Assembly: GCF_006517175.1 (NCBI RefSeq)
Contig: NZ_CP041186.1
Coordinates: forward strand, 2,073,001-2,137,000
Length of the DNA stretch: 64,000 bases
Reading direction: 5' to 3'
From: Persicimonas caeni
GTDB taxonomy: Bacteria > Myxococcota_A > Bradymonadia > Bradymonadales > Bradymonadaceae
The notes beneath the pieces were generated by a model. It was given only the letters and a program-made list of their open reading frames with translations, was not told the DNA's origin and ran no database searches. How positions within the stretch are numbered: the stretch's first letter is position 1; every line of letters begins with the position of its first letter. Shown here piece after piece: positions 1 through 64,000 of the stretch. The translations under genes and the position numbers were made by a program.

Positions 1-1
1 G

Positions 2-784
2 CAGCACTGCCAGGTGCGCCGGGTGGCCGGAGACCACTACGAGCTCGACTCGCCGCAGTACGAGCCGCTGCACGCCCTCGACGCGATCTTCATGCGCAAG
101 GACCCGCCCTTCGACGTGCCCTACCTGCACGCCGCGCACATGCTCGAGTTGGCCGAGGAGAAGGGCTGCTTCGTCATCAACAAGCCCAACGGCCTGCGCG
201 CGGCCAACGAGAAGCTGTACGCGCTGCACTTCGCCGAGCTCATCCCCGACACCGTCGTCACCCGCAGCGCCGAGCGCATCCACGGCTTCCTCGACGACCA
301 CGAGGGCCGCTGCATCATCAAGCCCATCGACGGCCACGGCGGCGAGGGCATCTTCGTGCTCGAGCGCGACGACAAAAACCTCAACGCCCTCATCGAGGTC
401 GCGACCGACCACGAGCGCAAAAAGATCATCTGCCAGAGCTATATCCCCGAGATCCGCGAGGGCGACAAACGCATCCTCATGCTCGACGGCGAACCCCTGG
501 GCGGCATCCTGCGCGTGCCCGCCGAGACCGAGCACCGCGGCAACATCCACGTGGGCGGCACGGTCAAGAAGGTCGAGCTGACCGAGCGCGACCGTGAGAT
601 CTGCGAGAAGGTCGGCGAGCGCCTGCGCCAGGACGGCATCTGGTTCGCCGGCATCGACGTCATCGGGGAGTTTTTGACCGAGGTCAATGTGACGAGCCCG
701 ACTGGCATTCAAGAGATGAGCCGGCTGAACGGGGTCGACGGGGCTGGGGATGTGATTGGGTTTATCGAGGGGCGGGTGGCGTAG
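2..784 (+). CDS. gshB: Glutathione synthetase, 3' part (5' end outside window)
   Basis: Joins gamma-glutamylcysteine and glycine with ATP to make glutathione in the cytosol. The reading frame is open to the window edge, so the N-terminal part (roughly 60 residues, judging from E. coli GshB of about 315) is missing; the GTG at 14 is internal. Visible family features are FMRKDPPFD, VINKPNGLRAANEKL, the ATP-grasp glycine-rich stretch IIKPIDGHGGEGIF and the metal/ATP-binding end GIDVIGEFLTEVNVTSPTGI. These match GshB closely along the whole visible length. The stop TAG at 782 is followed by a palindromic element before a convergent phosphatase gene. Confidence 0.95.
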   Translation, partial: QHCQVRRVAGDHYELDSPQYEPLHALDAIFMRKDPPFDVPYLHAAHMLELAEEKGCFVINKPNGLRAANEKLYALHFAELIPDTVVTRSAERIHGFLDDHEGRCIIKPIDGHGGEGIFVLERDDKNLNALIEVATDHERKKIICQSYIPEIREGDKRILMLDGEPLGGILRVPAETEHRGNIHVGGTVKKVELTERDREICEKVGERLRQDGIWFAGIDVIGEFLTEVNVTSPTGIQEMSRLNGVDGAGDVIGFIEGRVA

Positions 785-798
785 GTTTTGGGTTGTTG

Positions 799-1016
799 GG
801 GCTGCCCCTCCGGCGGCTCTCGCTTCGCTCCGCCGCCACCTCCCCCGCGCTGAACACGCCGGGGAGGAGCGCCTCGCCCTTTTGTTATGCAATAGCCTCG
901 CGTCGGAAATCCACCACTACTCGATCACGAAGGGGCTTCTCCCCGCGGCCTTCGCCGGGGGGAGGTGCCGAGCACCAGCCGCCAAAGGCGGCGGCGTGTG
1001 AGGCGGAGGGGCCCCC
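799..1016. repeat. Cloverleaf-like palindromic intergenic element
   Basis: The gap between gshB and the convergent phosphatase is filled by nested inverted repeats. An outer pair (CCCCTCCG near 805, CGGAGGGG near 1004) encloses a hairpin with arms CCTCCCC and GGGGAGG near 838-867 and a second hairpin of CTCCCC/GGGGGAG type near 938-964. Another inner pair, CGGCGG/CCGCC, is also present. There is no ORF worth calling. The design (outer stem plus two inner hairpins) resembles the elements at 11949 and 49141, although the sequence differs. Confidence 0.6.
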
Positions 1017-1029
1017 GAAAACCCAAACA

Positions 1030-2154
1030 CTACGAAAAGAGTCCCTTCTTAGGCTGCACCGACTCGCGCATCTTCCGATCCGCCCGCAACACCTCGATAT
1101 AATCCACCGGACCCTCCCACTCTCGCGTGACGTTCTGCACGCGCGGGCTCAGCGCCCTCACACGAGTAATCAGACGCTCTAAGAAGCCGGGCGGCAAGGC
1201 CTTTTGGTGCTCGGCGTGCTCCCACTCGTCGGCGAGGCGGTCGAGGACGCTCATGTCGACGTGGCGGCGGCGGGCGAGGTCTTGGAGGCTGTTGGCGAGT
1301 TCGACCAGGCCGTAGTCGTCGCGCTCGATCATCTCGGAGGCGACGCGGATGAGGCCGTCGGCGGCGATGACCTCGTCGGCATACAAAACAAGCGCGGCCT
1401 GGAAGTAGTTGATGATCGGGATGAGGCGGGGGCCGAAGACCCAGAAGCGCCCCGGCGCCGAGCGGCGGTCGAGGTGGATGAAGATGCGCTGGACGTTGTC
1501 GTGAACGCGCGTGTTGGCGAAGTGGCTCAGGATCGACTCGGCGGTGACGTCGTAGACCTCGGCCTCGTCCAAGATGGCGACGAGTTGCTCCTCGTCGACG
1601 GTGCCGGCGGCCAGGTCGGCGTACAGCGAGTAGATGAAGGCGTCCTGCTCGGCGTCGTCGCCGAACAGCGTCTCCGGGGCGATCTGGCTCATCGCGCGCA
1701 GCCGGAGCAGCGAGTCGAGCTTGTAGCCGACCTGCCCGCGCACGGCGCGGAAGCGTCCGGTCAGGATATTCTTGAGGGTGGGCTTGAGGATGAACGCATC
1801 GGGGCGGATGCCGTCGAGTTCGAATTTGCGCTCGAGGGTGTTGCGCATCTGCGAGGGGCTGCCCGAGATGAAGGTGACCAGCGCGCGGGTCTGCTCCTTC
1901 TCGCGGGTCAGCTCGCGCAACAGCGCCACCGCCCCAGGCACGTTAACCTTCTCCTCGGGCTTTTGCAGCGCGGTGCGAATCAGGTCGCGCACCGTGTCGA
2001 ACTCGGTGCGCAGGTAGGTCTTGTCGAGATCCCACCGAAAGATGTGCCGAACGGGTAGCTCGTCGACTTCGACGTCCTGGATGTGCTTACCGTCAGTCAC
2101 GTCCGTATGCCTGGCCTGGCTGTCAGAATGGGACTCTGCGCGATCACGCAGCAA
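1030..2154 (-). CDS. App1-like HAD-fold phosphatase domain protein
   Basis: Probably a phosphatase of the App1/DUF2183 (LNS2-like) branch of the HAD superfamily. It shows motif I as WDLDKTYL (Asp42 and Asp44 as nucleophile and acid), motif II in TFISGSP (about 94-100) and an acidic motif GDDAEQDAF near residue 165. Eukaryotic App1 acts on phosphatidic acid; the substrate here is unknown. The C-terminal half, about 200 residues, is helical and I do not recognise it. The start is uncertain: the frame opens at a TTG at 2154, and a GTG lies at 2100. The DNA in this region resembles the start of plsX (SHSD versus AHSD), and a plsX-like promoter lies upstream at 2230-2258. Confidence 0.7.
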   Translation of the reverse strand: MLRDRAESHSDSQARHTDVTDGKHIQDVEVDELPVRHIFRWDLDKTYLRTEFDTVRDLIRTALQKPEEKVNVPGAVALLRELTREKEQTRALVTFISGSPSQMRNTLERKFELDGIRPDAFILKPTLKNILTGRFRAVRGQVGYKLDSLLRLRAMSQIAPETLFGDDAEQDAFIYSLYADLAAGTVDEEQLVAILDEAEVYDVTAESILSHFANTRVHDNVQRIFIHLDRRSAPGRFWVFGPRLIPIINYFQAALVLYADEVIAADGLIRVASEMIERDDYGLVELANSLQDLARRRHVDMSVLDRLADEWEHAEHQKALPPGFLERLITRVRALSPRVQNVTREWEGPVDYIEVLRADRKMRESVQPKKGLFS

Positions 2155-2229
2155 AGATCGGCACGCGCGGATTGGCGGACCAGCTCGTTGCGGTCGTCTT
2201 GGGCCGCGCGCGGATTGCCCGATGGGCGC

Positions 2230-2258
2230 AATCTATCACCGGGCACTAACAGGGTCAA
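2230..2258 (-). promoter_or_regulatory. Sigma70-type promoter of the App1-like gene
   Basis: On the minus strand, TTGACC (2258-2253), a 17-nt spacer and TAGATT (2235-2230). Both hexamers and the spacer length are identical to those of the plsX promoter at 5500-5528. Start of transcription is expected near 2223, giving a leader of about 70-120 nt before the phosphatase start. Confidence 0.6.
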
Positions 2259-2414
2259 AGAGGTCGCGTCGAGTCTGCCGCCATCGGGCGGGTCGACGCC
2301 GGTTGACTCGCGCTGCGCGTGCGTCGATTGGAATCTCGGGGTTTCCACCTAGTTTTATGGGGGAGTTCGCTGTAGTCGCCGCACACCCACGTCAGCCCCA
2401 CCCCCTTCGAGTCT

Positions 2415-4445
2415 ATGACACAGCGTCGCGAGACCGAGCCACACATCGTAGCGCGCAAGACGCGTTGGCTGCTCGATGCCGCGCCCACGATCGCCGGAGG
2501 ACTCATCTTGGCCGTCGCCATCGTGGTGCTGGTCGTCGGCTGGATCTTCGGAGTGCCCGCAGCTCAACGCATCGCCCCCGGCCTGGCAAGTATGAAGGCC
2601 AACACGGCAGTCGGCTTCATTCTGTTGTCGGGGGCCCTGCTCACCCTCGTGCACTGGAAGGGAAACGCCGGCCGATGGGTGACACGGCTGGCCGCGCTGG
2701 CGGCGGTGGTGCTCGGGGCTGCGACGCTGAGCCAGGACCTGTGGGGCATCAACCTGGGCATCGACACCCTCATCGCCGAAGACCCCCACTCGGTGTTGAC
2801 GTGGCATCCCGGCCGCATGTCGCCGGGCACGGCCATCGGCTTCATGTTGACCGGCGTGGCGCTCACCGCATACGCCTCGCCGTGGCGCCGTGCCCGCAGG
2901 CTCGCCGACGGGTTGACCTTCTGGGTGGGCGTCATCGGTCTGTTGGCGATCATCGGCTATGTATACAACCTGGAGCGCCTCTATGAGGTGGCACCGTTCA
3001 ATTCGATGGCGGTGCATACGGCGGTCAGCTTCTGCGTGCTGGCGTGCGGACTGGTCAGCTTCGACTGGCGCGAAGGCCCCGCCGAAGTCTTGGCGCGCGA
3101 CAGCGTCGAAGGTGCCCTCTCCAGACGCCTGGTGCCCACCGGCCTGCTGGTGCCGGCTGTGCTCGGCGTAGTGTTCCTGCTCGGAGAAAACACAGGTCTG
3201 TACGGCCCCCACTTCTCCTTGGCGCTGCTGGCGTTGAGCACCGGGATCATCTTCGTTGTGCTCGTCTGGCGCACCGGGGTGGTCATCGAGTCGATCGACG
3301 AGCGGCGCCGCGTCAGCGAGCACCGCTTTCGCGAGTTGGCCGACGCGATGCCTCAAATCGTCTGGTCGGCAGGGTCCGACGGCCAGCCTGACTACGTCAA
3401 CCAGCGCTGGCGTGAAGTGATGAAGCCCCACAACGGCGATGCTCTGGCTCAATGGCGACAAATGCTCCACCCCTGCGACCGAGACGAGTGGAGCGAACGC
3501 TGGCAAGCCTCGATCGCGTCGGGCGAGCCTTTCGAGATGGAGTATCGGGTCCGGGTCGCGCCGGATACATGGCAGTGGCACCTGGGGCGAGCCGTGCGCG
3601 TCGAGCCCCGAGACGACGAGCCGCGCTGGTACGCCACGAGCACCGACATCGACCACCAAAAGCGCGTCCAAGAGCACCTCGACGAGGCGTCCCGTCAAAA
3701 GGACGACTTCATGGCCATTCTGGGCCACGAGCTGCGCAATCCCATCGCCTCGATCATGAGCAGCGTCGAGTTTCTCCTGGCCCACGAGTCGGCGGCGAGC
3801 CAACAGAGGTTCCTCGAGATCATCGAGCGGCAAACCGGCCACATGGCCGGACTGATCGAGGACCTGGTCGACCTGGCCAGTATCAGTCGAGGGGAGTATC
3901 CGCTGCGCCCGGTGCAGCTCGACGTGGCCGACTTGGTCGAGCAAGTCGTCGAGGATGTGGCCGCGCAGGCCGACGACCACGACCACGAGCTGGTCGTCGA
4001 GGTCGACCGACCCACGCCCCTGGTCGCCGACCCGCTTCGCCTGCAGCAAGTCGTGCGCAACCTGGTCGACAACGCCATCAAATACTCACCTGACGGCAGC
4101 CGCATCGAGGTGTCGGTGGAGAATGCAGACGAGGACGGAGAAGTCGTCCTGCGGGTGGCCGACAACGGCCAAGGCATCGAGCCGCAAGCGCTCCCGTTTA
4201 TCTTCGACCTGTTCATGCAGACGGAGCGCAGCCTCGATCGGCCCGGCGGGGGTCTGGGTGTGGGGTTGGCGCTGGTCAAACGCCTGGCCGAGATGCACGG
4301 AGGTTGCGTCGAGGCGCATAGCGAAGGCGTGGGCGAGGGAGCCGAGTTCGTCATACGCCTGCCGAAAGGACGCCTGACGCCCCAGGAGCAAGTGGCAGCG
4401 CACTCCGCCGAAGCTACTCCTTCTCGGCCAGCGCCCGGGCGATGA
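2415..4445 (+). CDS. Membrane PAS-domain sensor histidine kinase
   Basis: A sensor kinase of 676 residues. Residues about 25-290 hold six to eight hydrophobic segments in a MASE-like integral membrane sensor region. A PAS domain follows (about 305-420, starting RFRELADAMPQIVWSA), then a HisKA domain with the phospho-accepting His438 in ILGHELRNPIAS and an HATPase_c domain (NLVDNAIKYS, DNGQGIEP, GGGLGVGLALVKRLAEMHGG). It presumably senses something in or near the membrane and passes phosphate to a receiver, but no response regulator gene adjoins it, so it is an orphan here. The start ATG at 2415 precedes a basic segment and the first membrane helix. Its 3' end overlaps that of plsX by 32 bp, an unusual convergent overlap. 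Confidence 0.9.
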   Translation: MTQRRETEPHIVARKTRWLLDAAPTIAGGLILAVAIVVLVVGWIFGVPAAQRIAPGLASMKANTAVGFILLSGALLTLVHWKGNAGRWVTRLAALAAVVLGAATLSQDLWGINLGIDTLIAEDPHSVLTWHPGRMSPGTAIGFMLTGVALTAYASPWRRARRLADGLTFWVGVIGLLAIIGYVYNLERLYEVAPFNSMAVHTAVSFCVLACGLVSFDWREGPAEVLARDSVEGALSRRLVPTGLLVPAVLGVVFLLGENTGLYGPHFSLALLALSTGIIFVVLVWRTGVVIESIDERRRVSEHRFRELADAMPQIVWSAGSDGQPDYVNQRWREVMKPHNGDALAQWRQMLHPCDRDEWSERWQASIASGEPFEMEYRVRVAPDTWQWHLGRAVRVEPRDDEPRWYATSTDIDHQKRVQEHLDEASRQKDDFMAILGHELRNPIASIMSSVEFLLAHESAASQQRFLEIIERQTGHMAGLIEDLVDLASISRGEYPLRPVQLDVADLVEQVVEDVAAQADDHDHELVVEVDRPTPLVADPLRLQQVVRNLVDNAIKYSPDGSRIEVSVENADEDGEVVLRVADNGQGIEPQALPFIFDLFMQTERSLDRPGGGLGVGLALVKRLAEMHGGCVEAHSEGVGEGAEFVIRLPKGRLTPQEQVAAHSAEATPSRPAPGR

Positions 4446-5490
4446 CGCGCGGAAGCTCGGCGCGCACATTCTTGATGGCCAGCTTGATGGCGTTTTCGAT
4501 CGCGCGGCTCTCCGAGTGGGGGTGCGCCACGATCATGACCCGGTCGATCCCCAACAGCGGCGCGCCGCCGTACTCCTCGAAGTCGGTCAACTGCTTGATG
4601 CGGTTGAGCCCGCCCGAGAGCAGCTTGAGGCCGAGCTTCCAGGCCATCTTCTCGCGGTAGGCCGAGCGCGCCAACTCGAAGGCTGCCTCGCTGACGCCCT
4701 CCAAGATCTTGATGGTCACGTCGCCCACAAAGCCCTCGCATACTATCACGTCGACCAAGCCACGGGGGATGTCGTGGCCCTCGATATTGCCGTAGAAGTG
4801 GACCCGCTCGTCATCTCGCAGCTTTTCATAGGCCTCGCGCACCGACTCGGTGCCCAAGGTGTTCTCGCGCGAGTTCGACAACAGGGCCACCCGCGGCCGC
4901 TCGTTGGCGCTGACAATCTGGGCGTAGGCCGAGCCCATCAGCGCGAACGTCACCAGGTCGCGCGCATCGGCACGCAACGAGGCGCCCACGTCCAGAAGCA
5001 GGCTGAACGGGTCTTGCTTCTCGCCGCGCTCACGCGGCGTCGGGTAGACCGAGGCCAGCGCGGCACGATGGACCCCGGGCAGCCGCTGGAAGGTGTGCAC
5101 GGCGGTGAGCACCGCGGCGCCCGGATTGCCCGCGGTGACCACCGCGTCGGCCAACCCGTCGGCGCATAGCCGGCACGCCTCGGCGATCGACGAGTCGGGC
5201 TTGTCGGCCGTGGCCGTCTTGGCCGGCTCGCCCATGCCGATGGAGGTGGGCGCATGACATATATGGATGCGCTCGGGGTTGTGGCTCGTGCTCAGCAAGA
5301 TCTCGGTGAGCTCGGCTTCGTCGCCGACCAGCGAAAAATACACCGGCCGAGCGGGCGGCTCGTACTTGCTCAACCGCGCCACGGCGCTGACCACTTCCCC
5401 GGGGGAGTGGTAGCCGCCCATGGCGTCGACGGCGATCGTAATGGGCGCGTCCGAGCTGTGCGCGGGCTTTCGGTCGTCAGAATGGGCCAT
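4414..5490 (-). CDS. plsX: Phosphate acyltransferase PlsX
   Basis: Converts acyl-ACP and phosphate to acyl-phosphate, the donor for PlsY in the first step of phosphatidic acid synthesis. It is a peripheral membrane or cytosolic enzyme. The signature ITIAVDAMGG is at residues 18-27, and the body (TAGNPGAAVLTAVHTFQRL, VICEGFVGDVTIKILEG, YGGAPLLGI) fits the family over its normal length. A 16-residue N-terminal extension precedes the usual start. The usual partner fabH does not follow. Promoter hexamers sit immediately upstream, so the mRNA may start only about 3 nt before the ATG at 5490, that is, leaderless. Confidence 0.95.
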   Translation of the reverse strand: MAHSDDRKPAHSSDAPITIAVDAMGGYHSPGEVVSAVARLSKYEPPARPVYFSLVGDEAELTEILLSTSHNPERIHICHAPTSIGMGEPAKTATADKPDSSIAEACRLCADGLADAVVTAGNPGAAVLTAVHTFQRLPGVHRAALASVYPTPRERGEKQDPFSLLLDVGASLRADARDLVTFALMGSAYAQIVSANERPRVALLSNSRENTLGTESVREAYEKLRDDERVHFYGNIEGHDIPRGLVDVIVCEGFVGDVTIKILEGVSEAAFELARSAYREKMAWKLGLKLLSGGLNRIKQLTDFEEYGGAPLLGIDRVMIVAHPHSESRAIENAIKLAIKNVRAELPRVIARALAEKE

Positions 5491-5499
5491 AGTGCGCGC

Positions 5500-5528
5500 A
5501 ATCTATCACTGGGTCTCCAGAGGGTCAA
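5500..5528 (-). promoter_or_regulatory. plsX promoter, predicts a near-leaderless mRNA
   Basis: On the minus strand, TTGACC (5528-5523), 17 nt and TAGATT (5505-5500). The expected transcription start is near 5493, three bases before the plsX ATG. The hexamers and spacing are the same as at 2230-2258. Confidence 0.65.
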
Positions 5529-5551
5529 AGTCGGCCGAGCAGCTCCACGTT

Positions 5552-5579
5552 TTGCCTGGACGACCGTCCGTAGTAAGAT
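5552..5579 (+). promoter_or_regulatory. Possible promoter of the metzincin lipoprotein
   Basis: TTGCCT (5552), 16 nt, TAAGAT (5574-5579). The expected start near 5586 again leaves almost no leader before the ATG at 5589. The hexamers each match only 4 of 6 consensus bases, so this is tentative. It is divergent from the plsX promoter in the same gap. Confidence 0.35.
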
Positions 5580-5588
5580 AGCCGGGCC

Positions 5589-7121
5589 ATGCGCCCTTCC
5601 CTACACATCTTGTCATTCGCCCTGTTCGTCGCCGCTTGCCTGATAGGTTGCAGCGACGAAGACGACGCGCCCGCGCCCACGATCAAAGGGCGCACCGAGG
5701 TGCCCGAAGGCGCCGACGGCAAGCCGTGCATCACCGACGACGACTGCAACAGCGAGTCGTGCTTGATGCAGTCGCACGGGTTTCCCGACGGCCACTGCAC
5801 CACCTTCAACTGCGATCGCCTCGACTGCAGCGGCGAAGCGTCGGTATGCGCCGCCCTGTGGGACGGCACGCCCGCGTGTTTGCTCCCGTGTGAGGCCGAC
5901 GAAGAGTGTCGCGACGGCTACACCTGCCAGTCAGTCTCCGGCCAAGCCGAGTCGACCTGCCTGCCGGCGGGCGGCGGAATCGATCCGGCCGAGGCCTTCG
6001 AGCCGACGCGCGATCTGCTGGCGTTCGACTGCGCGCCCACCGAGATTGGCCAGGACGATATCTACGGCCCAACATATACCTTCACCTTCGACCTCGGCGC
6101 CGAGGCCCAAAGCTTTTTGATGGTCCCCATGGTCGCCGAGGGCGTCGTAGTGCCGCTGTCGATGCAGACACCGAGCACGTCGGTCGACCTGCAGACCGAT
6201 TACCGCCACCACAACGCACGCCTGGGCGAGCTCGACTTCATCCCCGATTTGGCCGAGACGGGCACCTTCGGCCAAGTCGGCCTCGACTGGCCCATCTTGG
6301 TGCCGTATGCCCCCCAATACGCCGATTATGTCGAAGCCGGGGGCACCTACGAGCTGACCGTGGCGGCCGACACAGCCACGCCTTGTCTGTATGTCGTCGA
6401 GGGGAAGACGGGCACCACCATCGATCTGAATATCTACTTGGTCGGCGCCGGCGGGCGCACCGCCGAGGACGCCAAGGACGATCCCGATCTGGCCGCGGTC
6501 TTCGCCCGCGTCGACGAGATCTATGCCCAGGCGGGCATCGAGTTGGGCGAGGTGCGCTTCTTCGACGTGCCCGCTCACGTGCGCGAGACCTTCCGGGTGC
6601 TGCGCTCGCAGGTCGACGTCTACAAGCTCACGGCTTACGGTGAGCCGCCCGACGAGACGCTCGACGGCCACCTGTCGGTCGATCTCTTCCTGGTCGACGA
6701 CATGCAATTCCACGGCGCGAACGTGCTGGGCATCTCCGCCGGCGTCCCCGGCGCGGCGGGCCTGCACGGCAACCCGCGCAACGGACTGGTCTTCCAGACG
6801 GTCGATCTCGGCGCCGACAACGACCACGTCGCCCACATCCTCGCCCACGAGGTGGGCCACTACGTCGGGCTTCGCCACACCACCGAGGTCTACAAGGGCA
6901 CGAACACCGACGCCGAGCGCCAGATCGACCGCATGATGGGCGTGGTCGACCCGATCGAGGACACGGCGATCTGCGAAGAGATCCAGCAAACGGGCTTCGA
7001 TTGCCCCGACGCCGATAATTTGATGTTCCCGGCCGCCCCACCCGCGCATCTAAGTATCGACCCGCGCCTGACCCCCGGCCAAAAGGCGGTTTTTCAAGCC
7101 AGCCCCTTGGTCAAACGGTGA
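5589..7121 (+). CDS. Lipoprotein metalloprotease of metzincin type
   Basis: Predicted surface or periplasmic zinc protease of 510 residues. A signal peptide ends in the lipobox CLIGC (Cys21). A Cys-rich stretch follows (about 45-125, many CxxD/DC pairs). The middle holds a beta-rich region without clear match. The catalytic motif HEVGHYVGLRH has His420, Glu421, His424 and His430, which is the metzincin HExxHxxGxxH pattern, and NLMFPAAPP downstream could be the Met-turn. Family placement (M43-like or another metzincin) is uncertain. It is monocistronic, divergent from plsX, and would fit extracellular protein degradation in a predatory lifestyle, but that is inference. Confidence 0.8.
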   Translation: MRPSLHILSFALFVAACLIGCSDEDDAPAPTIKGRTEVPEGADGKPCITDDDCNSESCLMQSHGFPDGHCTTFNCDRLDCSGEASVCAALWDGTPACLLPCEADEECRDGYTCQSVSGQAESTCLPAGGGIDPAEAFEPTRDLLAFDCAPTEIGQDDIYGPTYTFTFDLGAEAQSFLMVPMVAEGVVVPLSMQTPSTSVDLQTDYRHHNARLGELDFIPDLAETGTFGQVGLDWPILVPYAPQYADYVEAGGTYELTVAADTATPCLYVVEGKTGTTIDLNIYLVGAGGRTAEDAKDDPDLAAVFARVDEIYAQAGIELGEVRFFDVPAHVRETFRVLRSQVDVYKLTAYGEPPDETLDGHLSVDLFLVDDMQFHGANVLGISAGVPGAAGLHGNPRNGLVFQTVDLGADNDHVAHILAHEVGHYVGLRHTTEVYKGTNTDAERQIDRMMGVVDPIEDTAICEEIQQTGFDCPDADNLMFPAAPPAHLSIDPRLTPGQKAVFQASPLVKR

Positions 7122-7178
7122 GCTCTGCGCGTTGTTACCCCGAAACGACAAAAAGTTGCCAAAAAAGTGCCAAACGAC

Positions 7179-7206
7179 TTGACAGCCACGCCAGAGCGAC
7201 TAAACT
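7179..7206 (+). promoter_or_regulatory. Strong sigma70-type promoter for the 7.2-kb RNA
   Basis: TTGACA (7179-7184), 16-nt spacer, TAAACT (7201-7206). The -35 is a perfect consensus. The expected start at about 7213 coincides with the first base of the long stem in the RNA below. Confidence 0.7.
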
Positions 7207-7212
7207 TGGACG

Positions 7213-7312
7213 TGGTTCTCGGAGGACGGTCGACATGCAATCCCCCCAGGCCGTTAGCCAGGTACATGTCCTATGGCTACGCGTTACGTCCTCTGAGAAC
7301 CATTTTCTTTTT
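7213..7312 (+). ncRNA. Candidate structured small RNA (~100 nt), unknown family
   Basis: The 326-base gap between two genes has no convincing ORF but carries a complete small-RNA architecture. Bases 7213-7228 pair with 7287-7302 in an uninterrupted 16-bp stem (one G-U). The stem is followed at once by ATTTTCTTTTTT, so it can act as its own terminator. Inside, 7255-7260 (TAGCCA) pairs with 7274-7279 (TGGCTA), and the 13-nt loop contains CATGTC (7265-7270), exactly complementary to GACATG at 7232-7237, allowing a pseudoknot. A C-run (TCCCCCC, 7241-7247) may be unpaired and could contact Shine-Dalgarno sequences. I see no match to SRP, 6S, tmRNA or RNase P motifs. Confidence 0.7.
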
Positions 7313-7314
7313 TC

Positions 7315-7338
7315 AGCGCCCCGTTGAGGGCGCTTTTT
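7315..7338 (+). terminator. Intrinsic terminator downstream of the small RNA
   Basis: GCGCCC and GGGCGC arms around CGTTGA, followed by TTTTTT. It is a second terminator behind the one formed by the RNA's own long stem and insulates the following sulfatase-like gene. Confidence 0.8.
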
Positions 7339-7447
7339 TGTTTCTTGCCATCGCGCTCCCAACTTCAACACATCAACGAATAGAATTTCTGCGCCCCATC
7401 TGATACTCAAGTAGGTCGGTAAAACTCCAACGCTTTCTCGACCGACC

Positions 7448-9679
7448 ATGAATCATATCCTGACCGGAGTTCGCGCCGGTGTTATCTCCGCCCTGGCGCT
7501 GACCCTGTGGAGCTTCTTGGCCACCAGCGCTGCGATGGGTGACGCCAGCGAAGCGACCGGCTTCTACTATATTCTGACTGCGTTCGGGCTGCTCGGGCTG
7601 CCCCAGGTGATCTTCGGGGCCGTCTTGGGCGTGCTCGCCGCCGGATGGGCGGCGTTCTTGGGCGAGGACTTCCGCGCCCGGCTCGACAAACCGGCCGTCG
7701 ATCACCGCACCGCTGCCAGCCTGTTGACCGGCCCGATCTTGGCCGGCTTGGTCGGCGCGGGCGTCGGCGCGCTGCACTTTGCAGTGACCGGCAACTTCGT
7801 ACGCAAGATCTTCCAGACGCTCGGCCTCGGCCTGGGCGGCGCGGTGATCGCCGCCGGCGCGCTTCTGGCCGCCCCGCTCTTCTTTGGCGGCGCGCTGGGA
7901 GTGGTCCGCAAGCTCTTTCCGGCGCGTGACGCCGAAAAGTCGGTGCCCCGGGCGACGATGACCGTCGTGGGCGTCTACGCCATCGGCCTCATCGGCGGGC
8001 TCATCTTCGGCTATCAGTACGCCGCGGGCCTGCAGGTGTGGAGCGCGACGCTTCTGCGCATGGGCTTCGCGGCGATGCTGCTCACGCCGATCTTGATGGG
8101 CGCAATGCTCAAGTTCGACGTCGATCGCATCGCCTGGCGCATCGGCGTGCCGGTGGCCGGCGCGGTCGCCGCGGTGGTCTGCTTCTTCGGCGCCTTCGGT
8201 TGGTCGAGTTCGACCCCCGAGATGCGCCAGGCGACCACGCGCCACTCGGCGCTGCTGTCGACCACCGCCAAGGCGCTCGAGCCGCTGGCCGATCGCGACG
8301 GCGACGGCTTCGCCAGTGGACTCGGCGGCATCGACTGCGACGACTCCAACAAGAACGTCTACCCGGGCGCCAAGGACGTGCCCAATAACGGCATTGACGA
8401 GGATTGTTCGGGCGCCGACGCCGAGCCGCCCAGCGGCAACGACCACCCGTCGCGCAAGATCATCGGCCTGGCCCTCCAGGCGGCCGAAAACGCCGCCAAG
8501 AACGAGGCCGAGAATATCCCCGAGCCGCCCAAAAACCTGGTCTTCATCCTGGTCGACACCCTTCGCCAGGACCACATGGGTTACGCGGGCTACGAGCGCG
8601 ACACCACCCCCAACATCGACAAGATCGTCGACGAGTCGGTGGCCTTTATGGACGCCTACGCCCCCAGCCCGCACACCCCGCGCAGCATCCCGCCGCTCTT
8701 CTTCAGCCGCTACCCCAGCCGCATGACCTGGCGCGGGGCGAGCTGGAACTACCCGGAGATCTTGCCCGAAAACCTGAGCATGTTCGAGGTGCTCGACGAG
8801 CAGGGCTACTTCGGCATCGGCATGACCAGCCACTTCTACTTCGAGGCCGACCAGGGCATCCGCCAGGGCTTCGACGAGTGGGACAACTCCGGCTCGGGCA
8901 CCATCGCCGAGTCCAACGACGACATCGCCGCGCCGCGCATCTGGAAGAAGACCGAGCCCACCATCGAGCGGCTCGCCAAGCAATGGAAAGAGAACGAGGA
9001 GCCATTCACCCTCTTCGTGCACCTCTTCGAGCCGCACGCGCGCTGGATCCACCACGACGAGTATAGCTTCGGCAAGGGCGGCAAGACCGCGCGCGAGCGC
9101 CACATCAACAACTACGACTCCGAGATCGCCTACGTCGACGCCTACGTCGGCCGAATCGTCGACAAGCTCAAAGAACAAGGCCTATACGACGACTCGGTGC
9201 TCGTCATCACCTCCGACCACGGCGAGGGCTTCAACGAGCACGGCTACTTCTTCCACGGCCAGACGCTCTACAACGAGATCATCAACGTACCGCTCATCAT
9301 CCGCGTGCCCGGCTGGCACAACCGCAAGGTCGAAGGCCCCGTCAGCCTCGTCGACGTCGCCCCCACGCTGCTCGAGCTCTTCGGCGTCACCATCCCCCAG
9401 GAGTTCCAGGGCGTCAGCCTCGTCGAGACGATGCTCGGCCGCTCGGGCGTGCCCGACCGACCGGTCTTCGCCGAACTGCTCCCCTACACGAGCTGGAAAG
9501 AAAAACACCAGGCCATCATCCACGGCGACGAGAAGTTCATCTACGTCGTCACCAACGGCATCGAAGAGTACTACGACCTGGCCGAAGACCCCGGCGAGCA
9601 GAAGAACCTTCGCCAGGAACGAAAGGAGCGCGCCGACAAGCTCAAAAAGCGACTCCAAGAGTTCATGCAGGGCAACTGA
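7448..9679 (+). CDS. Membrane-anchored sulfatase/phosphoglycerol-transferase-like enzyme
   Basis: Alkaline-phosphatase-superfamily enzyme of 743 residues. Residues 1-260 hold about seven membrane segments. A short Asp-rich motif (about 282-320, DRDGDGFASGLGGIDCDD and DEDCSGAD) of the MopE/thrombospondin-3 metal-binding kind follows. The catalytic domain starts near 360 (NLVFILVDTLRQDHMGYAGY) and contains SPHTPRSIPP, SDHGEGFNEHG near 590 and GQTLYNEIINVPLIIRVPG. Where classical sulfatases have the Cys or Ser turned into formylglycine, this protein has Thr (about Thr410), as in LtaS-like phosphoglycerol or phosphoethanolamine transferases. The active site is likely periplasmic. A small inverted repeat (GGTCGGT/ACCGACC) abuts the ATG at 7448. 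Confidence 0.8.
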   Translation: MNHILTGVRAGVISALALTLWSFLATSAAMGDASEATGFYYILTAFGLLGLPQVIFGAVLGVLAAGWAAFLGEDFRARLDKPAVDHRTAASLLTGPILAGLVGAGVGALHFAVTGNFVRKIFQTLGLGLGGAVIAAGALLAAPLFFGGALGVVRKLFPARDAEKSVPRATMTVVGVYAIGLIGGLIFGYQYAAGLQVWSATLLRMGFAAMLLTPILMGAMLKFDVDRIAWRIGVPVAGAVAAVVCFFGAFGWSSSTPEMRQATTRHSALLSTTAKALEPLADRDGDGFASGLGGIDCDDSNKNVYPGAKDVPNNGIDEDCSGADAEPPSGNDHPSRKIIGLALQAAENAAKNEAENIPEPPKNLVFILVDTLRQDHMGYAGYERDTTPNIDKIVDESVAFMDAYAPSPHTPRSIPPLFFSRYPSRMTWRGASWNYPEILPENLSMFEVLDEQGYFGIGMTSHFYFEADQGIRQGFDEWDNSGSGTIAESNDDIAAPRIWKKTEPTIERLAKQWKENEEPFTLFVHLFEPHARWIHHDEYSFGKGGKTARERHINNYDSEIAYVDAYVGRIVDKLKEQGLYDDSVLVITSDHGEGFNEHGYFFHGQTLYNEIINVPLIIRVPGWHNRKVEGPVSLVDVAPTLLELFGVTIPQEFQGVSLVETMLGRSGVPDRPVFAELLPYTSWKEKHQAIIHGDEKFIYVVTNGIEEYYDLAEDPGEQKNLRQERKERADKLKKRLQEFMQGN

Positions 9680-9689
9680 CAGCAAGAAT

Positions 9690-9763
9690 CACCACGGGGA
9701 ACACGGGGACACGGGGAAAGGCCTAAAAAGTCTTTTCTCCGTGTCCCCGTGCTCCCCGTGGTG
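9690..9763. terminator. Short-period palindrome between convergent genes
   Basis: Left arm 9690-9720 repeats CACGGGG at 8-9-nt spacing; the right arm 9733-9763 is its near-perfect reverse complement (CCGTGTCCCCGTGCTCCCC). It forms a hairpin of about 27 bp reading the same from both strands, with an AAAAAGTCTTTT centre. Position between two 3' ends suggests a bidirectional terminator. A diverged copy lies at 45681-45754. Confidence 0.65.
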
Positions 9764-9770
9764 AACTCCC

Positions 9771-11789
9771 CTACTGCACAGCGTCCGCATTCGCATTCAC
9801 ATCCGCCACGATCGACAACTGGTCGCCCTGCTCCCCGTGGATTTCGGCCTCGGGGTTGTCGATGGTCAGCCACTCGAGCTCGGCCGCGGCGGTCAGCTCC
9901 ATCTTGTCGCCGAGCATCTCGCTGGTGAGCTCGATGAGGTTGGCGAACAGGTCTTCGACCTTCTTGTCGTCCAGGTCGATCTCGTGCTCCTGGTCGATGT
10001 CGGCGCGCGCCTCGGCGTCCAGGCTCAAGGCGAGCTTGCCGTCGCGCGCCTCGAATTGAGCGGTGATGTCGACGAAGAGCGCCACGGTCACGATTTCGAT
10101 GGGCTCGCCCTCGGTCGGCAGCAAGCGCAGGTCGACGAGCAGCTCGCCCAGCTCGATGCCGATGTCGCTGCCTTCGGCATCGGTCGAGCCGAGCGAGGCG
10201 ACCGGCGGCAGTTGCGGGCGAAGCTTCAGCCCGGCCGGCGTCGTCTGCTCGTCGAGCGAGCCGATGCGGTCGTCGAGCAAGATCGCCAGCGCCGAGGCCG
10301 TCAGCTCGACGGGCAGGTCGTAGCCGGCAAAGTCCGCACCGGCCAGCTCGAGCGTCAACAGCCCGCTTCGCCAGGCGCCGTGCAGGATGCGGTTGATGGC
10401 GCTGCGGTGGGTCGTAAACAGGATATCTCCCTCCACCTTGGGCGCCGAGCGCGCCCCCAGCGGCAGGTTCAGCGCGCCGGGCGCCTCGGGCACCTCCTCG
10501 TAGCGATCCGAGACGATGGCGATGGAGGCGTTCAGGTAAATCCCCTCCGAGTTCGTGCGCACCGCGCGGATATACAGCTGGAACTCGAGCGTGCGCCCCA
10601 GAAGCTCGACTTTGCGCCGCAGCACGCCCGGGTCGTACAGCTGGTCGAAGATCTGGTCGCTCAACAGATCCGAGAACGCCGCCTTCGCCGCGTTGACCGC
10701 GATGGTGCGCAGCGTGTCGCGCTCGCTCTCGGAGAGGTCCTGCTCGGAGAAGCCGTCGAAGGTAAAGTGCAGATTCTCTTCGGCCAGGTCGAGCTCCGAC
10801 TGGCCGAACGACACGTCCAGGCCGCCCGCCTCGCTCGCCTTCAGCACGACCTCCGTGGTGATCGTCGTCTCGTCGATGGTGATGGTGATCGGGTAGTCGT
10901 CGCTGCCGATGGTCGCCGTGCCCGCGAGCTGGAAGTTGGTGACGAGCACCTCGATGCCGACGTAGCCGTCGGGGTAATTCGAATCGGGCGAGTTCGGCGT
11001 GAGCGTGGCGTCGAGCGCGTCGAAGTCGACCGAGTCGACCGAGATCGTGCCGTTGTCCGACAAGCTCGACTGCACGAACCCGGTGACCCGCTCGGGGGTG
11101 AGCAGGCCCTCGATGACCTCGGTCGCCGTCTCCAGCGCCGCGGGGCTGAGCAGAATCTCGGCGGCCGAGTCGATCTCGGAGGTCGGGTCGGCCAGCGGCC
11201 CGTAAATCGCCCCGCGAAGCGTCGTCGCCTCGTTGCCCGCCATGTCGACGGCCCGAAGCTCAAACTCGTTGTACCCCTCGTCGAGGCTCGCCACGTGCGA
11301 GAAGTCCCCCGCCTCGTCATAGCTCACCGCCGCCCCGTCGAGCGCCAGCACCTTCAAGCCGGTCCCCTCGTCGGTCGCCACGCCCTCGAACACCACCTCG
11401 CCGGCCTGCGCCCCGTCGACGAACACCCCGCGCGCCGGCGAATCGAGCACGATCACCGGCGCAATCGTATCGACCGTAAAGTCGACGCTCTCCTGGGCGT
11501 CCCGCGCCGTCACCGTCACCGTCTGCGGCCCCTCCTCGAAGTTCACGTTGGCCTCGAACTCCCCGGCGACCACCTCGGCCTTCGTCCCGTTGACCATCAC
11601 CTCGTCGACGTTCTCGGCGGTGCCGCTCACGCGCACCCTCGACTTGTTCACGTAGCCGCCCTGCTCCGGGTAGCTGATCGTGAGCACGGCCGGCTCGAGG
11701 TTCTCGTCGGGATCGTCGGCGCAGGCTGTTGTGACGAGCGAGAAAGCGAGGAGGGTGAGGACGGCGAGGGATAGACGGTGTACAGACAT
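9771..11789 (-). CDS. Large lipoprotein with Ig-like N-terminal domains
   Basis: Exported lipoprotein of 672 residues; the ATG at 11789 gives a good signal peptide with lipobox VTTAC (Cys23), while the longer frame would begin at a TTG. Residues about 35-110 and 110-190 look like two bacterial Ig-like/cadherin-type beta domains (TISYPEQGGYVNKSRVRVSG; TVDTIAPVIVLDSPARGVFV; DEGYNEFELRAVDMAGNEAT). The remaining ~470 residues are acidic, rich in alternating hydrophobics, and I do not recognise them; a lipid-binding TULIP/BPI-like fold is conceivable but unproven. It is convergent with the sulfatase-like gene and alone in its transcript. Probable outer-membrane surface protein of unknown role. Confidence 0.8.
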   Translation of the reverse strand: MSVHRLSLAVLTLLAFSLVTTACADDPDENLEPAVLTISYPEQGGYVNKSRVRVSGTAENVDEVMVNGTKAEVVAGEFEANVNFEEGPQTVTVTARDAQESVDFTVDTIAPVIVLDSPARGVFVDGAQAGEVVFEGVATDEGTGLKVLALDGAAVSYDEAGDFSHVASLDEGYNEFELRAVDMAGNEATTLRGAIYGPLADPTSEIDSAAEILLSPAALETATEVIEGLLTPERVTGFVQSSLSDNGTISVDSVDFDALDATLTPNSPDSNYPDGYVGIEVLVTNFQLAGTATIGSDDYPITITIDETTITTEVVLKASEAGGLDVSFGQSELDLAEENLHFTFDGFSEQDLSESERDTLRTIAVNAAKAAFSDLLSDQIFDQLYDPGVLRRKVELLGRTLEFQLYIRAVRTNSEGIYLNASIAIVSDRYEEVPEAPGALNLPLGARSAPKVEGDILFTTHRSAINRILHGAWRSGLLTLELAGADFAGYDLPVELTASALAILLDDRIGSLDEQTTPAGLKLRPQLPPVASLGSTDAEGSDIGIELGELLVDLRLLPTEGEPIEIVTVALFVDITAQFEARDGKLALSLDAEARADIDQEHEIDLDDKKVEDLFANLIELTSEMLGDKMELTAAAELEWLTIDNPEAEIHGEQGDQLSIVADVNANADAVQ

Positions 11790-11948
11790 TGCAGACTTCG
11801 GGGCGTTGGTATGGTTCAAATCGGCTGCGTAAATTGATATCGGTTTGGAGGGTGGGGATCAATGAGGCGTGGCGATTTTGGGGCTCCTTGCTTTGCGGCG
11901 CGCCCCCTACGACTCGTGCGGTTCCGACTCTGAAACTCCATGCTTTAC

Positions 11949-12113
11949 GGCGCCCCCCATCCGACTCGAGCTCAACAGCGCTCGAGCCACCTTCCCCCGG
12001 GGGAAGGGTTGCCTTAGCGCGCCTGTACCACGTAGCTTTTCGCAGGGTCATCCCTTCCCCTCGGGGAAGGTGCCCGTAGCAAAGCGAAGGGCGGATGGGG
12101 GGCCCCGGAACCC
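11949..12113. repeat. Palindromic element, copy 1 (CCTTCCCC family)
   Basis: The 345-base gap upstream of the large lipoprotein holds this element. Outer inverted repeats (GGCGCCCCCCATCCG near 11949; CGGATGGGGGGCC near 12092) enclose two CCTTCCCC/GGGGAAGG hairpins. It is clearly homologous to 49141-49301: both share the outer arms, both hairpins, and GGTGCCCGTAGC followed by GCGAAGGGCGGATGGGG. It has no coding capacity, and I did not find short target duplications by eye. Confidence 0.8.
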
Positions 12114-12134
12114 GAACCTGACGAAAAAGAACGA

Positions 12135-12443
12135 ATGCTCTACACCGTCTACATCAAAATCGACACCGCTCGCTGCAACGACTGGGAAACGTGGATGCAA
12201 GAAGTCCACATCCCCGACGTCCTCGACACCGGCTGCTTCGCCCACGCCACCCTCGCGCGCAACCCCGACGCGGACACCGACACCCGCCGGGCCTACCGCG
12301 TCGTCTACCGCGCACTGTCCGACGAGGCGTTCGACACCTACCAAAAAGAACACGCCCCGCAGCTCCAAAAGGAGCATACGGAGCGTTATGAAGGGGCGTT
12401 CGAGGCGTGGCGGGATGTGTTACCGGTCATCGACGGCTACTAG
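12135..12443 (+). CDS. DUF4286 family small protein
   Basis: A 102-residue cytosolic protein beginning MLYTVYIKIDTARCNDWETWM and containing MQEVHIPDVLDTGCFAHATL and YRVVYRALSDEAFDTYQKEHAPQL. This is the pattern of the DUF4286 family (ferredoxin-like alpha/beta fold related to Dabb/ABM domains). No enzymatic role is established for the family. It sits alone between two palindromic elements, the upstream one ending about 20 bases before its ATG, so any promoter must lie within or beside that repeat. Confidence 0.8.
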   Translation: MLYTVYIKIDTARCNDWETWMQEVHIPDVLDTGCFAHATLARNPDADTDTRRAYRVVYRALSDEAFDTYQKEHAPQLQKEHTERYEGAFEAWRDVLPVIDGY

Positions 12444-12450
12444 GACGGAC

Positions 12451-12551
12451 AAACTACAATTTGTGGGTCGCGCTGGCATCCGTGGTCGGTTCTCGACGGT
12501 CCATCCACCGACCACTTGTGATAACACGACCCTCAAATCGTTGTTTGTCCG
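12451..12551. repeat. Palindromic element with GGACAAACTAC ends, copy 1
   Basis: CGGACAAACTACAATTTGTG at 12451 is mirrored at 12527-12551 by CGACCCTCAAATCG followed by TTGTTTGTCCG. The roughly 24-bp ends flank about 50 bp that include their own hairpin (GGTCGGT near 12485 against ACCGACC near 12508). A related element is at 41051-41206. It lies between the convergent DUF4286 and VWA genes. Confidence 0.65.
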
Positions 12552-12583
12552 CTCCCATAGCGCCCTCGCACCGAACTAAGCTG

Positions 12584-14335
12584 TCAGCCGTTCGACAGCT
12601 TCTTCGCCTTCTTCACCAGTTGCAGAAACTCCTGGCGGTCCTGCTGCCCGGCGACCGTCGCGCCCTGCGCGATCTCTTCGATGAGGTCGTAGCTCAGGTT
12701 CTTGGCGTAGGGGCTCTCGCGCAGAATCTCGGCGAACCCGGCCACGGCGGTGGCGAATTGGAAGTCCTTGCTCGCCTCTCGGATCGAGCTCTTCAGGTCG
12801 CCGCGGGTCAGCAGGAAGGCCTGCTCGCTCGCCTTGGCGCCGTCGGGCTTTTTGGCGCGGATGCGCACGGTGCCCAGCTTGTTGCTCTCTTTGGCGCCCT
12901 TGTCGGTCAGCACCAGCTCGTACAGCGCGGTGACGGTGTGCCCGGCGCCGATCTCGCCGGCGTCGACCTTGTCGTTGCGGAAGTCCTTGTCGGCGATGTC
13001 GCGGTTCTCGTAGCCGATCAAGCGGTACGACTCGACCGCCTCTTCGTCGAACTCGACCTGAATCTTCACATCCTTGGCGATGACCTGCAGCGTGCCGTCG
13101 AGCTGCTCGCCGAAGACCTTCCAGGCCTCCTTTTCGGCGTCGATATAGTAGTAGTTGCCGTTTCCGTTGTTGGCCAACTGCTCCATCATCGTGTCTTTGT
13201 AGTTGCCCATGCCGAAGCCGATGGTCGACAGCGTGACGCCTTCGTCGACGAAGTGCTTGATGCGCTTCAAGATCTGCTGGTGCGAGGCGGGGCCGACGTT
13301 GGCGTCGCCGTCGCTCAACACGATGACGCGATTGACGTGGTCACGCTCGTGGTTCTGCAGCGCCAGCTTGTAGGCCAGCTCCAGCCCCGAGTTCATCGCC
13401 GTCGAGCCGCCCGACCTCAGGCTCTTGATGGCCGTCAGGATCCGCCCTTTGTTCTCGATGCCCGTCGGGTCCAAGATCTTGGCGACGCGGCCGGCGTAGG
13501 TGGCCAGGGCCACCGTATCGCCCTCCTGCAGGTTATTGGTCAGAATCTCGAGCGACTTCTGGGCCAGCCCCAGCTTGTCGGGGCTCGACATCGAGCCGGA
13601 GACGTCGACCAAGAAGGTCAGGTGCACCGGCTTGCGCGTCGAGCGGGTCACCCGCTTGCCCTGCACGCCCACCCGCAAGATCTTGCGGCGCTCGGCCTCG
13701 TCTTCGGCCACGAACGGGCTCGGCGCGGCCTCCATGAACACGCCGAAGGCGCCCGAGTCGGGGTCGGGATAGCTGTAGCGGAAGTAGTTGACGAACTCCT
13801 CGACGCGCACCGCCGACGACGGGGGCATCTGCCCGTAGTTGAGCTTGCGCCGCGCGATGGTGTAGGCGCCGGTGTCGACGTCGATGGCAAACGTCGACAG
13901 GGCGTCCTCGGCCGTCTGGGTCATCTGGTTGACGCCGTAGTTGGCGTAGTCCTCGGTATTCGCCTGCTGCTCGCGCCGGGGCGTCGCATGCCCCTGCACG
14001 TCCAAGCCTCCCCGCAGCGAATCTTGCGCCACCGCGCCCATCGTCGGCTTGGCCTCGGCCTTCTTGACGCGACGCATGCGAGTCGCGCGCTTGGCCTGCT
14101 GCTGGCGCGGCGCCTGCGGCATCGGCTCGGCCGCCGTGGCCTCCTCGGCCGGCGCCGCCTCCGGCGCGGGAGCGTAGTCGTCGGCCGACTCCGCCTCCCC
14201 GCCGAAGGTCACCTCCGAATGGACGGCCTCGTCGGCCTCGGCGAATTTCTCCGATTGCTCGTGGCTGCACCCTGCGGCCATGGCCATCGCCAACACGAGC
14301 ATTGCACTCTTGGTCTGGATCGTTTGAAACTTCAT
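12584..14335 (-). CDS. YfbK-type VWA-domain lipoprotein
   Basis: Exported lipoprotein of 583 residues. The ATG at 14335 is preceded by AGAGGAG at about 8 nt and gives a signal peptide with lipobox MAAGC; the longer reading frame upstream is ignored. After a low-complexity Ala/Glu linker comes the von Willebrand-associated N-terminal domain (TFAIDVDTGAYTIARRKLNY, AVRVEEFVNYFRYSYP), then a VWA domain with an intact MIDAS DVSGSMSS near residue 243 and ATYAGRV, IVLSDGDANVG. A C-terminal DUF3520-like region follows (VTALYELVLTD, VRIRAKKPDG). The family is common but its role is unknown; metal-dependent protein binding at the envelope is likely. Confidence 0.9.
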   Translation of the reverse strand: MKFQTIQTKSAMLVLAMAMAAGCSHEQSEKFAEADEAVHSEVTFGGEAESADDYAPAPEAAPAEEATAAEPMPQAPRQQQAKRATRMRRVKKAEAKPTMGAVAQDSLRGGLDVQGHATPRREQQANTEDYANYGVNQMTQTAEDALSTFAIDVDTGAYTIARRKLNYGQMPPSSAVRVEEFVNYFRYSYPDPDSGAFGVFMEAAPSPFVAEDEAERRKILRVGVQGKRVTRSTRKPVHLTFLVDVSGSMSSPDKLGLAQKSLEILTNNLQEGDTVALATYAGRVAKILDPTGIENKGRILTAIKSLRSGGSTAMNSGLELAYKLALQNHERDHVNRVIVLSDGDANVGPASHQQILKRIKHFVDEGVTLSTIGFGMGNYKDTMMEQLANNGNGNYYYIDAEKEAWKVFGEQLDGTLQVIAKDVKIQVEFDEEAVESYRLIGYENRDIADKDFRNDKVDAGEIGAGHTVTALYELVLTDKGAKESNKLGTVRIRAKKPDGAKASEQAFLLTRGDLKSSIREASKDFQFATAVAGFAEILRESPYAKNLSYDLIEEIAQGATVAGQQDRQEFLQLVKKAKKLSNG

Positions 14336-14511
14336 GGCGTCGGCTCCTCTGCGTTTTGCCTGTCTTGCTGAGAACGTGTGAGTCTTGAGATCGTCTGCGT
14401 CGTTCGAATGTTGTCCGCGATGGCCATCGCTCTTGTCGTTACATCTGGTACACACGCAGCAGCGGCGAAACCGATCTAAAGTTTTTTGAATTTTTTTGGT
14501 GAGTCGCCCCC

Positions 14512-15186
14512 ATGCCCCTCTTGAGCGCCCAAAACATCGCCTGGAGCCCGCCCGACAGCGACGCCCTGCTCTTCGCCGACGTCGACTTCGACGTCGACGC
14601 CGGCGAGCGCGTCGTCCTCGAGGGCCCGTCGGGCTCGGGCAAGTCGACGCTGCTCCGATGCCTGGTCGGCCTCGAACCCAGGCGCTCGGGCACCGTGCGT
14701 TGGCGCGGCGAGCCCGTCGACGCCGAATCCATGCGCCGCTTTCGCAACCGCGCGACCTACGTGCAGCAGCGCCCCAGCGCCATCAGCGAGACGGTCGGCG
14801 AGAACCTGGCGTTCGCCCGCGAGATGGCTCGCCAATTCGCCGGCGACCGAGCGCTCGACGAAGACGGCCAACATGACCTGCTCGAGCGCCTGGGCCTGGG
14901 CCACATCGGCATGTCGCGACGCTTCGACGACCTGTCGGTCGGCGAGCAGCAGCGCGTCTGCCTGGTGCGCGCGCTCACCGGCCAACCCGACATGCTCCTG
15001 CTCGACGAGCCCACCTCGGCGCTCGACCCCGAGCGCGTCGAGCAGATCGAAGACCTCCTTATCGCCTACGTCGACGACGCCCCCGACCGCCGCGCCTTCG
15101 TGTGGGTGAGCCACCAGCCCGACCAGATCGAGCGCATCTCGACGCGCGTGCTCGACGTGTCCCAGTGGACGCAGGAGCGCCGATGA
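14512..15186 (+). CDS. fetA: ABC transporter ATPase, FetA/YbbL type
   Basis: Nucleotide-binding subunit (224 residues) of an exporter of the FetAB/UPF0014 kind, which in E. coli is linked to iron export and peroxide resistance. Walker A GPSGSGKST (about 40-48), Q-loop region YVQQRPSAI, signature LSVGEQQRV and Walker B LLLDEPTSALD are all present. Its last codon overlaps the start of the permease gene (ATGA), and purN overlaps the permease in turn, so the three form one transcript. The call of iron as substrate rests only on family. Confidence 0.85.
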   Translation: MPLLSAQNIAWSPPDSDALLFADVDFDVDAGERVVLEGPSGSGKSTLLRCLVGLEPRRSGTVRWRGEPVDAESMRRFRNRATYVQQRPSAISETVGENLAFAREMARQFAGDRALDEDGQHDLLERLGLGHIGMSRRFDDLSVGEQQRVCLVRALTGQPDMLLLDEPTSALDPERVEQIEDLLIAYVDDAPDRRAFVWVSHQPDQIERISTRVLDVSQWTQERR

Positions 15187-15980
15187 ACGACCTCGTCGTC
15201 CTCACCCCGTGGGACCTGGCGCTGGCGGCGCTCTTGCTCATCATCCCCGCCGCCATCAGCATCGCGCTCAAGCTCGGCCTCGAAAAGCGCCTCGGGATTG
15301 CCTCGGTGCGCACCGTCGTCCAACTGGCGTTTATCGGGGTCGTGCTCGAGTGGGTCTTCGAGCTGAACCGCTGGTACTACGTCGTCCCCGTGCTGCTGGT
15401 GATGCTGCTCGTCGCCGCCCGCGCCGCCATCCAACGCTCCGAGCGACGCTTCCCCGGCGCCTACCTCGCCGCCTTCGGCTCGCTGGTGCTCGCAAGCTCG
15501 GTGACCGCGTTTAGCGTCACCGAGGTCGTCATCGGCGTCGAGCCGTGGTACGCCCCGCGCTACGTCATCCCGCTCATCGGCATGCTCCTGGGCAACGGGC
15601 TCAACGGCATCAGCCTCGGCCTCGACCGGCTGCTGAACGACCTCGTCCAGAAACGCCGCGCCGTCGAGGCCCGGCTGGCCCTGGGCGCCTCGAGCTGGCA
15701 GGCCATCCAGCCGTGGATGCGCGACGCGGTGCGCAGCGGCATGGTCCCCATCATCAACTCGATGATGATCGTGGGCCTCGTCAGCCTGCCCGGCATGATG
15801 ACCGGCCAGATCTTGGCCGGCGCCGCGCCCATCAACGCGGTTGCCTATCAGATCCTGATCATGTTTATGATTGCCGCGGCCACCGCCCTCGGCGTAATCA
15901 TGCTGTGTCTGCTCTGCTACAAAGTCCTCGCCCATCCGGAGCATCGCATCCGGTGGGAGCGAATCGTGTCGAATGATTAG
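15183..15980 (+). CDS. fetB: ABC transporter permease, FetB/YbbM (UPF0014) type
   Basis: Integral membrane subunit of about 265 residues. Starting at the ATG at 15183 (4-bp overlap with fetA; an earlier in-frame start would run deep into fetA). About seven hydrophobic segments, and the family stretches PLIGMLLGNGLNGISLGLDR, EARLALGAS, and MVPIINSMMIVGLVSLPGMM followed by TGQILAGA identify UPF0014. It pairs with the upstream ATPase. The 3' end overlaps purN by 8 bp. Confidence 0.9.
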   Translation: MNDLVVLTPWDLALAALLLIIPAAISIALKLGLEKRLGIASVRTVVQLAFIGVVLEWVFELNRWYYVVPVLLVMLLVAARAAIQRSERRFPGAYLAAFGSLVLASSVTAFSVTEVVIGVEPWYAPRYVIPLIGMLLGNGLNGISLGLDRLLNDLVQKRRAVEARLALGASSWQAIQPWMRDAVRSGMVPIINSMMIVGLVSLPGMMTGQILAGAAPINAVAYQILIMFMIAAATALGVIMLCLLCYKVLAHPEHRIRWERIVSND

Positions 15981-16617
15981 CAAAGAGAAAGCCGTGCTAA
16001 GAAATCCAACCTTCGACAACCTCCCGACCATCCAGGGCCCCACACCCCGCCTGGGCGTATTGGCCAGCGGTAGCGGCACGAACTTCGACGCCATCGCCCA
16101 CGCAATCGAAGAAGGCGTGCTCGACGCCGACATCGCCTGCTTGGTGTGCAACTGCCCGGGCGCCGGCGCCTTCGACGTCGCCGAGCGTCACGGCATCGAC
16201 GCCGAGCTGGTCGACCACCGCGAGTTCAGCTCGCGCAAGAGCTTCGACGAGCGCGTCCTCGAGGTGCTGCGCGCCCACGACGTCGAGTGGGTGATCATGG
16301 CCGGCTGGATGCGCCTGGTCACCAAGGGCTTCATCGAGGCCTACGCCGAGAAGATCCTCAATATCCACCCCAGCCTGCTGCCAAGCTTCAAGGGCATCCG
16401 CGCCGTCGAGCAGGCCCTCGAGGCGGGCGTCAAGATCACCGGCGTGACCGTCCACCACGTCGTCCCCGAGGTCGACAGCGGCCCCATCGTCGCCCAGGCC
16501 GCCGTCCCCATCCTCCCCGACGACACCGCCGACTCGCTACACGCCCGCATCCAGGAACAAGAGCACTTCATCTACCCACGCGCGATTGCGTTGGCGATTG
16601 CGGAGGAGCGGGCATAG
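15973..16617 (+). CDS. purN: Phosphoribosylglycinamide formyltransferase
   Basis: Transfers the formyl group of 10-formyl-THF to GAR in de novo purine synthesis (cytosolic). Sequence of 214 residues with GVLASGSGTNFDAI at the phosphoribosyl-binding N-terminus, the catalytic block ILNIHPSLLPSFKG (Asn and His) and VHHVVPEVDSGPIVAQ (Asp). Compared with E. coli PurN it has about 25 extra N-terminal residues, which is the part overlapping fetB; a start further in is possible but I see no better one. Translational coupling to fetAB is an odd functional pairing and may just reflect compaction. Confidence 0.92.
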   Translation: MISKEKAVLRNPTFDNLPTIQGPTPRLGVLASGSGTNFDAIAHAIEEGVLDADIACLVCNCPGAGAFDVAERHGIDAELVDHREFSSRKSFDERVLEVLRAHDVEWVIMAGWMRLVTKGFIEAYAEKILNIHPSLLPSFKGIRAVEQALEAGVKITGVTVHHVVPEVDSGPIVAQAAVPILPDDTADSLHARIQEQEHFIYPRAIALAIAEERA

Positions 16618-16689
16618 AGAGAGGCATTGCAGCTCCGCGGCGATGCCCCGGCCGGCCAGCCTGGAGGGGACTCCACCGTCTCCCGGTCC

Positions 16690-17110
16690 GACCCGAGGCC
16701 GGAAAAATTCGACCTAAGCCCCTCCCTTTCCGGCCTCGGGTCGCGCCTCCTCCCAAAAAGTTCCAGATCTTACGGCCCCGGTTGCCGCGGCGACTCACCA
16801 AGGTCGCTCCACGCGCGGCCCTCGGTGCCGCGGCGTCGCGAAAAATTGCAGAAACCGCGACCCGAGGTCATGTAAGCGTCACAAAAAATTGCTCGAAGGC
16901 GTGACCCGAGACCGCGATTCTTGGCGCCGAGCCGCGTCGCACGCGACCCCGGGTCAAAAATTTTCGCGTCCCGCATCTCACGATCCCGACCCTGGGCCGC
17001 ATTTTTCGCGACCTCACCCGCTCACCGCGACACCCCAGCCCACAATTTTTGCAATTTTTCGCCGCGCCGCGGCACCCGAGGCCACACTTTTTGCGACCTC
17101 TGCCGCTCCG
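16690..17110. repeat. Non-coding region of degenerate repeats with spaced A/T runs
   Basis: Part of a 1076-base gap with no gene. It starts with a perfect 16-bp inverted repeat (GACCCGAGGCCGGAAA at 16690-16705, reverse complement at 16727-16742). Then variants of GACCCGAGG and of CGCGAAAAATTGC or its complement recur with runs of five or six A or T at irregular spacing (about 40-80 bases) in otherwise very GC-rich DNA, near 16842, 16885, 16965, 17011, 17045-17060 and 17085. No ORF has convincing codon use. Function is unknown; intrinsic bending or a protein-binding array are possibilities. Confidence 0.55.
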
Positions 17111-17177
17111 ATCATGACCCTTGCCCGTCGCCACGGCCTTCTGGCGGGGGTTGGGCCCCGAAAGACACAAAATGCAC

Positions 17178-17362
17178 GATTCGCAAGGACATCCCTTCCC
17201 CCACGGGGAAGATCCCCAGGGTGTCGGCCTTGCAGGGCCCACACGTCCGCTATTGACGTGGAACTAGCATTGAAGGGCGGACGATTCGCTCCGTTTGCGC
17301 GAGGCGGTGGTCTTGCAGATTAGCCACGTGGCTATGGCCCTTCCGCATCGTCTCGCGCAAAC
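17178..17362. repeat. Fragment of the CCTTCCCC element plus a small palindrome
   Basis: Bases from 17178 (TCGCAAGGACATCCCTTCCC) match the second hairpin half of the element at 49141 and then diverge, so this looks like a truncated, decayed copy. Downstream, GTTTGCGCGAG (17298) and CTCGCGCAAAC (17352) form an 11-bp inverted repeat. The stretch up to 17511 shows nothing else I can name. Confidence 0.5.
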
Positions 17363-17511
17363 GCCTCGAGCAGTTGTCCGACTGACTTCGAACAGCTCGA
17401 GACGTCATCCCCTGCCAGACCGACAACCTCGAACCCCTTGCGGGTGATACGGAACTTTTAGCTGCGGGCGAAGGAGGCGACCGAAGGGAGGCGACTGTTG
17501 CCCGTAGCGGT

Positions 17512-17675
17512 GGTCGATCATGAAACCGACCGCAACACGCAAGCAGGGGCGAGGACGCCCCAGGGCGGGCGGGGACGCCCGCGCCCCGGCGGCGGTCGAT
17601 CATGAAACCGACCGCAACACGCAAGCAGGGCCGAGGACGCCCCAGGGCGGGCGGGGACGCCCGCGCCCCGGCGGG
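17512..17675. repeat. Tandem duplication of an 82-bp unit
   Basis: Two copies, 17512-17593 and 17594-17675, nearly identical. Each begins GGTCGATCATGAAACCGACC and contains the direct-repeat-like GGGCGGGCGGGGACGCCCGC. The second copy ends about 20 bases before the stop codon of the following minus-strand lipoprotein gene. Confidence 0.85.
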
Positions 17676-17693
17676 CGTCGATCTGCGGCGACC

Positions 17694-18281
17694 TCAGGCG
17701 TCGTCGGCAACGCAGACGCCTCCATTTTCGCCGACATCGAGGTCGCACGTTTCAGAATCCACGCATTCGGCGTCGCTCTCGCAGGCGAACCCGCACTCGC
17801 CGGTATCCATGTTGCACCGCTCGTCGGCGGCGCAGTCGAAGTTGGCGATGCAGGTGGGCTCGTCGGGCTGCTCCTGGTAGTCCAGCTCGAAGTCATGGGA
17901 GCAGAGGGGACCGGAAGCGCAGGAGACGTCGATCGTGACGGAGGCGTCTTCCAGTCCGGCCGCCGTAGCTTGGGCGGTCGTCGTGTAAGTGGCCACGCAT
18001 CCGTCGGAGAGGTCTCTCTGGGTCGTCGTCTCGAGCGGGCCGCACGCCTCGCCTTCCTCGATGGTCATATCTGTGATGCCGTCCAAGACTTCCTCGAGCG
18101 TCTCTTCGCTACAGTCTCCAGACTGGCCCGTATTGCGTACCGCGTACTCTCCGGCGGGCACTTCGCAGGTCGAGGCGCCCTCGCTGTTGTTGTCGTCTTG
18201 GGACCACTCGCCACAACCTGCCAGCAGGAGCGTGAGTGTGGTGAAGCTGATGGCGACGATGGTCATCATTCGATGCGTCAT
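17694..18281 (-). CDS. Cys-rich small lipoprotein
   Basis: A 195-residue exported protein with signal peptide and lipobox LLAGC (Cys23). The mature part is acidic with 18 or so cysteines. The C-terminal third has a pattern FDCAADERCNMDTGECG then ACESDAECVDSETC, the small Cys-rich repeat often found in lipoproteins of myxobacteria-like organisms and also seen in the proteins at 5589, 37366, 37683 and 39003. No function is known. The gene is divergent from the first giant kinase with a 419-base gap between them. Confidence 0.8.
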   Translation of the reverse strand: MTHRMMTIVAISFTTLTLLLAGCGEWSQDDNNSEGASTCEVPAGEYAVRNTGQSGDCSEETLEEVLDGITDMTIEEGEACGPLETTTQRDLSDGCVATYTTTAQATAAGLEDASVTIDVSCASGPLCSHDFELDYQEQPDEPTCIANFDCAADERCNMDTGECGFACESDAECVDSETCDLDVGENGGVCVADDA

Positions 18282-18700
18282 TAATGTCCCCCTGGTTGGG
18301 TTGTGGGTGGTGGCGCCTGCGGCGCGGTCGTGAGTCGTGTGCGACCGTAGCGAGATGCGAGGTGCGGTTCAAATCTGTGGGGCCTGCTGCAAGGCGTACA
18401 TCTCGAGTCCTTTCCTCCTAAAGTTGCGTTTTTTCCTCGAACGCGTGACACTGCCCGCGCCGCATCACAACTCGTCGCATCTAAGAGATGGATTCAATAC
18501 TGTTTTGAGGCACTGACAAAATGAAATTGTCGAGGCCAAGGCGAAAAGCGCAGGCGATGCCGGAGGCTATCGTCGAGCATTTTCAACGTAGGCATCGGCG
18601 ATTTCACGAAGTCAGGGACCAAATAAGGTATTGAAACCAGCTCTAAGTAGTGTTCACGCGGGCGGTGTTTCCGTTCGCGCATAGTTATTCGGGGTGTCGA
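18282..18700. other. Divergent intergenic region, no confident gene
   Basis: 419 bases between the divergent lipoprotein and kinase genes. It holds a 37-codon plus-strand ORF (18521-18634, starting MKLSRPRRKAQAMPEAIVE) that I cannot relate to anything and that may be a gene remnant or chance. I could not pick a convincing promoter for the kinase. Confidence 0.4.
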
Positions 18701-21700
18701 ATGACGGGGCAGATTCGCGACTACGACCTTCTCGCCAAGCTCTACGGCAGCGCGCGGACGGTCGTCTACAGGGCTCGCAAGGTCGACGGGGGGCCAACAT
18801 ATATTCTCAAGGTGCTGAGCGAGAGCCACCCGACGCCGCGTGCGTTGGTGCGCTACCGCCACGAGTTCGACATCACCCGTGCGCTCGACGGTGATGGGAT
18901 CATCGAGGTGTATGGGCTCGAGAAGCACCTTCGCGGGTTGGTGATGGTGCTCGAGGATATCGGCGGGGAGTCGCTGGCGCAGACGTTGCGGCGGCGGCAA
19001 TTCGAGCTCGAGGAGTTCTTGGAGGTGGCGATTGCGGTGACCGAGGCGCTCGGGCAGGTCCACGCGCAGGGGGTCATCCACAAGGATATCAACCCGGCCA
19101 ATATCGTCTGGAACGAGACGACCGGGCAGGTCAAGCTCATCGACTTTGGCATCGCCACGTCGCTGGCGCGCGAGTGGCCCAGCGGGGACGACCCGAACGA
19201 GTCGCACGGCACGCTCGCCTACATGTCGCCCGAGCAGACCGGGCGCACCAGCCGGCCGCTCGACTACCGTACTGATTTCTACTCGCTGGGGGCGACGTTC
19301 TACGAGATGCTCACCGGCCAGCGGCCGTGTGACGGCGAGGACGAGCTGGCGGTGTTTCACTGCCACCTGGCGCAGGTGCCGCGGCCGCCGCACGAGCTTC
19401 GCCTGGCGGTGCCCAGGGCGGTGTCCGACATCGTGCTCCGCCTGCTCGCCAAGCCCGCCGAGGAGCGCTACCAGAGCGCGCACGGGCTGCGCTGCGACCT
19501 GCAGCGTTGCCTCGACGCGCTGCGGGCGCGCGGGGCGGTCGAGCCGTTCGAGCTCGGCGAGCACGACGTGCGGGCGACTCTGCAGGTGTCGCAGAAGCTG
19601 TACGGGCGCAGCGGCGAGCTGGCTCGGCTGCTCGAGGCGCTCGAGGATGCGGCCGCTGGGGCGCGCAAGCTCGTGTTGCTCACCGGCCCCGGCGGGGTGG
19701 GCAAGTCGGCGCTGGTGCGCGAGACGCAGACCGCCATGCTCGGCCGGCGCGTGCGGCTGGCGGCGAGCAAATTCGACCAGAACAAGCGTGACGTGCCGCA
19801 CTCGGGGTGTGCCCAGGCGCTCGAGGCGCTCATCTCGCAGATTCTGGGGTTGCCGGCCGACGAGGTCGAACGCTGGCGCGCGCGGGCTGAAGAGGCGCTC
19901 GAGAGCAACGGGGCGCTGCTCGCCGAGATCGCCCCCGACATCGAGGCGCTGCTCGGGCCGCAACCCGAGCTCCCGCCGATGACGCCCGAGGAGGCGCGCC
20001 ACCGGCTCGGCCGGGCGGTGAGCCGGTTTCTGGCGCTCTTCGCCGAGCCGGAGCGCCCGCTCACCCTCTTCTTCGACGACCTTCAGTGGGCCGACGCCGC
20101 CTCGCTCGAGCTCATCGCCACGCTGCTCGGCCACGACGAGCTCGACCATCTGCTCATCATCGGGGCGTATCGCGCCGCCGAGATCGCCCCGACCCATCCG
20201 CTGCAGGCGACCTTGTTGCAGCTCGAGGAGCGCACCGTCGAGGTCGAGTCGATCCCGGTCGAGCCGCTCAGTTGCGAGCACGTGCAAGCCCTGGTCGCCG
20301 ACACCCTGCAGGCCGAGCCGGCCGCGGTCGACACGCTCGCCCGGCTCATCCACGAGAAGACCTCCGGCAACCCCTACTTCGTCAATCGGTTCATCGAGGA
20401 CCTGTACGCGCGCGACCTGCTCTGGTTCGACGCACGAGCCGGCAAGTGGTGCTGGAGCGACGAGGCGATCGAGCAGGCCGCGCTGACCGACAACGTCGTC
20501 GAGCTGCTCATCGAGCGGCTGCGCACGCTGCCCGAGCCGACGTGCGAGGCGCTCCAGATGGCCGCCCTGCTCGGTCGCCAGTTCCACCTCGGCGAACTCG
20601 CCGACGCCTGCGACAGCTCCGATGAGGCGCTCTACAAGGACCTGCTTCCCGCCGTGGAGAGCGGCATCGTACGGACGAACTCACGCCCCGAACTCAGCGA
20701 CGTGAGCGATGACGAGGCCCCGCTGGTCGTCCGCCGGCTCGGCTTTCCGCACGACCGCGTCCAGGAGGCCGCCGCGCAACTGCTCTCCGCGGAGGACCGG
20801 CCGCAGGCGGAGTTGAAGGTGGGGCGGATTCTGCACGAGCGTATGCGCCAGGAAGAGGGAGAGGCGCTGCTCTTCGACGTGGTGGGCCACCTCGACGCGG
20901 CTCGCCAGATCATCGACGAGGAGACCGAGCGGCTCGACTTGGCTCGGCTGAACGTGCGGGCGGCGCGTCGGGCGATGGGCTCGCTGGCCTTCACGGCGGC
21001 GAGTCACTACCTGGAGGCGGCACACGAGCTACTGCCCGACGCCATCTGGCAGGTCGACGCTCCCCTGGCGATGGACGTGCTGAGGCTTCGCGGCGAGACG
21101 GAGAGCCAGCTCGGCCACTTCGAGCTGGCCGAGGAGCTGCTCGAGCGCGCCCTCGAGCACACCGACGATCCGGTCGAGCGCGCCAAGCTTCACACCTTGC
21201 TGGTGCGCCAATACGCCAACCGCGCCCAACTGGCGGAGGCGCTCGACACCGTCGTCGAGTGCTTGACGGAATTGGGGGTCGACTTTCCGGTCGACGAGCT
21301 CGACATCGCGATGGGCGACCAGTTCTCGCGGGTCCAGGCCCGGCTGGGCGGCGAGTCGATCGCCACGCTCACCGAGCGGCCGCACATCGACCACCCCGCC
21401 TACGAGGCGGCGCTGCATATCCTGGGGGCGTTCCACCCGGCGGCGGGCATCCTCGACCAGCGCTTGCTCCTGCTCGACGGGCTCAAGGCGATCGAGCTGA
21501 GCCTCGAGATCGGCGTGCGCCCCGAGACCGTGCTCGGCCTGGCGGTCTACGGGCTGGTCTTGGTGCGCTACGGACGCTTCGAGGAAGCCTACCAGGCCGG
21601 AGCGCTCTCCCTGGAGCTGGCCGCGCGCTTCGACGAGGAGTTCCTGGCCGCCCACGCGGGCATGCTGCAGGGGGGGATGGTCGCCCATTGGGCCCGTCCC

Positions 21701-24217
21701 CTCGACGAGTCCATCGCGGTGCTCGTGCGCGCCCAGCGGGACGGGTTGCGCTCGGGCAACCTTCAATTTGCCGGATTCGCCGCCGTCCATCGCGTCTACC
21801 AGCAGTTCTGCCGAGGCAAGAACCTCGTCGACCTCGCCGAACAGATCGAAAGCGCGCTCGAGCTCGCCGAGCGCACCAACAACACCATCGCCCTCGACCA
21901 GGTCACGACCACTCGTCGGCTGACGCGGCACCTGCGTGGGGAGACCGACGATGACGACTTCGTCGAGGGTCGCACCGACGAGTGGGCCGCCGACCTGCTC
22001 GAGCGCTACCGCTCCCGCGACAACGACGCCGTGGTGACGAGCATGGCGGGCGCGCGCGGCATCTTGCATCTGCACTACGGCCGGCCTCACAAGGCCCTCG
22101 ATGACCTCGAACGAGTCCAGAGCAATCTGACGGCGCTGCTCGACACCATCGACGTGAGCCGCGACACGTTTTATGTGGCGATGGCCCACGCGGCGTGTGC
22201 GCAAGGGGCGTCGGCTGGTCAAGGACAGAAAGACAAGCGTCAGGAGCACCTGGAGAGTCTCGTCGAGCTGCGCGAGCGCATCGCGTTTTGGTGCGAGGCG
22301 TGTCGCGAGAATTTCGAACACCAGCTCGAGCTGGTCGACGCCGAGATCGCCTGGCTGCACGGCGAATTATTCGACGCGCTCGATCACTTCGACCACGCCG
22401 TGGAGTTGGCGCGCCAGCGCGGGTTCACCGAGATGGAGGCGCTCGCCTACGAGCGCGCCGCCGAGCTGTGGCTGTCGCGCGACAAGGCGCGCTTTGCGCG
22501 CACCTACATCAAAGAGGCGATCTACGCGTACCGGCTGTGGGGCGCGACGCGCAAAGTCGAGTGGCTCGAGGCGCGCCACGCCGAGCTGTTGGCGTCAGTC
22601 GAGGCCGACTTGGCCGATTCACCGAGCGGGTCGGGCGGCGCCGAGCTCGACATCACCAGCGTATTTCGCGCCTCCGAGTCGATCGCGCGGCGCATCGAGG
22701 TCGACGAGCTGTTGACGACCTTGATGCAGGTGACCGCCGCCAACGCCGGCGCCCAGCGCGGGGCGTTCTTCTTGGTGGAGCCCCGAGGCGTGTTGCTGGC
22801 CGTCGAGGGCGAGGCGGGCGCCAAGCCCCGGCTGGTCGCCCCGCCCCAGAAGCTCGGCCACTGGAAGGGCGGCGCCCGCTCGGTGGTGCGCTACGTCGCG
22901 CGCACCGGCGAGCCGGTCGTCCTGGCGCGGGCGACCGACGACGAGCGCTTTCAAAACGACCGCTACGTGCGCGAGCACCAGCTGCGCTCGGTGCTGTGCA
23001 TGCCCGTCGAGGAGGCAGGCGAGCTTCGCGGCGTGCTCTACCTGGAGAATAACCTGAGCGACGCTGCCTTCACCGAAAACCGGCTGCGCGTGCTCAATAT
23101 CCTGGCCGGCCACATCGCCGTGTCGCTGAGCAAGGCGCAGCTCTACGAGACGGTGCACGAGGAGAAGGAGCGATTCCGCCAGCTCGCCGAGAATATCCAC
23201 GAGGTGTTGTGGCTGATGGACTGGCCGTCGCGACAAATCGTGTACGTCAGCCCCGCCTACTCGCATACCTGGGGCCGCCCCTTGCCCAACCTTCCCATCG
23301 GGCTCGACCGGTGGGTCGAGGCGGTGGTGCCCGACGACCGCGACCACGTCCGCGACGCGCTCGACCACAAGCTCGACGTGGGCGACTACGACATCATCTA
23401 CGAGATCGAGCGGCCCTCGGGCGCGCGGCGCTGGATTCGCGAGCGTGGCTTTCCCATCCGGCGCGAGGATGGCCAGACCATCCGCATCGCCGGCATCGCC
23501 GAGGACATCACCCGCCAGCACGAAGTCGAGAAGATGAAAGACGAGTTCATCTCGATCGTCAGCCACGAGCTGCGCACGCCGCTGACGCCCATCAAGGGGA
23601 TCTTCGAGATCTTGGGGCGCGACGAGAAGTTTGCCGGCGACGTGGCCACCGAGCGCATGATCGAGCTGGGCCTGCGCAACAGCAACCGGTTGCTCAAGCT
23701 CATCGACGACCTGCTCGACATCCAGAAGCTGTCGCTGTCGACCATCCACTTCGACAACGAGCTCGTCGACGTGGCCGCGGTGGTCTCCGAGGCGCTGCAG
23801 ATCAACGAGCCTCTGGGCGACTCCAAGAATATCGACTTCGTGCTCGACGTCGACGAGCCCCACCTGGAGGTCCACGCCGACCGCGAGCGGCTCATGCAGG
23901 TGTTCACCAACCTGCTGTCGAACGCGGTCAAGTTCTCCGAGCCCTCCCAACGCGTCGAGATGCACATCGCGCGGGTCGACGACCACGCCCGGGTCAGCGT
24001 GACCGACCATGGCACGGGCATCCCCGAGGAGGCCCAGGAGCGCGTCTTCCAGAAATTCGTGCAGGCCGACTCGTCGATGACTCGCAAGCACGGCGGCACC
24101 GGGTTGGGCCTGGCGATCTCGCAGGCGATCGTCGAGCGGTTGGGCGGGCGCATCTACTTCGAGAGCGAGGTCGACGAGGGGACCACGTTCTTCGTGGAAT
24201 TGCCGCTAGTGGGGTGA
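18701..24217 (+). CDS. Trifunctional Ser/Thr kinase-ATPase-histidine kinase, paralogue 1
   Basis: A 1838-residue cytosolic signalling protein. Domains in order: protein kinase (1-270; lysine in YILKVL, catalytic loop VIHKDINPANIV, LIDFG, GTLAYMSPEQTGR); AAA/STAND-type ATPase (P-loop GPGGVGKS at 329, Walker B LFFDDLQWAD near 455); a long helical TPR-like region (about 650-1300); GAF (about 1325-1480); PAS (1487-1610); HisKA with SHELRTP (His near 1621); HATPase (NLLSNAVKFS, HGGTGLGLAIS). The family is known from cyanobacteria and myxobacteria. HKD instead of HRD is typical for it. The ATG at 18701 is chosen because homology starts there. It is paralogous to the protein at 26540 and has no adjacent receiver. 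Confidence 0.93.
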   Translation: MTGQIRDYDLLAKLYGSARTVVYRARKVDGGPTYILKVLSESHPTPRALVRYRHEFDITRALDGDGIIEVYGLEKHLRGLVMVLEDIGGESLAQTLRRRQFELEEFLEVAIAVTEALGQVHAQGVIHKDINPANIVWNETTGQVKLIDFGIATSLAREWPSGDDPNESHGTLAYMSPEQTGRTSRPLDYRTDFYSLGATFYEMLTGQRPCDGEDELAVFHCHLAQVPRPPHELRLAVPRAVSDIVLRLLAKPAEERYQSAHGLRCDLQRCLDALRARGAVEPFELGEHDVRATLQVSQKLYGRSGELARLLEALEDAAAGARKLVLLTGPGGVGKSALVRETQTAMLGRRVRLAASKFDQNKRDVPHSGCAQALEALISQILGLPADEVERWRARAEEALESNGALLAEIAPDIEALLGPQPELPPMTPEEARHRLGRAVSRFLALFAEPERPLTLFFDDLQWADAASLELIATLLGHDELDHLLIIGAYRAAEIAPTHPLQATLLQLEERTVEVESIPVEPLSCEHVQALVADTLQAEPAAVDTLARLIHEKTSGNPYFVNRFIEDLYARDLLWFDARAGKWCWSDEAIEQAALTDNVVELLIERLRTLPEPTCEALQMAALLGRQFHLGELADACDSSDEALYKDLLPAVESGIVRTNSRPELSDVSDDEAPLVVRRLGFPHDRVQEAAAQLLSAEDRPQAELKVGRILHERMRQEEGEALLFDVVGHLDAARQIIDEETERLDLARLNVRAARRAMGSLAFTAASHYLEAAHELLPDAIWQVDAPLAMDVLRLRGETESQLGHFELAEELLERALEHTDDPVERAKLHTLLVRQYANRAQLAEALDTVVECLTELGVDFPVDELDIAMGDQFSRVQARLGGESIATLTERPHIDHPAYEAALHILGAFHPAAGILDQRLLLLDGLKAIELSLEIGVRPETVLGLAVYGLVLVRYGRFEEAYQAGALSLELAARFDEEFLAAHAGMLQGGMVAHWARPLDESIAVLVRAQRDGLRSGNLQFAGFAAVHRVYQQFCRGKNLVDLAEQIESALELAERTNNTIALDQVTTTRRLTRHLRGETDDDDFVEGRTDEWAADLLERYRSRDNDAVVTSMAGARGILHLHYGRPHKALDDLERVQSNLTALLDTIDVSRDTFYVAMAHAACAQGASAGQGQKDKRQEHLESLVELRERIAFWCEACRENFEHQLELVDAEIAWLHGELFDALDHFDHAVELARQRGFTEMEALAYERAAELWLSRDKARFARTYIKEAIYAYRLWGATRKVEWLEARHAELLASVEADLADSPSGSGGAELDITSVFRASESIARRIEVDELLTTLMQVTAANAGAQRGAFFLVEPRGVLLAVEGEAGAKPRLVAPPQKLGHWKGGARSVVRYVARTGEPVVLARATDDERFQNDRYVREHQLRSVLCMPVEEAGELRGVLYLENNLSDAAFTENRLRVLNILAGHIAVSLSKAQLYETVHEEKERFRQLAENIHEVLWLMDWPSRQIVYVSPAYSHTWGRPLPNLPIGLDRWVEAVVPDDRDHVRDALDHKLDVGDYDIIYEIERPSGARRWIRERGFPIRREDGQTIRIAGIAEDITRQHEVEKMKDEFISIVSHELRTPLTPIKGIFEILGRDEKFAGDVATERMIELGLRNSNRLLKLIDDLLDIQKLSLSTIHFDNELVDVAAVVSEALQINEPLGDSKNIDFVLDVDEPHLEVHADRERLMQVFTNLLSNAVKFSEPSQRVEMHIARVDDHARVSVTDHGTGIPEEAQERVFQKFVQADSSMTRKHGGTGLGLAISQAIVERLGGRIYFESEVDEGTTFFVELPLVG

Positions 24218-24366
24218 CACCGAGATTCGATTCACCTTCGCCGGTCTAGCACCACCAGCTTCGGCGCTCACTCCTCGACGATGCGCTGCATCGCCTGCGG
24301 GGTTCGCATCCGAATCTGGCGGCGCTATCCTCGCCGACAAGTTGAATCTCACTTCGGTGTCACCCC
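24211..24366. repeat. Palindromic element behind kinase 1
   Basis: GGGGTGACACCGA at 24211 is mirrored by TCGGTGTCACCCC at 24354-24366, and GATTC/GAATC segments extend the ends to about 25 bp with gaps. The left end includes the kinase stop codon (TGA at 24215). Internal sequence also has weak palindromes (CGATGCGCTGCATCG near 24278). It may form a terminator, although no U-run follows. Confidence 0.55.
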
Positions 24367-24444
24367 ACTGGCGTAGATCCCCCATGTTGCTTTAATCATA
24401 CACCCTCGCACCTAGCTTCGATCGGGGACAACCAACCTCCAACG

Positions 24445-25476
24445 GTGAGCTCGGCCATGGAGACCATCGACCTGTATCGGCAGTTGTCGCGAGCCCGTGC
24501 CTTCGAGCTCGCCCTCGCCTCATTGTGGCAAGCAGGACTTATCTCGGGGGAGATGCACCTGGGCACCGGTGAGGAGGCCGTCGACGTAGGCGTGGCGGCG
24601 CATCTGGAGCCGGGGGCCGACGCGGTGGCGCTCGACCATCGGCCCACGCCGGTGCTCGTGGCGTTGGGGGCCGACCTTCGCAAGATCTTACTCGAAGTGA
24701 TGGGCCACAAAGAGGGGCTGGGCGGCGGACAAGGCGGCCACATGCACCTGTTCGACCGCGAGCGCATGGCCGCGAGTTCCGGCATCGTGGGGGCGGCGGG
24801 GCCGGCGGCGTGCGGATTTGCGCTGGCGGCGCGCCAACTCCGACCGGGGCGCGTGGCGGTGGGCTTCTTCGGCGAGGGCGCGGCCAACCAGGGGATGCTG
24901 CTCGAGTCGCTCAATCTGGCGGCGGCCTGGTCGTTGCCGGTGGTGTTCGTGTGCAAGGACAACGAGTGGTCGATCACCACGCGCACTCAGCGAGTCACCG
25001 GGGGCAACCTGGCCGAGCGAGCCGCCGGGTTCGGGATGCGCAGCTACAAGGTCGACGGGCTCGACGTCGAGGCGATGCACGAGGCGGCCGGCGACGCGGT
25101 CGCCCACGCTCGCAAGGGGCGCGGGCCGTCGTTCGTGCTGGCGCGCTGCTCGCGGCTCGACGGCCACTTTTTGGGCGACTCTCTGGTTCGCACGGCCGCG
25201 CATCCCATCAGCGAGGGCAAGGAGCAGGTCGCCAAGATCGCCTCGGGCATGCTGTCGCGCGGCGGCGCGCTGGGCGATCGCGTGGGCGGAGTGCTGCGCT
25301 TGCTCGACAGCATGCGCCGGCTTCGGCGCCAGAAGCGCGATACGGCCAACGACCCGCTGGTGCGCGCGCGCCGCAAGCTCGCGCTGCGTCGCGAGGAGGT
25401 CGCCGCCATCGACGCCGAGGCGCACGACGAGATCGAAGGGGCGGTCGAGGCCGCGCTCGGGGAGGTCCAACGATGA
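24445..25476 (+). CDS. 2-oxoacid dehydrogenase E1 component, alpha subunit
   Basis: Thiamine-diphosphate-dependent E1 alpha of the pyruvate/acetoin/branched-chain dehydrogenase family, 343 residues. The TPP/Mg motif is visible as FFGEGAANQGMLLESLNLAA (GEG replaces the usual GDG) with DNEWSIT at its end. Other family stretches are SGEMHLGTGEEAVDVGVA and GGGQGGHMHLF. The start may be the GTG at 24445 or the ATG at 24457; neither has a clear Shine-Dalgarno. The stop overlaps the beta-subunit start (ATGA), so the two are coupled. No E2 or E3 gene is nearby, so the substrate cannot be told from context. Confidence 0.88.
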   Translation: MSSAMETIDLYRQLSRARAFELALASLWQAGLISGEMHLGTGEEAVDVGVAAHLEPGADAVALDHRPTPVLVALGADLRKILLEVMGHKEGLGGGQGGHMHLFDRERMAASSGIVGAAGPAACGFALAARQLRPGRVAVGFFGEGAANQGMLLESLNLAAAWSLPVVFVCKDNEWSITTRTQRVTGGNLAERAAGFGMRSYKVDGLDVEAMHEAAGDAVAHARKGRGPSFVLARCSRLDGHFLGDSLVRTAAHPISEGKEQVAKIASGMLSRGGALGDRVGGVLRLLDSMRRLRRQKRDTANDPLVRARRKLALRREEVAAIDAEAHDEIEGAVEAALGEVQR

Positions 25477-26495
25477 GTATTGTCACCCAAGAGTTGACTT
25501 ACGACGAAGCGATCGACGCCGCCATCGACGGCGCAATGGCCAGAGACGAGCGCGTGGTGGTCATGGGCGAAGACATCCACACGCTGCGCTCGGGGCTGTA
25601 CGCGCGCTACGGCGAGGGGCGGGTGATGCCCACGCCCATCAGCGAGGCGGCGTTCGTGGGCGCGGGCGTCGCCGCGGCCATGGCGGGCCTGCGCCCCATC
25701 GTGGAGTTGATGATGGCCGACTTCGCCGGGGTCGCCATGGACGCCATCTTGAACCATATGGCCAAGGTCGAGACGTTCTCGGGCGGCGCCTGGCGCTGCC
25801 CGATGGTGCTGCGCATGGGCACCGGCGGGGGCTACGGCGACGCCGGCCAGCACCAACAGGCGCTGTGGGGCATGCTCGGAGGCATCCCGGGCCTCGACGT
25901 GGTCGTGCCGTCGACGCCGGCCGACGCCTTCGGGCTGATGCGCACCGCCATCTTGCAGCCCACCCCGGTCGTCTTCATGGAGCACAAATTGCTGTCGGCC
26001 AGTTGGCTCGAGTTTCTGGGCCGCGGCGGGCGACAGACCGTCTCGTTCGACGTGCCCACCGCCGGCGCGCGCGGCGAGGTCGACGTCGAGGCCGACCCGA
26101 CGCCCATCGGCGAGGCGGCCGTGCGCCGGCGCGGCGACGACCTGACGATGGTTTCGCTGGGCGTGGGCGTGCACCGCGCCATCGAGGCGAGCGAGCGCCT
26201 CGCCGATGACGGGGTCTCGTGCGAGGTCATCGACCTGCGCAGCGTGCGCCCGCTCGACCGCCCCACGGTAGCCGAGTCGGTCCAAAAGACCGGCCGGCTC
26301 CTCGTCGTCGACGAGGATTACGAGCAGTTCGGCCTCTCCGGCGAACTCGCCGCGCTGGTGCTCGAGGCGGGGCTTACGCCCCGTTATGCCCGCGTGTGCG
26401 TGCGCCAGACGCTCCCGTTTTCCGCCGAGCTCGAGCGCCAGGCGCTCCCTAACGTCACCCGCATTATCGAGGTCGGTACGCAGTTGATGCATTGA
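25473..26495 (+). CDS. 2-oxoacid dehydrogenase E1 component, beta subunit
   Basis: E1 beta (340 residues), partner of the preceding gene, with which it forms the alpha2beta2 decarboxylase. Typical stretches are VVVMGEDIHTLRSGLYARYG, PISEAAFVGAGVAAAMAGLR, GYGDAGQHQQALWGM, PSTPADAFGLM, and the transketolase C-terminal part with EVIDLRSVRPLDRPTV. GGAG lies 7 bases before the ATG at 25473. A second giant kinase gene starts 44 bases after its stop, with a good ribosome site and no terminator between, so co-transcription with that kinase is likely. Confidence 0.9.
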   Translation: MSIVTQELTYDEAIDAAIDGAMARDERVVVMGEDIHTLRSGLYARYGEGRVMPTPISEAAFVGAGVAAAMAGLRPIVELMMADFAGVAMDAILNHMAKVETFSGGAWRCPMVLRMGTGGGYGDAGQHQQALWGMLGGIPGLDVVVPSTPADAFGLMRTAILQPTPVVFMEHKLLSASWLEFLGRGGRQTVSFDVPTAGARGEVDVEADPTPIGEAAVRRRGDDLTMVSLGVGVHRAIEASERLADDGVSCEVIDLRSVRPLDRPTVAESVQKTGRLLVVDEDYEQFGLSGELAALVLEAGLTPRYARVCVRQTLPFSAELERQALPNVTRIIEVGTQLMH

Positions 26496-26539
26496 ACCCC
26501 GCGCGCCAACAAGCGCGACTCTCACAAGCAAGAGGACCC

Positions 26540-29500
26540 ATGCCCGTTCCGCCGCCAGGCTATCGCGTCGTCGAGACTCTCTATGAGAGCCCGCGCACGA
26601 TCGTACACCGTGCCCGGCGCGAGGCGGACGACCAGCTCGTGATCCTCAAGCAGCTCAAGATCACCCACCCCTCCCCACACGACCTGGTGAGGTTTCGCAC
26701 CGAGTACGAGATTGCGCACAAGCTTCAGGGGCCTCATCTGGTGCATGTCGACGAGATGATCAAGCACATGCACCGGCTGGTGTTGGTCGAAGAAGACTTC
26801 GGCGGGCGCCCTCTCTTGGAGTTCATCCCCGAAGATGGGATGTCGATCGACGAGTTTCTCGACACCGCCATCAAGACCACTCGCGCCCTGGGAGATCTGC
26901 ACTCTCAGGGGGTCATCCACAGGGACCTGACTCCGAAAAATGTCTTGCTCAACCCCGCGACGGGAGAGCTCAAGCTGGTCGACTTCGGCCTGTCGACGCC
27001 GCTCTTTTTGGGCGAAGTCGACAAGCGGCATGCCCACGAAACCGAAGGCACCCTGCCGTACATGTCGCCCGAGCAGACCGGGCGGACCAACCGCCAGATC
27101 GACTACCGCACCGACTTCTACTCGTTGGGCACGGTGTTCTACCAAATGGCCACCGGCGCTCTGCCCTTCGAAGGGGCCGATGATCCCGCCGAGTGGTTCC
27201 ACTGCCATCTGGCGCGCGATCCCATCGCCGTGCGCCAGCGGCGCGCCGAGATCGCGCCGGTGCTCTCCGACATCATCATGCGTCTGATGGCCAAGGCGCC
27301 CGAGGAGCGCTACCAGAGCGCCCACGGGCTGCTTATCGACCTCGAGCGCTGCCAAGAGCAGTGGCGCTCACAGGGTAGCATCGAGGCGTTCGAGCTCGGC
27401 GAGAGGGACGTGCGCGCCATCTTGCATGTCTCGCAGAAGTTGTACGGGCGCGACGATGAGGTTCGTCGGTTGATGGAGAGCTTCGAGCAGGTCTCTCGCG
27501 GCAGCAGGAAGTTGGTGTTGGTAAGCGGGCCGACCGGGATCGGCAAAACCGCGCTGACCGCCAAGCTGCAACAGTCAATCAACGCCAAGAGCTGCTGGTT
27601 CGGCTGCGGCAAATTCGGCGCGGGCCAGCAGCCGATGCCCTACGGCGCAGTGTCGGAGGCGCTGCGCAGCCTCATCTCGCAACTATTCGGGTTCTCTTCG
27701 ACGACCCTGGCCAAGTGGCGCAAGCGCATCGGCCAGGCGCTAGGGGACGACGCCGCGCTGCTCTCGACGTTGATCCCCGAGCTGACCACCCTGCTCGGCC
27801 CCCTCGAAGGGAGCGATGAGTTACAGCCGACCGAGGCCCGACATCGATTCGGGCGCGCGTTGCTGCGCTTCGTGAGCGTCTTCTGTCAGCCGGAGCGCCC
27901 CCTCATCTTGCAGCTCTCCGACCTGCAGCGCGCCGACGAGGCGTCGCTGGCGCTGCTCGAAACGCTCGTGAGCGCACCGGAGTTGGAGAGCCTGCTGGTC
28001 GTGGGCACCTACCGCGATGACGAGGTCGACGCCGATCACGCGTTGCGTCGCACCATCGAAGCGCTCGAGCATGCCGGCCAAGAGGTCGAGCACATCGCAT
28101 TGCCGCCGCTGAGCTGCGAGCAAGTCAAGCAACTGGTCGCCGATACCCTGCGCCCCCCGGAGAAGCGCCTCGACGACTTGGCCGCGCTGGTGCACGCCAA
28201 GACCTCGGGCAACCCATACTTTATCAACCGCTTTTTGGAGAATTTGAATCGCGAGTCATTGCTCTGGTTCGACCCGGAGGACGGTCGGTGGTGCTGGAAT
28301 CAGGAGCGCATCGAAGAAGCCGACATCACCGAAAACGTCATCGACCTGCTGCTCGTGCGCCTCGAGGAGTTGCCCGAGCAGACTCGCACCACCTTGACCT
28401 TCGCTGCGCTGATGGGCTCGACCTTCGAGCTGGAGTTACTCGCACGGGTGCGCGGAGCCAGCCTGCCCGAGGTCTACCGGCAATTGGAGCCCGCCCTCAA
28501 CGAGGGAATCCTAAAGCCGAGCACCGGCGCCAAGCTGTACGACCCCAAAGAGGTCGACTCGCCGGTGATCATCGAGGAGTTCAGCTTCACCCACGACCGG
28601 CTCCAAGAAGCCGCGGCGCAGTTGGCGACTCGTGGCGAGCATCACGAGGCGCAACTCCTCGAGACGCACAAGGAGCTCGGGCGCACCCTGCAGAGCAAGC
28701 TGCACGAGGATTCCAAGCCGCAGTTGATCTTCGAGACCGTCGGTCACCTGAACCTGGCAAGTGAGTTGCTCGAAGACCCCTTCGAGGCGCTCGAGGTCGA
28801 GCGGCTCAACCTGCGCGCCGGGCATCTGGCGCTCGAGTCGATGGCGTTTGTCGCCGCTCGCGGCTACCTGCGACAGGCCGACGAGTTGATGGACCGCTGC
28901 CGCTTCGACGGCAAGAGCAAATGGGAAACACAGTTCGAGTTGGCCTGGAAAGTCGCGTTGGCTCGGTCGCAGGCCGAGGCCCTCGCCGGCAACTTGGAGG
29001 CAGCAGAGACCATCTGTATCGACACCCTCGATAAGGTCGAGGACCCGGTTCGACGCGCCACACTCTGCGCGATTCTGGTGCGCATCCGCGCGCTGGCCGG
29101 CCGCCTTGGCCAAGCAGTGCAAGCCGCCCGGGAGGGCCTTGCCCCCCTGGGCATAGAGCTTCCGCGCGAAGGTCTGGACGAGCTCCTCGATGCCAAACTC
29201 GACGAGGTCGACACGGCGATGGCCCAGCTCGAGTTGGACGACCTGCCCAACTTACCTCGCGTAGACGACCCGCGAGCCGACGCCGCGTTAAAGCTATTGG
29301 TGGCCGTCGAGCCGGCCGCCGGTTTGCTCGATTTCCGCCTCGTGCAAATCGTCGGCCTGGAGTCGACCAAGCTGACGCTGGCCCACGGGATGCGCACCGA
29401 GTCCCTGTCGGGCCTCTCGCATTATGGAGTCACCCTCAGCCTGCGCGGACGCGCCCAAGAGGGCTATCGAGTCGGCCAGCTCGCGCTGCACGCTGCGCGT

Positions 29501-32080
29501 GAGTCGCAAAACGACTCGGTCTTTTGCCACGTCGCCTTCATCAATGCCGCCATGCTCATGCACTGGTCGCGCCCGTTGCGTGACTGCGTCGAGCTGTTGG
29601 CCGAAGGGCACGAGGCCGGCATGCGCGCGGGGAATGTCCCCTTCGCCGGCTGGTGCAAGTCATGCGAGTTGATGTACTCGGCGATGGCCGGCGAGGAATT
29701 GCACGAGGTGTTCGAGCACGCCGAAGCGGCCCGCAAGTTGGGCAACAAGTACGCTCACGGCCCCATGACCGCGCAAGCCGAGGCGTACGTGGCGCTGGCG
29801 CGAAACCTGCTCGGCCATACCACCGACGAGAAGAGCTTCGCCAGCTACGAATTTGCCGACGCCGACGCGCTGCTCGAACACTGCCGAAGCTATGGCTTGG
29901 ACGCGGTCTGCGCCACGTTTCAAGTCGCGCGCGCTCAAGTCGCCTACATCTACGGCGATGCCGAGCTGACCGTGCAATTACTCGAAGAGATGGAGGAGAA
30001 TATTGGCGCGATGGTGGGCACCTTCGACACCGGGCGCTGGTCGTTTTATATGGCGCTCGGCTTGGCCGACCGGTGTCATCAGCTCGACGCTGGCGCGCGC
30101 AAGCCCCTGCGCCGGCGTCTCGACTCACTGCAAGACAGCCTGTCCAAGCTCGGCGAGCAGTGCCCGCCCAACTATCTGCACAAGCGCATGCTCGTCGACG
30201 CCGAGGTCGCCTGGCTCGACGACCGCTTCCGCGACGCCATCTCGCTGTTCGATCGCGCCATCGAAGAGGCCACGATGCAGGGCTTTACGCACCTGGAAGC
30301 GCTGGCCAACGAGCGCGCCGGCGAATTCTGGCTGGCCTATGACAAGCCCGATTTTGCGGCGAGTTACCTTTGGCGCGCCGAGCGCGTCTACCGCGCCTGG
30401 GGAGCCAATCGAAAGGTCGCCGCACTCCGCAGCGAGTATCGCGACTTGATCGAGCGCGGGCGGACCACAGGGGCCCGAAACCCCAGCAAGCACCAAGCTC
30501 CCATCGATCTGACGAGCGTCTTCAAGGCGGTCGAGTCGATCGCGGCCAAGCTCGACCTCAACGAACTGCTCTCCACGCTGATGCGAGTGGTCCTCGAGAA
30601 CGCCGGCGCTCAACACGGCACGTTCTTCGCGGTGGAAGGTCATTCCATTCACGCGGTGGTCGAGGGTCGCATCAACAGCGAGCCGACCCAGCCGGCGACG
30701 CGCCTCGAGCTGGACGAGTGGGTCGGCGGCGCGCGCTCGGTGGTGCGCTACGTGCAGCGCACCGACGAGCTGGTCGTGCTCGGCCGAGCCTCCAGTGACC
30801 CACGCTTTGCCGACGACCCCTACCTCGACAGCCATGCCGTGCGCTCCATTTTGTGCATGCCCGTCGAGGAGAGCGGCGAAGTCATCGGCATCTTGTACGT
30901 CGAGAACAACCTGCACGACTACGCCTTCACCAAAGAGAATACCCGCGTGCTCAAGATTTTGGCCGGGCATATCGCCGTGTCTCTGAACAAGGCCAAGCTC
31001 TACGACGAGCTCAAGGAGAAAGAGGAGCGGTTTCGCCAGCTCGCCGAGAATATCGAGGAGGTCTTCTGGCTGATGGACTGGCCGTCTCGCGAGATCGTCT
31101 ACGTCAGCCCGGCCTACGAGAAGATCTGGAATCGGCGGGTGCCCTCCGATCCGGTGCCGCTGGGCGACTGGCTCGAGCCGGTGGTCGAGCGCCATCGCCA
31201 TGTAGTGGCAACCTGTCTGGCCGAGAAGGCTCCGCAGGGGGGCTACGACGTCTCTTACCAGATCGAGCGGCCCTCCGGAGAGCTTCGCTGGGTGCACGAC
31301 CGCGGCTTCCCGATCCGCGACCGACACGGCAAGACCTACCGCATCGCCGGGGTGGCGGTCGACATCACCCGCCAGCACGAAATCAAGAAGATGAAGGACG
31401 AGTTCATCTCGATCGTCAGCCACGAGCTGCGCACGCCCCTGACGCCGATCACCGGCATCTTCCGGCTGCTCGCCGAGAATTCGGACGAGGAGTTGTCGGA
31501 GCGCTCGCGCCAGATGGTCGACCTGGGCCTGCGCAACGCACGCCGGCTGCTGCGCATCATCGACGACCTGCTCGACATGCAGAAGCTGTCGCTCGAGAAG
31601 GTCGACTTCGACGAGGAAATCTTGGACCTGTACGAGGTGGTCTCGGAGGCCGTCGAGATCAACGCCGCGCTGGGCGAGCCACGCGGTGTGCGCGTCGAGC
31701 TCGACGCCCCCGACGAGCCGCTATGCGTGCAGGCCGACCGCGGCCGACTGCTGCAGGTCTTCACCAACCTGCTGTCCAACGCCATCAAGTTCACCGACGA
31801 GGGCACCTCGGTCGACGTGGCGGTGCGCCGCATCAACCAACGCGGCCAAGTCAGCGTGCGCGACCACGGCCCTGGCATCCCGCCCGAAGCCCGCGCCAAC
31901 ATCTTCGAGAAGTTCACCCAGGCCGACTCCTCGATGACCCGCAAGCACGGCGGCACCGGCCTGGGCCTGACGATCGCCAAGTCGATCGTCGGCCGACTCG
32001 ACGGACGTATCAACTTCGACAGCGAAGTAGGCGAAGGGACGACGTTTTACGTGGAGTTTCCGTTGGTGGAGGGGGCGTGA
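26540..32080 (+). CDS. Trifunctional Ser/Thr kinase-ATPase-histidine kinase, paralogue 2
   Basis: A 1846-residue protein with the same architecture as that at 18701 and extensive identity to it, above all in GAF-PAS-HisKA-HATPase. Kinase domain: LVILKQLKI, VIHRDLTPKNVLL (HRD, unlike paralogue 1), LVDFGLSTPLF, GTLPYMSPEQTGR. P-loop GPTGIGKT at 330; the Walker B region reads LILQLSDLQRAD, with Ser-Asp where paralogue 1 has Asp-Asp. HisKA SHELRTP (His near 1628), then HATPase (NLLSNAIKFT, HGGTGLGLTIA). The ATG at 26540 has AGAGGA 5 nt upstream, which decides it over the earlier TTG at 26492. It sits directly behind the E1 genes, suggesting shared transcription. The output partner is unknown. Confidence 0.93.
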   Translation: MPVPPPGYRVVETLYESPRTIVHRARREADDQLVILKQLKITHPSPHDLVRFRTEYEIAHKLQGPHLVHVDEMIKHMHRLVLVEEDFGGRPLLEFIPEDGMSIDEFLDTAIKTTRALGDLHSQGVIHRDLTPKNVLLNPATGELKLVDFGLSTPLFLGEVDKRHAHETEGTLPYMSPEQTGRTNRQIDYRTDFYSLGTVFYQMATGALPFEGADDPAEWFHCHLARDPIAVRQRRAEIAPVLSDIIMRLMAKAPEERYQSAHGLLIDLERCQEQWRSQGSIEAFELGERDVRAILHVSQKLYGRDDEVRRLMESFEQVSRGSRKLVLVSGPTGIGKTALTAKLQQSINAKSCWFGCGKFGAGQQPMPYGAVSEALRSLISQLFGFSSTTLAKWRKRIGQALGDDAALLSTLIPELTTLLGPLEGSDELQPTEARHRFGRALLRFVSVFCQPERPLILQLSDLQRADEASLALLETLVSAPELESLLVVGTYRDDEVDADHALRRTIEALEHAGQEVEHIALPPLSCEQVKQLVADTLRPPEKRLDDLAALVHAKTSGNPYFINRFLENLNRESLLWFDPEDGRWCWNQERIEEADITENVIDLLLVRLEELPEQTRTTLTFAALMGSTFELELLARVRGASLPEVYRQLEPALNEGILKPSTGAKLYDPKEVDSPVIIEEFSFTHDRLQEAAAQLATRGEHHEAQLLETHKELGRTLQSKLHEDSKPQLIFETVGHLNLASELLEDPFEALEVERLNLRAGHLALESMAFVAARGYLRQADELMDRCRFDGKSKWETQFELAWKVALARSQAEALAGNLEAAETICIDTLDKVEDPVRRATLCAILVRIRALAGRLGQAVQAAREGLAPLGIELPREGLDELLDAKLDEVDTAMAQLELDDLPNLPRVDDPRADAALKLLVAVEPAAGLLDFRLVQIVGLESTKLTLAHGMRTESLSGLSHYGVTLSLRGRAQEGYRVGQLALHAARESQNDSVFCHVAFINAAMLMHWSRPLRDCVELLAEGHEAGMRAGNVPFAGWCKSCELMYSAMAGEELHEVFEHAEAARKLGNKYAHGPMTAQAEAYVALARNLLGHTTDEKSFASYEFADADALLEHCRSYGLDAVCATFQVARAQVAYIYGDAELTVQLLEEMEENIGAMVGTFDTGRWSFYMALGLADRCHQLDAGARKPLRRRLDSLQDSLSKLGEQCPPNYLHKRMLVDAEVAWLDDRFRDAISLFDRAIEEATMQGFTHLEALANERAGEFWLAYDKPDFAASYLWRAERVYRAWGANRKVAALRSEYRDLIERGRTTGARNPSKHQAPIDLTSVFKAVESIAAKLDLNELLSTLMRVVLENAGAQHGTFFAVEGHSIHAVVEGRINSEPTQPATRLELDEWVGGARSVVRYVQRTDELVVLGRASSDPRFADDPYLDSHAVRSILCMPVEESGEVIGILYVENNLHDYAFTKENTRVLKILAGHIAVSLNKAKLYDELKEKEERFRQLAENIEEVFWLMDWPSREIVYVSPAYEKIWNRRVPSDPVPLGDWLEPVVERHRHVVATCLAEKAPQGGYDVSYQIERPSGELRWVHDRGFPIRDRHGKTYRIAGVAVDITRQHEIKKMKDEFISIVSHELRTPLTPITGIFRLLAENSDEELSERSRQMVDLGLRNARRLLRIIDDLLDMQKLSLEKVDFDEEILDLYEVVSEAVEINAALGEPRGVRVELDAPDEPLCVQADRGRLLQVFTNLLSNAIKFTDEGTSVDVAVRRINQRGQVSVRDHGPGIPPEARANIFEKFTQADSSMTRKHGGTGLGLTIAKSIVGRLDGRINFDSEVGEGTTFYVEFPLVEGA

Positions 32081-32085
32081 TTTGG

Positions 32086-32200
32086 GTGCGTGGGCTTTCC
32101 TGTCCTCGCTTCCTTCTTCGGTGCGGGGGCTTCTAGCCCTCGTTTCCTCCTTCGGTGCGTGGGCTTCTAGCCCTCGTTTCCTTCTTCGGTGCGTGGGCAC
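32086..32200 (-). repeat. Reverse-oriented tandem repeat (34-35 bp x3)
   Basis: Three units starting at 32086, 32121 and 32155, plus a partial one at 32189. Each runs GTGCGTGGGCTTCTAGCCCT then CGTTTCCTTCTTCG with small changes. Read on the other strand the core is CGAGGGCTAGAAGCCCACGC, a variant of the forward repeat that follows at 32247. It lies right behind the kinase stop codon. Confidence 0.8.
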
Positions 32201-32246
32201 AAAGCCACAGAACTTATGTCTTTGTACTCAGGCGACCGAATGACTG

Positions 32247-32461
32247 GCGAGGGCAAGATGCCCACGCACCGTTTTTCGCGAGGGCAAGATGCCCACGCAC
32301 CGATTTTCGCGAGGGCAAGATGCCCACGCACCGATGGACTGGCGAGGGCAAGATGCCCACGCACCGTTTTTCGCGAGGGCAAGATGCCCACGCACCGATG
32401 GACTGGCGAGGGCAAGATGCCCACGCACCGTTTTTCGCGAGGGCAAGATGCCCACGCACCG
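32247..32461 (+). repeat. Tandem array A, seven copies of a 25-bp palindromic unit
   Basis: The core GCGAGGGCAAGATGCCCACG followed by CACCG begins at 32247, 32278, 32309, 32342, 32373, 32406 and 32437. All cores are identical. Linkers are of two kinds: a 6-nt TTTTTC/ATTTTC (period 31) and an 8-nt ATGGACTG (period 33), used in a mixed order. Each core has a GGGCA/TGCCC hairpin. The array ends about 20 bases before the stop codon of the toxin gene on the other strand. Confidence 0.95.
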
Positions 32462-32482
32462 ATGGATTGGCGGGAGCGTCGT

Positions 32483-32809
32483 TCAGTCGTCGTCAACCAG
32501 CGACCAAACGGCAGTGTTCTCGAAAAGCTGGGAGCCGTGCACCACTCCAAGAACATCGATACGAGAAGGGGATTCGACGGAGTCTAGCTGGTAAACGATA
32601 CGGTAGGAGCCGACGAACACCTCACGGATCTCGGGGGTGTTCAGTTCGGGAACGGCACGGCCTGACTTTGGAAACGACGGGATTTCTCCGACCTTCGTGA
32701 TGATACGCCCCTCCATCACGCGGGCCGTTCTTTTATCGGCCTCTTCGGCGAGATAGCGACTGATTGAGTCTAACGTCGCTATCGCCGTCGCGGTCCAGTT
32801 CAGATTCAC
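32483..32809 (-). CDS. ParE/RelE-family toxin
   Basis: A 108-residue protein of the ParE-type toxin superfamily: an N-terminal helical pair (WTATAIATLDSISRYLAEEA), then PSFPKSGRAVPELNTPEIRE and the conserved strand pair REVFVGSYRIVYQLD with DVLGVVHGSQLF. ParE toxins poison gyrase and RelE relatives cleave mRNA; which applies here cannot be told. Its start overlaps the stop of the antitoxin gene (ATGA), the usual antitoxin-first order. The pair is bracketed by two copies of the same repeat array, an unusual setting. Confidence 0.85.
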   Translation of the reverse strand: MNLNWTATAIATLDSISRYLAEEADKRTARVMEGRIITKVGEIPSFPKSGRAVPELNTPEIREVFVGSYRIVYQLDSVESPSRIDVLGVVHGSQLFENTAVWSLVDDD

Positions 32810-33036
32810 TCAAAGCCCCGTTGCTTCTTCAACTCTTCATGGGACATCGTCCGTCCCGCCTCGATATCCTCTCGGGCACTGTCAACCACCGCCCGAATAT
32901 AACGGGTGCGTAGCTCCTCACGGAACTGTCTCTCGATTTCCTCGAAGCTAGCGTCGTCGGGCAGACCTCGAACGAATTCGAGAACGCGCTGCTTCGGAGT
33001 CACTTGTTCTGGTGGGTTGTCAGGCGTGTGTGTCAT
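32806..33036 (-). CDS. Antitoxin of the ParE-type pair
   Basis: A 76-residue acidic protein starting MTHTPDNPPEQVTPKQRVLE. The C-terminal half RAVVDSAREDIEAGRTMSHE followed by ELKKQRG has the look of addiction-module components (ParD-like or Phd/PrlF-like toxin-binding tails ending in a HEEL motif). A longer open frame runs upstream through the repeat array, but the ATG at 33036 is the sensible start because everything before it is repeat translation. It overlaps the toxin gene by 4 bp and normally would repress its own promoter. Confidence 0.75.
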   Translation of the reverse strand: MTHTPDNPPEQVTPKQRVLEFVRGLPDDASFEEIERQFREELRTRYIRAVVDSAREDIEAGRTMSHEELKKQRGFE

Positions 33037-33146
33037 CTGATCTAGGCTCGCTTCGAAGAAACACCTTGCGCGGTTCACTAAGAATATAACTCCTCGACAA
33101 GGCGCAAACAATCCCGGGCGGGGCGGTGTCGGACACCGTGTTCGTG

Positions 33147-33395
33147 ACGAGGGCAAGATGCCCACGCACCGATTTTTGCGAGGGCAAGATGCCCACGCAC
33201 CGATTTTTGCGAGGGCAAGATGCCCACGCACCGTTTTTCGCGAGGGAAAGATGCCCACGCACCGGTTTTTCGCGAGGGCAAGATGCCCACGCACCGATGG
33301 ATTGGTGAGGGCAAGATGCCCACGCACCGATGGATTGGTGAGGGCAAGATGCCCACGCACCGATGGGTTGGTGAGGGCAAGATGTCCACGCACCG
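33147..33395 (+). repeat. Tandem array B, eight copies of the same unit
   Basis: Cores start at 33147, 33178, 33209, 33240, 33272, 33305, 33338 and 33371. Five have the 6-7-nt T-rich linker and the last three use GCGA-to-GTGA changed cores with linker ATGGATTG or ATGGGTTG. One core has GGGAAAG for GGGCAAG and the last has ATGTCC for ATGCCC. The final core ends one base before the stop codon of metH. The rest of the 360-base gap (33037-33146) contains the presumed antitoxin promoter, which I could not pin down. Confidence 0.95.
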
Positions 33396-33396
33396 A

Positions 33397-37083
<3,687 letters not shown>

Positions 37084-37284
37084 GGCCTCGGTCCTTGGGC
37101 GCGTGGCGGTTGGGTCTCAACGACGGCTAGAGAATATGGTGGATTCCCCCATGGGAGTCCAGCCCAAGCCATAGGAGGCAGGGCTTCTAGCCCTGGCAGC
37201 GAGGGCGAACGCTTGTGCGCCCAGCGCTGGAAGCGCTGCCTGCAAACGATGGCGCTGGCCTCATTCCTGCACTCGCTGCGAGTT

Positions 37285-37350
37285 TTTTTACCAATCGGTC
37301 GACCGCGTCCGTACAACTCTATGCCTGGGGGTTTGCAACGACCGTCCTCC
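37285..37350 (+). promoter_or_regulatory. Duplicated lipoprotein leader, copy 1
   Basis: TTTTTACCAATCGGTCGACC, then CGTCCGTACAAC, CTGGGG and TTGCAACGACCGTC appear here and again at 38926-38992 with only a few changes over about 66 bp. Each copy ends 10-16 bases before a lipoprotein ATG. TACAAC may be a -10 element; the conserved CCAATCGGTCGAC would then be a -35 or an activator/ECF-sigma site. Confidence 0.6.
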
Positions 37351-37365
37351 GAAGGACTCTTTCTG

Positions 37366-37596
37366 ATGATGCAGAATACGACGCTCCGACTGCTGCCTAT
37401 TTGTCTGCTGGCCGCCGCGCTGCTCGGCGGCTGCATCGATTTCAACCAACACGACGACTGCACGTCCGACGACGATTGTCGATTCGGACGCGTCTGCAGC
37501 GAGATCACCGGCGCGTGCGTCGACACCGCGTCGACGAGCGATACAGTCGACTCGCCCGACGCCTCTTGCTCGGTCCGGGTTTCGTTGCAGATTTGA
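37366..37596 (+). CDS. Small Cys-rich lipoprotein
   Basis: 76 residues: signal peptide with lipobox LLGGC (Cys23), then DDCTSDDDCRFGRVCSEITG and ACVD, the same Cys-rich head as in the lipoproteins at 37683 and 39003, followed by a short tail. Compared with those two it has lost any C-terminal domain, so it may be a truncated paralogue. The ATG at 37366 is followed directly by a second one at 37369; a GAAGGA lies 10 bases upstream. Confidence 0.7.
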   Translation: MMQNTTLRLLPICLLAAALLGGCIDFNQHDDCTSDDDCRFGRVCSEITGACVDTASTSDTVDSPDASCSVRVSLQI

Positions 37597-37621
37597 AACA
37601 AGCGCCGCATGCAGGTACAAC

Positions 37622-37649
37622 GGTGGAAGTCCTTTGTGATGCTTCCACC
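37622..37649. terminator. Hairpin between two lipoprotein genes
   Basis: GGTGGAAG (37622) and CTTCCACC (37642) form an 8-bp stem around 12 nt, followed by GCTTTATT. It is a weak intrinsic terminator or an mRNA-processing hairpin. Confidence 0.5.
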
Positions 37650-37682
37650 CGCTTTATTCGCTCATAAGTTTGGGGGCCTGCC

Positions 37683-38873
37683 ATGACGTCGTGTCGTCTC
37701 ATCTTTCCGCTCTTCGCCTCGTTGACACTGCTCGCTCTGTCCGGCTGCGTCGACCTCGGCGAGGTCACCTGCGAGAGTGACAATGACTGCCGATTCGGCC
37801 GCGTCTGCTCGACGGCCGGCCAGTGCACGTGGACAGCTCCGCCGACCCAAACTCCCATCGAAGAAGACGCCGGACCTGTTGATGCCGGCCCCCATGACGC
37901 CGGTCCCGGTCCCGATACGACTCCGATCGAGCCCCCGGACGCCGTCTCCGACGTGTCCACGCCTCCGGACACCACGCCAACCCCCGACACGACGCCTGGC
38001 CCTGACACCACGCCGCAGCCGGACGTGGGCAACGAGCCGGATACGTCGCTCCCCGACACGTCCGTCCCGGACGCCGCGACGCCTAATTGCCCGACGGCCG
38101 TAGCGCGCGCCCGAGGCGAGCACGAGTCGGACTGGCAGATCACCGGGCTCGCAGTAGCGCCCCTCGAAACAGTCTCGCTCGACGCGACCAGCAGCAGCGG
38201 AGACATCACTCGGTACGAATGGACACTCGTATCGCGCCCCAGCGGCTCGACGACGCGGTTGGTGCCGAGCAACACCGTCGAGCAACCGACCCTCTTCCTC
38301 GACCTGGCGGGCTGGTATGAACTCGAGCTGCGCGTGATCTATGACGACGGCGACGTCGTGTGTGACGCGCGCGACGAGATTCGCATCCGCGCCATACCGA
38401 ATGAAGACGTACACATCGAGCTGACCTGGGACACCCCGGCCGATGCCGACCAGACTGACGGCAGCGGCACCGACTTCGACCTGCACTACCTGCACCCCAA
38501 CGGGCAGTGGAACAACTACCCGTGGGATATCTTCTGGGAGAACCCCAGAGGCGATTGGGGCGTGCAAGGCGACTCGTGGGACGATCCGAGCCTCGATCTC
38601 GACGACACCAATGGCGCCGGGCCCGAGAATATCACCCACTCCGGGCTCGAGAACCTCACCTACAATATCGGCGCTTATTACTACGCCTCCGGGACGTTGG
38701 GCGCCTCGTACGCCACGCTGCGCGTCTACATCGACGGCCTGCTGGCGTTCGAATTCGCCGACAAGTACTTGGACCACGACGAACTCTTCTGGCACGTCGC
38801 GCAGTTGACGTGGCCTTCGGGGCAGATAATGGCGGTCGACCAGGTGTATGACGGGTTTCCGACGGCGCCGTAA
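37683..38873 (+). CDS. Lipoprotein with Cys-rich head, PTD-rich linker and C-terminal beta domains
   Basis: 396 residues. Lipobox ALSGC (Cys22), then CVDLGEVTCESDNDCRFGRV and CSTAGQC. A Pro/Asp/Thr linker (about 50-130, many PDTTP units) suggests a stalk across the envelope. A PKD-like domain follows (about 140-235, LDATSSSGDITRYEWTLVSR, GWYELELRVIYDDGD), then a domain with DADQTDGSGTDFDLHYLHPN and WPSGQIMAVDQVYDGF. The middle part is shared with the C-terminus of the protein at 39003. Surface-exposed and probably adhesive or structural; no enzyme motif is seen. GGGGG precedes the ATG. Confidence 0.8.
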   Translation: MTSCRLIFPLFASLTLLALSGCVDLGEVTCESDNDCRFGRVCSTAGQCTWTAPPTQTPIEEDAGPVDAGPHDAGPGPDTTPIEPPDAVSDVSTPPDTTPTPDTTPGPDTTPQPDVGNEPDTSLPDTSVPDAATPNCPTAVARARGEHESDWQITGLAVAPLETVSLDATSSSGDITRYEWTLVSRPSGSTTRLVPSNTVEQPTLFLDLAGWYELELRVIYDDGDVVCDARDEIRIRAIPNEDVHIELTWDTPADADQTDGSGTDFDLHYLHPNGQWNNYPWDIFWENPRGDWGVQGDSWDDPSLDLDDTNGAGPENITHSGLENLTYNIGAYYYASGTLGASYATLRVYIDGLLAFEFADKYLDHDELFWHVAQLTWPSGQIMAVDQVYDGFPTAP

Positions 38874-38925
38874 GGAGTCGAACGGCACCGATTGCGAGGG
38901 CAAGATGCATTCGGTCCGAGGAAAA

Positions 38926-38992
38926 TTTTTACCAATCGGTCGACCTCGTCCGTACAACCCATTGTCTGGGGAAATTGCAACGACCGTCTTCC
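38926..38992 (+). promoter_or_regulatory. Duplicated lipoprotein leader, copy 2
   Basis: Same sequence block as 37285-37350. Just before it, 38894-38908 carries TGCGAGGGCAAGATGC, a lone piece of the array repeat found at 32.2 and 33.1 kb. Confidence 0.6.
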
Positions 38993-39002
38993 AAATCTAC
39001 CT

Positions 39003-40247
39003 ATGTCGACACGCCCGATACTCGCCGCGCTGTTCGCCGTTTTCGCCGCGACGTCTCTTTCGTCGACCGGGTGCATCGACCTCGGCGAGGTCGACTGCAC
39101 CTCCGACGAGCAGTGTCGGTACGACCGGGTCTGCTCGCCGCAGGGATATTGCGTCTCGCCCAATCCGACTGGGCCTAGTCCCATCGAGCCGGGCCCCGAT
39201 ACCGGGCCCGACGTGCCCGAGCCGGAGCCCGCGCCGCGCATCGCGGCGAATCCGGCGCGGCTCGTCTTCGAGCGTATCGGCAACTCCGATCCCACCTGGC
39301 GGCGAGGGTGGCGTGAGACCGTCATTCGAAACGCAGGCACCCTTCCCTTGCGCATCGACGCCGTGAGCCTCACCGGCGACGAAGCGTTCGAGCTGGGAAC
39401 GCCACCCGACGCGGGCTGGCCCGATGAACTCGCCCCCGGCGAGTCGTTCGAGGTGCGCGTGTGGTACGGAACTCAGTCGAGCGCGCCGATGAGCGCCGAA
39501 CTCGTGGTCGAATCGAACGACCCGCGTGGCCCCTTTACCGTGCCGGTCTCTGCCGACCAGAACCCGCCGTGCATCGAGGTCGAGCCGGAGCGCAACATGG
39601 TGTTTCGCCCGCAGGCGCCCGGCGAGCGCATCGTCAAAGAGATCGTCATCACCAACTGCGCGACGCGGTCGAACCTCGCGCTCCGGGCCGTGCGCCTGGA
39701 GATCGACTCGGGCGGCGGCTTCTACCTGCCCGAGGATGCACTGCCGGAGCGACTACCCGAGCTCTCCGCGCTCGTCGACCCCGGCGAGTCGGTCGTCATC
39801 CCCATCGTCTATACAGGGCGCTCCTTCGAGTGGAACGAAGGCGAGGTCGTCATCGAGACGAACGTGCCCGACAAGCCAGTGATTCGCATCGGACTGTTGC
39901 GCGAGACCGACGCCAACGACTGCCCGGTCGCCCGCGCAGGCGCACGGCGAGAAGGCTCGGACGTCACGGTCCCGTTCGTGCGTAGCTTGCGCGCGCAGAC
40001 CGGCGAGACGGTCGAGTTGAGCGGCCTGGACAGCGTCGACCCGGATGGAGACGTGGAGCGGTACTCGTGGGAGATCGTCGCGCGGCCGGAGGGATCAGAG
40101 TCGGCGTTGATGCCCAACACGTTCTCATCGACGGTGAATCTACCGTTGGACGTGCCCGGTCAGTACTTGGTGGAGTTGGATGTCTGGGATGATCAGGGAG
40201 AGGCGAGCTGTGGCGGGGTGTCGAGGGTGACGGTGGTGGCGGAGTAG
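39003..40247 (+). CDS. Lipoprotein with Cys-rich head and choice-of-anchor/PKD-like domains
   Basis: 414 residues. Lipobox SSTGC (Cys24), then CIDLGEVDCTSDEQCRYDRV and CSPQGYC, nearly the same head as the protein at 37683. Two Ig-like repeats follow of the choice-of-anchor-D/ASPM-SPD-2-Hydin type (RLVFERIGNSDPTWRRGWRE then TVIRNAGTLPLRIDAVSL; VFRPQAPGERIVKEIVITNC). A final PKD-like domain (LSGLDSVDPDGDVERYSWEI, VPGQYLVELDVWDDQGEASC) resembles the middle of its neighbour. Likely a surface-exposed structural protein. The ATG at 39003 is preferred over upstream in-frame codons because the signal peptide starts there and the conserved leader ends just before it. Confidence 0.8.
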   Translation: MSTRPILAALFAVFAATSLSSTGCIDLGEVDCTSDEQCRYDRVCSPQGYCVSPNPTGPSPIEPGPDTGPDVPEPEPAPRIAANPARLVFERIGNSDPTWRRGWRETVIRNAGTLPLRIDAVSLTGDEAFELGTPPDAGWPDELAPGESFEVRVWYGTQSSAPMSAELVVESNDPRGPFTVPVSADQNPPCIEVEPERNMVFRPQAPGERIVKEIVITNCATRSNLALRAVRLEIDSGGGFYLPEDALPERLPELSALVDPGESVVIPIVYTGRSFEWNEGEVVIETNVPDKPVIRIGLLRETDANDCPVARAGARREGSDVTVPFVRSLRAQTGETVELSGLDSVDPDGDVERYSWEIVARPEGSESALMPNTFSSTVNLPLDVPGQYLVELDVWDDQGEASCGGVSRVTVVAE

Positions 40248-40304
40248 GTGAGCCGGGGCGGCGTAGGCCGCCCCTGGCGGTGTCACCCACCTGCGATACG
40301 TCGA

Positions 40305-40589
40305 TCAACCAAACGGGCTGGCTGCCGAGTCGGTGTAATACGGGTTATCGCCCGAGCTGTGGTCGGTCACGTCGATGATCTCGTTGATGTCGTCGCCGAA
40401 ATGCTCGCGCAAGATGCGCTCGATGCCCTGCTTGAGGGTGGCGGTCGACGCGGCGCAGCCTTGGCAGCCGCCGCTCATCTGGATGTACAGATTCTTCTCG
40501 AAATAATCGACCATCGCGATCTCGCCGCCGTGCCCGGCGACCATCGGATTGATCTCGTCGTTGATAACTTTCTGGATTTGGCGGCGCAT
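40305..40589 (-). CDS. NifU C-terminal-domain iron-sulfur scaffold protein
   Basis: A 94-residue protein consisting of a single NifU-like domain: NDEINPMVAGHGGEIAMVDY, then YIQMSGGCQGCAASTATLKQ with the CxxC (Cys42, Cys45) that holds a [4Fe-4S] cluster, and GIERILREHFGDDINEIIDV. Such proteins carry clusters to target apoproteins in the cytosol. The short tail HSSGDNPYYTDSAASPFG follows. Between it and the preceding gene lies a GGGGCGGC/GCCGCCCC hairpin (about 40255-40274). Confidence 0.9.
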   Translation of the reverse strand: MRRQIQKVINDEINPMVAGHGGEIAMVDYFEKNLYIQMSGGCQGCAASTATLKQGIERILREHFGDDINEIIDVTDHSSGDNPYYTDSAASPFG

Positions 40590-40709
40590 CTATTTACCTC
40601 TTCGTGTTTGTTGGCCGGTACTTTGTGTCTGCCTAACGATTGGCGCTGATTGACCATTCCACAACTAAAACCAAACGCACCACTATTGCAACATCGGCCG
40701 AGATCCTGT

Positions 40710-40738
40710 TCACTACAGACCTAAGTAAGTGAACACTA
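40710..40738. promoter_or_regulatory. Possible operator palindrome
   Basis: TGTTCACT and AGTGAACA, perfect 8-bp inverted halves 13 bases apart, in the divergent gap between the NifU-domain gene and the CxxCH lipoprotein. The spacing suits a dimeric regulator; no regulator can be named. Confidence 0.35.
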
Positions 40739-40766
40739 AACAAGCACCCTGCTCGGCCGGATATTC

Positions 40767-41045
40767 ATGCGCGCAACCACTCGACTCACCCAGCGTCTCT
40801 TCGCCTGCGCAGTCGCCCTCGCCTTTCTCGCTCCAGCCTGCTCGTCGTCTCCGGGAGACGACGGCGAAGGCCTCGACGAGGGCGTGACCTACCACAAGGA
40901 CATCAAGCCGGTGCTCGACAAGCGCTGCGGCGAGTGCCACGTGCCCGGCGGCGCCGGCCCGTACGCGCTCGAGGCGTGCCTGCGCCCGCAGGTCGAGGGC
41001 GGGTATTGCAATTCGTATCTGACGGATTGCAACGTGCAGTTTTGA
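40767..41045 (+). CDS. Short lipoprotein with one heme-binding CxxCH motif
   Basis: 92 residues with lipobox APAC (Cys25) and YHKDIKPVLDKRCGECHVPG, where CGECH (Cys54, Cys57, His58) is a c-type heme attachment site. The stretch to GGAGPYAL matches the start of long cytochrome-like lipoproteins common in this group, in which several hundred residues usually follow. Here the frame ends after ACLRPQVEGGYCNSYLTDC, directly before a palindromic repeat, so the gene may be a truncated remnant or a genuine minimal cytochrome. No clear Met ligand is present. Confidence 0.65.
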   Translation: MRATTRLTQRLFACAVALAFLAPACSSSPGDDGEGLDEGVTYHKDIKPVLDKRCGECHVPGGAGPYALEACLRPQVEGGYCNSYLTDCNVQF

Positions 41046-41050
41046 GATAG

Positions 41051-41206
41051 CTATTTGGGCGGACAAACTACGATTTTGGGGTTGCTCCAATCACCCGAGA
41101 CGATGATTTGAACGTCTATTTGGGCAGACAAACTACGATTTTGGGGTTGCTCCAATCACCCGAGACGATGATTTGAACGACCCTAAAATTGTAGTTTGTC
41201 TGCATC
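41051..41206. repeat. Palindromic element with GGACAAACTAC ends, partly duplicated
   Basis: A 65-bp direct repeat (41051-41115 and 41116-41180), beginning CTATTTGGGC and containing GACAAACTACGATTTTGGGG. After the second copy, CCCTAAAATTGTAGTTTGTC with TGC (41181-41203) is the reverse complement of the repeat's start with two mismatches. So one complete palindromic element is preceded by a duplicate of its left part. It is related to 12451-12551. Confidence 0.8.
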
Positions 41207-41222
41207 AATAGCCGCCCGAAAA

Positions 41223-43916
41223 TCAAATATCCTCCAAAAACGCCCGCGCATCCTCGGCCATATACTCCCGATACCGCACACAGCGGTCGATACTCTCGAG
41301 GGCCTGGCCCAGGTTGCGCTCCATGCCCTTGACCTTGCGCTCCTCTTTGCTGAAGAACGCCTCGACCTGGTCTTTGCGCGCCTTGGAGCAGAACGCCGAG
41401 CCGACCCAGGGGAGCGAGGTCGCGCTCTTGGCGCCGACCTTCTCGACGAGCGCGTCGTAGTTTTGCTCGAGCCACGACCAGGCGACCTCGCGGGTTTCGG
41501 GCTCGCCGAGCGTCGGTCCCATGAGCGTCCACGCATCCTGGGAGCGAATGGCGTCGGTGAGCAGCAGCTCGAGGGACTGTTTGACGAGTTCCGGGCTGCG
41601 GAAGCTCCCGAGCGCGCCGATGGTCGCCACGCGGGCCGACGGAGTCGGCGCCTTGGTGATGGCGGCGCGTAGTTTCTTCCAGAGCGCCTCGTCGCCGCTC
41701 CAGGCAGCGATACGAAGGGCGAGCTTGGCCTGCGGAATCGAGACGCTCGTCGGATCTTGGAGGTACTCTTTGGCCACGCCCTTCGCCTGCTCGATGACCT
41801 TTGTGTCGTTGGCCAAGTCCGCCGCCGCACGAATCACCTTCGGGCGCAACAAGCCGTCTTCGGCGGGCTCGCCGTCTTTGGGCGCGAACCCGAGGCGATT
41901 GACGTGCGGGTCGATGATCTTTTTGGCCCATGCGGTGAATTGGGCGCGGTTGGTCTCGTCGACGGCGTGTTCGTCGATGCCATACAGCGCGTCGATGACC
42001 TGCCCGACGATGACGCGGTGGTCTTCACGGGCCATATGCTCGACGAGCTTCAAGTAGTCGCCGTAGGCCAAACCGTGCGCTTCGACCAGGGCCTTGGCGT
42101 GCGGCAAGAGCGCGACCTTCTCGGGCATGCTCAACGCGTCGCGGTAGTCTTTGGCGAGCGCCACGAAGTGGTCGCCCGGGAGCTTCCAGTGGTAGTAGCC
42201 GGCCTCGTCGGCGTTTGGGTGGATCCACGCCGGGCAGGTATCGCCGGCGAGGGTCAGCGTCTTCTTAGGCGCGTCGAGCACCTCGCAGGTGCGCACGACC
42301 TTGCCGTCCGCCTCGTACTTGATGCACATCGGGATATGCCACGGCTCGCCGTGGTCGGCGGTGCTGCCGGCGGGCAGGTAGCGCGACTGCTCGAGCTGCA
42401 CGGTCGTCTTGCCCGCCTCGCACTTGTAGTCGAGCTCGACGAGCGGCGTGCCCGGTTGATCCAAAAACTGGCGAATGGTCTGCTCGACGGGCTTGCCGGA
42501 GACCTCCTGCCAGGCGCTCAGAAGCTCTTTGGTAGTGCCGTTTCCATGCGCGTTGGCCTCCAGATGCGCGCGGACGCCGTCACGAAAATCTTCCTCGCCC
42601 AGCCAAGACTCGAACATCTGCAAGACGGCGCGTCCCTTGGTGTAGGTGATGCCGTCGAAGGCGTTCATCACGTCGCCGCCGTCGCGAATCGGCTGGCGAA
42701 TGGCGCGGGCATGCGCGAGGGCGTCGGCGCTCATGACCCGCAACGAGCCTTTGACCGCGTCGATGCGCGGTTCGAGCTCGGGCGCGACCTCGGCGAGGGT
42801 GCGCGTGGCCATCCAGGTGGCGAACGCCTCGTTGAGCCAGATGTCGTTCCACCAGGCGGGGGTGACGTAGTTGCCGAACCACATATGCGCGAACTCGTGC
42901 GCCATGACGCTCTGCAGCGCGTACTTGTCGCCCGGGGTGGCGTTGTCCGGGTCGACCAGCAGCAGGCGCTCTCGGAAGGTCACCAAGCCGACGTTTTCCA
43001 TCGCGCCGGCCCAGAAGTTGGGCACGGCGACCATGTCGATCTTGGCGTAGGGAAGCTCCATGCCGAAGTAGTCGGTCTGCGCCTTCAACAGAGCGGGCGC
43101 GACGTCGAGCGCGTACTTGGCGAGCTTGGACTTGCCTTTGGTGGTGATGACCCGAAGCGGCACGCCCGGAATGGCGTCTTTGGGGGCCTCGAGGACCTCG
43201 AGGGGGCCTGCGGCGAACGCGACCAGGTAGGTCGGCAGCGGCTCGGTCGACGCGTAATCGTAGACGACCCGGTCGCCCTCTTCGGTTACGCTCGAGGTCG
43301 GCGTGTTGGCGAAGGCTTTTTGGCCGTCGGGCACCGTGATGCGCACGTCGAACGGTGTCTTGAAGCGCGGCTCGTCGAAGGACGGAAACGCCTCGCGCGC
43401 CGACAGCGGCTGGAATTGGGTAAACGCATACCAGTCGTCGCCGTCTTTGACGCGGTAGAGCCCGTGGGGCTTCTCGTCGAGCGGAGCGGTGTACTCGAAG
43501 ACCAGCGCTGTCTTCGCCTGCAGCTTCGACGGCCCGATGGGCTCGTCGAGAGCGACGGTCACCCCGCCGTTTTTGCCCTCGACGACCTTCGCTTCGTATT
43601 TCGCCTTGCCCACGTTGACCCACACGCGCTCGATGTCGAGGTCTTTGGCGTGCAGATCGATCCGGTCAGTCGCCTCGGCCAACTCGACGGTGATCGAGGC
43701 GGTGCCCGAGAAGGTCTCCTCGGCCGGGTCGAGCTCGAGGCTGAGCCGGTAGTGCGTCGGCACGGCCGTGTCGGAAAGGCGCTCGTCGCCGTCGAAGGGT
43801 TCGATTTGAGCAGCGGCCATCTTGGTGTCGACGGCCTTTTCGCCCGTTTCAGGGGGCGTGGCGCAACCGGTCGTGATCAAGGTGGCGCTGCACAGGATCA
43901 ATGCAATACGTTTCAT
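41223..43916 (-). CDS. M1-family aminopeptidase, lipoprotein
   Basis: Zinc aminopeptidase of 897 residues, exported and lipid-anchored (lipobox ITTGC, Cys18). The start ATG at 43916 is chosen for the signal peptide; a longer frame upstream has no such logic. Exopeptidase motif GAMENVGL near 315, zinc site HEFAHMWFGNYVTPAWWNDI then WLNEAF (His340, Glu341, His344, Glu363), and a conserved Tyr in DGITYTKGRAVL. The C-terminal ERAP1-like helical domain (about 520-890) completes the aminopeptidase-N layout. It likely trims peptides outside the cytoplasmic membrane, a fit for an organism feeding on protein. Confidence 0.92.
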   Translation of the reverse strand: MKRIALILCSATLITTGCATPPETGEKAVDTKMAAAQIEPFDGDERLSDTAVPTHYRLSLELDPAEETFSGTASITVELAEATDRIDLHAKDLDIERVWVNVGKAKYEAKVVEGKNGGVTVALDEPIGPSKLQAKTALVFEYTAPLDEKPHGLYRVKDGDDWYAFTQFQPLSAREAFPSFDEPRFKTPFDVRITVPDGQKAFANTPTSSVTEEGDRVVYDYASTEPLPTYLVAFAAGPLEVLEAPKDAIPGVPLRVITTKGKSKLAKYALDVAPALLKAQTDYFGMELPYAKIDMVAVPNFWAGAMENVGLVTFRERLLLVDPDNATPGDKYALQSVMAHEFAHMWFGNYVTPAWWNDIWLNEAFATWMATRTLAEVAPELEPRIDAVKGSLRVMSADALAHARAIRQPIRDGGDVMNAFDGITYTKGRAVLQMFESWLGEEDFRDGVRAHLEANAHGNGTTKELLSAWQEVSGKPVEQTIRQFLDQPGTPLVELDYKCEAGKTTVQLEQSRYLPAGSTADHGEPWHIPMCIKYEADGKVVRTCEVLDAPKKTLTLAGDTCPAWIHPNADEAGYYHWKLPGDHFVALAKDYRDALSMPEKVALLPHAKALVEAHGLAYGDYLKLVEHMAREDHRVIVGQVIDALYGIDEHAVDETNRAQFTAWAKKIIDPHVNRLGFAPKDGEPAEDGLLRPKVIRAAADLANDTKVIEQAKGVAKEYLQDPTSVSIPQAKLALRIAAWSGDEALWKKLRAAITKAPTPSARVATIGALGSFRSPELVKQSLELLLTDAIRSQDAWTLMGPTLGEPETREVAWSWLEQNYDALVEKVGAKSATSLPWVGSAFCSKARKDQVEAFFSKEERKVKGMERNLGQALESIDRCVRYREYMAEDARAFLEDI

Positions 43917-44183
43917 GAAAGCCAATGGGCTCGAGTGAGCGAAATTTTTGCAGTTCGTTGGCTGTATACCGTTGCGTGCCGGAATTGGAAACTGGCAACT
44001 GGGGGCGAAAAATCCGAGGAGCGTGCGCCTTGCAGGAGAGCAGCGCCATCTATTAAAGGCTAAGTTCATTAGAGAGTTGCGAATCGGCAAGGCTTACAGC
44101 AACGCGACTCCCCCATGGCCCAGCCCCTCATAGCGAGCGCTGCGCATCGGCAAGGCAGACCCTTTCGTAAGTTCGTAACAACC

Positions 44184-45200
44184 ATGACCGACGTAACCGA
44201 CACCAATCCCTTGAGCGTCGCCCCGATGATGCGGCGCACCGACCGCCATTTTCGCTATATGCTGCGCCTGTTCACCAAGCGCACGCTGCTCTACAGCGAG
44301 ATGGTCCACACCCGGGAAGTCCTCGACTCGGACCGCGACCGCGCGCTGGGCTACTCCGAGCCGGAGAAGCCGCTGTCGCTGCAGCTTGGCGGCGACGACC
44401 CGATGCAGATGGCCGAGTGCGCACGCATCGCCGAGGCGGTGGGCTACGACGAGGTCAACATCAACGTGGGCTGCCCCTCGAGCCGGGTGCAGTCGGGCAA
44501 TTTCGGGGTCTGCTTGATGGGCCAGCCCGATGTGGTCGCCGCGTGCGTCGAGGCGATGCGCGAGGCAGTCGATATCCCGGTGACCGTCAAGCACCGCATC
44601 GGCTTCGACCACCAGGACAGCTACGAGGATATGGCCCACTTCGTACGCGTGGTGCGCGATGCGGGCTGCACGCGGTTTACGGTGCACGCCCGAAAGGCTT
44701 GGCTCAAAGGCCTGAGCCCCAAGGAGAACCGCAACGTGCCCCCGCTTCGCTACGAAGAGGTCTACCGCCTCAAAGAAGAGTTTCCGGAGCTGTTCGTCGA
44801 GATCAACGGCGGCATCAAGACCTTCGACGAGGTCGAAGAGCACCTCGAGAAGGTCGACGCGGTGATGATCGGGCGCGCGGCCTACGACACACCATATATC
44901 TTCGCCGAGGCCGACAAGCGCATCTACGGCGACGACTTCGAGCCGCCCACGCGCCACGAGGTCGTCGAGGCGATGTTGCCGTACGTCGAGGAGCGTTTGA
45001 CCGAAGGCGACAAGCTCTCGTACATCGGCACGCACATGATGAACTTGTTCGCCTACCAGCCCGGCGCCAGCCGCTGGCGCCGCCACCTGAGCGAGCATAT
45101 GCACCACGACGAGGCGGGACCGGAGGTGCTCGAGCAGGCGTTGGCGTTGGTGCCGCGGGGCGGGCGTTGCTCACCTGAAACACGCTCAGAGAAACCATGA
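44184..45200 (+). CDS. dusA: tRNA-dihydrouridine(20/20a) synthase DusA
   Basis: Flavin enzyme reducing uridine in the tRNA D-loop. 338 residues with SVAPMMRRTDRHFRYMLRLF, VNINVGCPSSRVQSGNFGVC (the last Cys is the catalytic acid), VKHRIGFDHQDSYEDM, FTVHARKAWLKGLSPKENRN and INGGIKTFDEVEEHLE, all diagnostic for the DusA subgroup. The ATG at 44184 is the start where family similarity begins. The stop overlaps the next gene (ATGA). Confidence 0.95.
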   Translation: MTDVTDTNPLSVAPMMRRTDRHFRYMLRLFTKRTLLYSEMVHTREVLDSDRDRALGYSEPEKPLSLQLGGDDPMQMAECARIAEAVGYDEVNINVGCPSSRVQSGNFGVCLMGQPDVVAACVEAMREAVDIPVTVKHRIGFDHQDSYEDMAHFVRVVRDAGCTRFTVHARKAWLKGLSPKENRNVPPLRYEEVYRLKEEFPELFVEINGGIKTFDEVEEHLEKVDAVMIGRAAYDTPYIFAEADKRIYGDDFEPPTRHEVVEAMLPYVEERLTEGDKLSYIGTHMMNLFAYQPGASRWRRHLSEHMHHDEAGPEVLEQALALVPRGGRCSPETRSEKP

Positions 45201-45679
45201 TGGACATCAAAGATACACTGAAACGACCGGCGGTCATGTGGACCGCGCTGGCGCTGATCCTCATCATCGGCGCGCTGATGGTGCCCATCGAGTGGGTACG
45301 CTCGGTCGGTGACTTCTTGGGTGAGGAGGAGCAGGCCACCGACGTCTTCTCCGACTCGGTCGCCGGTGTCGACAAGGCACTGGCAGCCGGCGCGTCGGTC
45401 GAGATGAGCGACGCACGCCTCGCCGAGATGCGCCCCCACCTGCAGGTGCGCCGCCTGGCCACCACCGGCCCGATGACCCACGAAGACGTCGTCGAGGCCA
45501 CTGAGATGATGCGCGATTTCAACGCCCAGATCGCCTCTCAAGAACTCGAAGGCTCCAAAGAAGCGCTGCGAAACGAGCGCAACCGCCGCCTCGCCGAAGC
45601 CTTCCCCCGCCTCGATGCCGCCAAGATCGGCCCCACCCTTGCCGAATTGAACTCGCAGCTGGAAACAGCAAAAGATTAG
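45197..45679 (+). CDS. Small single-pass membrane protein, unknown
   Basis: 160 residues. One membrane segment (about 13-33, VMWTALALILIIGALMVPIE) and then a long, mostly helical, charged tail with no recognised motif. Start MMDIKDTL overlaps dusA by 4 bp, implying translational coupling, but no functional link to tRNA modification is evident. I do not recognise the family. Confidence 0.65.
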   Translation: MMDIKDTLKRPAVMWTALALILIIGALMVPIEWVRSVGDFLGEEEQATDVFSDSVAGVDKALAAGASVEMSDARLAEMRPHLQVRRLATTGPMTHEDVVEATEMMRDFNAQIASQELEGSKEALRNERNRRLAEAFPRLDAAKIGPTLAELNSQLETAKD

Positions 45680-45680
45680 T

Positions 45681-45754
45681 CACCACAGAGGGCACAGGGC
45701 CCACGGGGAAAGACTAGAACGCCCTTCTCCGTGAGCCCCGTGTGCTCCGTGGTG
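45681..45754. terminator. Short-period palindrome, second copy
   Basis: Left arm begins CACCACAGAGGGCACAGGGC and ends ACGGGGAAAG; right arm TTCTCCGTGAGCCCCGTG then TGCTCCGTGGTG. Same plan and partly the same sequence as 9690-9763, again between two convergent genes, so a bidirectional terminator is likely. Confidence 0.65.
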
Positions 45755-45768
45755 ATACCTGTCGTTCC

Positions 45769-47364
<1,596 letters not shown>

Positions 47365-47569
47365 CGTTGCCTTTTCCTTGTTCAAGTTTGCGGCGGCTCG
47401 TGCTCGGAAGCTATAACCCCGAGTTGCCCTCGGTCAAGATTAGGGCCATGGCTCCCATCCCGTTTGTCTCGATCCACTAACAGGTGCAAGATGGGGTTGC
47501 AAGCCGGGGATAAGAATCAATAATTTGGGTTGGGTTGAGAACAATTCGACGGCCCTGCAGGACCGCGGC

Positions 47570-47695
47570 GCCTGCTACATAAGCAATTAAGGACATGAGG
47601 GCTGCGCATCGGAAATACGACTCAAATCGCCCCCCTCAATCCGAGACACGTCTCAAATCGCAACCCCTATGTCCTTAATTGTTTATGTAGAAGGC
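47570..47695. repeat. Inverted-repeat element (27-bp ends)
   Basis: GCCTGCTACATAAGCAATTA continuing to GGACAT (47570-47596) is mirrored at 47669-47695 with two mismatches in 27. The 72-bp interior has two copies of CTCAAATCGC. It fills much of the 359-base gap behind the response regulator gene and before pckA. The long stem could stop transcription from the regulator gene; no transposase is present. Confidence 0.7.
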
Positions 47696-47723
47696 TTCAC
47701 TGCAATCGAGACCTTTCAGCCTC

Positions 47724-49106
47724 CTAATCCTGATCAATGCCGTACTTCTCCAGCTTGTAGTACAGCGCGCTCGTCTTGATGCCCAACAGCCGGGCCGTCT
47801 CGGTCTTGACCCCCTCGGCTTTATCGTAAGCACGAAGGATCAACTGCTTCTCCAAATCCTCCAAAATCTCCGGCAGACTGCGCTCTCCCTGGGGGATCTC
47901 GAGCATGTTCTGATTCTTGCGTCCGATGATCGCCGGCGGCAGGTCCGCCAGGCGAATCTTGTCGCCCTCGGCGAAGACGAGCGCATGCTCGATGACGTTT
48001 TCGAGCTCGCGCACGTTGCCTGGCCACTTGTACGAGCGCAGCGCGCCCATGGCGTCGGGGGCGAGGCCGTCGACTTGGCTGCGGGTGCGCGAGGCGAGCT
48101 TGTCGATGAAGTGGCCGACCAACAGGTCGATGTCGCTGGGGCGCTCGCGAAGCGCCGGCAGGGTGATCGGGATGATGTGCAGCCGGTAGAAGAGGTCCTC
48201 GCGAAAGTTACCCTCCTCGACCTGCTCTTTGATGTCTTTGTTGGTCGCCGTGATCACGCGCACGTCGACCTCGATGGTCTCCTCGCCACCGACGCGCTCG
48301 AAGGAGCGCTCCTGGAGCACGCGAAGGAGCTTGAGCTGGATGGACGGGCTGATGTCGCCGATTTCGTCCAGAAAGATGGTGCCGCCGTCGGCCAACTCGA
48401 AGCGCCCCAGCCGACGCTTGTGCGCGCCGGTGAACGCGCCCTTCTCGTGACCGAACAGTTCCGATTCCAACAGCGTCTCGGCCAGCGCCGAGCAGTTGAC
48501 TCGGATGAACGGGCCGTCTTTGCGCGTCGACGCCTCGTGGATGGCGCGCGCCACCAACTCCTTGCCGGTGCCCGACTCCCCGTAGATATAGACGGTGCTG
48601 TCGGTCGGGGCGACCTTCTCGACCATCTTGAAGACCTCGCGCATCGCCTCGGAATCACCGACGATGTCGAAATCGTCGAGGTGGCCGGCGTCGCGGCGCA
48701 GCATCTCGTTTTCGCTGCTGAGCCGCTCGGTCTCCTTGCGCGAAGCCTGCACCTCGAGCGCCTTTTTGATCTTGGTGCGCAGCAGGTCGGGCGGAAACGG
48801 CTTGGGGATGAAGTCGAAGGCGCCGTGCTTCATCGCCTCGACCGCCTTCTCGATGCTGCCAAAGGCGGTCACGATCATGACCAGCGTCTCCGAATCTTTG
48901 GAGAGCACCGTCTCGAGCACCTCCATGCCGCCGACCTCGTCCATCTTCAGGTCGGTGATGACCAGGTCGGGCTTTCGCTGGTCGAAGGCCTCTAGGCCCA
49001 ACCGGCCGTTAGCCGCCGCGGTCGCCTCGAAGCCCATGCGCTCGACCACTTGCGTGATCCCTTCGCGCAGGGTGTCGTTGTCTTCGATGATGAGTATATG
49101 TGGCAT
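47724..49106 (-). CDS. NtrC-family sigma54-dependent response regulator
   Basis: 460 residues. Receiver domain (1-120) with phosphorylation site Asp52 in VITDLKMDE and Lys in IPKPF; AAA+ domain (about 150-380) with GESGTGKE Walker A, the sigma54-contact loop [19 protein letters not shown] Walker B and the arginine-finger region [11 protein letters not shown]-terminal Fis-type helix-turn-helix ([20 protein letters not shown]). It activates sigma54 promoters after phosphorylation, most likely by the kinase encoded 209 bases upstream on the same strand. Target genes are unknown; I saw no clear GG-N10-GC promoter nearby. Confidence 0.95.
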
Positions 49107-49140
49107 TGTATACCTTCAATTTGGCTAAGCTCAGCTTTTC

Positions 49141-49301
49141 GGCGCCCCCCATCCGCTTCGCGCTGTACTACGCGCTCGGCACCTTCCCCGGGGGGAAGGG
49201 TTGCCTCCGCCATAAAGCTACCAATGTGGTTCTCGCAAGGACATCCCTTCCCCCCGGGGAAGGTGCCCGTAGCGCAGCGAAGGGCGGATGGGGGTCCTCG
49301 G
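49141..49301. repeat. Palindromic element, copy 2 (CCTTCCCC family)
   Basis: Outer inverted repeats (GGCGCCCCCCATCCG at 49141; CGGATGGGGGTCC at 49285) enclose two hairpins ACCTTCCCC/GGGGAAGG (49181-49199) and CCCTTCCCC/GGGGAAGG (49236-49263). It is homologous to 11949-12113. It sits between the histidine kinase and response regulator genes of one probable operon. Confidence 0.85.
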
Positions 49302-49315
49302 AAACCTGTACCGCC

Positions 49316-50842
49316 TCACCCCAACCACCCTTCCGGAATCTGTTGCTCCACCGGCTTCACGTCCGGGTCGAACGGTATCACAATCCGCACCACCGTCCCG
49401 ACGCCGACCTCGCTGTCGATCTCCATGCGCCCACCATGCTGGCTGACGATCTGTTTGGTCAACGCCAATCCCAGCCCACTGCCCTTCTCTTTGGTGGTAA
49501 AGAAGGGTGTAAGTATCTCTTCGACCTTCTCGGCGGGGATGCCCGGCCCGTCGTCGCGCACGGCGATCTCGCGGGTGTCGTCGCCACGCGCGCTCACCGC
49601 CAAGGTGATCGTGCCGCTGCCGTCGCACGCCTGATACGCGTTCCGGATCAAGTTGATGACCGCGCGTCGGAGCCTCTCGCGGTCCGCGCTCAGTTCCAAC
49701 TCGTCGTCCACCTCGACGGACAGCGCGCAGCCGGCCTCGTCGACCTCGCCGGCCAAAAGCCCGCAGACCTCGTCGGCGAATTCGCCGGCCGGGAACCGCT
49801 CGAGTTCGAGCGGCACGTTGCGGGCGAAATCGAGGAAGTCTTTGACCACCTTTTCCAGATAGGTCAGCTCGCGGCGAATCTTGTCGAGTTTGTCGAGCTT
49901 CTGGCGGGTTTCTTCGGTGTCGGGCTCCTCTTCGAGGTCCTCGCGCAACAGCCCACAGAAGAGCTCCATGCCGCCCAGCGGATTTCGCACCTCGTGAGCG
50001 ATGCCGGAGAGCATCATCTGCATCTGGCGGTCGCGGCTGAGGATATTCTTGCGCATCTCTTCGAAGGAGGAGGCCAAAAAGGCGATTTCGTCGCCCTCCT
50101 CGGCCGCCTCGCCCGGGCTCGTATCGTCGCCGCCGTCGGCCACCGGCGCCTCGAAGTCGCCCTCGCCGAGCCGACGCGCGGCGTCGACGAGCCGGTTGAC
50201 CGGCTTGACCAGGGCGCGTGAGAAGAGCGTGCCCGCCACGACCACCAGCAAGAGCCCGACGCCGCCGAGCACGGTGAGCATACTGGCGAAGTTGCGCAAC
50301 AACTCGAAGTATTGGGCGCTCCCCTCGACCCCGATGGCCGCGATGACTTGGCCGTCTTGGGTGATCGGCGCATACCCGGTCTTGTAGAAGGTGCCCTGTT
50401 CATCTCGAAACAACACACTCGTGGTGGGCTTGCCGGTGTCGAAGGTGCGCCCCACCTCGACCCGATCGGCTTCGACCTCGTAGAGTTGCTGGCCGAAGCT
50501 GACGCCCTGGCGCGTGTCGACCAGGCTTTTCATGTCGCGGTCGAATAAGAAGACCCGGCGCACCTCGGTCTGCTCGCGGGTTTGGCGCAGCTTGTCGCGC
50601 AGGCGCTCGAGCACGCGTTTTTTGCTCGGCTCGAGCCTGGCGATCTGGGCCGCCTCGATGCTCTCGGACATGTCGGCCGACAAGGTCTGCCCCACGGCGA
50701 CCAGACGCTTACCCAGCTCGTCCTCGAGGCCCTGGCGCGCAGCGAAGTACGCCAGAAACCCGTAGACGAGCACAATGAGCAGCGTGGGGACCAAAAAGAC
50801 CCCGATCAACTTGTTGCGAAGCGACGTACGAAACACGTTCAT
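49316..50842 (-). CDS. NtrB-like sensor histidine kinase with extracytoplasmic sensor
   Basis: 508 residues from the second in-frame ATG (MNVFRTSLRNKLIGVFLVPT); a start three codons earlier is also possible. Two membrane helices (about 14-36 and 190-212) flank a periplasmic dCache/sCache-like sensor region. HAMP linker (about 213-290, with an acidic insertion), HisKA with GIAHEVRNPLGG, then HATPase (NLIRNAYQACDGS, DDGPGIPAEKVEEILTPFFT, GSGLGLALTKQIVSQHGG). This is the partner of the sigma54 regulator downstream. The signal is unknown. Confidence 0.93.
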   Translation of the reverse strand: MNVFRTSLRNKLIGVFLVPTLLIVLVYGFLAYFAARQGLEDELGKRLVAVGQTLSADMSESIEAAQIARLEPSKKRVLERLRDKLRQTREQTEVRRVFLFDRDMKSLVDTRQGVSFGQQLYEVEADRVEVGRTFDTGKPTTSVLFRDEQGTFYKTGYAPITQDGQVIAAIGVEGSAQYFELLRNFASMLTVLGGVGLLLVVVAGTLFSRALVKPVNRLVDAARRLGEGDFEAPVADGGDDTSPGEAAEEGDEIAFLASSFEEMRKNILSRDRQMQMMLSGIAHEVRNPLGGMELFCGLLREDLEEEPDTEETRQKLDKLDKIRRELTYLEKVVKDFLDFARNVPLELERFPAGEFADEVCGLLAGEVDEAGCALSVEVDDELELSADRERLRRAVINLIRNAYQACDGSGTITLAVSARGDDTREIAVRDDGPGIPAEKVEEILTPFFTTKEKGSGLGLALTKQIVSQHGGRMEIDSEVGVGTVVRIVIPFDPDVKPVEQQIPEGWLG

Positions 50843-50984
50843 CGAACCCACGAAGCTGCGAGCAGTGGACGATCGCGTCCTAAACTAGCAGTCCCGTCTT
50901 CAAATTGACACTCTTGCGTATTGCTTGCCCGCTGCACTAAACTCTTAGTTAACAGTCTTTCCGCATCAGAAGCGACGTTACCGA

Positions 50985-53804
50985 ATGGCCTCGTCGGAAG
51001 AAAATCCGGCCTCTGCTGCGCCCGAGAGCAAAAACGGAACGGGCACCAGTGAGAAGTCTGAATCATCTGAGAAGCCCAAGAAGAAGACCCTGATCGGCCT
51101 CGGCAAGCTCCGGGAATCGCTCAAAAAGTCTTCTTCGGGCAATAAGAGCACCTCTCTGCGCATTCCCAAACCCTCCTCGCGCAAGAAAAAGAAGACCCAG
51201 CTCGGGCTTCCCAGCCCCAAAAAGCTGGGCGAGCAAAATGACGACGACGCGGAGGCGAGCGAGGAGTCCACAGAAGACGAGGCGACCACCGATCGAGTCG
51301 AAGACGTTCCCGAAGAGACCTTCGACGACGCCGAGCCCGACACCGATCGCATCGATGGCGCCGTCTACGATGACGAAGGGCCGAATACCGACCAGATGAG
51401 CGCCGACGAGCTCGCCAAGAGTCTGCCGGGGCTTGCGGTTCCGGGGGCAGTCTCGAAGGCCAAGGCGACCGGCGCCGATCACGACGGTGCTCCTGCCGAC
51501 AGCTCGCTTATCGAAGACGTCGAGCTCGAAGAGCCTGTCGACGCGCCCATGGAAGCCGAAGCGACCATGCTCACCGACAGCCCCTTCGAGGCGGCGTCGG
51601 GTTTCGGAGCCGAGCCCGCCGAGTCGAGCACCGACGCCGACGACATGAGCGCCGACGAGGACTTCGGCGCCGAGGCGACCATGATCACCGATTCGCCGCT
51701 CGACGATGACGCGGTCGACGAGGACGATTTCGGCGTCGAGGCGACGATGGTGACCGACTCGCCGCTCGATGACCCGGCGGCCGATGCGGAGTTCGACGGC
51801 GGCGAAAAGACGATGGTCTCTGCCCCGCTGAGCGAGACCGACCCGTCGCACGAGAGGCCCAAGCCGCACGTGCGCCCCAGACGCCAGACCAACCCGAACC
51901 CGCCGACGCCCGAGCAGCAGGCCAGAAGTGGCCAGTACGCGATTCCGGCGGTCGATCGCTCGGGCGATATCCCGCGTGACGCCCACCAAGACGCCTACCA
52001 AGACGCCCAGCAAGAAGCGACGCTCGACGCCGACGTCTCCGACGACGACTTTAGCGCCGTCAAAACCGAGGTCTTCGACAGTCCCTACGAGAACGAAGCG
52101 CTCGTCGCACGCCTGTCGGTGCTCAGCGGGCCGGCCGCCGGCCAGGAGTTTTTGCTCAATAAGCAGCGAAACACGATCGGACGCGGCAAGAACAACACCA
52201 TCATGATCGCCGACCTGGCGATGAGCCGCCAGCACTTCGAGATCTTGGAGGACAGCGACCAGAGCTACCTTCTGGTCGACCTGCAATCGGCCAACGGCAG
52301 TCGGCTCAACAGCACGCGCATCGAAGAGGCCGAACTCTTCCACGGCGACCGCATCGAGGCCGGCAAGACCGAGTTCCAGTTCGTCATTCCGGGAGACCGC
52401 GCTCAGCCGCGCTCACGAAACCGCCACCTCATTCCCAAACGTGAGGTGAGCACACCCGGCGGCCAAAACCACACCATGGTTCGCCAGATGGGCGCCGAGG
52501 CGACCGGCGATGACACCACCGACAAGATTTTGACCTACGTCATCATCGGCGCCGGCGTGTTGAGCCTCTTTCTGATCGGCGCAGCGGGCTTTTTGTTCCT
52601 CAACGATCCCGGCGCGAACAAAGAGGTCGCCGCCCAGGCCGAGCCGGCCGAAGATCCCGAGGCGCAAAAGCTCTATCTGGAGGGGGTCGAAAGGGTCAAA
52701 GATCGCGACTGGGACGCCGCGCGCGCGACGTTCGAGAAGGTCGGCGCGCTCGACCCCGAGTTTCCGGGGGTAGTCGCCCAGCTCGAGCGGGTCAGCCGCG
52801 AGAAGAAAGCCCAGCGCCACCTCGAGCAGGCGCGCACGCTGCTCGGCGAGGACAAAGACGACGAGGCCACCGAGGCGGCGTCGCAGATCTCGAATGACAG
52901 CGTCTATTTCGAAGACGCCCAGGCGCTGATCCGTAAGACGCGCCAGCGCCGCGTGGCCGCCCTGTACCAGAAGGCTCAAGAGGCGGTGACCGCCGAAAAG
53001 CCCGAAGAGGCCCAGGAACATCTGGCGGCCATCCTCGAAGAAGTCCCCAACCACAAAGGGGCGCTCGAGCTCCAAAAGACCCTCGAAGAGGGCGACACGC
53101 CCGAAGAAGAAGAGGAAGCCGAGGAGAGCTCGTCTTCGAGTCGACGCTCGGCCAGCGCCTCGCGGCGCTCGAACGACGACTGGCTCAGCGGCAGCGGCTC
53201 GAGCAGCTCACGCTCGAATTCGGGGTCGAGCACGCGCATCAACTTCACCAAGGGCTTCTCGCTGTACAAGTCGGGCAAGTTCGGCCAGGCCGTCTCCTAC
53301 TTCAAAAAGGCCGCCTCCGGCTCGGGCGGCGCCCTGGCCCGCCGAGCGAATACGACCGCCAAGAATATCGAGCGCTTCGAGAGCACCTACAAGCGCGCCG
53401 AGCGCGCCTATGACGCCGGCGCGTGGAAGACCGCCATCGACAGCCTCGAAGACGCCAAGCGCGCCGACCGCAAAGTCGCGCGCACCGGCTACTTCAAGTC
53501 CGAGATCAACGCCAAGCTCGCCAATGCCCACGGCAAGATCGGCTTGAGTGAGTTCGCCAAGGGCAACTACGCCAGCGCCAACCGCCACTACACCAAAGGA
53601 AAGCGCTACAGCGGGTCGAACTCGACGGTCAACAGCCTGCGCCGCAAGCTGTCGACCAAAGCGCGAAGCCTCTACATTCAGGCCGCCAACAAAAGAAAGA
53701 CCGACCCTGCAAAGGCCGGTCAACTCTGCCGCCAAATCATGTCGATGGTGCCTTCGAATCACTCGATGCACCAAAAGGCAAAGAAGATGCTCTCGGAGCT
53801 CTAA
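50985..53804 (+). CDS. FHA-domain and TPR membrane protein with repeated Thr motifs
   Basis: 939 residues. N-terminal ~370 residues are disordered and acidic, with KKKTLIGLGKL and KKKTQLGLPSP, then repeats EATMLTDSP (about 191), EATMITDSP (230), EATMVTDSP (252), EKTMVSAPL (274) and EVFDSPY (361). FHA domain at about 374-470 (TIGRGKNNTIMIADLAMSRQ then HFEI, SANGSRLNSTRI). One membrane helix (about 515-540). Behind it TPR-like helices, a Ser/Arg linker (about 710-750) and further TPR-like helices. FHA domains bind phosphothreonine, so the repeated Thr sites may be ligands. The window's Ser/Thr kinases are possible but unproven partners. Divergent from the NtrB-like gene. Confidence 0.85.
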   Translation: MASSEENPASAAPESKNGTGTSEKSESSEKPKKKTLIGLGKLRESLKKSSSGNKSTSLRIPKPSSRKKKKTQLGLPSPKKLGEQNDDDAEASEESTEDEATTDRVEDVPEETFDDAEPDTDRIDGAVYDDEGPNTDQMSADELAKSLPGLAVPGAVSKAKATGADHDGAPADSSLIEDVELEEPVDAPMEAEATMLTDSPFEAASGFGAEPAESSTDADDMSADEDFGAEATMITDSPLDDDAVDEDDFGVEATMVTDSPLDDPAADAEFDGGEKTMVSAPLSETDPSHERPKPHVRPRRQTNPNPPTPEQQARSGQYAIPAVDRSGDIPRDAHQDAYQDAQQEATLDADVSDDDFSAVKTEVFDSPYENEALVARLSVLSGPAAGQEFLLNKQRNTIGRGKNNTIMIADLAMSRQHFEILEDSDQSYLLVDLQSANGSRLNSTRIEEAELFHGDRIEAGKTEFQFVIPGDRAQPRSRNRHLIPKREVSTPGGQNHTMVRQMGAEATGDDTTDKILTYVIIGAGVLSLFLIGAAGFLFLNDPGANKEVAAQAEPAEDPEAQKLYLEGVERVKDRDWDAARATFEKVGALDPEFPGVVAQLERVSREKKAQRHLEQARTLLGEDKDDEATEAASQISNDSVYFEDAQALIRKTRQRRVAALYQKAQEAVTAEKPEEAQEHLAAILEEVPNHKGALELQKTLEEGDTPEEEEEAEESSSSSRRSASASRRSNDDWLSGSGSSSSRSNSGSSTRINFTKGFSLYKSGKFGQAVSYFKKAASGSGGALARRANTTAKNIERFESTYKRAERAYDAGAWKTAIDSLEDAKRADRKVARTGYFKSEINAKLANAHGKIGLSEFAKGNYASANRHYTKGKRYSGSNSTVNSLRRKLSTKARSLYIQAANKRKTDPAKAGQLCRQIMSMVPSNHSMHQKAKKMLSEL

Positions 53805-53807
53805 CAG

Positions 53808-53957
53808 CAGCAAAGGAGCGAAAAAGCAAAAGAGCAAAAAAGCGAGAGAGCGAAGAAGCAAAAAAGCAAAAGACAAAAAAGCAAAGGCGACCAACTCGGC
53901 CGCCTTTGCTTTTCGCTTTTTTGCTCTTTTACTCTTTTACTCTTTTGCTCTTTTGCT
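53808..53957. repeat. Short-period AT/purine palindrome between convergent genes
   Basis: Plus-strand left arm made of AAAGAGC/AAAAAGC units, core stem GCAAAGGCG (53881) against CGCCTTTGC (53901), right arm of CTCTTTTA and CTCTTTTG octads up to 53957. It presumably terminates the FHA gene and the response regulator gene facing it. The octads are the same unit as in 55493-55620. Confidence 0.75.
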
Positions 53958-53958
53958 C

Positions 53959-54426
53959 TCACTGCTCTGCGCGCTCGGAGAGCACTTTACGCACCTTGAA
54001 CTCGAGTTCGTCGAAGTCGAACGGCTTGTCGATATAGTCGTCGGCGCCGAACAGCGGCGAGGTCAGCTCGTTGTTGGTCGGGCCGATGGCGGTCAGCATC
54101 ACGATGCCCACGCTGCTGAAGGCGTCGTCGCGCTCGCGCACGTACTTGCAGATCTCCCAGCCGCTCAGCTCGGGCATCATCACGTCGAGGATGACCAGGT
54201 TGGGTCGATGCACGATGATGCTCTCGAGGGTCTCGGCGCCATCGGCGCTCTCGATGAGGTCGCAGTCCATCGACTCGAAGTGGGCGCGCAAGATCTTGCG
54301 AATCTCGGCGTCGTCGTCGGCCAGAAGAATCAGCGGACGCTCGCGCTCTTCGGGTTCACCGTACTGCGAAGTGGTGTTCTCGAGCGTCTCGTTCAGGTCG
54401 AGGTCAGTCTCTTTTTGGTCTGCCAT
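53959..54426 (-). CDS. Single-domain response regulator
   Basis: 155 residues: an acidic N-terminal tail of about 30 residues and one receiver domain (PLILLADDDAEIRKIL, phosphorylation site Asp81 in VILDVMMPELSG, Thr in MLTAIG, Lys in YIDKPF). No output domain. Such receivers act as phosphate relays or bind target proteins. It could be the missing receiver for one of the orphan histidine kinases in the window (2415, 18701, 26540), but nothing in the sequence picks one. Confidence 0.92.
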   Translation of the reverse strand: MADQKETDLDLNETLENTTSQYGEPEERERPLILLADDDAEIRKILRAHFESMDCDLIESADGAETLESIIVHRPNLVILDVMMPELSGWEICKYVRERDDAFSSVGIVMLTAIGPTNNELTSPLFGADDYIDKPFDFDELEFKVRKVLSERAEQ

Positions 54427-54540
54427 TTTTGGTCCCGGAGAAGAAGTTGGGCGCGAAGATTTATACCCAGAGATTAGGCGCGCGAAAGAAGAAGTGTCAA
54501 GCTGACGGAGCCGATTGACGGCCCCAAAATACTGTGAAAA

Positions 54541-54569
54541 TTGACTGCCCGCCGTGGGTTGTCTACCCT
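54541..54569 (+). promoter_or_regulatory. Possible promoter of the lamin-tail lipoprotein
   Basis: TTGACT (54541), 17 nt, TACCCT (54564-54569). The expected start near 54576 leaves a leader of about 26 nt. The -10 is poor, so this is tentative. Confidence 0.3.
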
Positions 54570-54601
54570 CGACTCCAACTTTGCACGCGAGTCTCGTCTA
54601 G

Positions 54602-55471
54602 ATGTCCAACGTCGTACCAACTCTGGCCGTGCTGCTACTCGGTCTCGTCGCCTCCGGCTGCAACCTGGCAGTCGACGTCGACGAGTATCCGTATCGGGGG
54701 CGTGGAGACGCGTTTTTGGTGGAGGATACGACCGACACCACCGACATCACCGACACGTCCGTGCAGGACGGCGGCGACACCAGTGACACCGCCGACACGA
54801 TCGACCCGCAGGACATCACCGACGAAAAGCCGCCCAGCGGCAAGCCCTTCCTGATCTTTACGGAGTTGATGCCCGACAGCTCGATGCCGCCGGACGAGTC
54901 GACCGAGTACGGCGAGTTCATCGAGGTGAAGAATATCGGCACGGCGCCGGCCGATCCCCGCCGCATTATCATCCAGCTAGGCGGATCGGAGCGGCGCATC
55001 CAAGTCGACCCCTTCCCCTCGGACGACGCCGAGCGCGAGGTCTTCGACAATCTGCAGTGGATCGAGCCGGGAGAGTACTTCGTCTTCGTGCGCGAGGACC
55101 GCGACTACTACAAGCTGACCGCCGAGTTAGAGGCAGGGACTTTCTACGAGTACGGCCGCTGGTTCGACGCCGTGCCGCTGTCGAACTCGTCGCGGCGTTT
55201 GCAGCTCTCCTACAAAGCCGCCGAGTTCCACCTGGTCGAGCACGACGCCATCGAGTGGGCCGGCGGCCGGCTGATCGACCCGACGGGCGAATCGATCGAG
55301 ACGCTCGGCAGCCAAGAGGATGTCGCCTGGGGCCTCCATCGCGACTTCGAAGACGCCCAGGAGAACAACGACCCGACCAACTGGTGCTTCCACGTCACGC
55401 CCTTGACCGACAGCCCGGTGATGGCCTCACCGGGCCGTCCGACGCCGACCGACTGCGTCGGGGAAGAGTGA
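54602..55471 (+). CDS. Lipoprotein with lamin-tail-like domain
   Basis: 289 residues, lipobox VASGC (Cys20). A Thr/Asp linker (TDTTDITDTS, DTSDTADTID) leads to a beta-sandwich-like domain from about 80 (LIFTELMPDSS, YGEFIEVKNIGTAPADPRRI, PGEYFVFVREDRDYYKL, GWFD-like segment then LSNSSRRLQLSY, ending WCFHVTPL and SPGRPTPTDC). That is the pattern of the LTD (lamin tail) family common in surface proteins of this group. It has no catalytic motif and is presumably a surface adhesion or scaffold protein. Confidence 0.8.
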   Translation: MSNVVPTLAVLLLGLVASGCNLAVDVDEYPYRGRGDAFLVEDTTDTTDITDTSVQDGGDTSDTADTIDPQDITDEKPPSGKPFLIFTELMPDSSMPPDESTEYGEFIEVKNIGTAPADPRRIIIQLGGSERRIQVDPFPSDDAEREVFDNLQWIEPGEYFVFVREDRDYYKLTAELEAGTFYEYGRWFDAVPLSNSSRRLQLSYKAAEFHLVEHDAIEWAGGRLIDPTGESIETLGSQEDVAWGLHRDFEDAQENNDPTNWCFHVTPLTDSPVMASPGRPTPTDCVGEE

Positions 55472-55492
55472 ACGAGGAAAAGAGCAAAAGAG

Positions 55493-55620
55493 TAAAAGAG
55501 TAAAAGAGTAAAAGAGTAAAAGAGTAAAAGAGTAAAAGAGTAAAAGAGTAAAAGAGTAAAAGAGTAAAAGAGTAAAAGAGTAAAAGAGTAAAAGAGTAAA
55601 AGAGTAAAAGAGTAAAAGAG
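55493..55620. repeat. Perfect octanucleotide microsatellite (TAAAAGAG x16)
   Basis: Sixteen uninterrupted copies of TAAAAGAG. They are preceded by GAGCAAAAGAG and followed by AAGCGAGAGAGCAAAAGGGC, then at 55660-55700 an opposite arm (GCTCTTTCGCTCTTTTACTT). The whole 55471-55698 gap is therefore a lopsided palindrome between the convergent lipoprotein and LeuA-like genes. It lies outside coding sequence; copy number would be expected to vary. Confidence 0.95.
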
Positions 55621-55698
55621 TAAAAAAGCGAGAGAGCAAAAGGGCTCACTTCGAGGCCGTTGCTCTTTCGCTCTTTTACTTTTCACTCCTTTGCTGCT

Positions 55699-56304
55699 CT
55701 ATCGCATTTCCTTACGAATCTGCTCGACCACCTCACTATACGAGGTGTTCTGGACCACTTTGCTCATCAGGTCGGTGTACTTCTCGACCAGGTCGGTGCG
55801 GCCCTCGGAGCGGTAGTGCTCGAGGATCTCGTGCAGCTTGACGTAGGTACGCTCGCTGTTGACGAAGTACTCGGCGGCCTGAATGGTCGCCTCGATACCG
55901 GCGCGGCTGACCGACGGCGCCTTGGCCTCGAACTGGAACTCCTTGTTCTCGCTGTTCAGGATCCCCACGGTCGCCACCGCTTCGGCCTGCGTGGCCACGT
56001 CGGGGCTGTCGTCGCTCGAGATGAGGCCCTCGATGGAGAACTCCGAGAAGCGAATCGACTCGAGGGACGGATAGTCGTCGGCCATGCGTTTTTTGAGGCC
56101 GTCGAACAGCGCGTCGATCACACCGACGCCGCCGCCGGTGACTTCGAATTTGTCATCTTGCTGATCGCTCAAGCGGCAGCTGATGTCGACGCTCCCCTTG
56201 TCCAGGTCTTCGTTGAGCGTATAGCTGTGAACCTGCAGATGGAGGTAGTCCTCCTGGAGGATTTCCTTCATCAATCCGATCATTTTTCGTTGCTTTTCGT
56301 ACAT
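55699..56304 (-). CDS. Standalone LeuA-type (2-isopropylmalate synthase) regulatory domain
   Basis: 201 residues from the ATG at 56304 (GGGGAAAG upstream). The central part VDISCRLSDQQDDKFEVTGG then GVGVIDALFDGLKKRM, AEAVATVGILNSENKEFQFE and SRAGIEATIQAAEYFVNSER follows the LeuA allosteric domain layout (the GGGVGVIDALF block corresponds to GNGPVDAAF). The catalytic TIM barrel is entirely absent, and no leuA gene adjoins. A short C-terminal helical tail is added. It may bind leucine or another small ligand, or dimerise with a full enzyme encoded elsewhere. Domain call is from remembered family pattern, not a search. Confidence 0.65.
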   Translation of the reverse strand: MYEKQRKMIGLMKEILQEDYLHLQVHSYTLNEDLDKGSVDISCRLSDQQDDKFEVTGGGVGVIDALFDGLKKRMADDYPSLESIRFSEFSIEGLISSDDSPDVATQAEAVATVGILNSENKEFQFEAKAPSVSRAGIEATIQAAEYFVNSERTYVKLHEILEHYRSEGRTDLVEKYTDLMSKVVQNTSYSEVVEQIRKEMR

Positions 56305-56469
56305 GGTGCTTTCCCCTGTAGTACTGAAACCGAGACCCCGAGCGCGTCGCCACCCCGCCACACGCCAAGATTCGGTAGATTGAGCTGACGTAACTTCCGA
56401 ATTACTCTACACTGTAAATGTAATACATTTACGCGTGAAATCGATGTCAAACGCTGACGGATAAGCTTC

Positions 56470-57555
56470 ATGGCCCGCGGACACCGCTCTCAACACGATG
56501 CACCTGAATTGAGCGCATCGCAAGACCCGCACGCGAAAGAACGGGCTGTGGTTCGCGAAGGTTCGACCTTCATGACCGATCCGCAGGCCGAGCAGTTCTG
56601 CCAGACCTTTGCCGACGGGCTGGAGAGCGGCATCGGGTATGCGCGTATTCTCGATATTCTGGCGCGCCAAGATTTCGACAAGAAAACCATCGGCCGCCTG
56701 CGCGAGGCCCTGTTGGAGCGTGGCGACCTGCTCGGCGAAGCGTTGGCGCGCTACGGTCTGCTCGACCCCAACGCGCGCAAGCTGATTCTAGTCGCCGAAG
56801 AGCAAGGTGTCCTGCCCGAATCCTTCGCCCAGCTCGGCCGTATCTACGGCAAGCGCTACGCGCGCAAAAAAGCTTTCGCCGCCTCGCTCATCGAGCCGTT
56901 GATCCTCATCGCGCTCGGCCTGATCGTGTTTCGCAACATCATCGGCGGCAATATCGTCAAGCTGGCCTTCTCGCGCGACACCAACGAGCGCATCATCGAC
57001 ATCTTGATCATGTCGGGCATCGAATCGGCGATGTTCGCGCTGGCCTGCTTCGTGGTGTTCTTTTTGTGGCTCAACCTGCCCGTCGACTTTGCCCCGCGCG
57101 ACCTGTTCAGCCGAATTTGGATGCGCATGCCGGTGGTCAGCGACCCGGGACGCCACTACTCGGTGGCGCTCTTCTGCCGCTACTTGCAGCAATCGATCGA
57201 CAGCGGCATGACGGTCTATCAAGGCATCGAGCTCGCCGCCGAAGCGTCGAACCACCCAGGCATTCTCGACCACTATCAAAAAGCTCAAAAGCGCATCGAG
57301 GATGGCTACTCACTGGCCGAAGCGCTGAACACGATCCGCACGCTGCCGGTCGAGGTGCTCGAAAACGTCGACATCGGCGAGGAGTCGGGTCGACTCGACG
57401 AGCGGCTGACCTTTCTGGCCCAACGCTACGAGGACAAGGCCAACGAGAGCTTCAAAAACCGCATGTCGGCCTATACCTGGATATTGCGCTACGGGATCAT
57501 CGTGCTGGTGATCTCGATGGTGCTCATGTCGATCTCCGAGCTCGACTTCCTCTGA
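56470..57555 (+). CDS. PilC/GspF-like (T2SSF domain) membrane protein
   Basis: 361 residues with two repeated cytoplasmic T2SSF-type helical domains (about 35-130, FADGLESGIGYARILDIL; and 235-330, RYLQQSIDSGMTVYQGIELA then AEASNHPGILDHY) and membrane segments near 140-160, 180-200 and the C-terminus (YGIIVLVISMVLMSISEL). This is the inner-membrane platform protein family of type II secretion and type IV pili, but no ATPase, pilin or secretin gene is near. The start may be at 56470 or at the ATG at 56572. A strong terminator follows. Confidence 0.8.
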   Translation: MARGHRSQHDAPELSASQDPHAKERAVVREGSTFMTDPQAEQFCQTFADGLESGIGYARILDILARQDFDKKTIGRLREALLERGDLLGEALARYGLLDPNARKLILVAEEQGVLPESFAQLGRIYGKRYARKKAFAASLIEPLILIALGLIVFRNIIGGNIVKLAFSRDTNERIIDILIMSGIESAMFALACFVVFFLWLNLPVDFAPRDLFSRIWMRMPVVSDPGRHYSVALFCRYLQQSIDSGMTVYQGIELAAEASNHPGILDHYQKAQKRIEDGYSLAEALNTIRTLPVEVLENVDIGEESGRLDERLTFLAQRYEDKANESFKNRMSAYTWILRYGIIVLVISMVLMSISELDFL

Positions 57556-57584
57556 TTCCTCGAAACAACCAGACATTCGCCAAC

Positions 57585-57625
57585 AAAAAGGCCGTCGCTC
57601 CCGTCATCGGAGCGACGGCCTTTTT
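57585..57625. terminator. Bidirectional intrinsic terminator
   Basis: AAAAAGGCCGTCGCTCC and GGAGCGACGGCCTTTTT form a perfect stem of about 17 bp with a short loop between two convergent genes. Confidence 0.95.
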
Positions 57626-57643
57626 GCCGTCTTCATCGCGGTG

Positions 57644-58990
57644 TTACTCCGCGCAAGCTCCTTCCCCGACATCGATCATGCGGATGGCCCTGATCGCCGA
57701 ATCGTCGCCGGTGATCTCGCGCGCCGCTTTGACCAGTTGGGCGAGCTGCTCTCGGCTCAACGGCCGGTCGACGGCGTTGACGTCGTAGGCGAAGCCATAG
57801 CGCGCAAAGTCGCGGTGGCTCGACTGCATATTCGACAGGCCGGCCTCGTAGATGCAGTCGTCGACGGCCTTTTTGGTGCCGCGAACGTCGCTGTGCACGA
57901 CCGTCAAGATGATGTCCGGATCCTCGGCCTCCACGCCGATGACGTGGCCGGGGGAGAATACCGTGTCGCGCACCGTGCCGTAGCAGTCGAACAACTGCGT
58001 GGTCGTCGCCTTGTGCTTGGCGATGCGCGGCTGGGCTTCCTGAGTCGCTGCGCCGATATGCGGCGTGTTGAAGATACGCTCGACCTCGGCATACGGGTTG
58101 TGCCAGGGGTCCTGCTTGTTGCCCGGCTCTTCGGGAAACACGTCGACCATCGCGTGGCGGATCTTCTCCTCGTTGACCGCACGGATCAGGTCGTCGGGCT
58201 CGTACAAAAAGCCGCGCGCGGCGTTCAAGAAGATGCGCGGGCTGTTCTCGCCGCGGTTGGCCCCCAACTGCGAGAAGTGCTCCTCGTAGTTGAGCATATT
58301 CTCGTTGGAGTGGCCGCGCGGATCCTCGGCCGACACGTGCACCGTGACAAAATCACCCTCGCGAAAGGCTTGCGTCATCGTGTCGCACGCCGTCCATCCC
58401 AAGGTGGTGCCCACCTCGCGGGCGACCTCGCTGGCGTCATAAAAGTAGACGTCCATGTCGAACGCCTCGGCCATCTTGGCGACCTGCTTGCCAATATTGC
58501 CCAAGCCGATGATCGACAGCGACTTGCCGCGAAGCTCGTAGCGGTTCTTGTTGTCCTTGGTCCACTCGTGGCGGTTGCTCTTGTGGACCGAGTCGTAGAT
58601 GCGCCGCGCCACGGTGATGAGCTCACCGAAGATCATCTCGACGACCGACCAGCCGTTGCTGATGGGGTCGTTCATGACCATGACGCCCTCGCGAGCACAC
58701 GCCTCTTTGTCGACCGAGTCGTCGCCGATGCAGCAGAGCATGATCGCGGCGAGGTTCTCGGACGCCTGCAGAACCCGCTCGTTAACGATAAAACGGCTGC
58801 GCTTGTAGAGCAGGTCGTGCTGACCCTCCTTGAGGATCTCGACGACCTCGTCCTCATCCTGAGTCTCCCGGCGGTCCGGCTCGATGCCCTGCGCGCGCAG
58901 GTAATCGTCGAGCGAGGGGTCCGGGTGCTCGAGGATGAGTGCCTTTTTGAACTTGCTGTTGAGGTAACGAACTCCGTCGATTTTTGGCAT
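57644..58990 (-). CDS. D-isomer 2-hydroxyacid dehydrogenase, SerA-like
   Basis: NAD-dependent dehydrogenase of 448 residues. NAD-binding Rossmann motif SIIGLGNIGKQVAKMAEAF (about 158-176), catalytic Arg in LNAARGFLYE, Glu in DVFPEEP and His in NTPHIGAAT are all in place. The N-terminal substrate domain and the C-terminal ~100 residues (IILTVVHSDVRGTKKAVDDC) suggest a D-3-phosphoglycerate dehydrogenase with an ACT-like regulatory domain, so a role in serine synthesis is plausible; other 2-hydroxyacids cannot be excluded. It is longer than minimal SerA and carries an unusual insert around GANRGENSPRIF. It lies last in a run of minus-strand genes. Confidence 0.82.
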   Translation of the reverse strand: MPKIDGVRYLNSKFKKALILEHPDPSLDDYLRAQGIEPDRRETQDEDEVVEILKEGQHDLLYKRSRFIVNERVLQASENLAAIMLCCIGDDSVDKEACAREGVMVMNDPISNGWSVVEMIFGELITVARRIYDSVHKSNRHEWTKDNKNRYELRGKSLSIIGLGNIGKQVAKMAEAFDMDVYFYDASEVAREVGTTLGWTACDTMTQAFREGDFVTVHVSAEDPRGHSNENMLNYEEHFSQLGANRGENSPRIFLNAARGFLYEPDDLIRAVNEEKIRHAMVDVFPEEPGNKQDPWHNPYAEVERIFNTPHIGAATQEAQPRIAKHKATTTQLFDCYGTVRDTVFSPGHVIGVEAEDPDIILTVVHSDVRGTKKAVDDCIYEAGLSNMQSSHRDFARYGFAYDVNAVDRPLSREQLAQLVKAAREITGDDSAIRAIRMIDVGEGACAE

Positions 58991-59069
58991 GTCGTACTAC
59001 CTGTTTGGGTGTGCGTAGACTTCTACTTCGGTTGCAGCGACTGCGCTTTTAGCCAGTGGCTGCTTGTCT

Positions 59070-59245
59070 GTTCCTGGTCTTTCGTTCTTGGTTCTTGTCG
59101 CTGCTCGCGAGTTCGTAGCCAATCGGGCTCTTATGATTCGCGAGAGCTGTTCAGGTTTCAAATTGGAACGTCTGGCGCCAAACGCCGTTGCGTTCGTGGT
59201 CGGCTGCTCCGTCACCAAGAACCAAGAGCCAAGAACCAAGAACAA
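59070..59245. repeat. Short-period palindrome, AAGAACC type
   Basis: The 294-base gap between the mutase and dehydrogenase genes has no ORF of note. TTCGTTCTTGGTTCTTG (59081-59097) is mirrored by CACCAAGAACCAAGAGCCAA with GAACCAAGAAC (59213-59243), a run of 7-nt units on each side. A smaller pair, CTCGCGAG/ATTCGCGAG, lies inside. Same building plan as the elements at 9690, 45681, 53808 and 55493, but unrelated sequence. Confidence 0.7.
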
Positions 59246-59284
59246 TTCCCGTCGAACGACTCAGCGCCGTAAATCGACACCGCC

Positions 59285-60982
59285 TCAGAGCACCACGCGC
59301 TCGACGTACTCGCCAAAGACTTCGCGCAACGTGTCGGAGATCTCGCCGAGGGTGACCTTCTTCTTCACCGCGTTCAGGATATGCGGCATCAGGTTGTCGG
59401 AGCCCTCGGCCGCCTTTTTGAGCGCGGCGCGCGCCTTGTCGACGTCGTCTTGGGCGCGCGAGGCCTTGAACTCGCGCAGTCGCTCGACCTGGCTGCGCTC
59501 GACCTTTTCGTCGACGCGCAACAAATCCTCGGGCGGCTGGTGGCCGGTCTGGAACTCGTTGACCCCGACTATGATGTCCTCGCCGCGCTCCTGGCGAAGC
59601 TGGGCCTGGTAGGCGGCCTCTTGAATCTCGGACTGCTGGAAGCCCTTCTCGATGCCAGCGACCGCGCCGCCCAGGTCGTCGATGCGCTCGATATACGCGC
59701 GCGCCTCCTCCTCGATGCGGTCGGTCAGGCTCTCGACGGCGTAGCTGCCGGCGAGCGGGTCGATGAAGTCGGCCACGCCCGATTCGTGGGCGATGACCTG
59801 CTGGGTGCGCAGTGCCAGGCGCACGGCGTCCTCGTTGGGCAGGCTCAGCGCCTCGTCCCACGAGTTGGTGTGCAGCGACTGGGTGCCGCCCAAGACCGAG
59901 GCGAGCGCCTGCAAGGCCACGCGCACCACGTTGACCTTGGGCTGCTGGGCAGTGAGCGTCGAGCCGGCGGTCTGGCTGTGGAAGCGAAGCCGCATGGAGC
60001 GCTCTTTCTTGGCGCCAAAGCGCTCTTTGACAATGCGCGCCCACAGCCGCCGCGCGGCGCGGAACTTGGCGACTTCCTCGAGGAAATTGTTGTGGACGTT
60101 GAAGAAGAACGACAGCCGGCCGGCGAAGTTGTCGATATCGAGCCCGCTCTCGAGCGCACTCTCGACGTAGGCGATGCCGTTGGCCAGCGTGAAGCCGACC
60201 TCCTGAGCGGCGGTGCTGCCCGCCTCACGGATGTGGTAGCCCGAGATGCTGATGGTGTTCCAGCGGGGCACCTCGTCCTTACAGAACCCGAAGATGTCGG
60301 TGATGATGCGCATCGAGGCGCGCGGCGGATAGATGTAGGTGCCGCGAGCGATATACTCTTTGAGCAGGTCGTTCTGGATGGTGCCGCGAAGCTTGCTCGC
60401 GTCGACACCCTGCTGCTCGCCGACCGCGATATACAGCGACAACAAGATCGCCGCGGTCGAGTTGATCGTCATCGACGTGGAGACCTTGTCGAGCGGAATC
60501 TCGTCGAACAGCGTCTCCATGTCGGCGATGGAGTCGATCGCCACACCCACCTTGCCGACCTCGCCCTGGGCGCGCGGCGAGTCGGAGTCGAAGCCCATCT
60601 GAGTGGGCAGGTCGAAGGCCACCGAAAGCCCCGTGGTGCCCTGGTCGAGCAGGTACTTGTAGCGCTGATTCGACTCGGCGGCGGTGCCGAAGCCTGCGTA
60701 CTGGCGCATCGTCCACAGCCGGCCGCGATACATCGTCGGCTGGATGCCGCGCGTAAACGGGTACTGGCCGGGAAAGCCCAGGTCGTCGAGGTAGTCGAGT
60801 TCGGCGGTGTCCTGCGGGCCGTACAACAGGTCGACGGGCGCGCCGTCGGACAGGTTGAACTCGTCGCGGCGCACGCCGTACTTGTCGAGGATGGGCTGGA
60901 GGGTCTTTTGCTCCCACTCCGCCTTTGCTTGCTCGATTTCTTCGAGCAGGGCTTGCTGTTGCTTCGGGTTTTCGTCAGTCAT
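59285..60982 (-). CDS. Methylmalonyl-CoA mutase, large (catalytic) subunit without B12 domain
   Basis: 565 residues of the CoA-mutase TIM barrel: [95 protein letters not shown] and [20 protein letters not shown]. The C-terminus stops at about residue 565, so the cobalamin-binding domain (DxHxxG) must come from a separate small subunit not in the window. It interconverts methylmalonyl-CoA and succinyl-CoA; the neighbouring biotin carrier and carboxylase genes make propionyl-CoA metabolism the likely context. Related ethylmalonyl or isobutyryl-CoA mutases remain possible. Confidence 0.9.
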
Positions 60983-61026
60983 TGCCGTGTCGCCTTTCGT
61001 TTTTTGTCGGCTCTGCCGATTCGCGA

Positions 61027-61075
61027 CACCCCCGGGGCGGCCTACGCCGCCCGCGCGGAGGCGCCCCCGGGGGTG
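61027..61075. repeat. GC-rich nested hairpin inside the operon
   Basis: CACCCCCGGGGCG (61027) pairs with CGCCCCCGGGGGTG (61062); inside, GGGCGGCCTACGCCGCCC forms a second hairpin. It lies between the biotin-carrier and mutase genes. A relative (GGGGCGGCGTAGGCCGCCCC) sits at 40255-40274. No U-run follows, so it may be an mRNA-processing or stability structure rather than a terminator. Confidence 0.6.
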
Positions 61076-61085
61076 CTCAACCTAG

Positions 61086-61607
61086 CTATGCCTGCTCAAT
61101 ACTCACCAACACATCCCCAATCTCCACAGCATCCCCTTCACTGACGTGAATCGTCGAGACGCTGCCGGTGATGTGCGCTTTGAGGTCGTTCTCCATCTTC
61201 ATCGCCTCGACGATGATGACGCATTGGCCCTCTTCGACGTCGTCGCCCTCGGCGCACTGCAGCGCCACGACCTTGCCGGCCATGGGGCTGACCAGATCGG
61301 GGCCGCCGGCGCCGCGCGCGCCCACGCCGGCCACGCGCATGCGCTTTTGGCGCTCGTTGAGCACGTTGACGTGGTGGGTCTCGTTGCGCAGCTGCACGGT
61401 GTGCTCGCTCTCTTTGGCGCGCACGTCGACGTCGTAGGAGGCGCCGTCGATGAGCATCTGCAGCCGGCCGTTCTCGGGGGCGTAGGCGTCGATGACGACT
61501 TCTTGTCCTTCGGGGGTGACCACTTTGTAGCGGCCGTCTTCGAGGGTCTCGACCTCGAAACAGCGTGCCTCTTCGTCGTCACCGTTGGTGATAAAATATG
61601 CAGACAT
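61086..61607 (-). CDS. Biotin carboxyl carrier domain protein
   Basis: 173 residues. The C-terminal biotinyl domain has VSPMAGKVV and the biotinylation site EAMKMEND with Lys137, ending ISEGDAVEIGDVLVSIEQ-like. The N-terminal ~95 residues form the linker domain typical of acyl-CoA carboxylase alpha chains. Here carrier and carboxylase are separate genes only 3 bases apart, the carboxylase first. Together they equal a split propionyl-CoA/acetyl-CoA carboxylase alpha subunit; the carboxyltransferase subunit is not in the window. Confidence 0.92.
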   Translation of the reverse strand: MSAYFITNGDDEEARCFEVETLEDGRYKVVTPEGQEVVIDAYAPENGRLQMLIDGASYDVDVRAKESEHTVQLRNETHHVNVLNERQKRMRVAGVGARGAGGPDLVSPMAGKVVALQCAEGDDVEEGQCVIIVEAMKMENDLKAHITGSVSTIHVSEGDAVEIGDVLVSIEQA

Positions 61608-61610
61608 GAC

Positions 61611-63131
61611 TCAGTACCTCCTCAAAGCGCGAAATCGCCCAAGTTGCTTCCAACCGCTGCCGGCCTTCTGGGTGGCCTTGGCGCCCTCGGCGCCGCCGCC
61701 GGCCTCGGCGATGGCTTCGTCGCGTCGGTGCGCGGCGAGCACCGCGGCCAGCTCGGCCACCTCGGTGTGGGCGGGCGCGGGCTTCTGGCGGTCCTTCATC
61801 ATGCGCGGGACGAACTCGGTGTCGTAAGCGCCCTCGACGAAGTCGGGATGCCCGAGCACTTCTTGGTGGAAGGCGATATTGGTGATGATGCCGCTGACGG
61901 TGTATTCGGAGAGCGCGCGGCGCATGCGCCCGAGGGCGTGCTCGCGGTCCTCGCCCCACACGACCAACTTCGAGATCATCGGGTCGTAGTGCACCGGCAC
62001 GGTCGCGCCCGAGTAGACCCCGCTATCCTCGCGCACGCCGGGACCGTCCGGGCCGCTCAGGTAGCTGATGGGACCGGGCGCGGGCATGAAGTTGTTCTCG
62101 GGATCTTCGGCGTAGATGCGGCACTCGATGGCGTGGCCGCTGCTCTTGAGGTCTTCCTGAGTGAACGGAAGCTCTTCGCCGTCGGCGATGCGCACCTGCC
62201 AGCGCACGAGGTCCATGCCCGTGATCATCTCGGTGATCGGGTGCTCGACCTGCAGACGGGTGTTCATCTCGAGGAAGTAGAAGTTCTGCTCGTGGTCGAG
62301 CAAGAACTCGACGGTGCCCGCGCCGATATAATCGACGGCCTGGGCGGCCTTGACGGCGACCTCGCCCATCGCTTTTCGCGTGGCCTCCTCGAGGACCGGG
62401 CAGGGAGTCTCTTCGATGATCTTTTGGTGGCGACGCTGCACCGAGCAGTCACGCTCGAACAGGTGCACGCAGTTGCCGTGACCGTCGGCGAGCACCTGGA
62501 TTTCGACGTGCTTCGGGTTGACGACGTACTTCTCGACGAAGACGTCGCCGTTGCCAAAGGCGCTCAGGGCCTCGCGGCGAGCGCCCTCGAAGGAGGCGAT
62601 GAAGTCCTCGGCGCGGTCGACGCGGCGCATGCCTTTGCCGCCGCCGCCGGCCGACGCTTTGACCAGCACCGGAAAGCCCATCTCCTTGGCGATCTCGAGC
62701 GCCTCTTCGGCGTCCTCGATGGCGTCTTCGGTGCCGGGGACCAGCGGCACGCCCGCCTTCTCCATGAGCGTGCGCGCGCGGGTCTTCTCGCCCATCGCCT
62801 CGATGGCGTAGGGCTTGGGCCCGATAAAGACAACGCCGGCTTCGTCGCAGGCGCGAGCGAAGTCGGCGTTCTCACTCAGGAACCCGTAACCGGGATGGAT
62901 GGCCTGAGCGCCGCTCTTCTCGACGACTTCCAGGATCTTGTCGATGCGCAGGTAGCTCTCGTTGCTCGAGGCAGGACCGACGCAATAGGCCTCGTCGGCC
63001 AAGCGCACGTGCAACGCCTCGCGGTCGGCCTCCGAGAAGACCGCCACCGACGCGATGCCCATCTCCCGTAAGGAGCGGATCACGCGCACGGCGATCTCTC
63101 CCCGATTGGCGACCAGTACTTTTTCGAACAT
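61611..63131 (-). CDS. Biotin carboxylase subunit of an acyl-CoA carboxylase
   Basis: 506 residues, ATP-grasp enzyme that carboxylates biotin with bicarbonate. Starts MFEKVLVANRGEIAVRVIRS; the ATG at 63131 has GGAG 6 nt upstream and matches the family start. Visible: HPGYGFLSENADFARACDE, KASAGGGGKGMR, EKYVVNPKHVEIQVLADGHG, ECSV-like RDCSVQRRHQKIIEETPCP, EMNTRLQVEHPITEMITGMD. The ~50-residue C-terminal tail is longer than AccC and rich in Ala. First gene of a probable operon with the biotin carrier and mutase. Confidence 0.93.
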   Translation of the reverse strand: MFEKVLVANRGEIAVRVIRSLREMGIASVAVFSEADREALHVRLADEAYCVGPASSNESYLRIDKILEVVEKSGAQAIHPGYGFLSENADFARACDEAGVVFIGPKPYAIEAMGEKTRARTLMEKAGVPLVPGTEDAIEDAEEALEIAKEMGFPVLVKASAGGGGKGMRRVDRAEDFIASFEGARREALSAFGNGDVFVEKYVVNPKHVEIQVLADGHGNCVHLFERDCSVQRRHQKIIEETPCPVLEEATRKAMGEVAVKAAQAVDYIGAGTVEFLLDHEQNFYFLEMNTRLQVEHPITEMITGMDLVRWQVRIADGEELPFTQEDLKSSGHAIECRIYAEDPENNFMPAPGPISYLSGPDGPGVREDSGVYSGATVPVHYDPMISKLVVWGEDREHALGRMRRALSEYTVSGIITNIAFHQEVLGHPDFVEGAYDTEFVPRMMKDRQKPAPAHTEVAELAAVLAAHRRDEAIAEAGGGAEGAKATQKAGSGWKQLGRFRALRRY

Positions 63132-63213
63132 GATGGACTCCATAAAAATTACGGTTCTTTCGGCGGCGACGTTATCAGACCGTGTTGGGAGCGACAAGGT
63201 GGATGGAGAGGGC

Positions 63214-63253
63214 AAAAAAAAGCCGGACGCACCGCTGGAGGGGCGCGTCCGGC
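63214..63253 (-). terminator. Intrinsic terminator of the small acidic protein gene
   Basis: On the minus strand GCCGGACGCG and GCGTCCGGC arms flank a 13-nt loop, followed by eight U. It separates this gene from the carboxylase operon. Confidence 0.92.
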
Positions 63254-63300
63254 ACAACCTAACGACGAGTTTTCACCCGGCGAGTCAGTCGTTTTGACGT

Positions 63301-63630
63301 TCAGTCATTCTGCTCTTGAAGCTTGTGGATGATCATCCGTTTGGCTTCGCTGTCGACGTGGTCGCCGTCGAAGACTCCTTCGAGCTTCTCGGTCGCCGCG
63401 AATTTGGTGACCAGGAACTTCTCGAGGTTCGCCAGCTTGGCCAGCGCTTCTTCGTTGGCGCCGAGTCCAAATTTCAGCTCGTGATCGCCATCCTCGGCCA
63501 GCCCGTGACGCATGCGCACGACCTTCTCTTCCTCGGGGGTGAGCACGTCCAGGTCTTCATCGCCCCGGCGCGACTCGCGAGTGACGGTCGTGGTGCCGGT
63601 GCTGCGCAGGTTCTTCTTCTCGTCAGTCAA
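63301..63630 (-). CDS. Small acidic protein with sigma-region-4-like motif
   Basis: 109 residues, charged, cytosolic. LTPEEEKVVRMRHGL (about 30-44) closely resembles the start of region 4 of sigma70-family factors (LTPREEKVLRMRFG-type), but the DNA-recognition helix that should follow is not evident; instead comes DGDHELKFGLGANEEALAKL and a helical C-terminus (LEKFLVTKFAATEKLEGVFD). Monocistronic with its own strong terminator. I do not know its function; it could be a remnant or a protein-interaction module contacting RNA polymerase. Confidence 0.7.
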   Translation of the reverse strand: MTDEKKNLRSTGTTTVTRESRRGDEDLDVLTPEEEKVVRMRHGLAEDGDHELKFGLGANEEALAKLANLEKFLVTKFAATEKLEGVFDGDHVDSEAKRMIIHKLQEQND

Positions 63631-63791
63631 TGTAATTCCTCCACGGTGTCAGCGCCGCTTCCCTAGCAGCGCGACCTCCAGATCATTTAGACATTCAACT
63701 CGGCGCAACCAGGGTTGCAAACGAACTCAGCTAAAACATTTATATGACGAGTCCTCGAGCCCTGCAAATTTTTTGGGTGAGATTTATTGAA

Positions 63792-64000
63792 TCACCCGTC
63801 GGCTCTCAGATGCCTTACCAATTTGATACCAAACCACAGCAAAATCGCAACGCCGAGGCCAACATAGACCAAATGGGTATATCGCTGGACCCAATTGGCG
63901 AGCTCTTCGATATTGTAGCCTACTAAGTAGCCGAGCGCCAAAAGCGCGGCGTTCCAGAGGGCAGCGCTGAGCGCGGCGAAGAGGAGCACCTTCCAGAGCA
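63792..64000 (-). CDS. DedA-family membrane protein, C-terminal part
   Basis: The frame is open at the window edge; the visible 69 residues (LWKVLLFAALSAALWNAALL, LGYLVGYNIEELANWV, YVGLGVAILLWFGIKLVRHL) are the last two membrane helices of a DedA/VTT-domain protein, a family of membrane transporters linked to undecaprenyl-phosphate and phospholipid recycling and to envelope stress resistance. The 161 bases before it (63631-63791) show nothing I can name. Confidence 0.8.
   Translation of the reverse strand, partial: LWKVLLFAALSAALWNAALLALGYLVGYNIEELANWVQRYTHLVYVGLGVAILLWFGIKLVRHLRADG

Follow-up and report, generated by a model that had tools for sequence, protein, structure and literature searches.

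The window, which is the whole 64,000-nucleotide stretch of Persicimonas caeni DNA that was analysed, contains a putative small RNA gene on the forward strand (Table 1), situated between genes for an M57-like metallopeptidase (5589-7121) and a sulfatase (7448-9679). The first-pass annotation had described this gap as free of genes, which it is throughout 7179-7347, since the flanking genes end at 7121 and start at 7448. The promoter that it had proposed, TTGACA and TAAACT boxes separated by a 16-nt spacer, is also present and is the sole 10-of-12 promoter match within 20 kb. Transcription is predicted to start at about 7212-7214, coinciding with the beginning of the closing stem P1, about 6 nt past the -10 element. 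P1 and the U-rich tract behind it constitute a predicted first terminator, and the second terminator annotated at 7315 was found as a stem followed by six Ts. A conserved trailer motif, absent from the earlier description, follows this second terminator.

Table 1 Features of the small RNA locus in the window (positions of the window, forward strand read 5' to 3').
Feature	Position	Strand	Evidence and remarks
-35 element TTGACA, sigma70-type promoter	7179-7184	+	Sequence; TTGAC common in upstream regions of relatives
-10 element TAAACT (TATAGT-like in relatives)	7201-7206	+	Sequence and relatives
P1 closing stem, 5' arm	7213-7226	+	Reaches 7228 in the window copy; 7/7 modelled P1 pairs change on both sides
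P2 hairpin, 5' arm CGGTC	7227-7231	+	98.1% of cells paired
Pseudoknot strand GACATG, P2 loop	7232-7237	+	7/7 pseudoknot pairs with two-sided changes
C-run CCCCCC, P2 loop, between U and A; putative effector	7242-7247	+	C5-C7 in every copy
P2 hairpin, 3' arm GGCCG	7249-7253	+	Pairs with 7227-7231; alignment
P3 hairpin, 5' arm TAGCCA	7255-7260	+	99.6% of cells paired; 6/6 pairs with two-sided changes
Pseudoknot strand CATGTC, P3 loop	7265-7270	+	Complements 7232-7237; covariation, permutation test
P3 hairpin, 3' arm TGGCTA	7274-7279	+	Alignment
P1 closing stem, 3' arm	7289-7302	+	Sequence, alignment, predicted pairing
First U-rich tract after P1 (with P1, the first terminator)	7303-7313	+	Sequence, T enrichment
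Second intrinsic terminator, 7-bp stem (7315-7334) and T-run (T6)	7315-7340	+	Present in many relatives, not in all
Trailer motif TTTCTTG after the last T-run	7341-7347	+	Recurs in tails of the family

In the predicted architecture P1 encloses P2 and P3, two hairpins joined by 6 to 9 bp between their loops; the C6 run and one of the pseudoknot strands lie in the P2 loop. The arms 7213-7228 and 7287-7302 can pair over 16 bp including one G-U, in line with the uninterrupted 16-bp stem originally described. In the family consensus the inner positions 7227-7228 were however assigned to P2, because the corresponding P2 pairs are invariant in 43/43 copies, so that P1 is really about 14 bp long. The 6-bp hairpin TAGCCA/TGGCTA and the complementarity of GACATG and CATGTC, both noticed in the first-pass annotation, stood, whereas hairpin P2 had escaped it. 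The fold of the window copy is considerably more stable than expected from its composition (z = -4.9; none of 200 shuffled sequences was as stable), and energy folding alone gave z < -2 in 30 of 46 copies. P1 arms with about 11-20 bp of predicted pairing were found in nearly all copies.

DNA searches revealed a second copy in the P. caeni genome itself and, among 96 relatives, copies mainly within the same taxonomic family. Covariance models built from 19 copies (R1) and 42 copies (R2) extended this to 43 copies in 21/21 genomes of the family, covering 13 genera with 1-6 copies each. Four of these genomic copies are those of P. caeni (C1:2080212, 1730099, 3329854 and 144252), the one at 144252 being an example of weak copies, with a poor promoter match and no fold signal of its own. 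One copy each was found in four genomes from a single genus of another family of the same class, and among named genomes the RNA occurs in Lujinxingia vulgaris and in a Lujinxingiaceae MAG. The models detected no copy in 32 other members of the class, and none in one family of the same order (f2) or in four further families of the class (f3, f5, f6 and f7). In a wider sample of the phylum (379 genomes) they returned only scores near chance, and the matches inspected had neither promoter nor tail; weak matches in three of these genomes (G259, G268 and G317) resembled chance, having no promoter boxes and no U-tract around them. A pattern scan of contigs from outside Bradymonadales and relatives likewise gave only chance-level model scores. 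In one genome (G003:C1:967647-967869, locus L211), two copies lie in tandem 135 nt apart (967647 and 967782), with different pseudoknot sequences each paired within its own copy.

A first alignment of 19 sequences contained two-sided changes in 15/25 base pairs against 5.6 in shuffles. In the later alignment of 43 copies (A5), fitted by the model to P1, P2 and P3, 22 of the 25 pairs change on both sides, 93.6% of cells pair, and the covariation score is 0.676, compared with 0.227 for shuffled alignments and at most 0.12 when the partners are slid. Such changes affect 7/7 pairs of P1, 2/5 of P2, 7/7 of the pseudoknot and 6/6 of P3; the outer C-G and G-C pairs of P2 do not vary and its inner pairs covary. 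The pseudoknot was no part of that model, so its covariation does not stem from the fit. The pseudoknot claimed earlier from the window copy thus covaries at every one of its seven pairs over the 43 copies, and the comparison with homologous loci that the first-pass annotation had suggested, in search of lost stems or non-compensatory changes, found all four helices covarying. A permutation test on 25 non-redundant copies agreed with this result: the complementarity between a copy's own P2 and P3 loops averaged 6.42, against 4.20 (sd 0.21) when partners were re-dealt, a value reached in none of 100,000 permutations. Diverged copies keep the pseudoknot with unrelated sequences, such as CTCGACA/TGTCGAG (G003:C4), GACCGTCAT/ATGACGGTC in genome G015 and, as a further pair, GGCATGAA/TTCATGTC. 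G-U pairs are frequent in P2 and the pseudoknot; read from the opposite strand they would become A-C mismatches, which identifies + as the coding strand.

The signals for transcription recur in the family. Of the 46 copies, 28 have TTGAC at 30-46 nt upstream of the core, and 25 of 41 non-redundant upstream regions have it at the right distance where about 0.7 (0.68) would be expected; the distance from the end of the -10 box to the core is about 2-7 nt in most copies whose promoter is clear. The fraction of T in the 20 nt past the core is 0.41, compared with 0.25 further on. Behind the last T-run, 23/46 copies have the trailer TTTCT[T/A]G, with the fuller pattern T-tract-N-TTTCT[T/A]G, an enrichment of roughly 100-fold over flanking DNA, where the motif occurs 0.004 times per 100 nt per strand. 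The same trailer was also observed behind the terminator of one tRNA-Met gene (L219, tRNA at 155-229). It may for this reason mark the ends of stable RNA units generally, possibly as a termination or 3'-processing signal in this lineage. An own promoter, an own terminator and an intergenic position, as generally expected of a trans-acting sRNA, are thus evident at the locus and in its relatives.

Searches against Rfam 15 gave 0 matches above the gathering threshold in the whole window and in 20 loci with diverse copies, and loose thresholds yielded only chance-level scores at the locus itself. The proposal of a new structured small RNA is borne out by this result and by the homologues with compensatory changes in 21/21 family genomes. 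That promoter, stem and terminator agree beyond chance, as had also been argued, finds support in the same compensatory changes throughout the taxonomic family. Judged from sequence comparison, the window RNA belongs to a family of stand-alone structured small RNAs, with a predicted length of about 90-135 nt, that had not been catalogued before, and we are nearly certain that this family is real, under selection and autonomously transcribed. To the known RNA families it would add one that covaries exceptionally clearly, the pseudoknot fully included, and that is present in every sampled member of a predatory family. A full-text search of a collection of open-access papers retrieved none mentioning both Bradymonadales and small RNA, and in this host family of predatory bacteria we found neither described small RNAs, in that collection, nor Hfq.

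The conservation of the locus could in principle have other origins. Downstream of the RNA and in the same orientation is the sulfatase gene (PF00884), 148 nt away in the window and 82-368 nt away in 11 relatives, and P1 with its U-run resembles a terminator, as would suit a cis-acting riboswitch or attenuator in the sulfatase leader whose ligand decides whether P1 terminates transcription. This synteny is however that of a single orthologue: the sulfatase stands behind the main orthologue only, the genes downstream of the other copies are unrelated and about half of them lie on the opposite strand, so that a consistent position ahead of functionally related same-strand genes was not observed. 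Moreover, P1 is followed by a second terminator in the window and in many relatives; nearly all copies can form P1, and an alternative antiterminator was not seen. Because the paralogues adjoin unrelated and in about half of the cases convergent genes, we regard cis-regulation as improbable. The gene itself (7448-9679) and its counterparts in 11 relatives (e.g. L207:3359-5584) encode a conserved sulfatase-like protein that is hydrophobic in its N-terminal part and has a metal-binding motif of the MopE type; they are syntenic with the RNA across genera.

Even less credence is due to a leader mRNA for a tiny peptide. In several relatives GGAGGA precedes an ATG that opens MHSPQAVSQVYVL. The ATG of the main clade does lie inside the pseudoknot strand, about 9 nt past GGAGGA, and opens a similar frame, but about a third of the copies have no start codon there, insertions of 1-2 nt ahead of the C-run shift the frame in others, which mostly refutes a coding function, and the peptide becomes unrecognisable in diverged copies; RNA pairing accounts for the conservation. 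A DNA-level or mobile element with no RNA gene is just as hard to credit. It would accord with the multiple copies, including the tandem pair, but the main copy is vertically syntenic, the RNA occurs in every genome of the family, and the G-U pairs and promoter position make sense only for an RNA from the + strand. No plasmid, phage or viral contig matched, and a 15-mer pattern scan of viral contigs gave only chance-like hits.

A strikingly conserved part of the RNA is a run of five to seven cytosines in the P2 loop, found in every copy amid loops, stems and kissing sequences that vary. In the predicted fold of the window copy the run is unpaired, and a GGGG able to pair with it internally occurs in the core of only 6/46 copies. 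We took the C-run as the effector because it is kept in all copies amid this turnover, with no conserved partner in the RNA. The paralogues' neighbours, unrelated and about half of them convergent, point to action in trans. An invariant C6 run on a freely varying kissing-hairpin scaffold would be a sharp and testable design. Hfq (PF17209) was absent from 19/19 relatives in searches whose positive controls were found, and an Hfq-dependent sRNA was rejected on this ground. We propose that the RNA acts in trans, that its pseudoknotted scaffold protects it in the absence of Hfq while keeping the C-run exposed, and that the C-run, as the working part, would most likely pair with G-rich stretches of mRNA, either Shine-Dalgarno-like or in 5'-UTRs, and block translation. 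The first-pass annotation had likewise suggested mRNA targeting from the free C-run. The paralogous copies would be driven by different promoters and therefore respond to different signals. As a whole, this explanation, a stand-alone Hfq-independent trans-acting sRNA with the C-run as antisense effector, is the one towards which we lean, with moderate confidence; that the C-run acts on mRNA as an antisense, and not as a protein-binding site, we consider about as likely as not. The family would open a way to study gene regulation in the predation of Bradymonadales and the possible workings of structured sRNAs where Hfq is missing.

In searches for targets, GGGGGGA before ATG was enriched in the P. 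caeni genome (94 vs 33 in the control), and also in a genome that has no copy of the RNA (G023; 252 vs 74). Because the enrichment is equal in RNA-negative and RNA-positive genomes, it gives no indication of G-run targets at the scale of the genome. Genes with a G-run site had no conserved orthologues across three genera, with the exception of one weak lipoprotein pair. A hint of lipoprotein enrichment did not reach significance by a fixed criterion (4/20 vs 1/19; p = 0.34), the RNA-negative control being small, with 8 coding-like genes. Putative lipoprotein genes with GGGGGGA before ATG were noted at eight loci (L332, L334, L352, L369, L390, L395, L411 and L416), a possible target class.

That no convincing mRNA targets emerged from the G-run-site search is one of the observations favouring an RNA that binds protein, in which the C-run and the rigid kissing-loop scaffold would form a site for, e.g., a C-preferring KH, cold-shock or Rho-like protein, titrated or scaffolded in the manner of CsrB or 6S. 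The conservation of a whole three-dimensional scaffold, beyond a mere seed, despite extreme sequence change, and the several copies per genome point the same way. A single C-run per RNA would nevertheless provide little avidity for titration, no candidate protein was found and 6S RNA exists separately in these genomes; we consider protein binding a serious though less probable account. A more far-reaching possibility, which we put forward as speculative, is that the family represents a new class of core regulatory RNA, whose kissing-hairpin scaffold displays the C6 tract for a partner of its own (either a protein that binds C-tracts or a G-tract of ribosomal or other RNA) and replaces Hfq-type sRNA regulation in this predatory lineage, the diverged paralogues making it a multi-channel regulator.

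By analogy with characterized RNAs, antisense action on G-rich mRNA sites would be the best-precedented mechanism and protein binding its main rival. The closest parallels in design are the sRNAs of low-GC bacteria with UCCC or other C-rich motifs, namely LhrC, RsaE, FsrA and RNAIII (PMC4132741). They are about 110 nt long, have their own promoters and are encoded in several copies per genome, five in the case of LhrC; a C-rich single-stranded loop motif pairs with the Shine-Dalgarno region of envelope-protein mRNAs, as shown for LhrC and lapB (PMC4132741). The window RNA shares with this group its size, several copies, own (here predicted) promoters and a C-rich motif in a loop that is unpaired in the predicted fold. 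The UCCC-motif sRNAs are in contrast open stem-loops of Gram-positive hosts with no pseudoknot scaffold, and UCCC is repeated in LhrC, whereas the RNA described here has one C6 run within a P1-closed kissing-hairpin fold, belongs to a Gram-negative predator and has a target pairing that is proposed. Common descent was rejected, as no similarity and no Rfam match were found. On sequence and predicted structure, the family thus resembles C-rich-motif sRNAs in design and is not a member of any of them by descent.

The C6 run could likewise act on G-repeats, as RepG does in Helicobacter pylori. The pairing loop of RepG is reportedly C/U-rich, and we know of no pseudoknot in that RNA. RepG is single-copy and epsilonproteobacterial, and no homology to the window RNA was found (no Rfam match). 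RepG is reported to target homopolymeric G-repeats in the leader of an mRNA (PMC8295292). Pxr of myxobacteria is a regulatory sRNA with paralogues, also present in bacteria without hfq and reported only from myxobacteria (PMC5684412, PMC5568312); a sigma54 promoter precedes it, and its structure is a series of three stem-loops (PMC5684412). The window RNA is similarly paralogous, from the same phylum and from a lineage without detected hfq in 19/19 relatives. It differs in having two hairpins closed by a long P1 and a sigma70-type promoter, and identity with Pxr was rejected on this P1-closed two-hairpin pseudoknot and on the TTGACA/TATAGT-like boxes. Like 6S RNA (RF00013), it is a small, presumably stable RNA whose 5' and 3' ends are joined by a long stem, which in 6S RNA encloses a single-stranded bubble and here kissing hairpins. 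Identity with 6S RNA was rejected because RF00013 matches lie at other coordinates in 11/21 genomes (e.g. G000:C1:3295452) and the locus itself is unmatched. These 6S candidates (G000:C1:3295452-3295646 and those of ten other genomes) score mostly below or near the gathering cut-off and are thus diverged.
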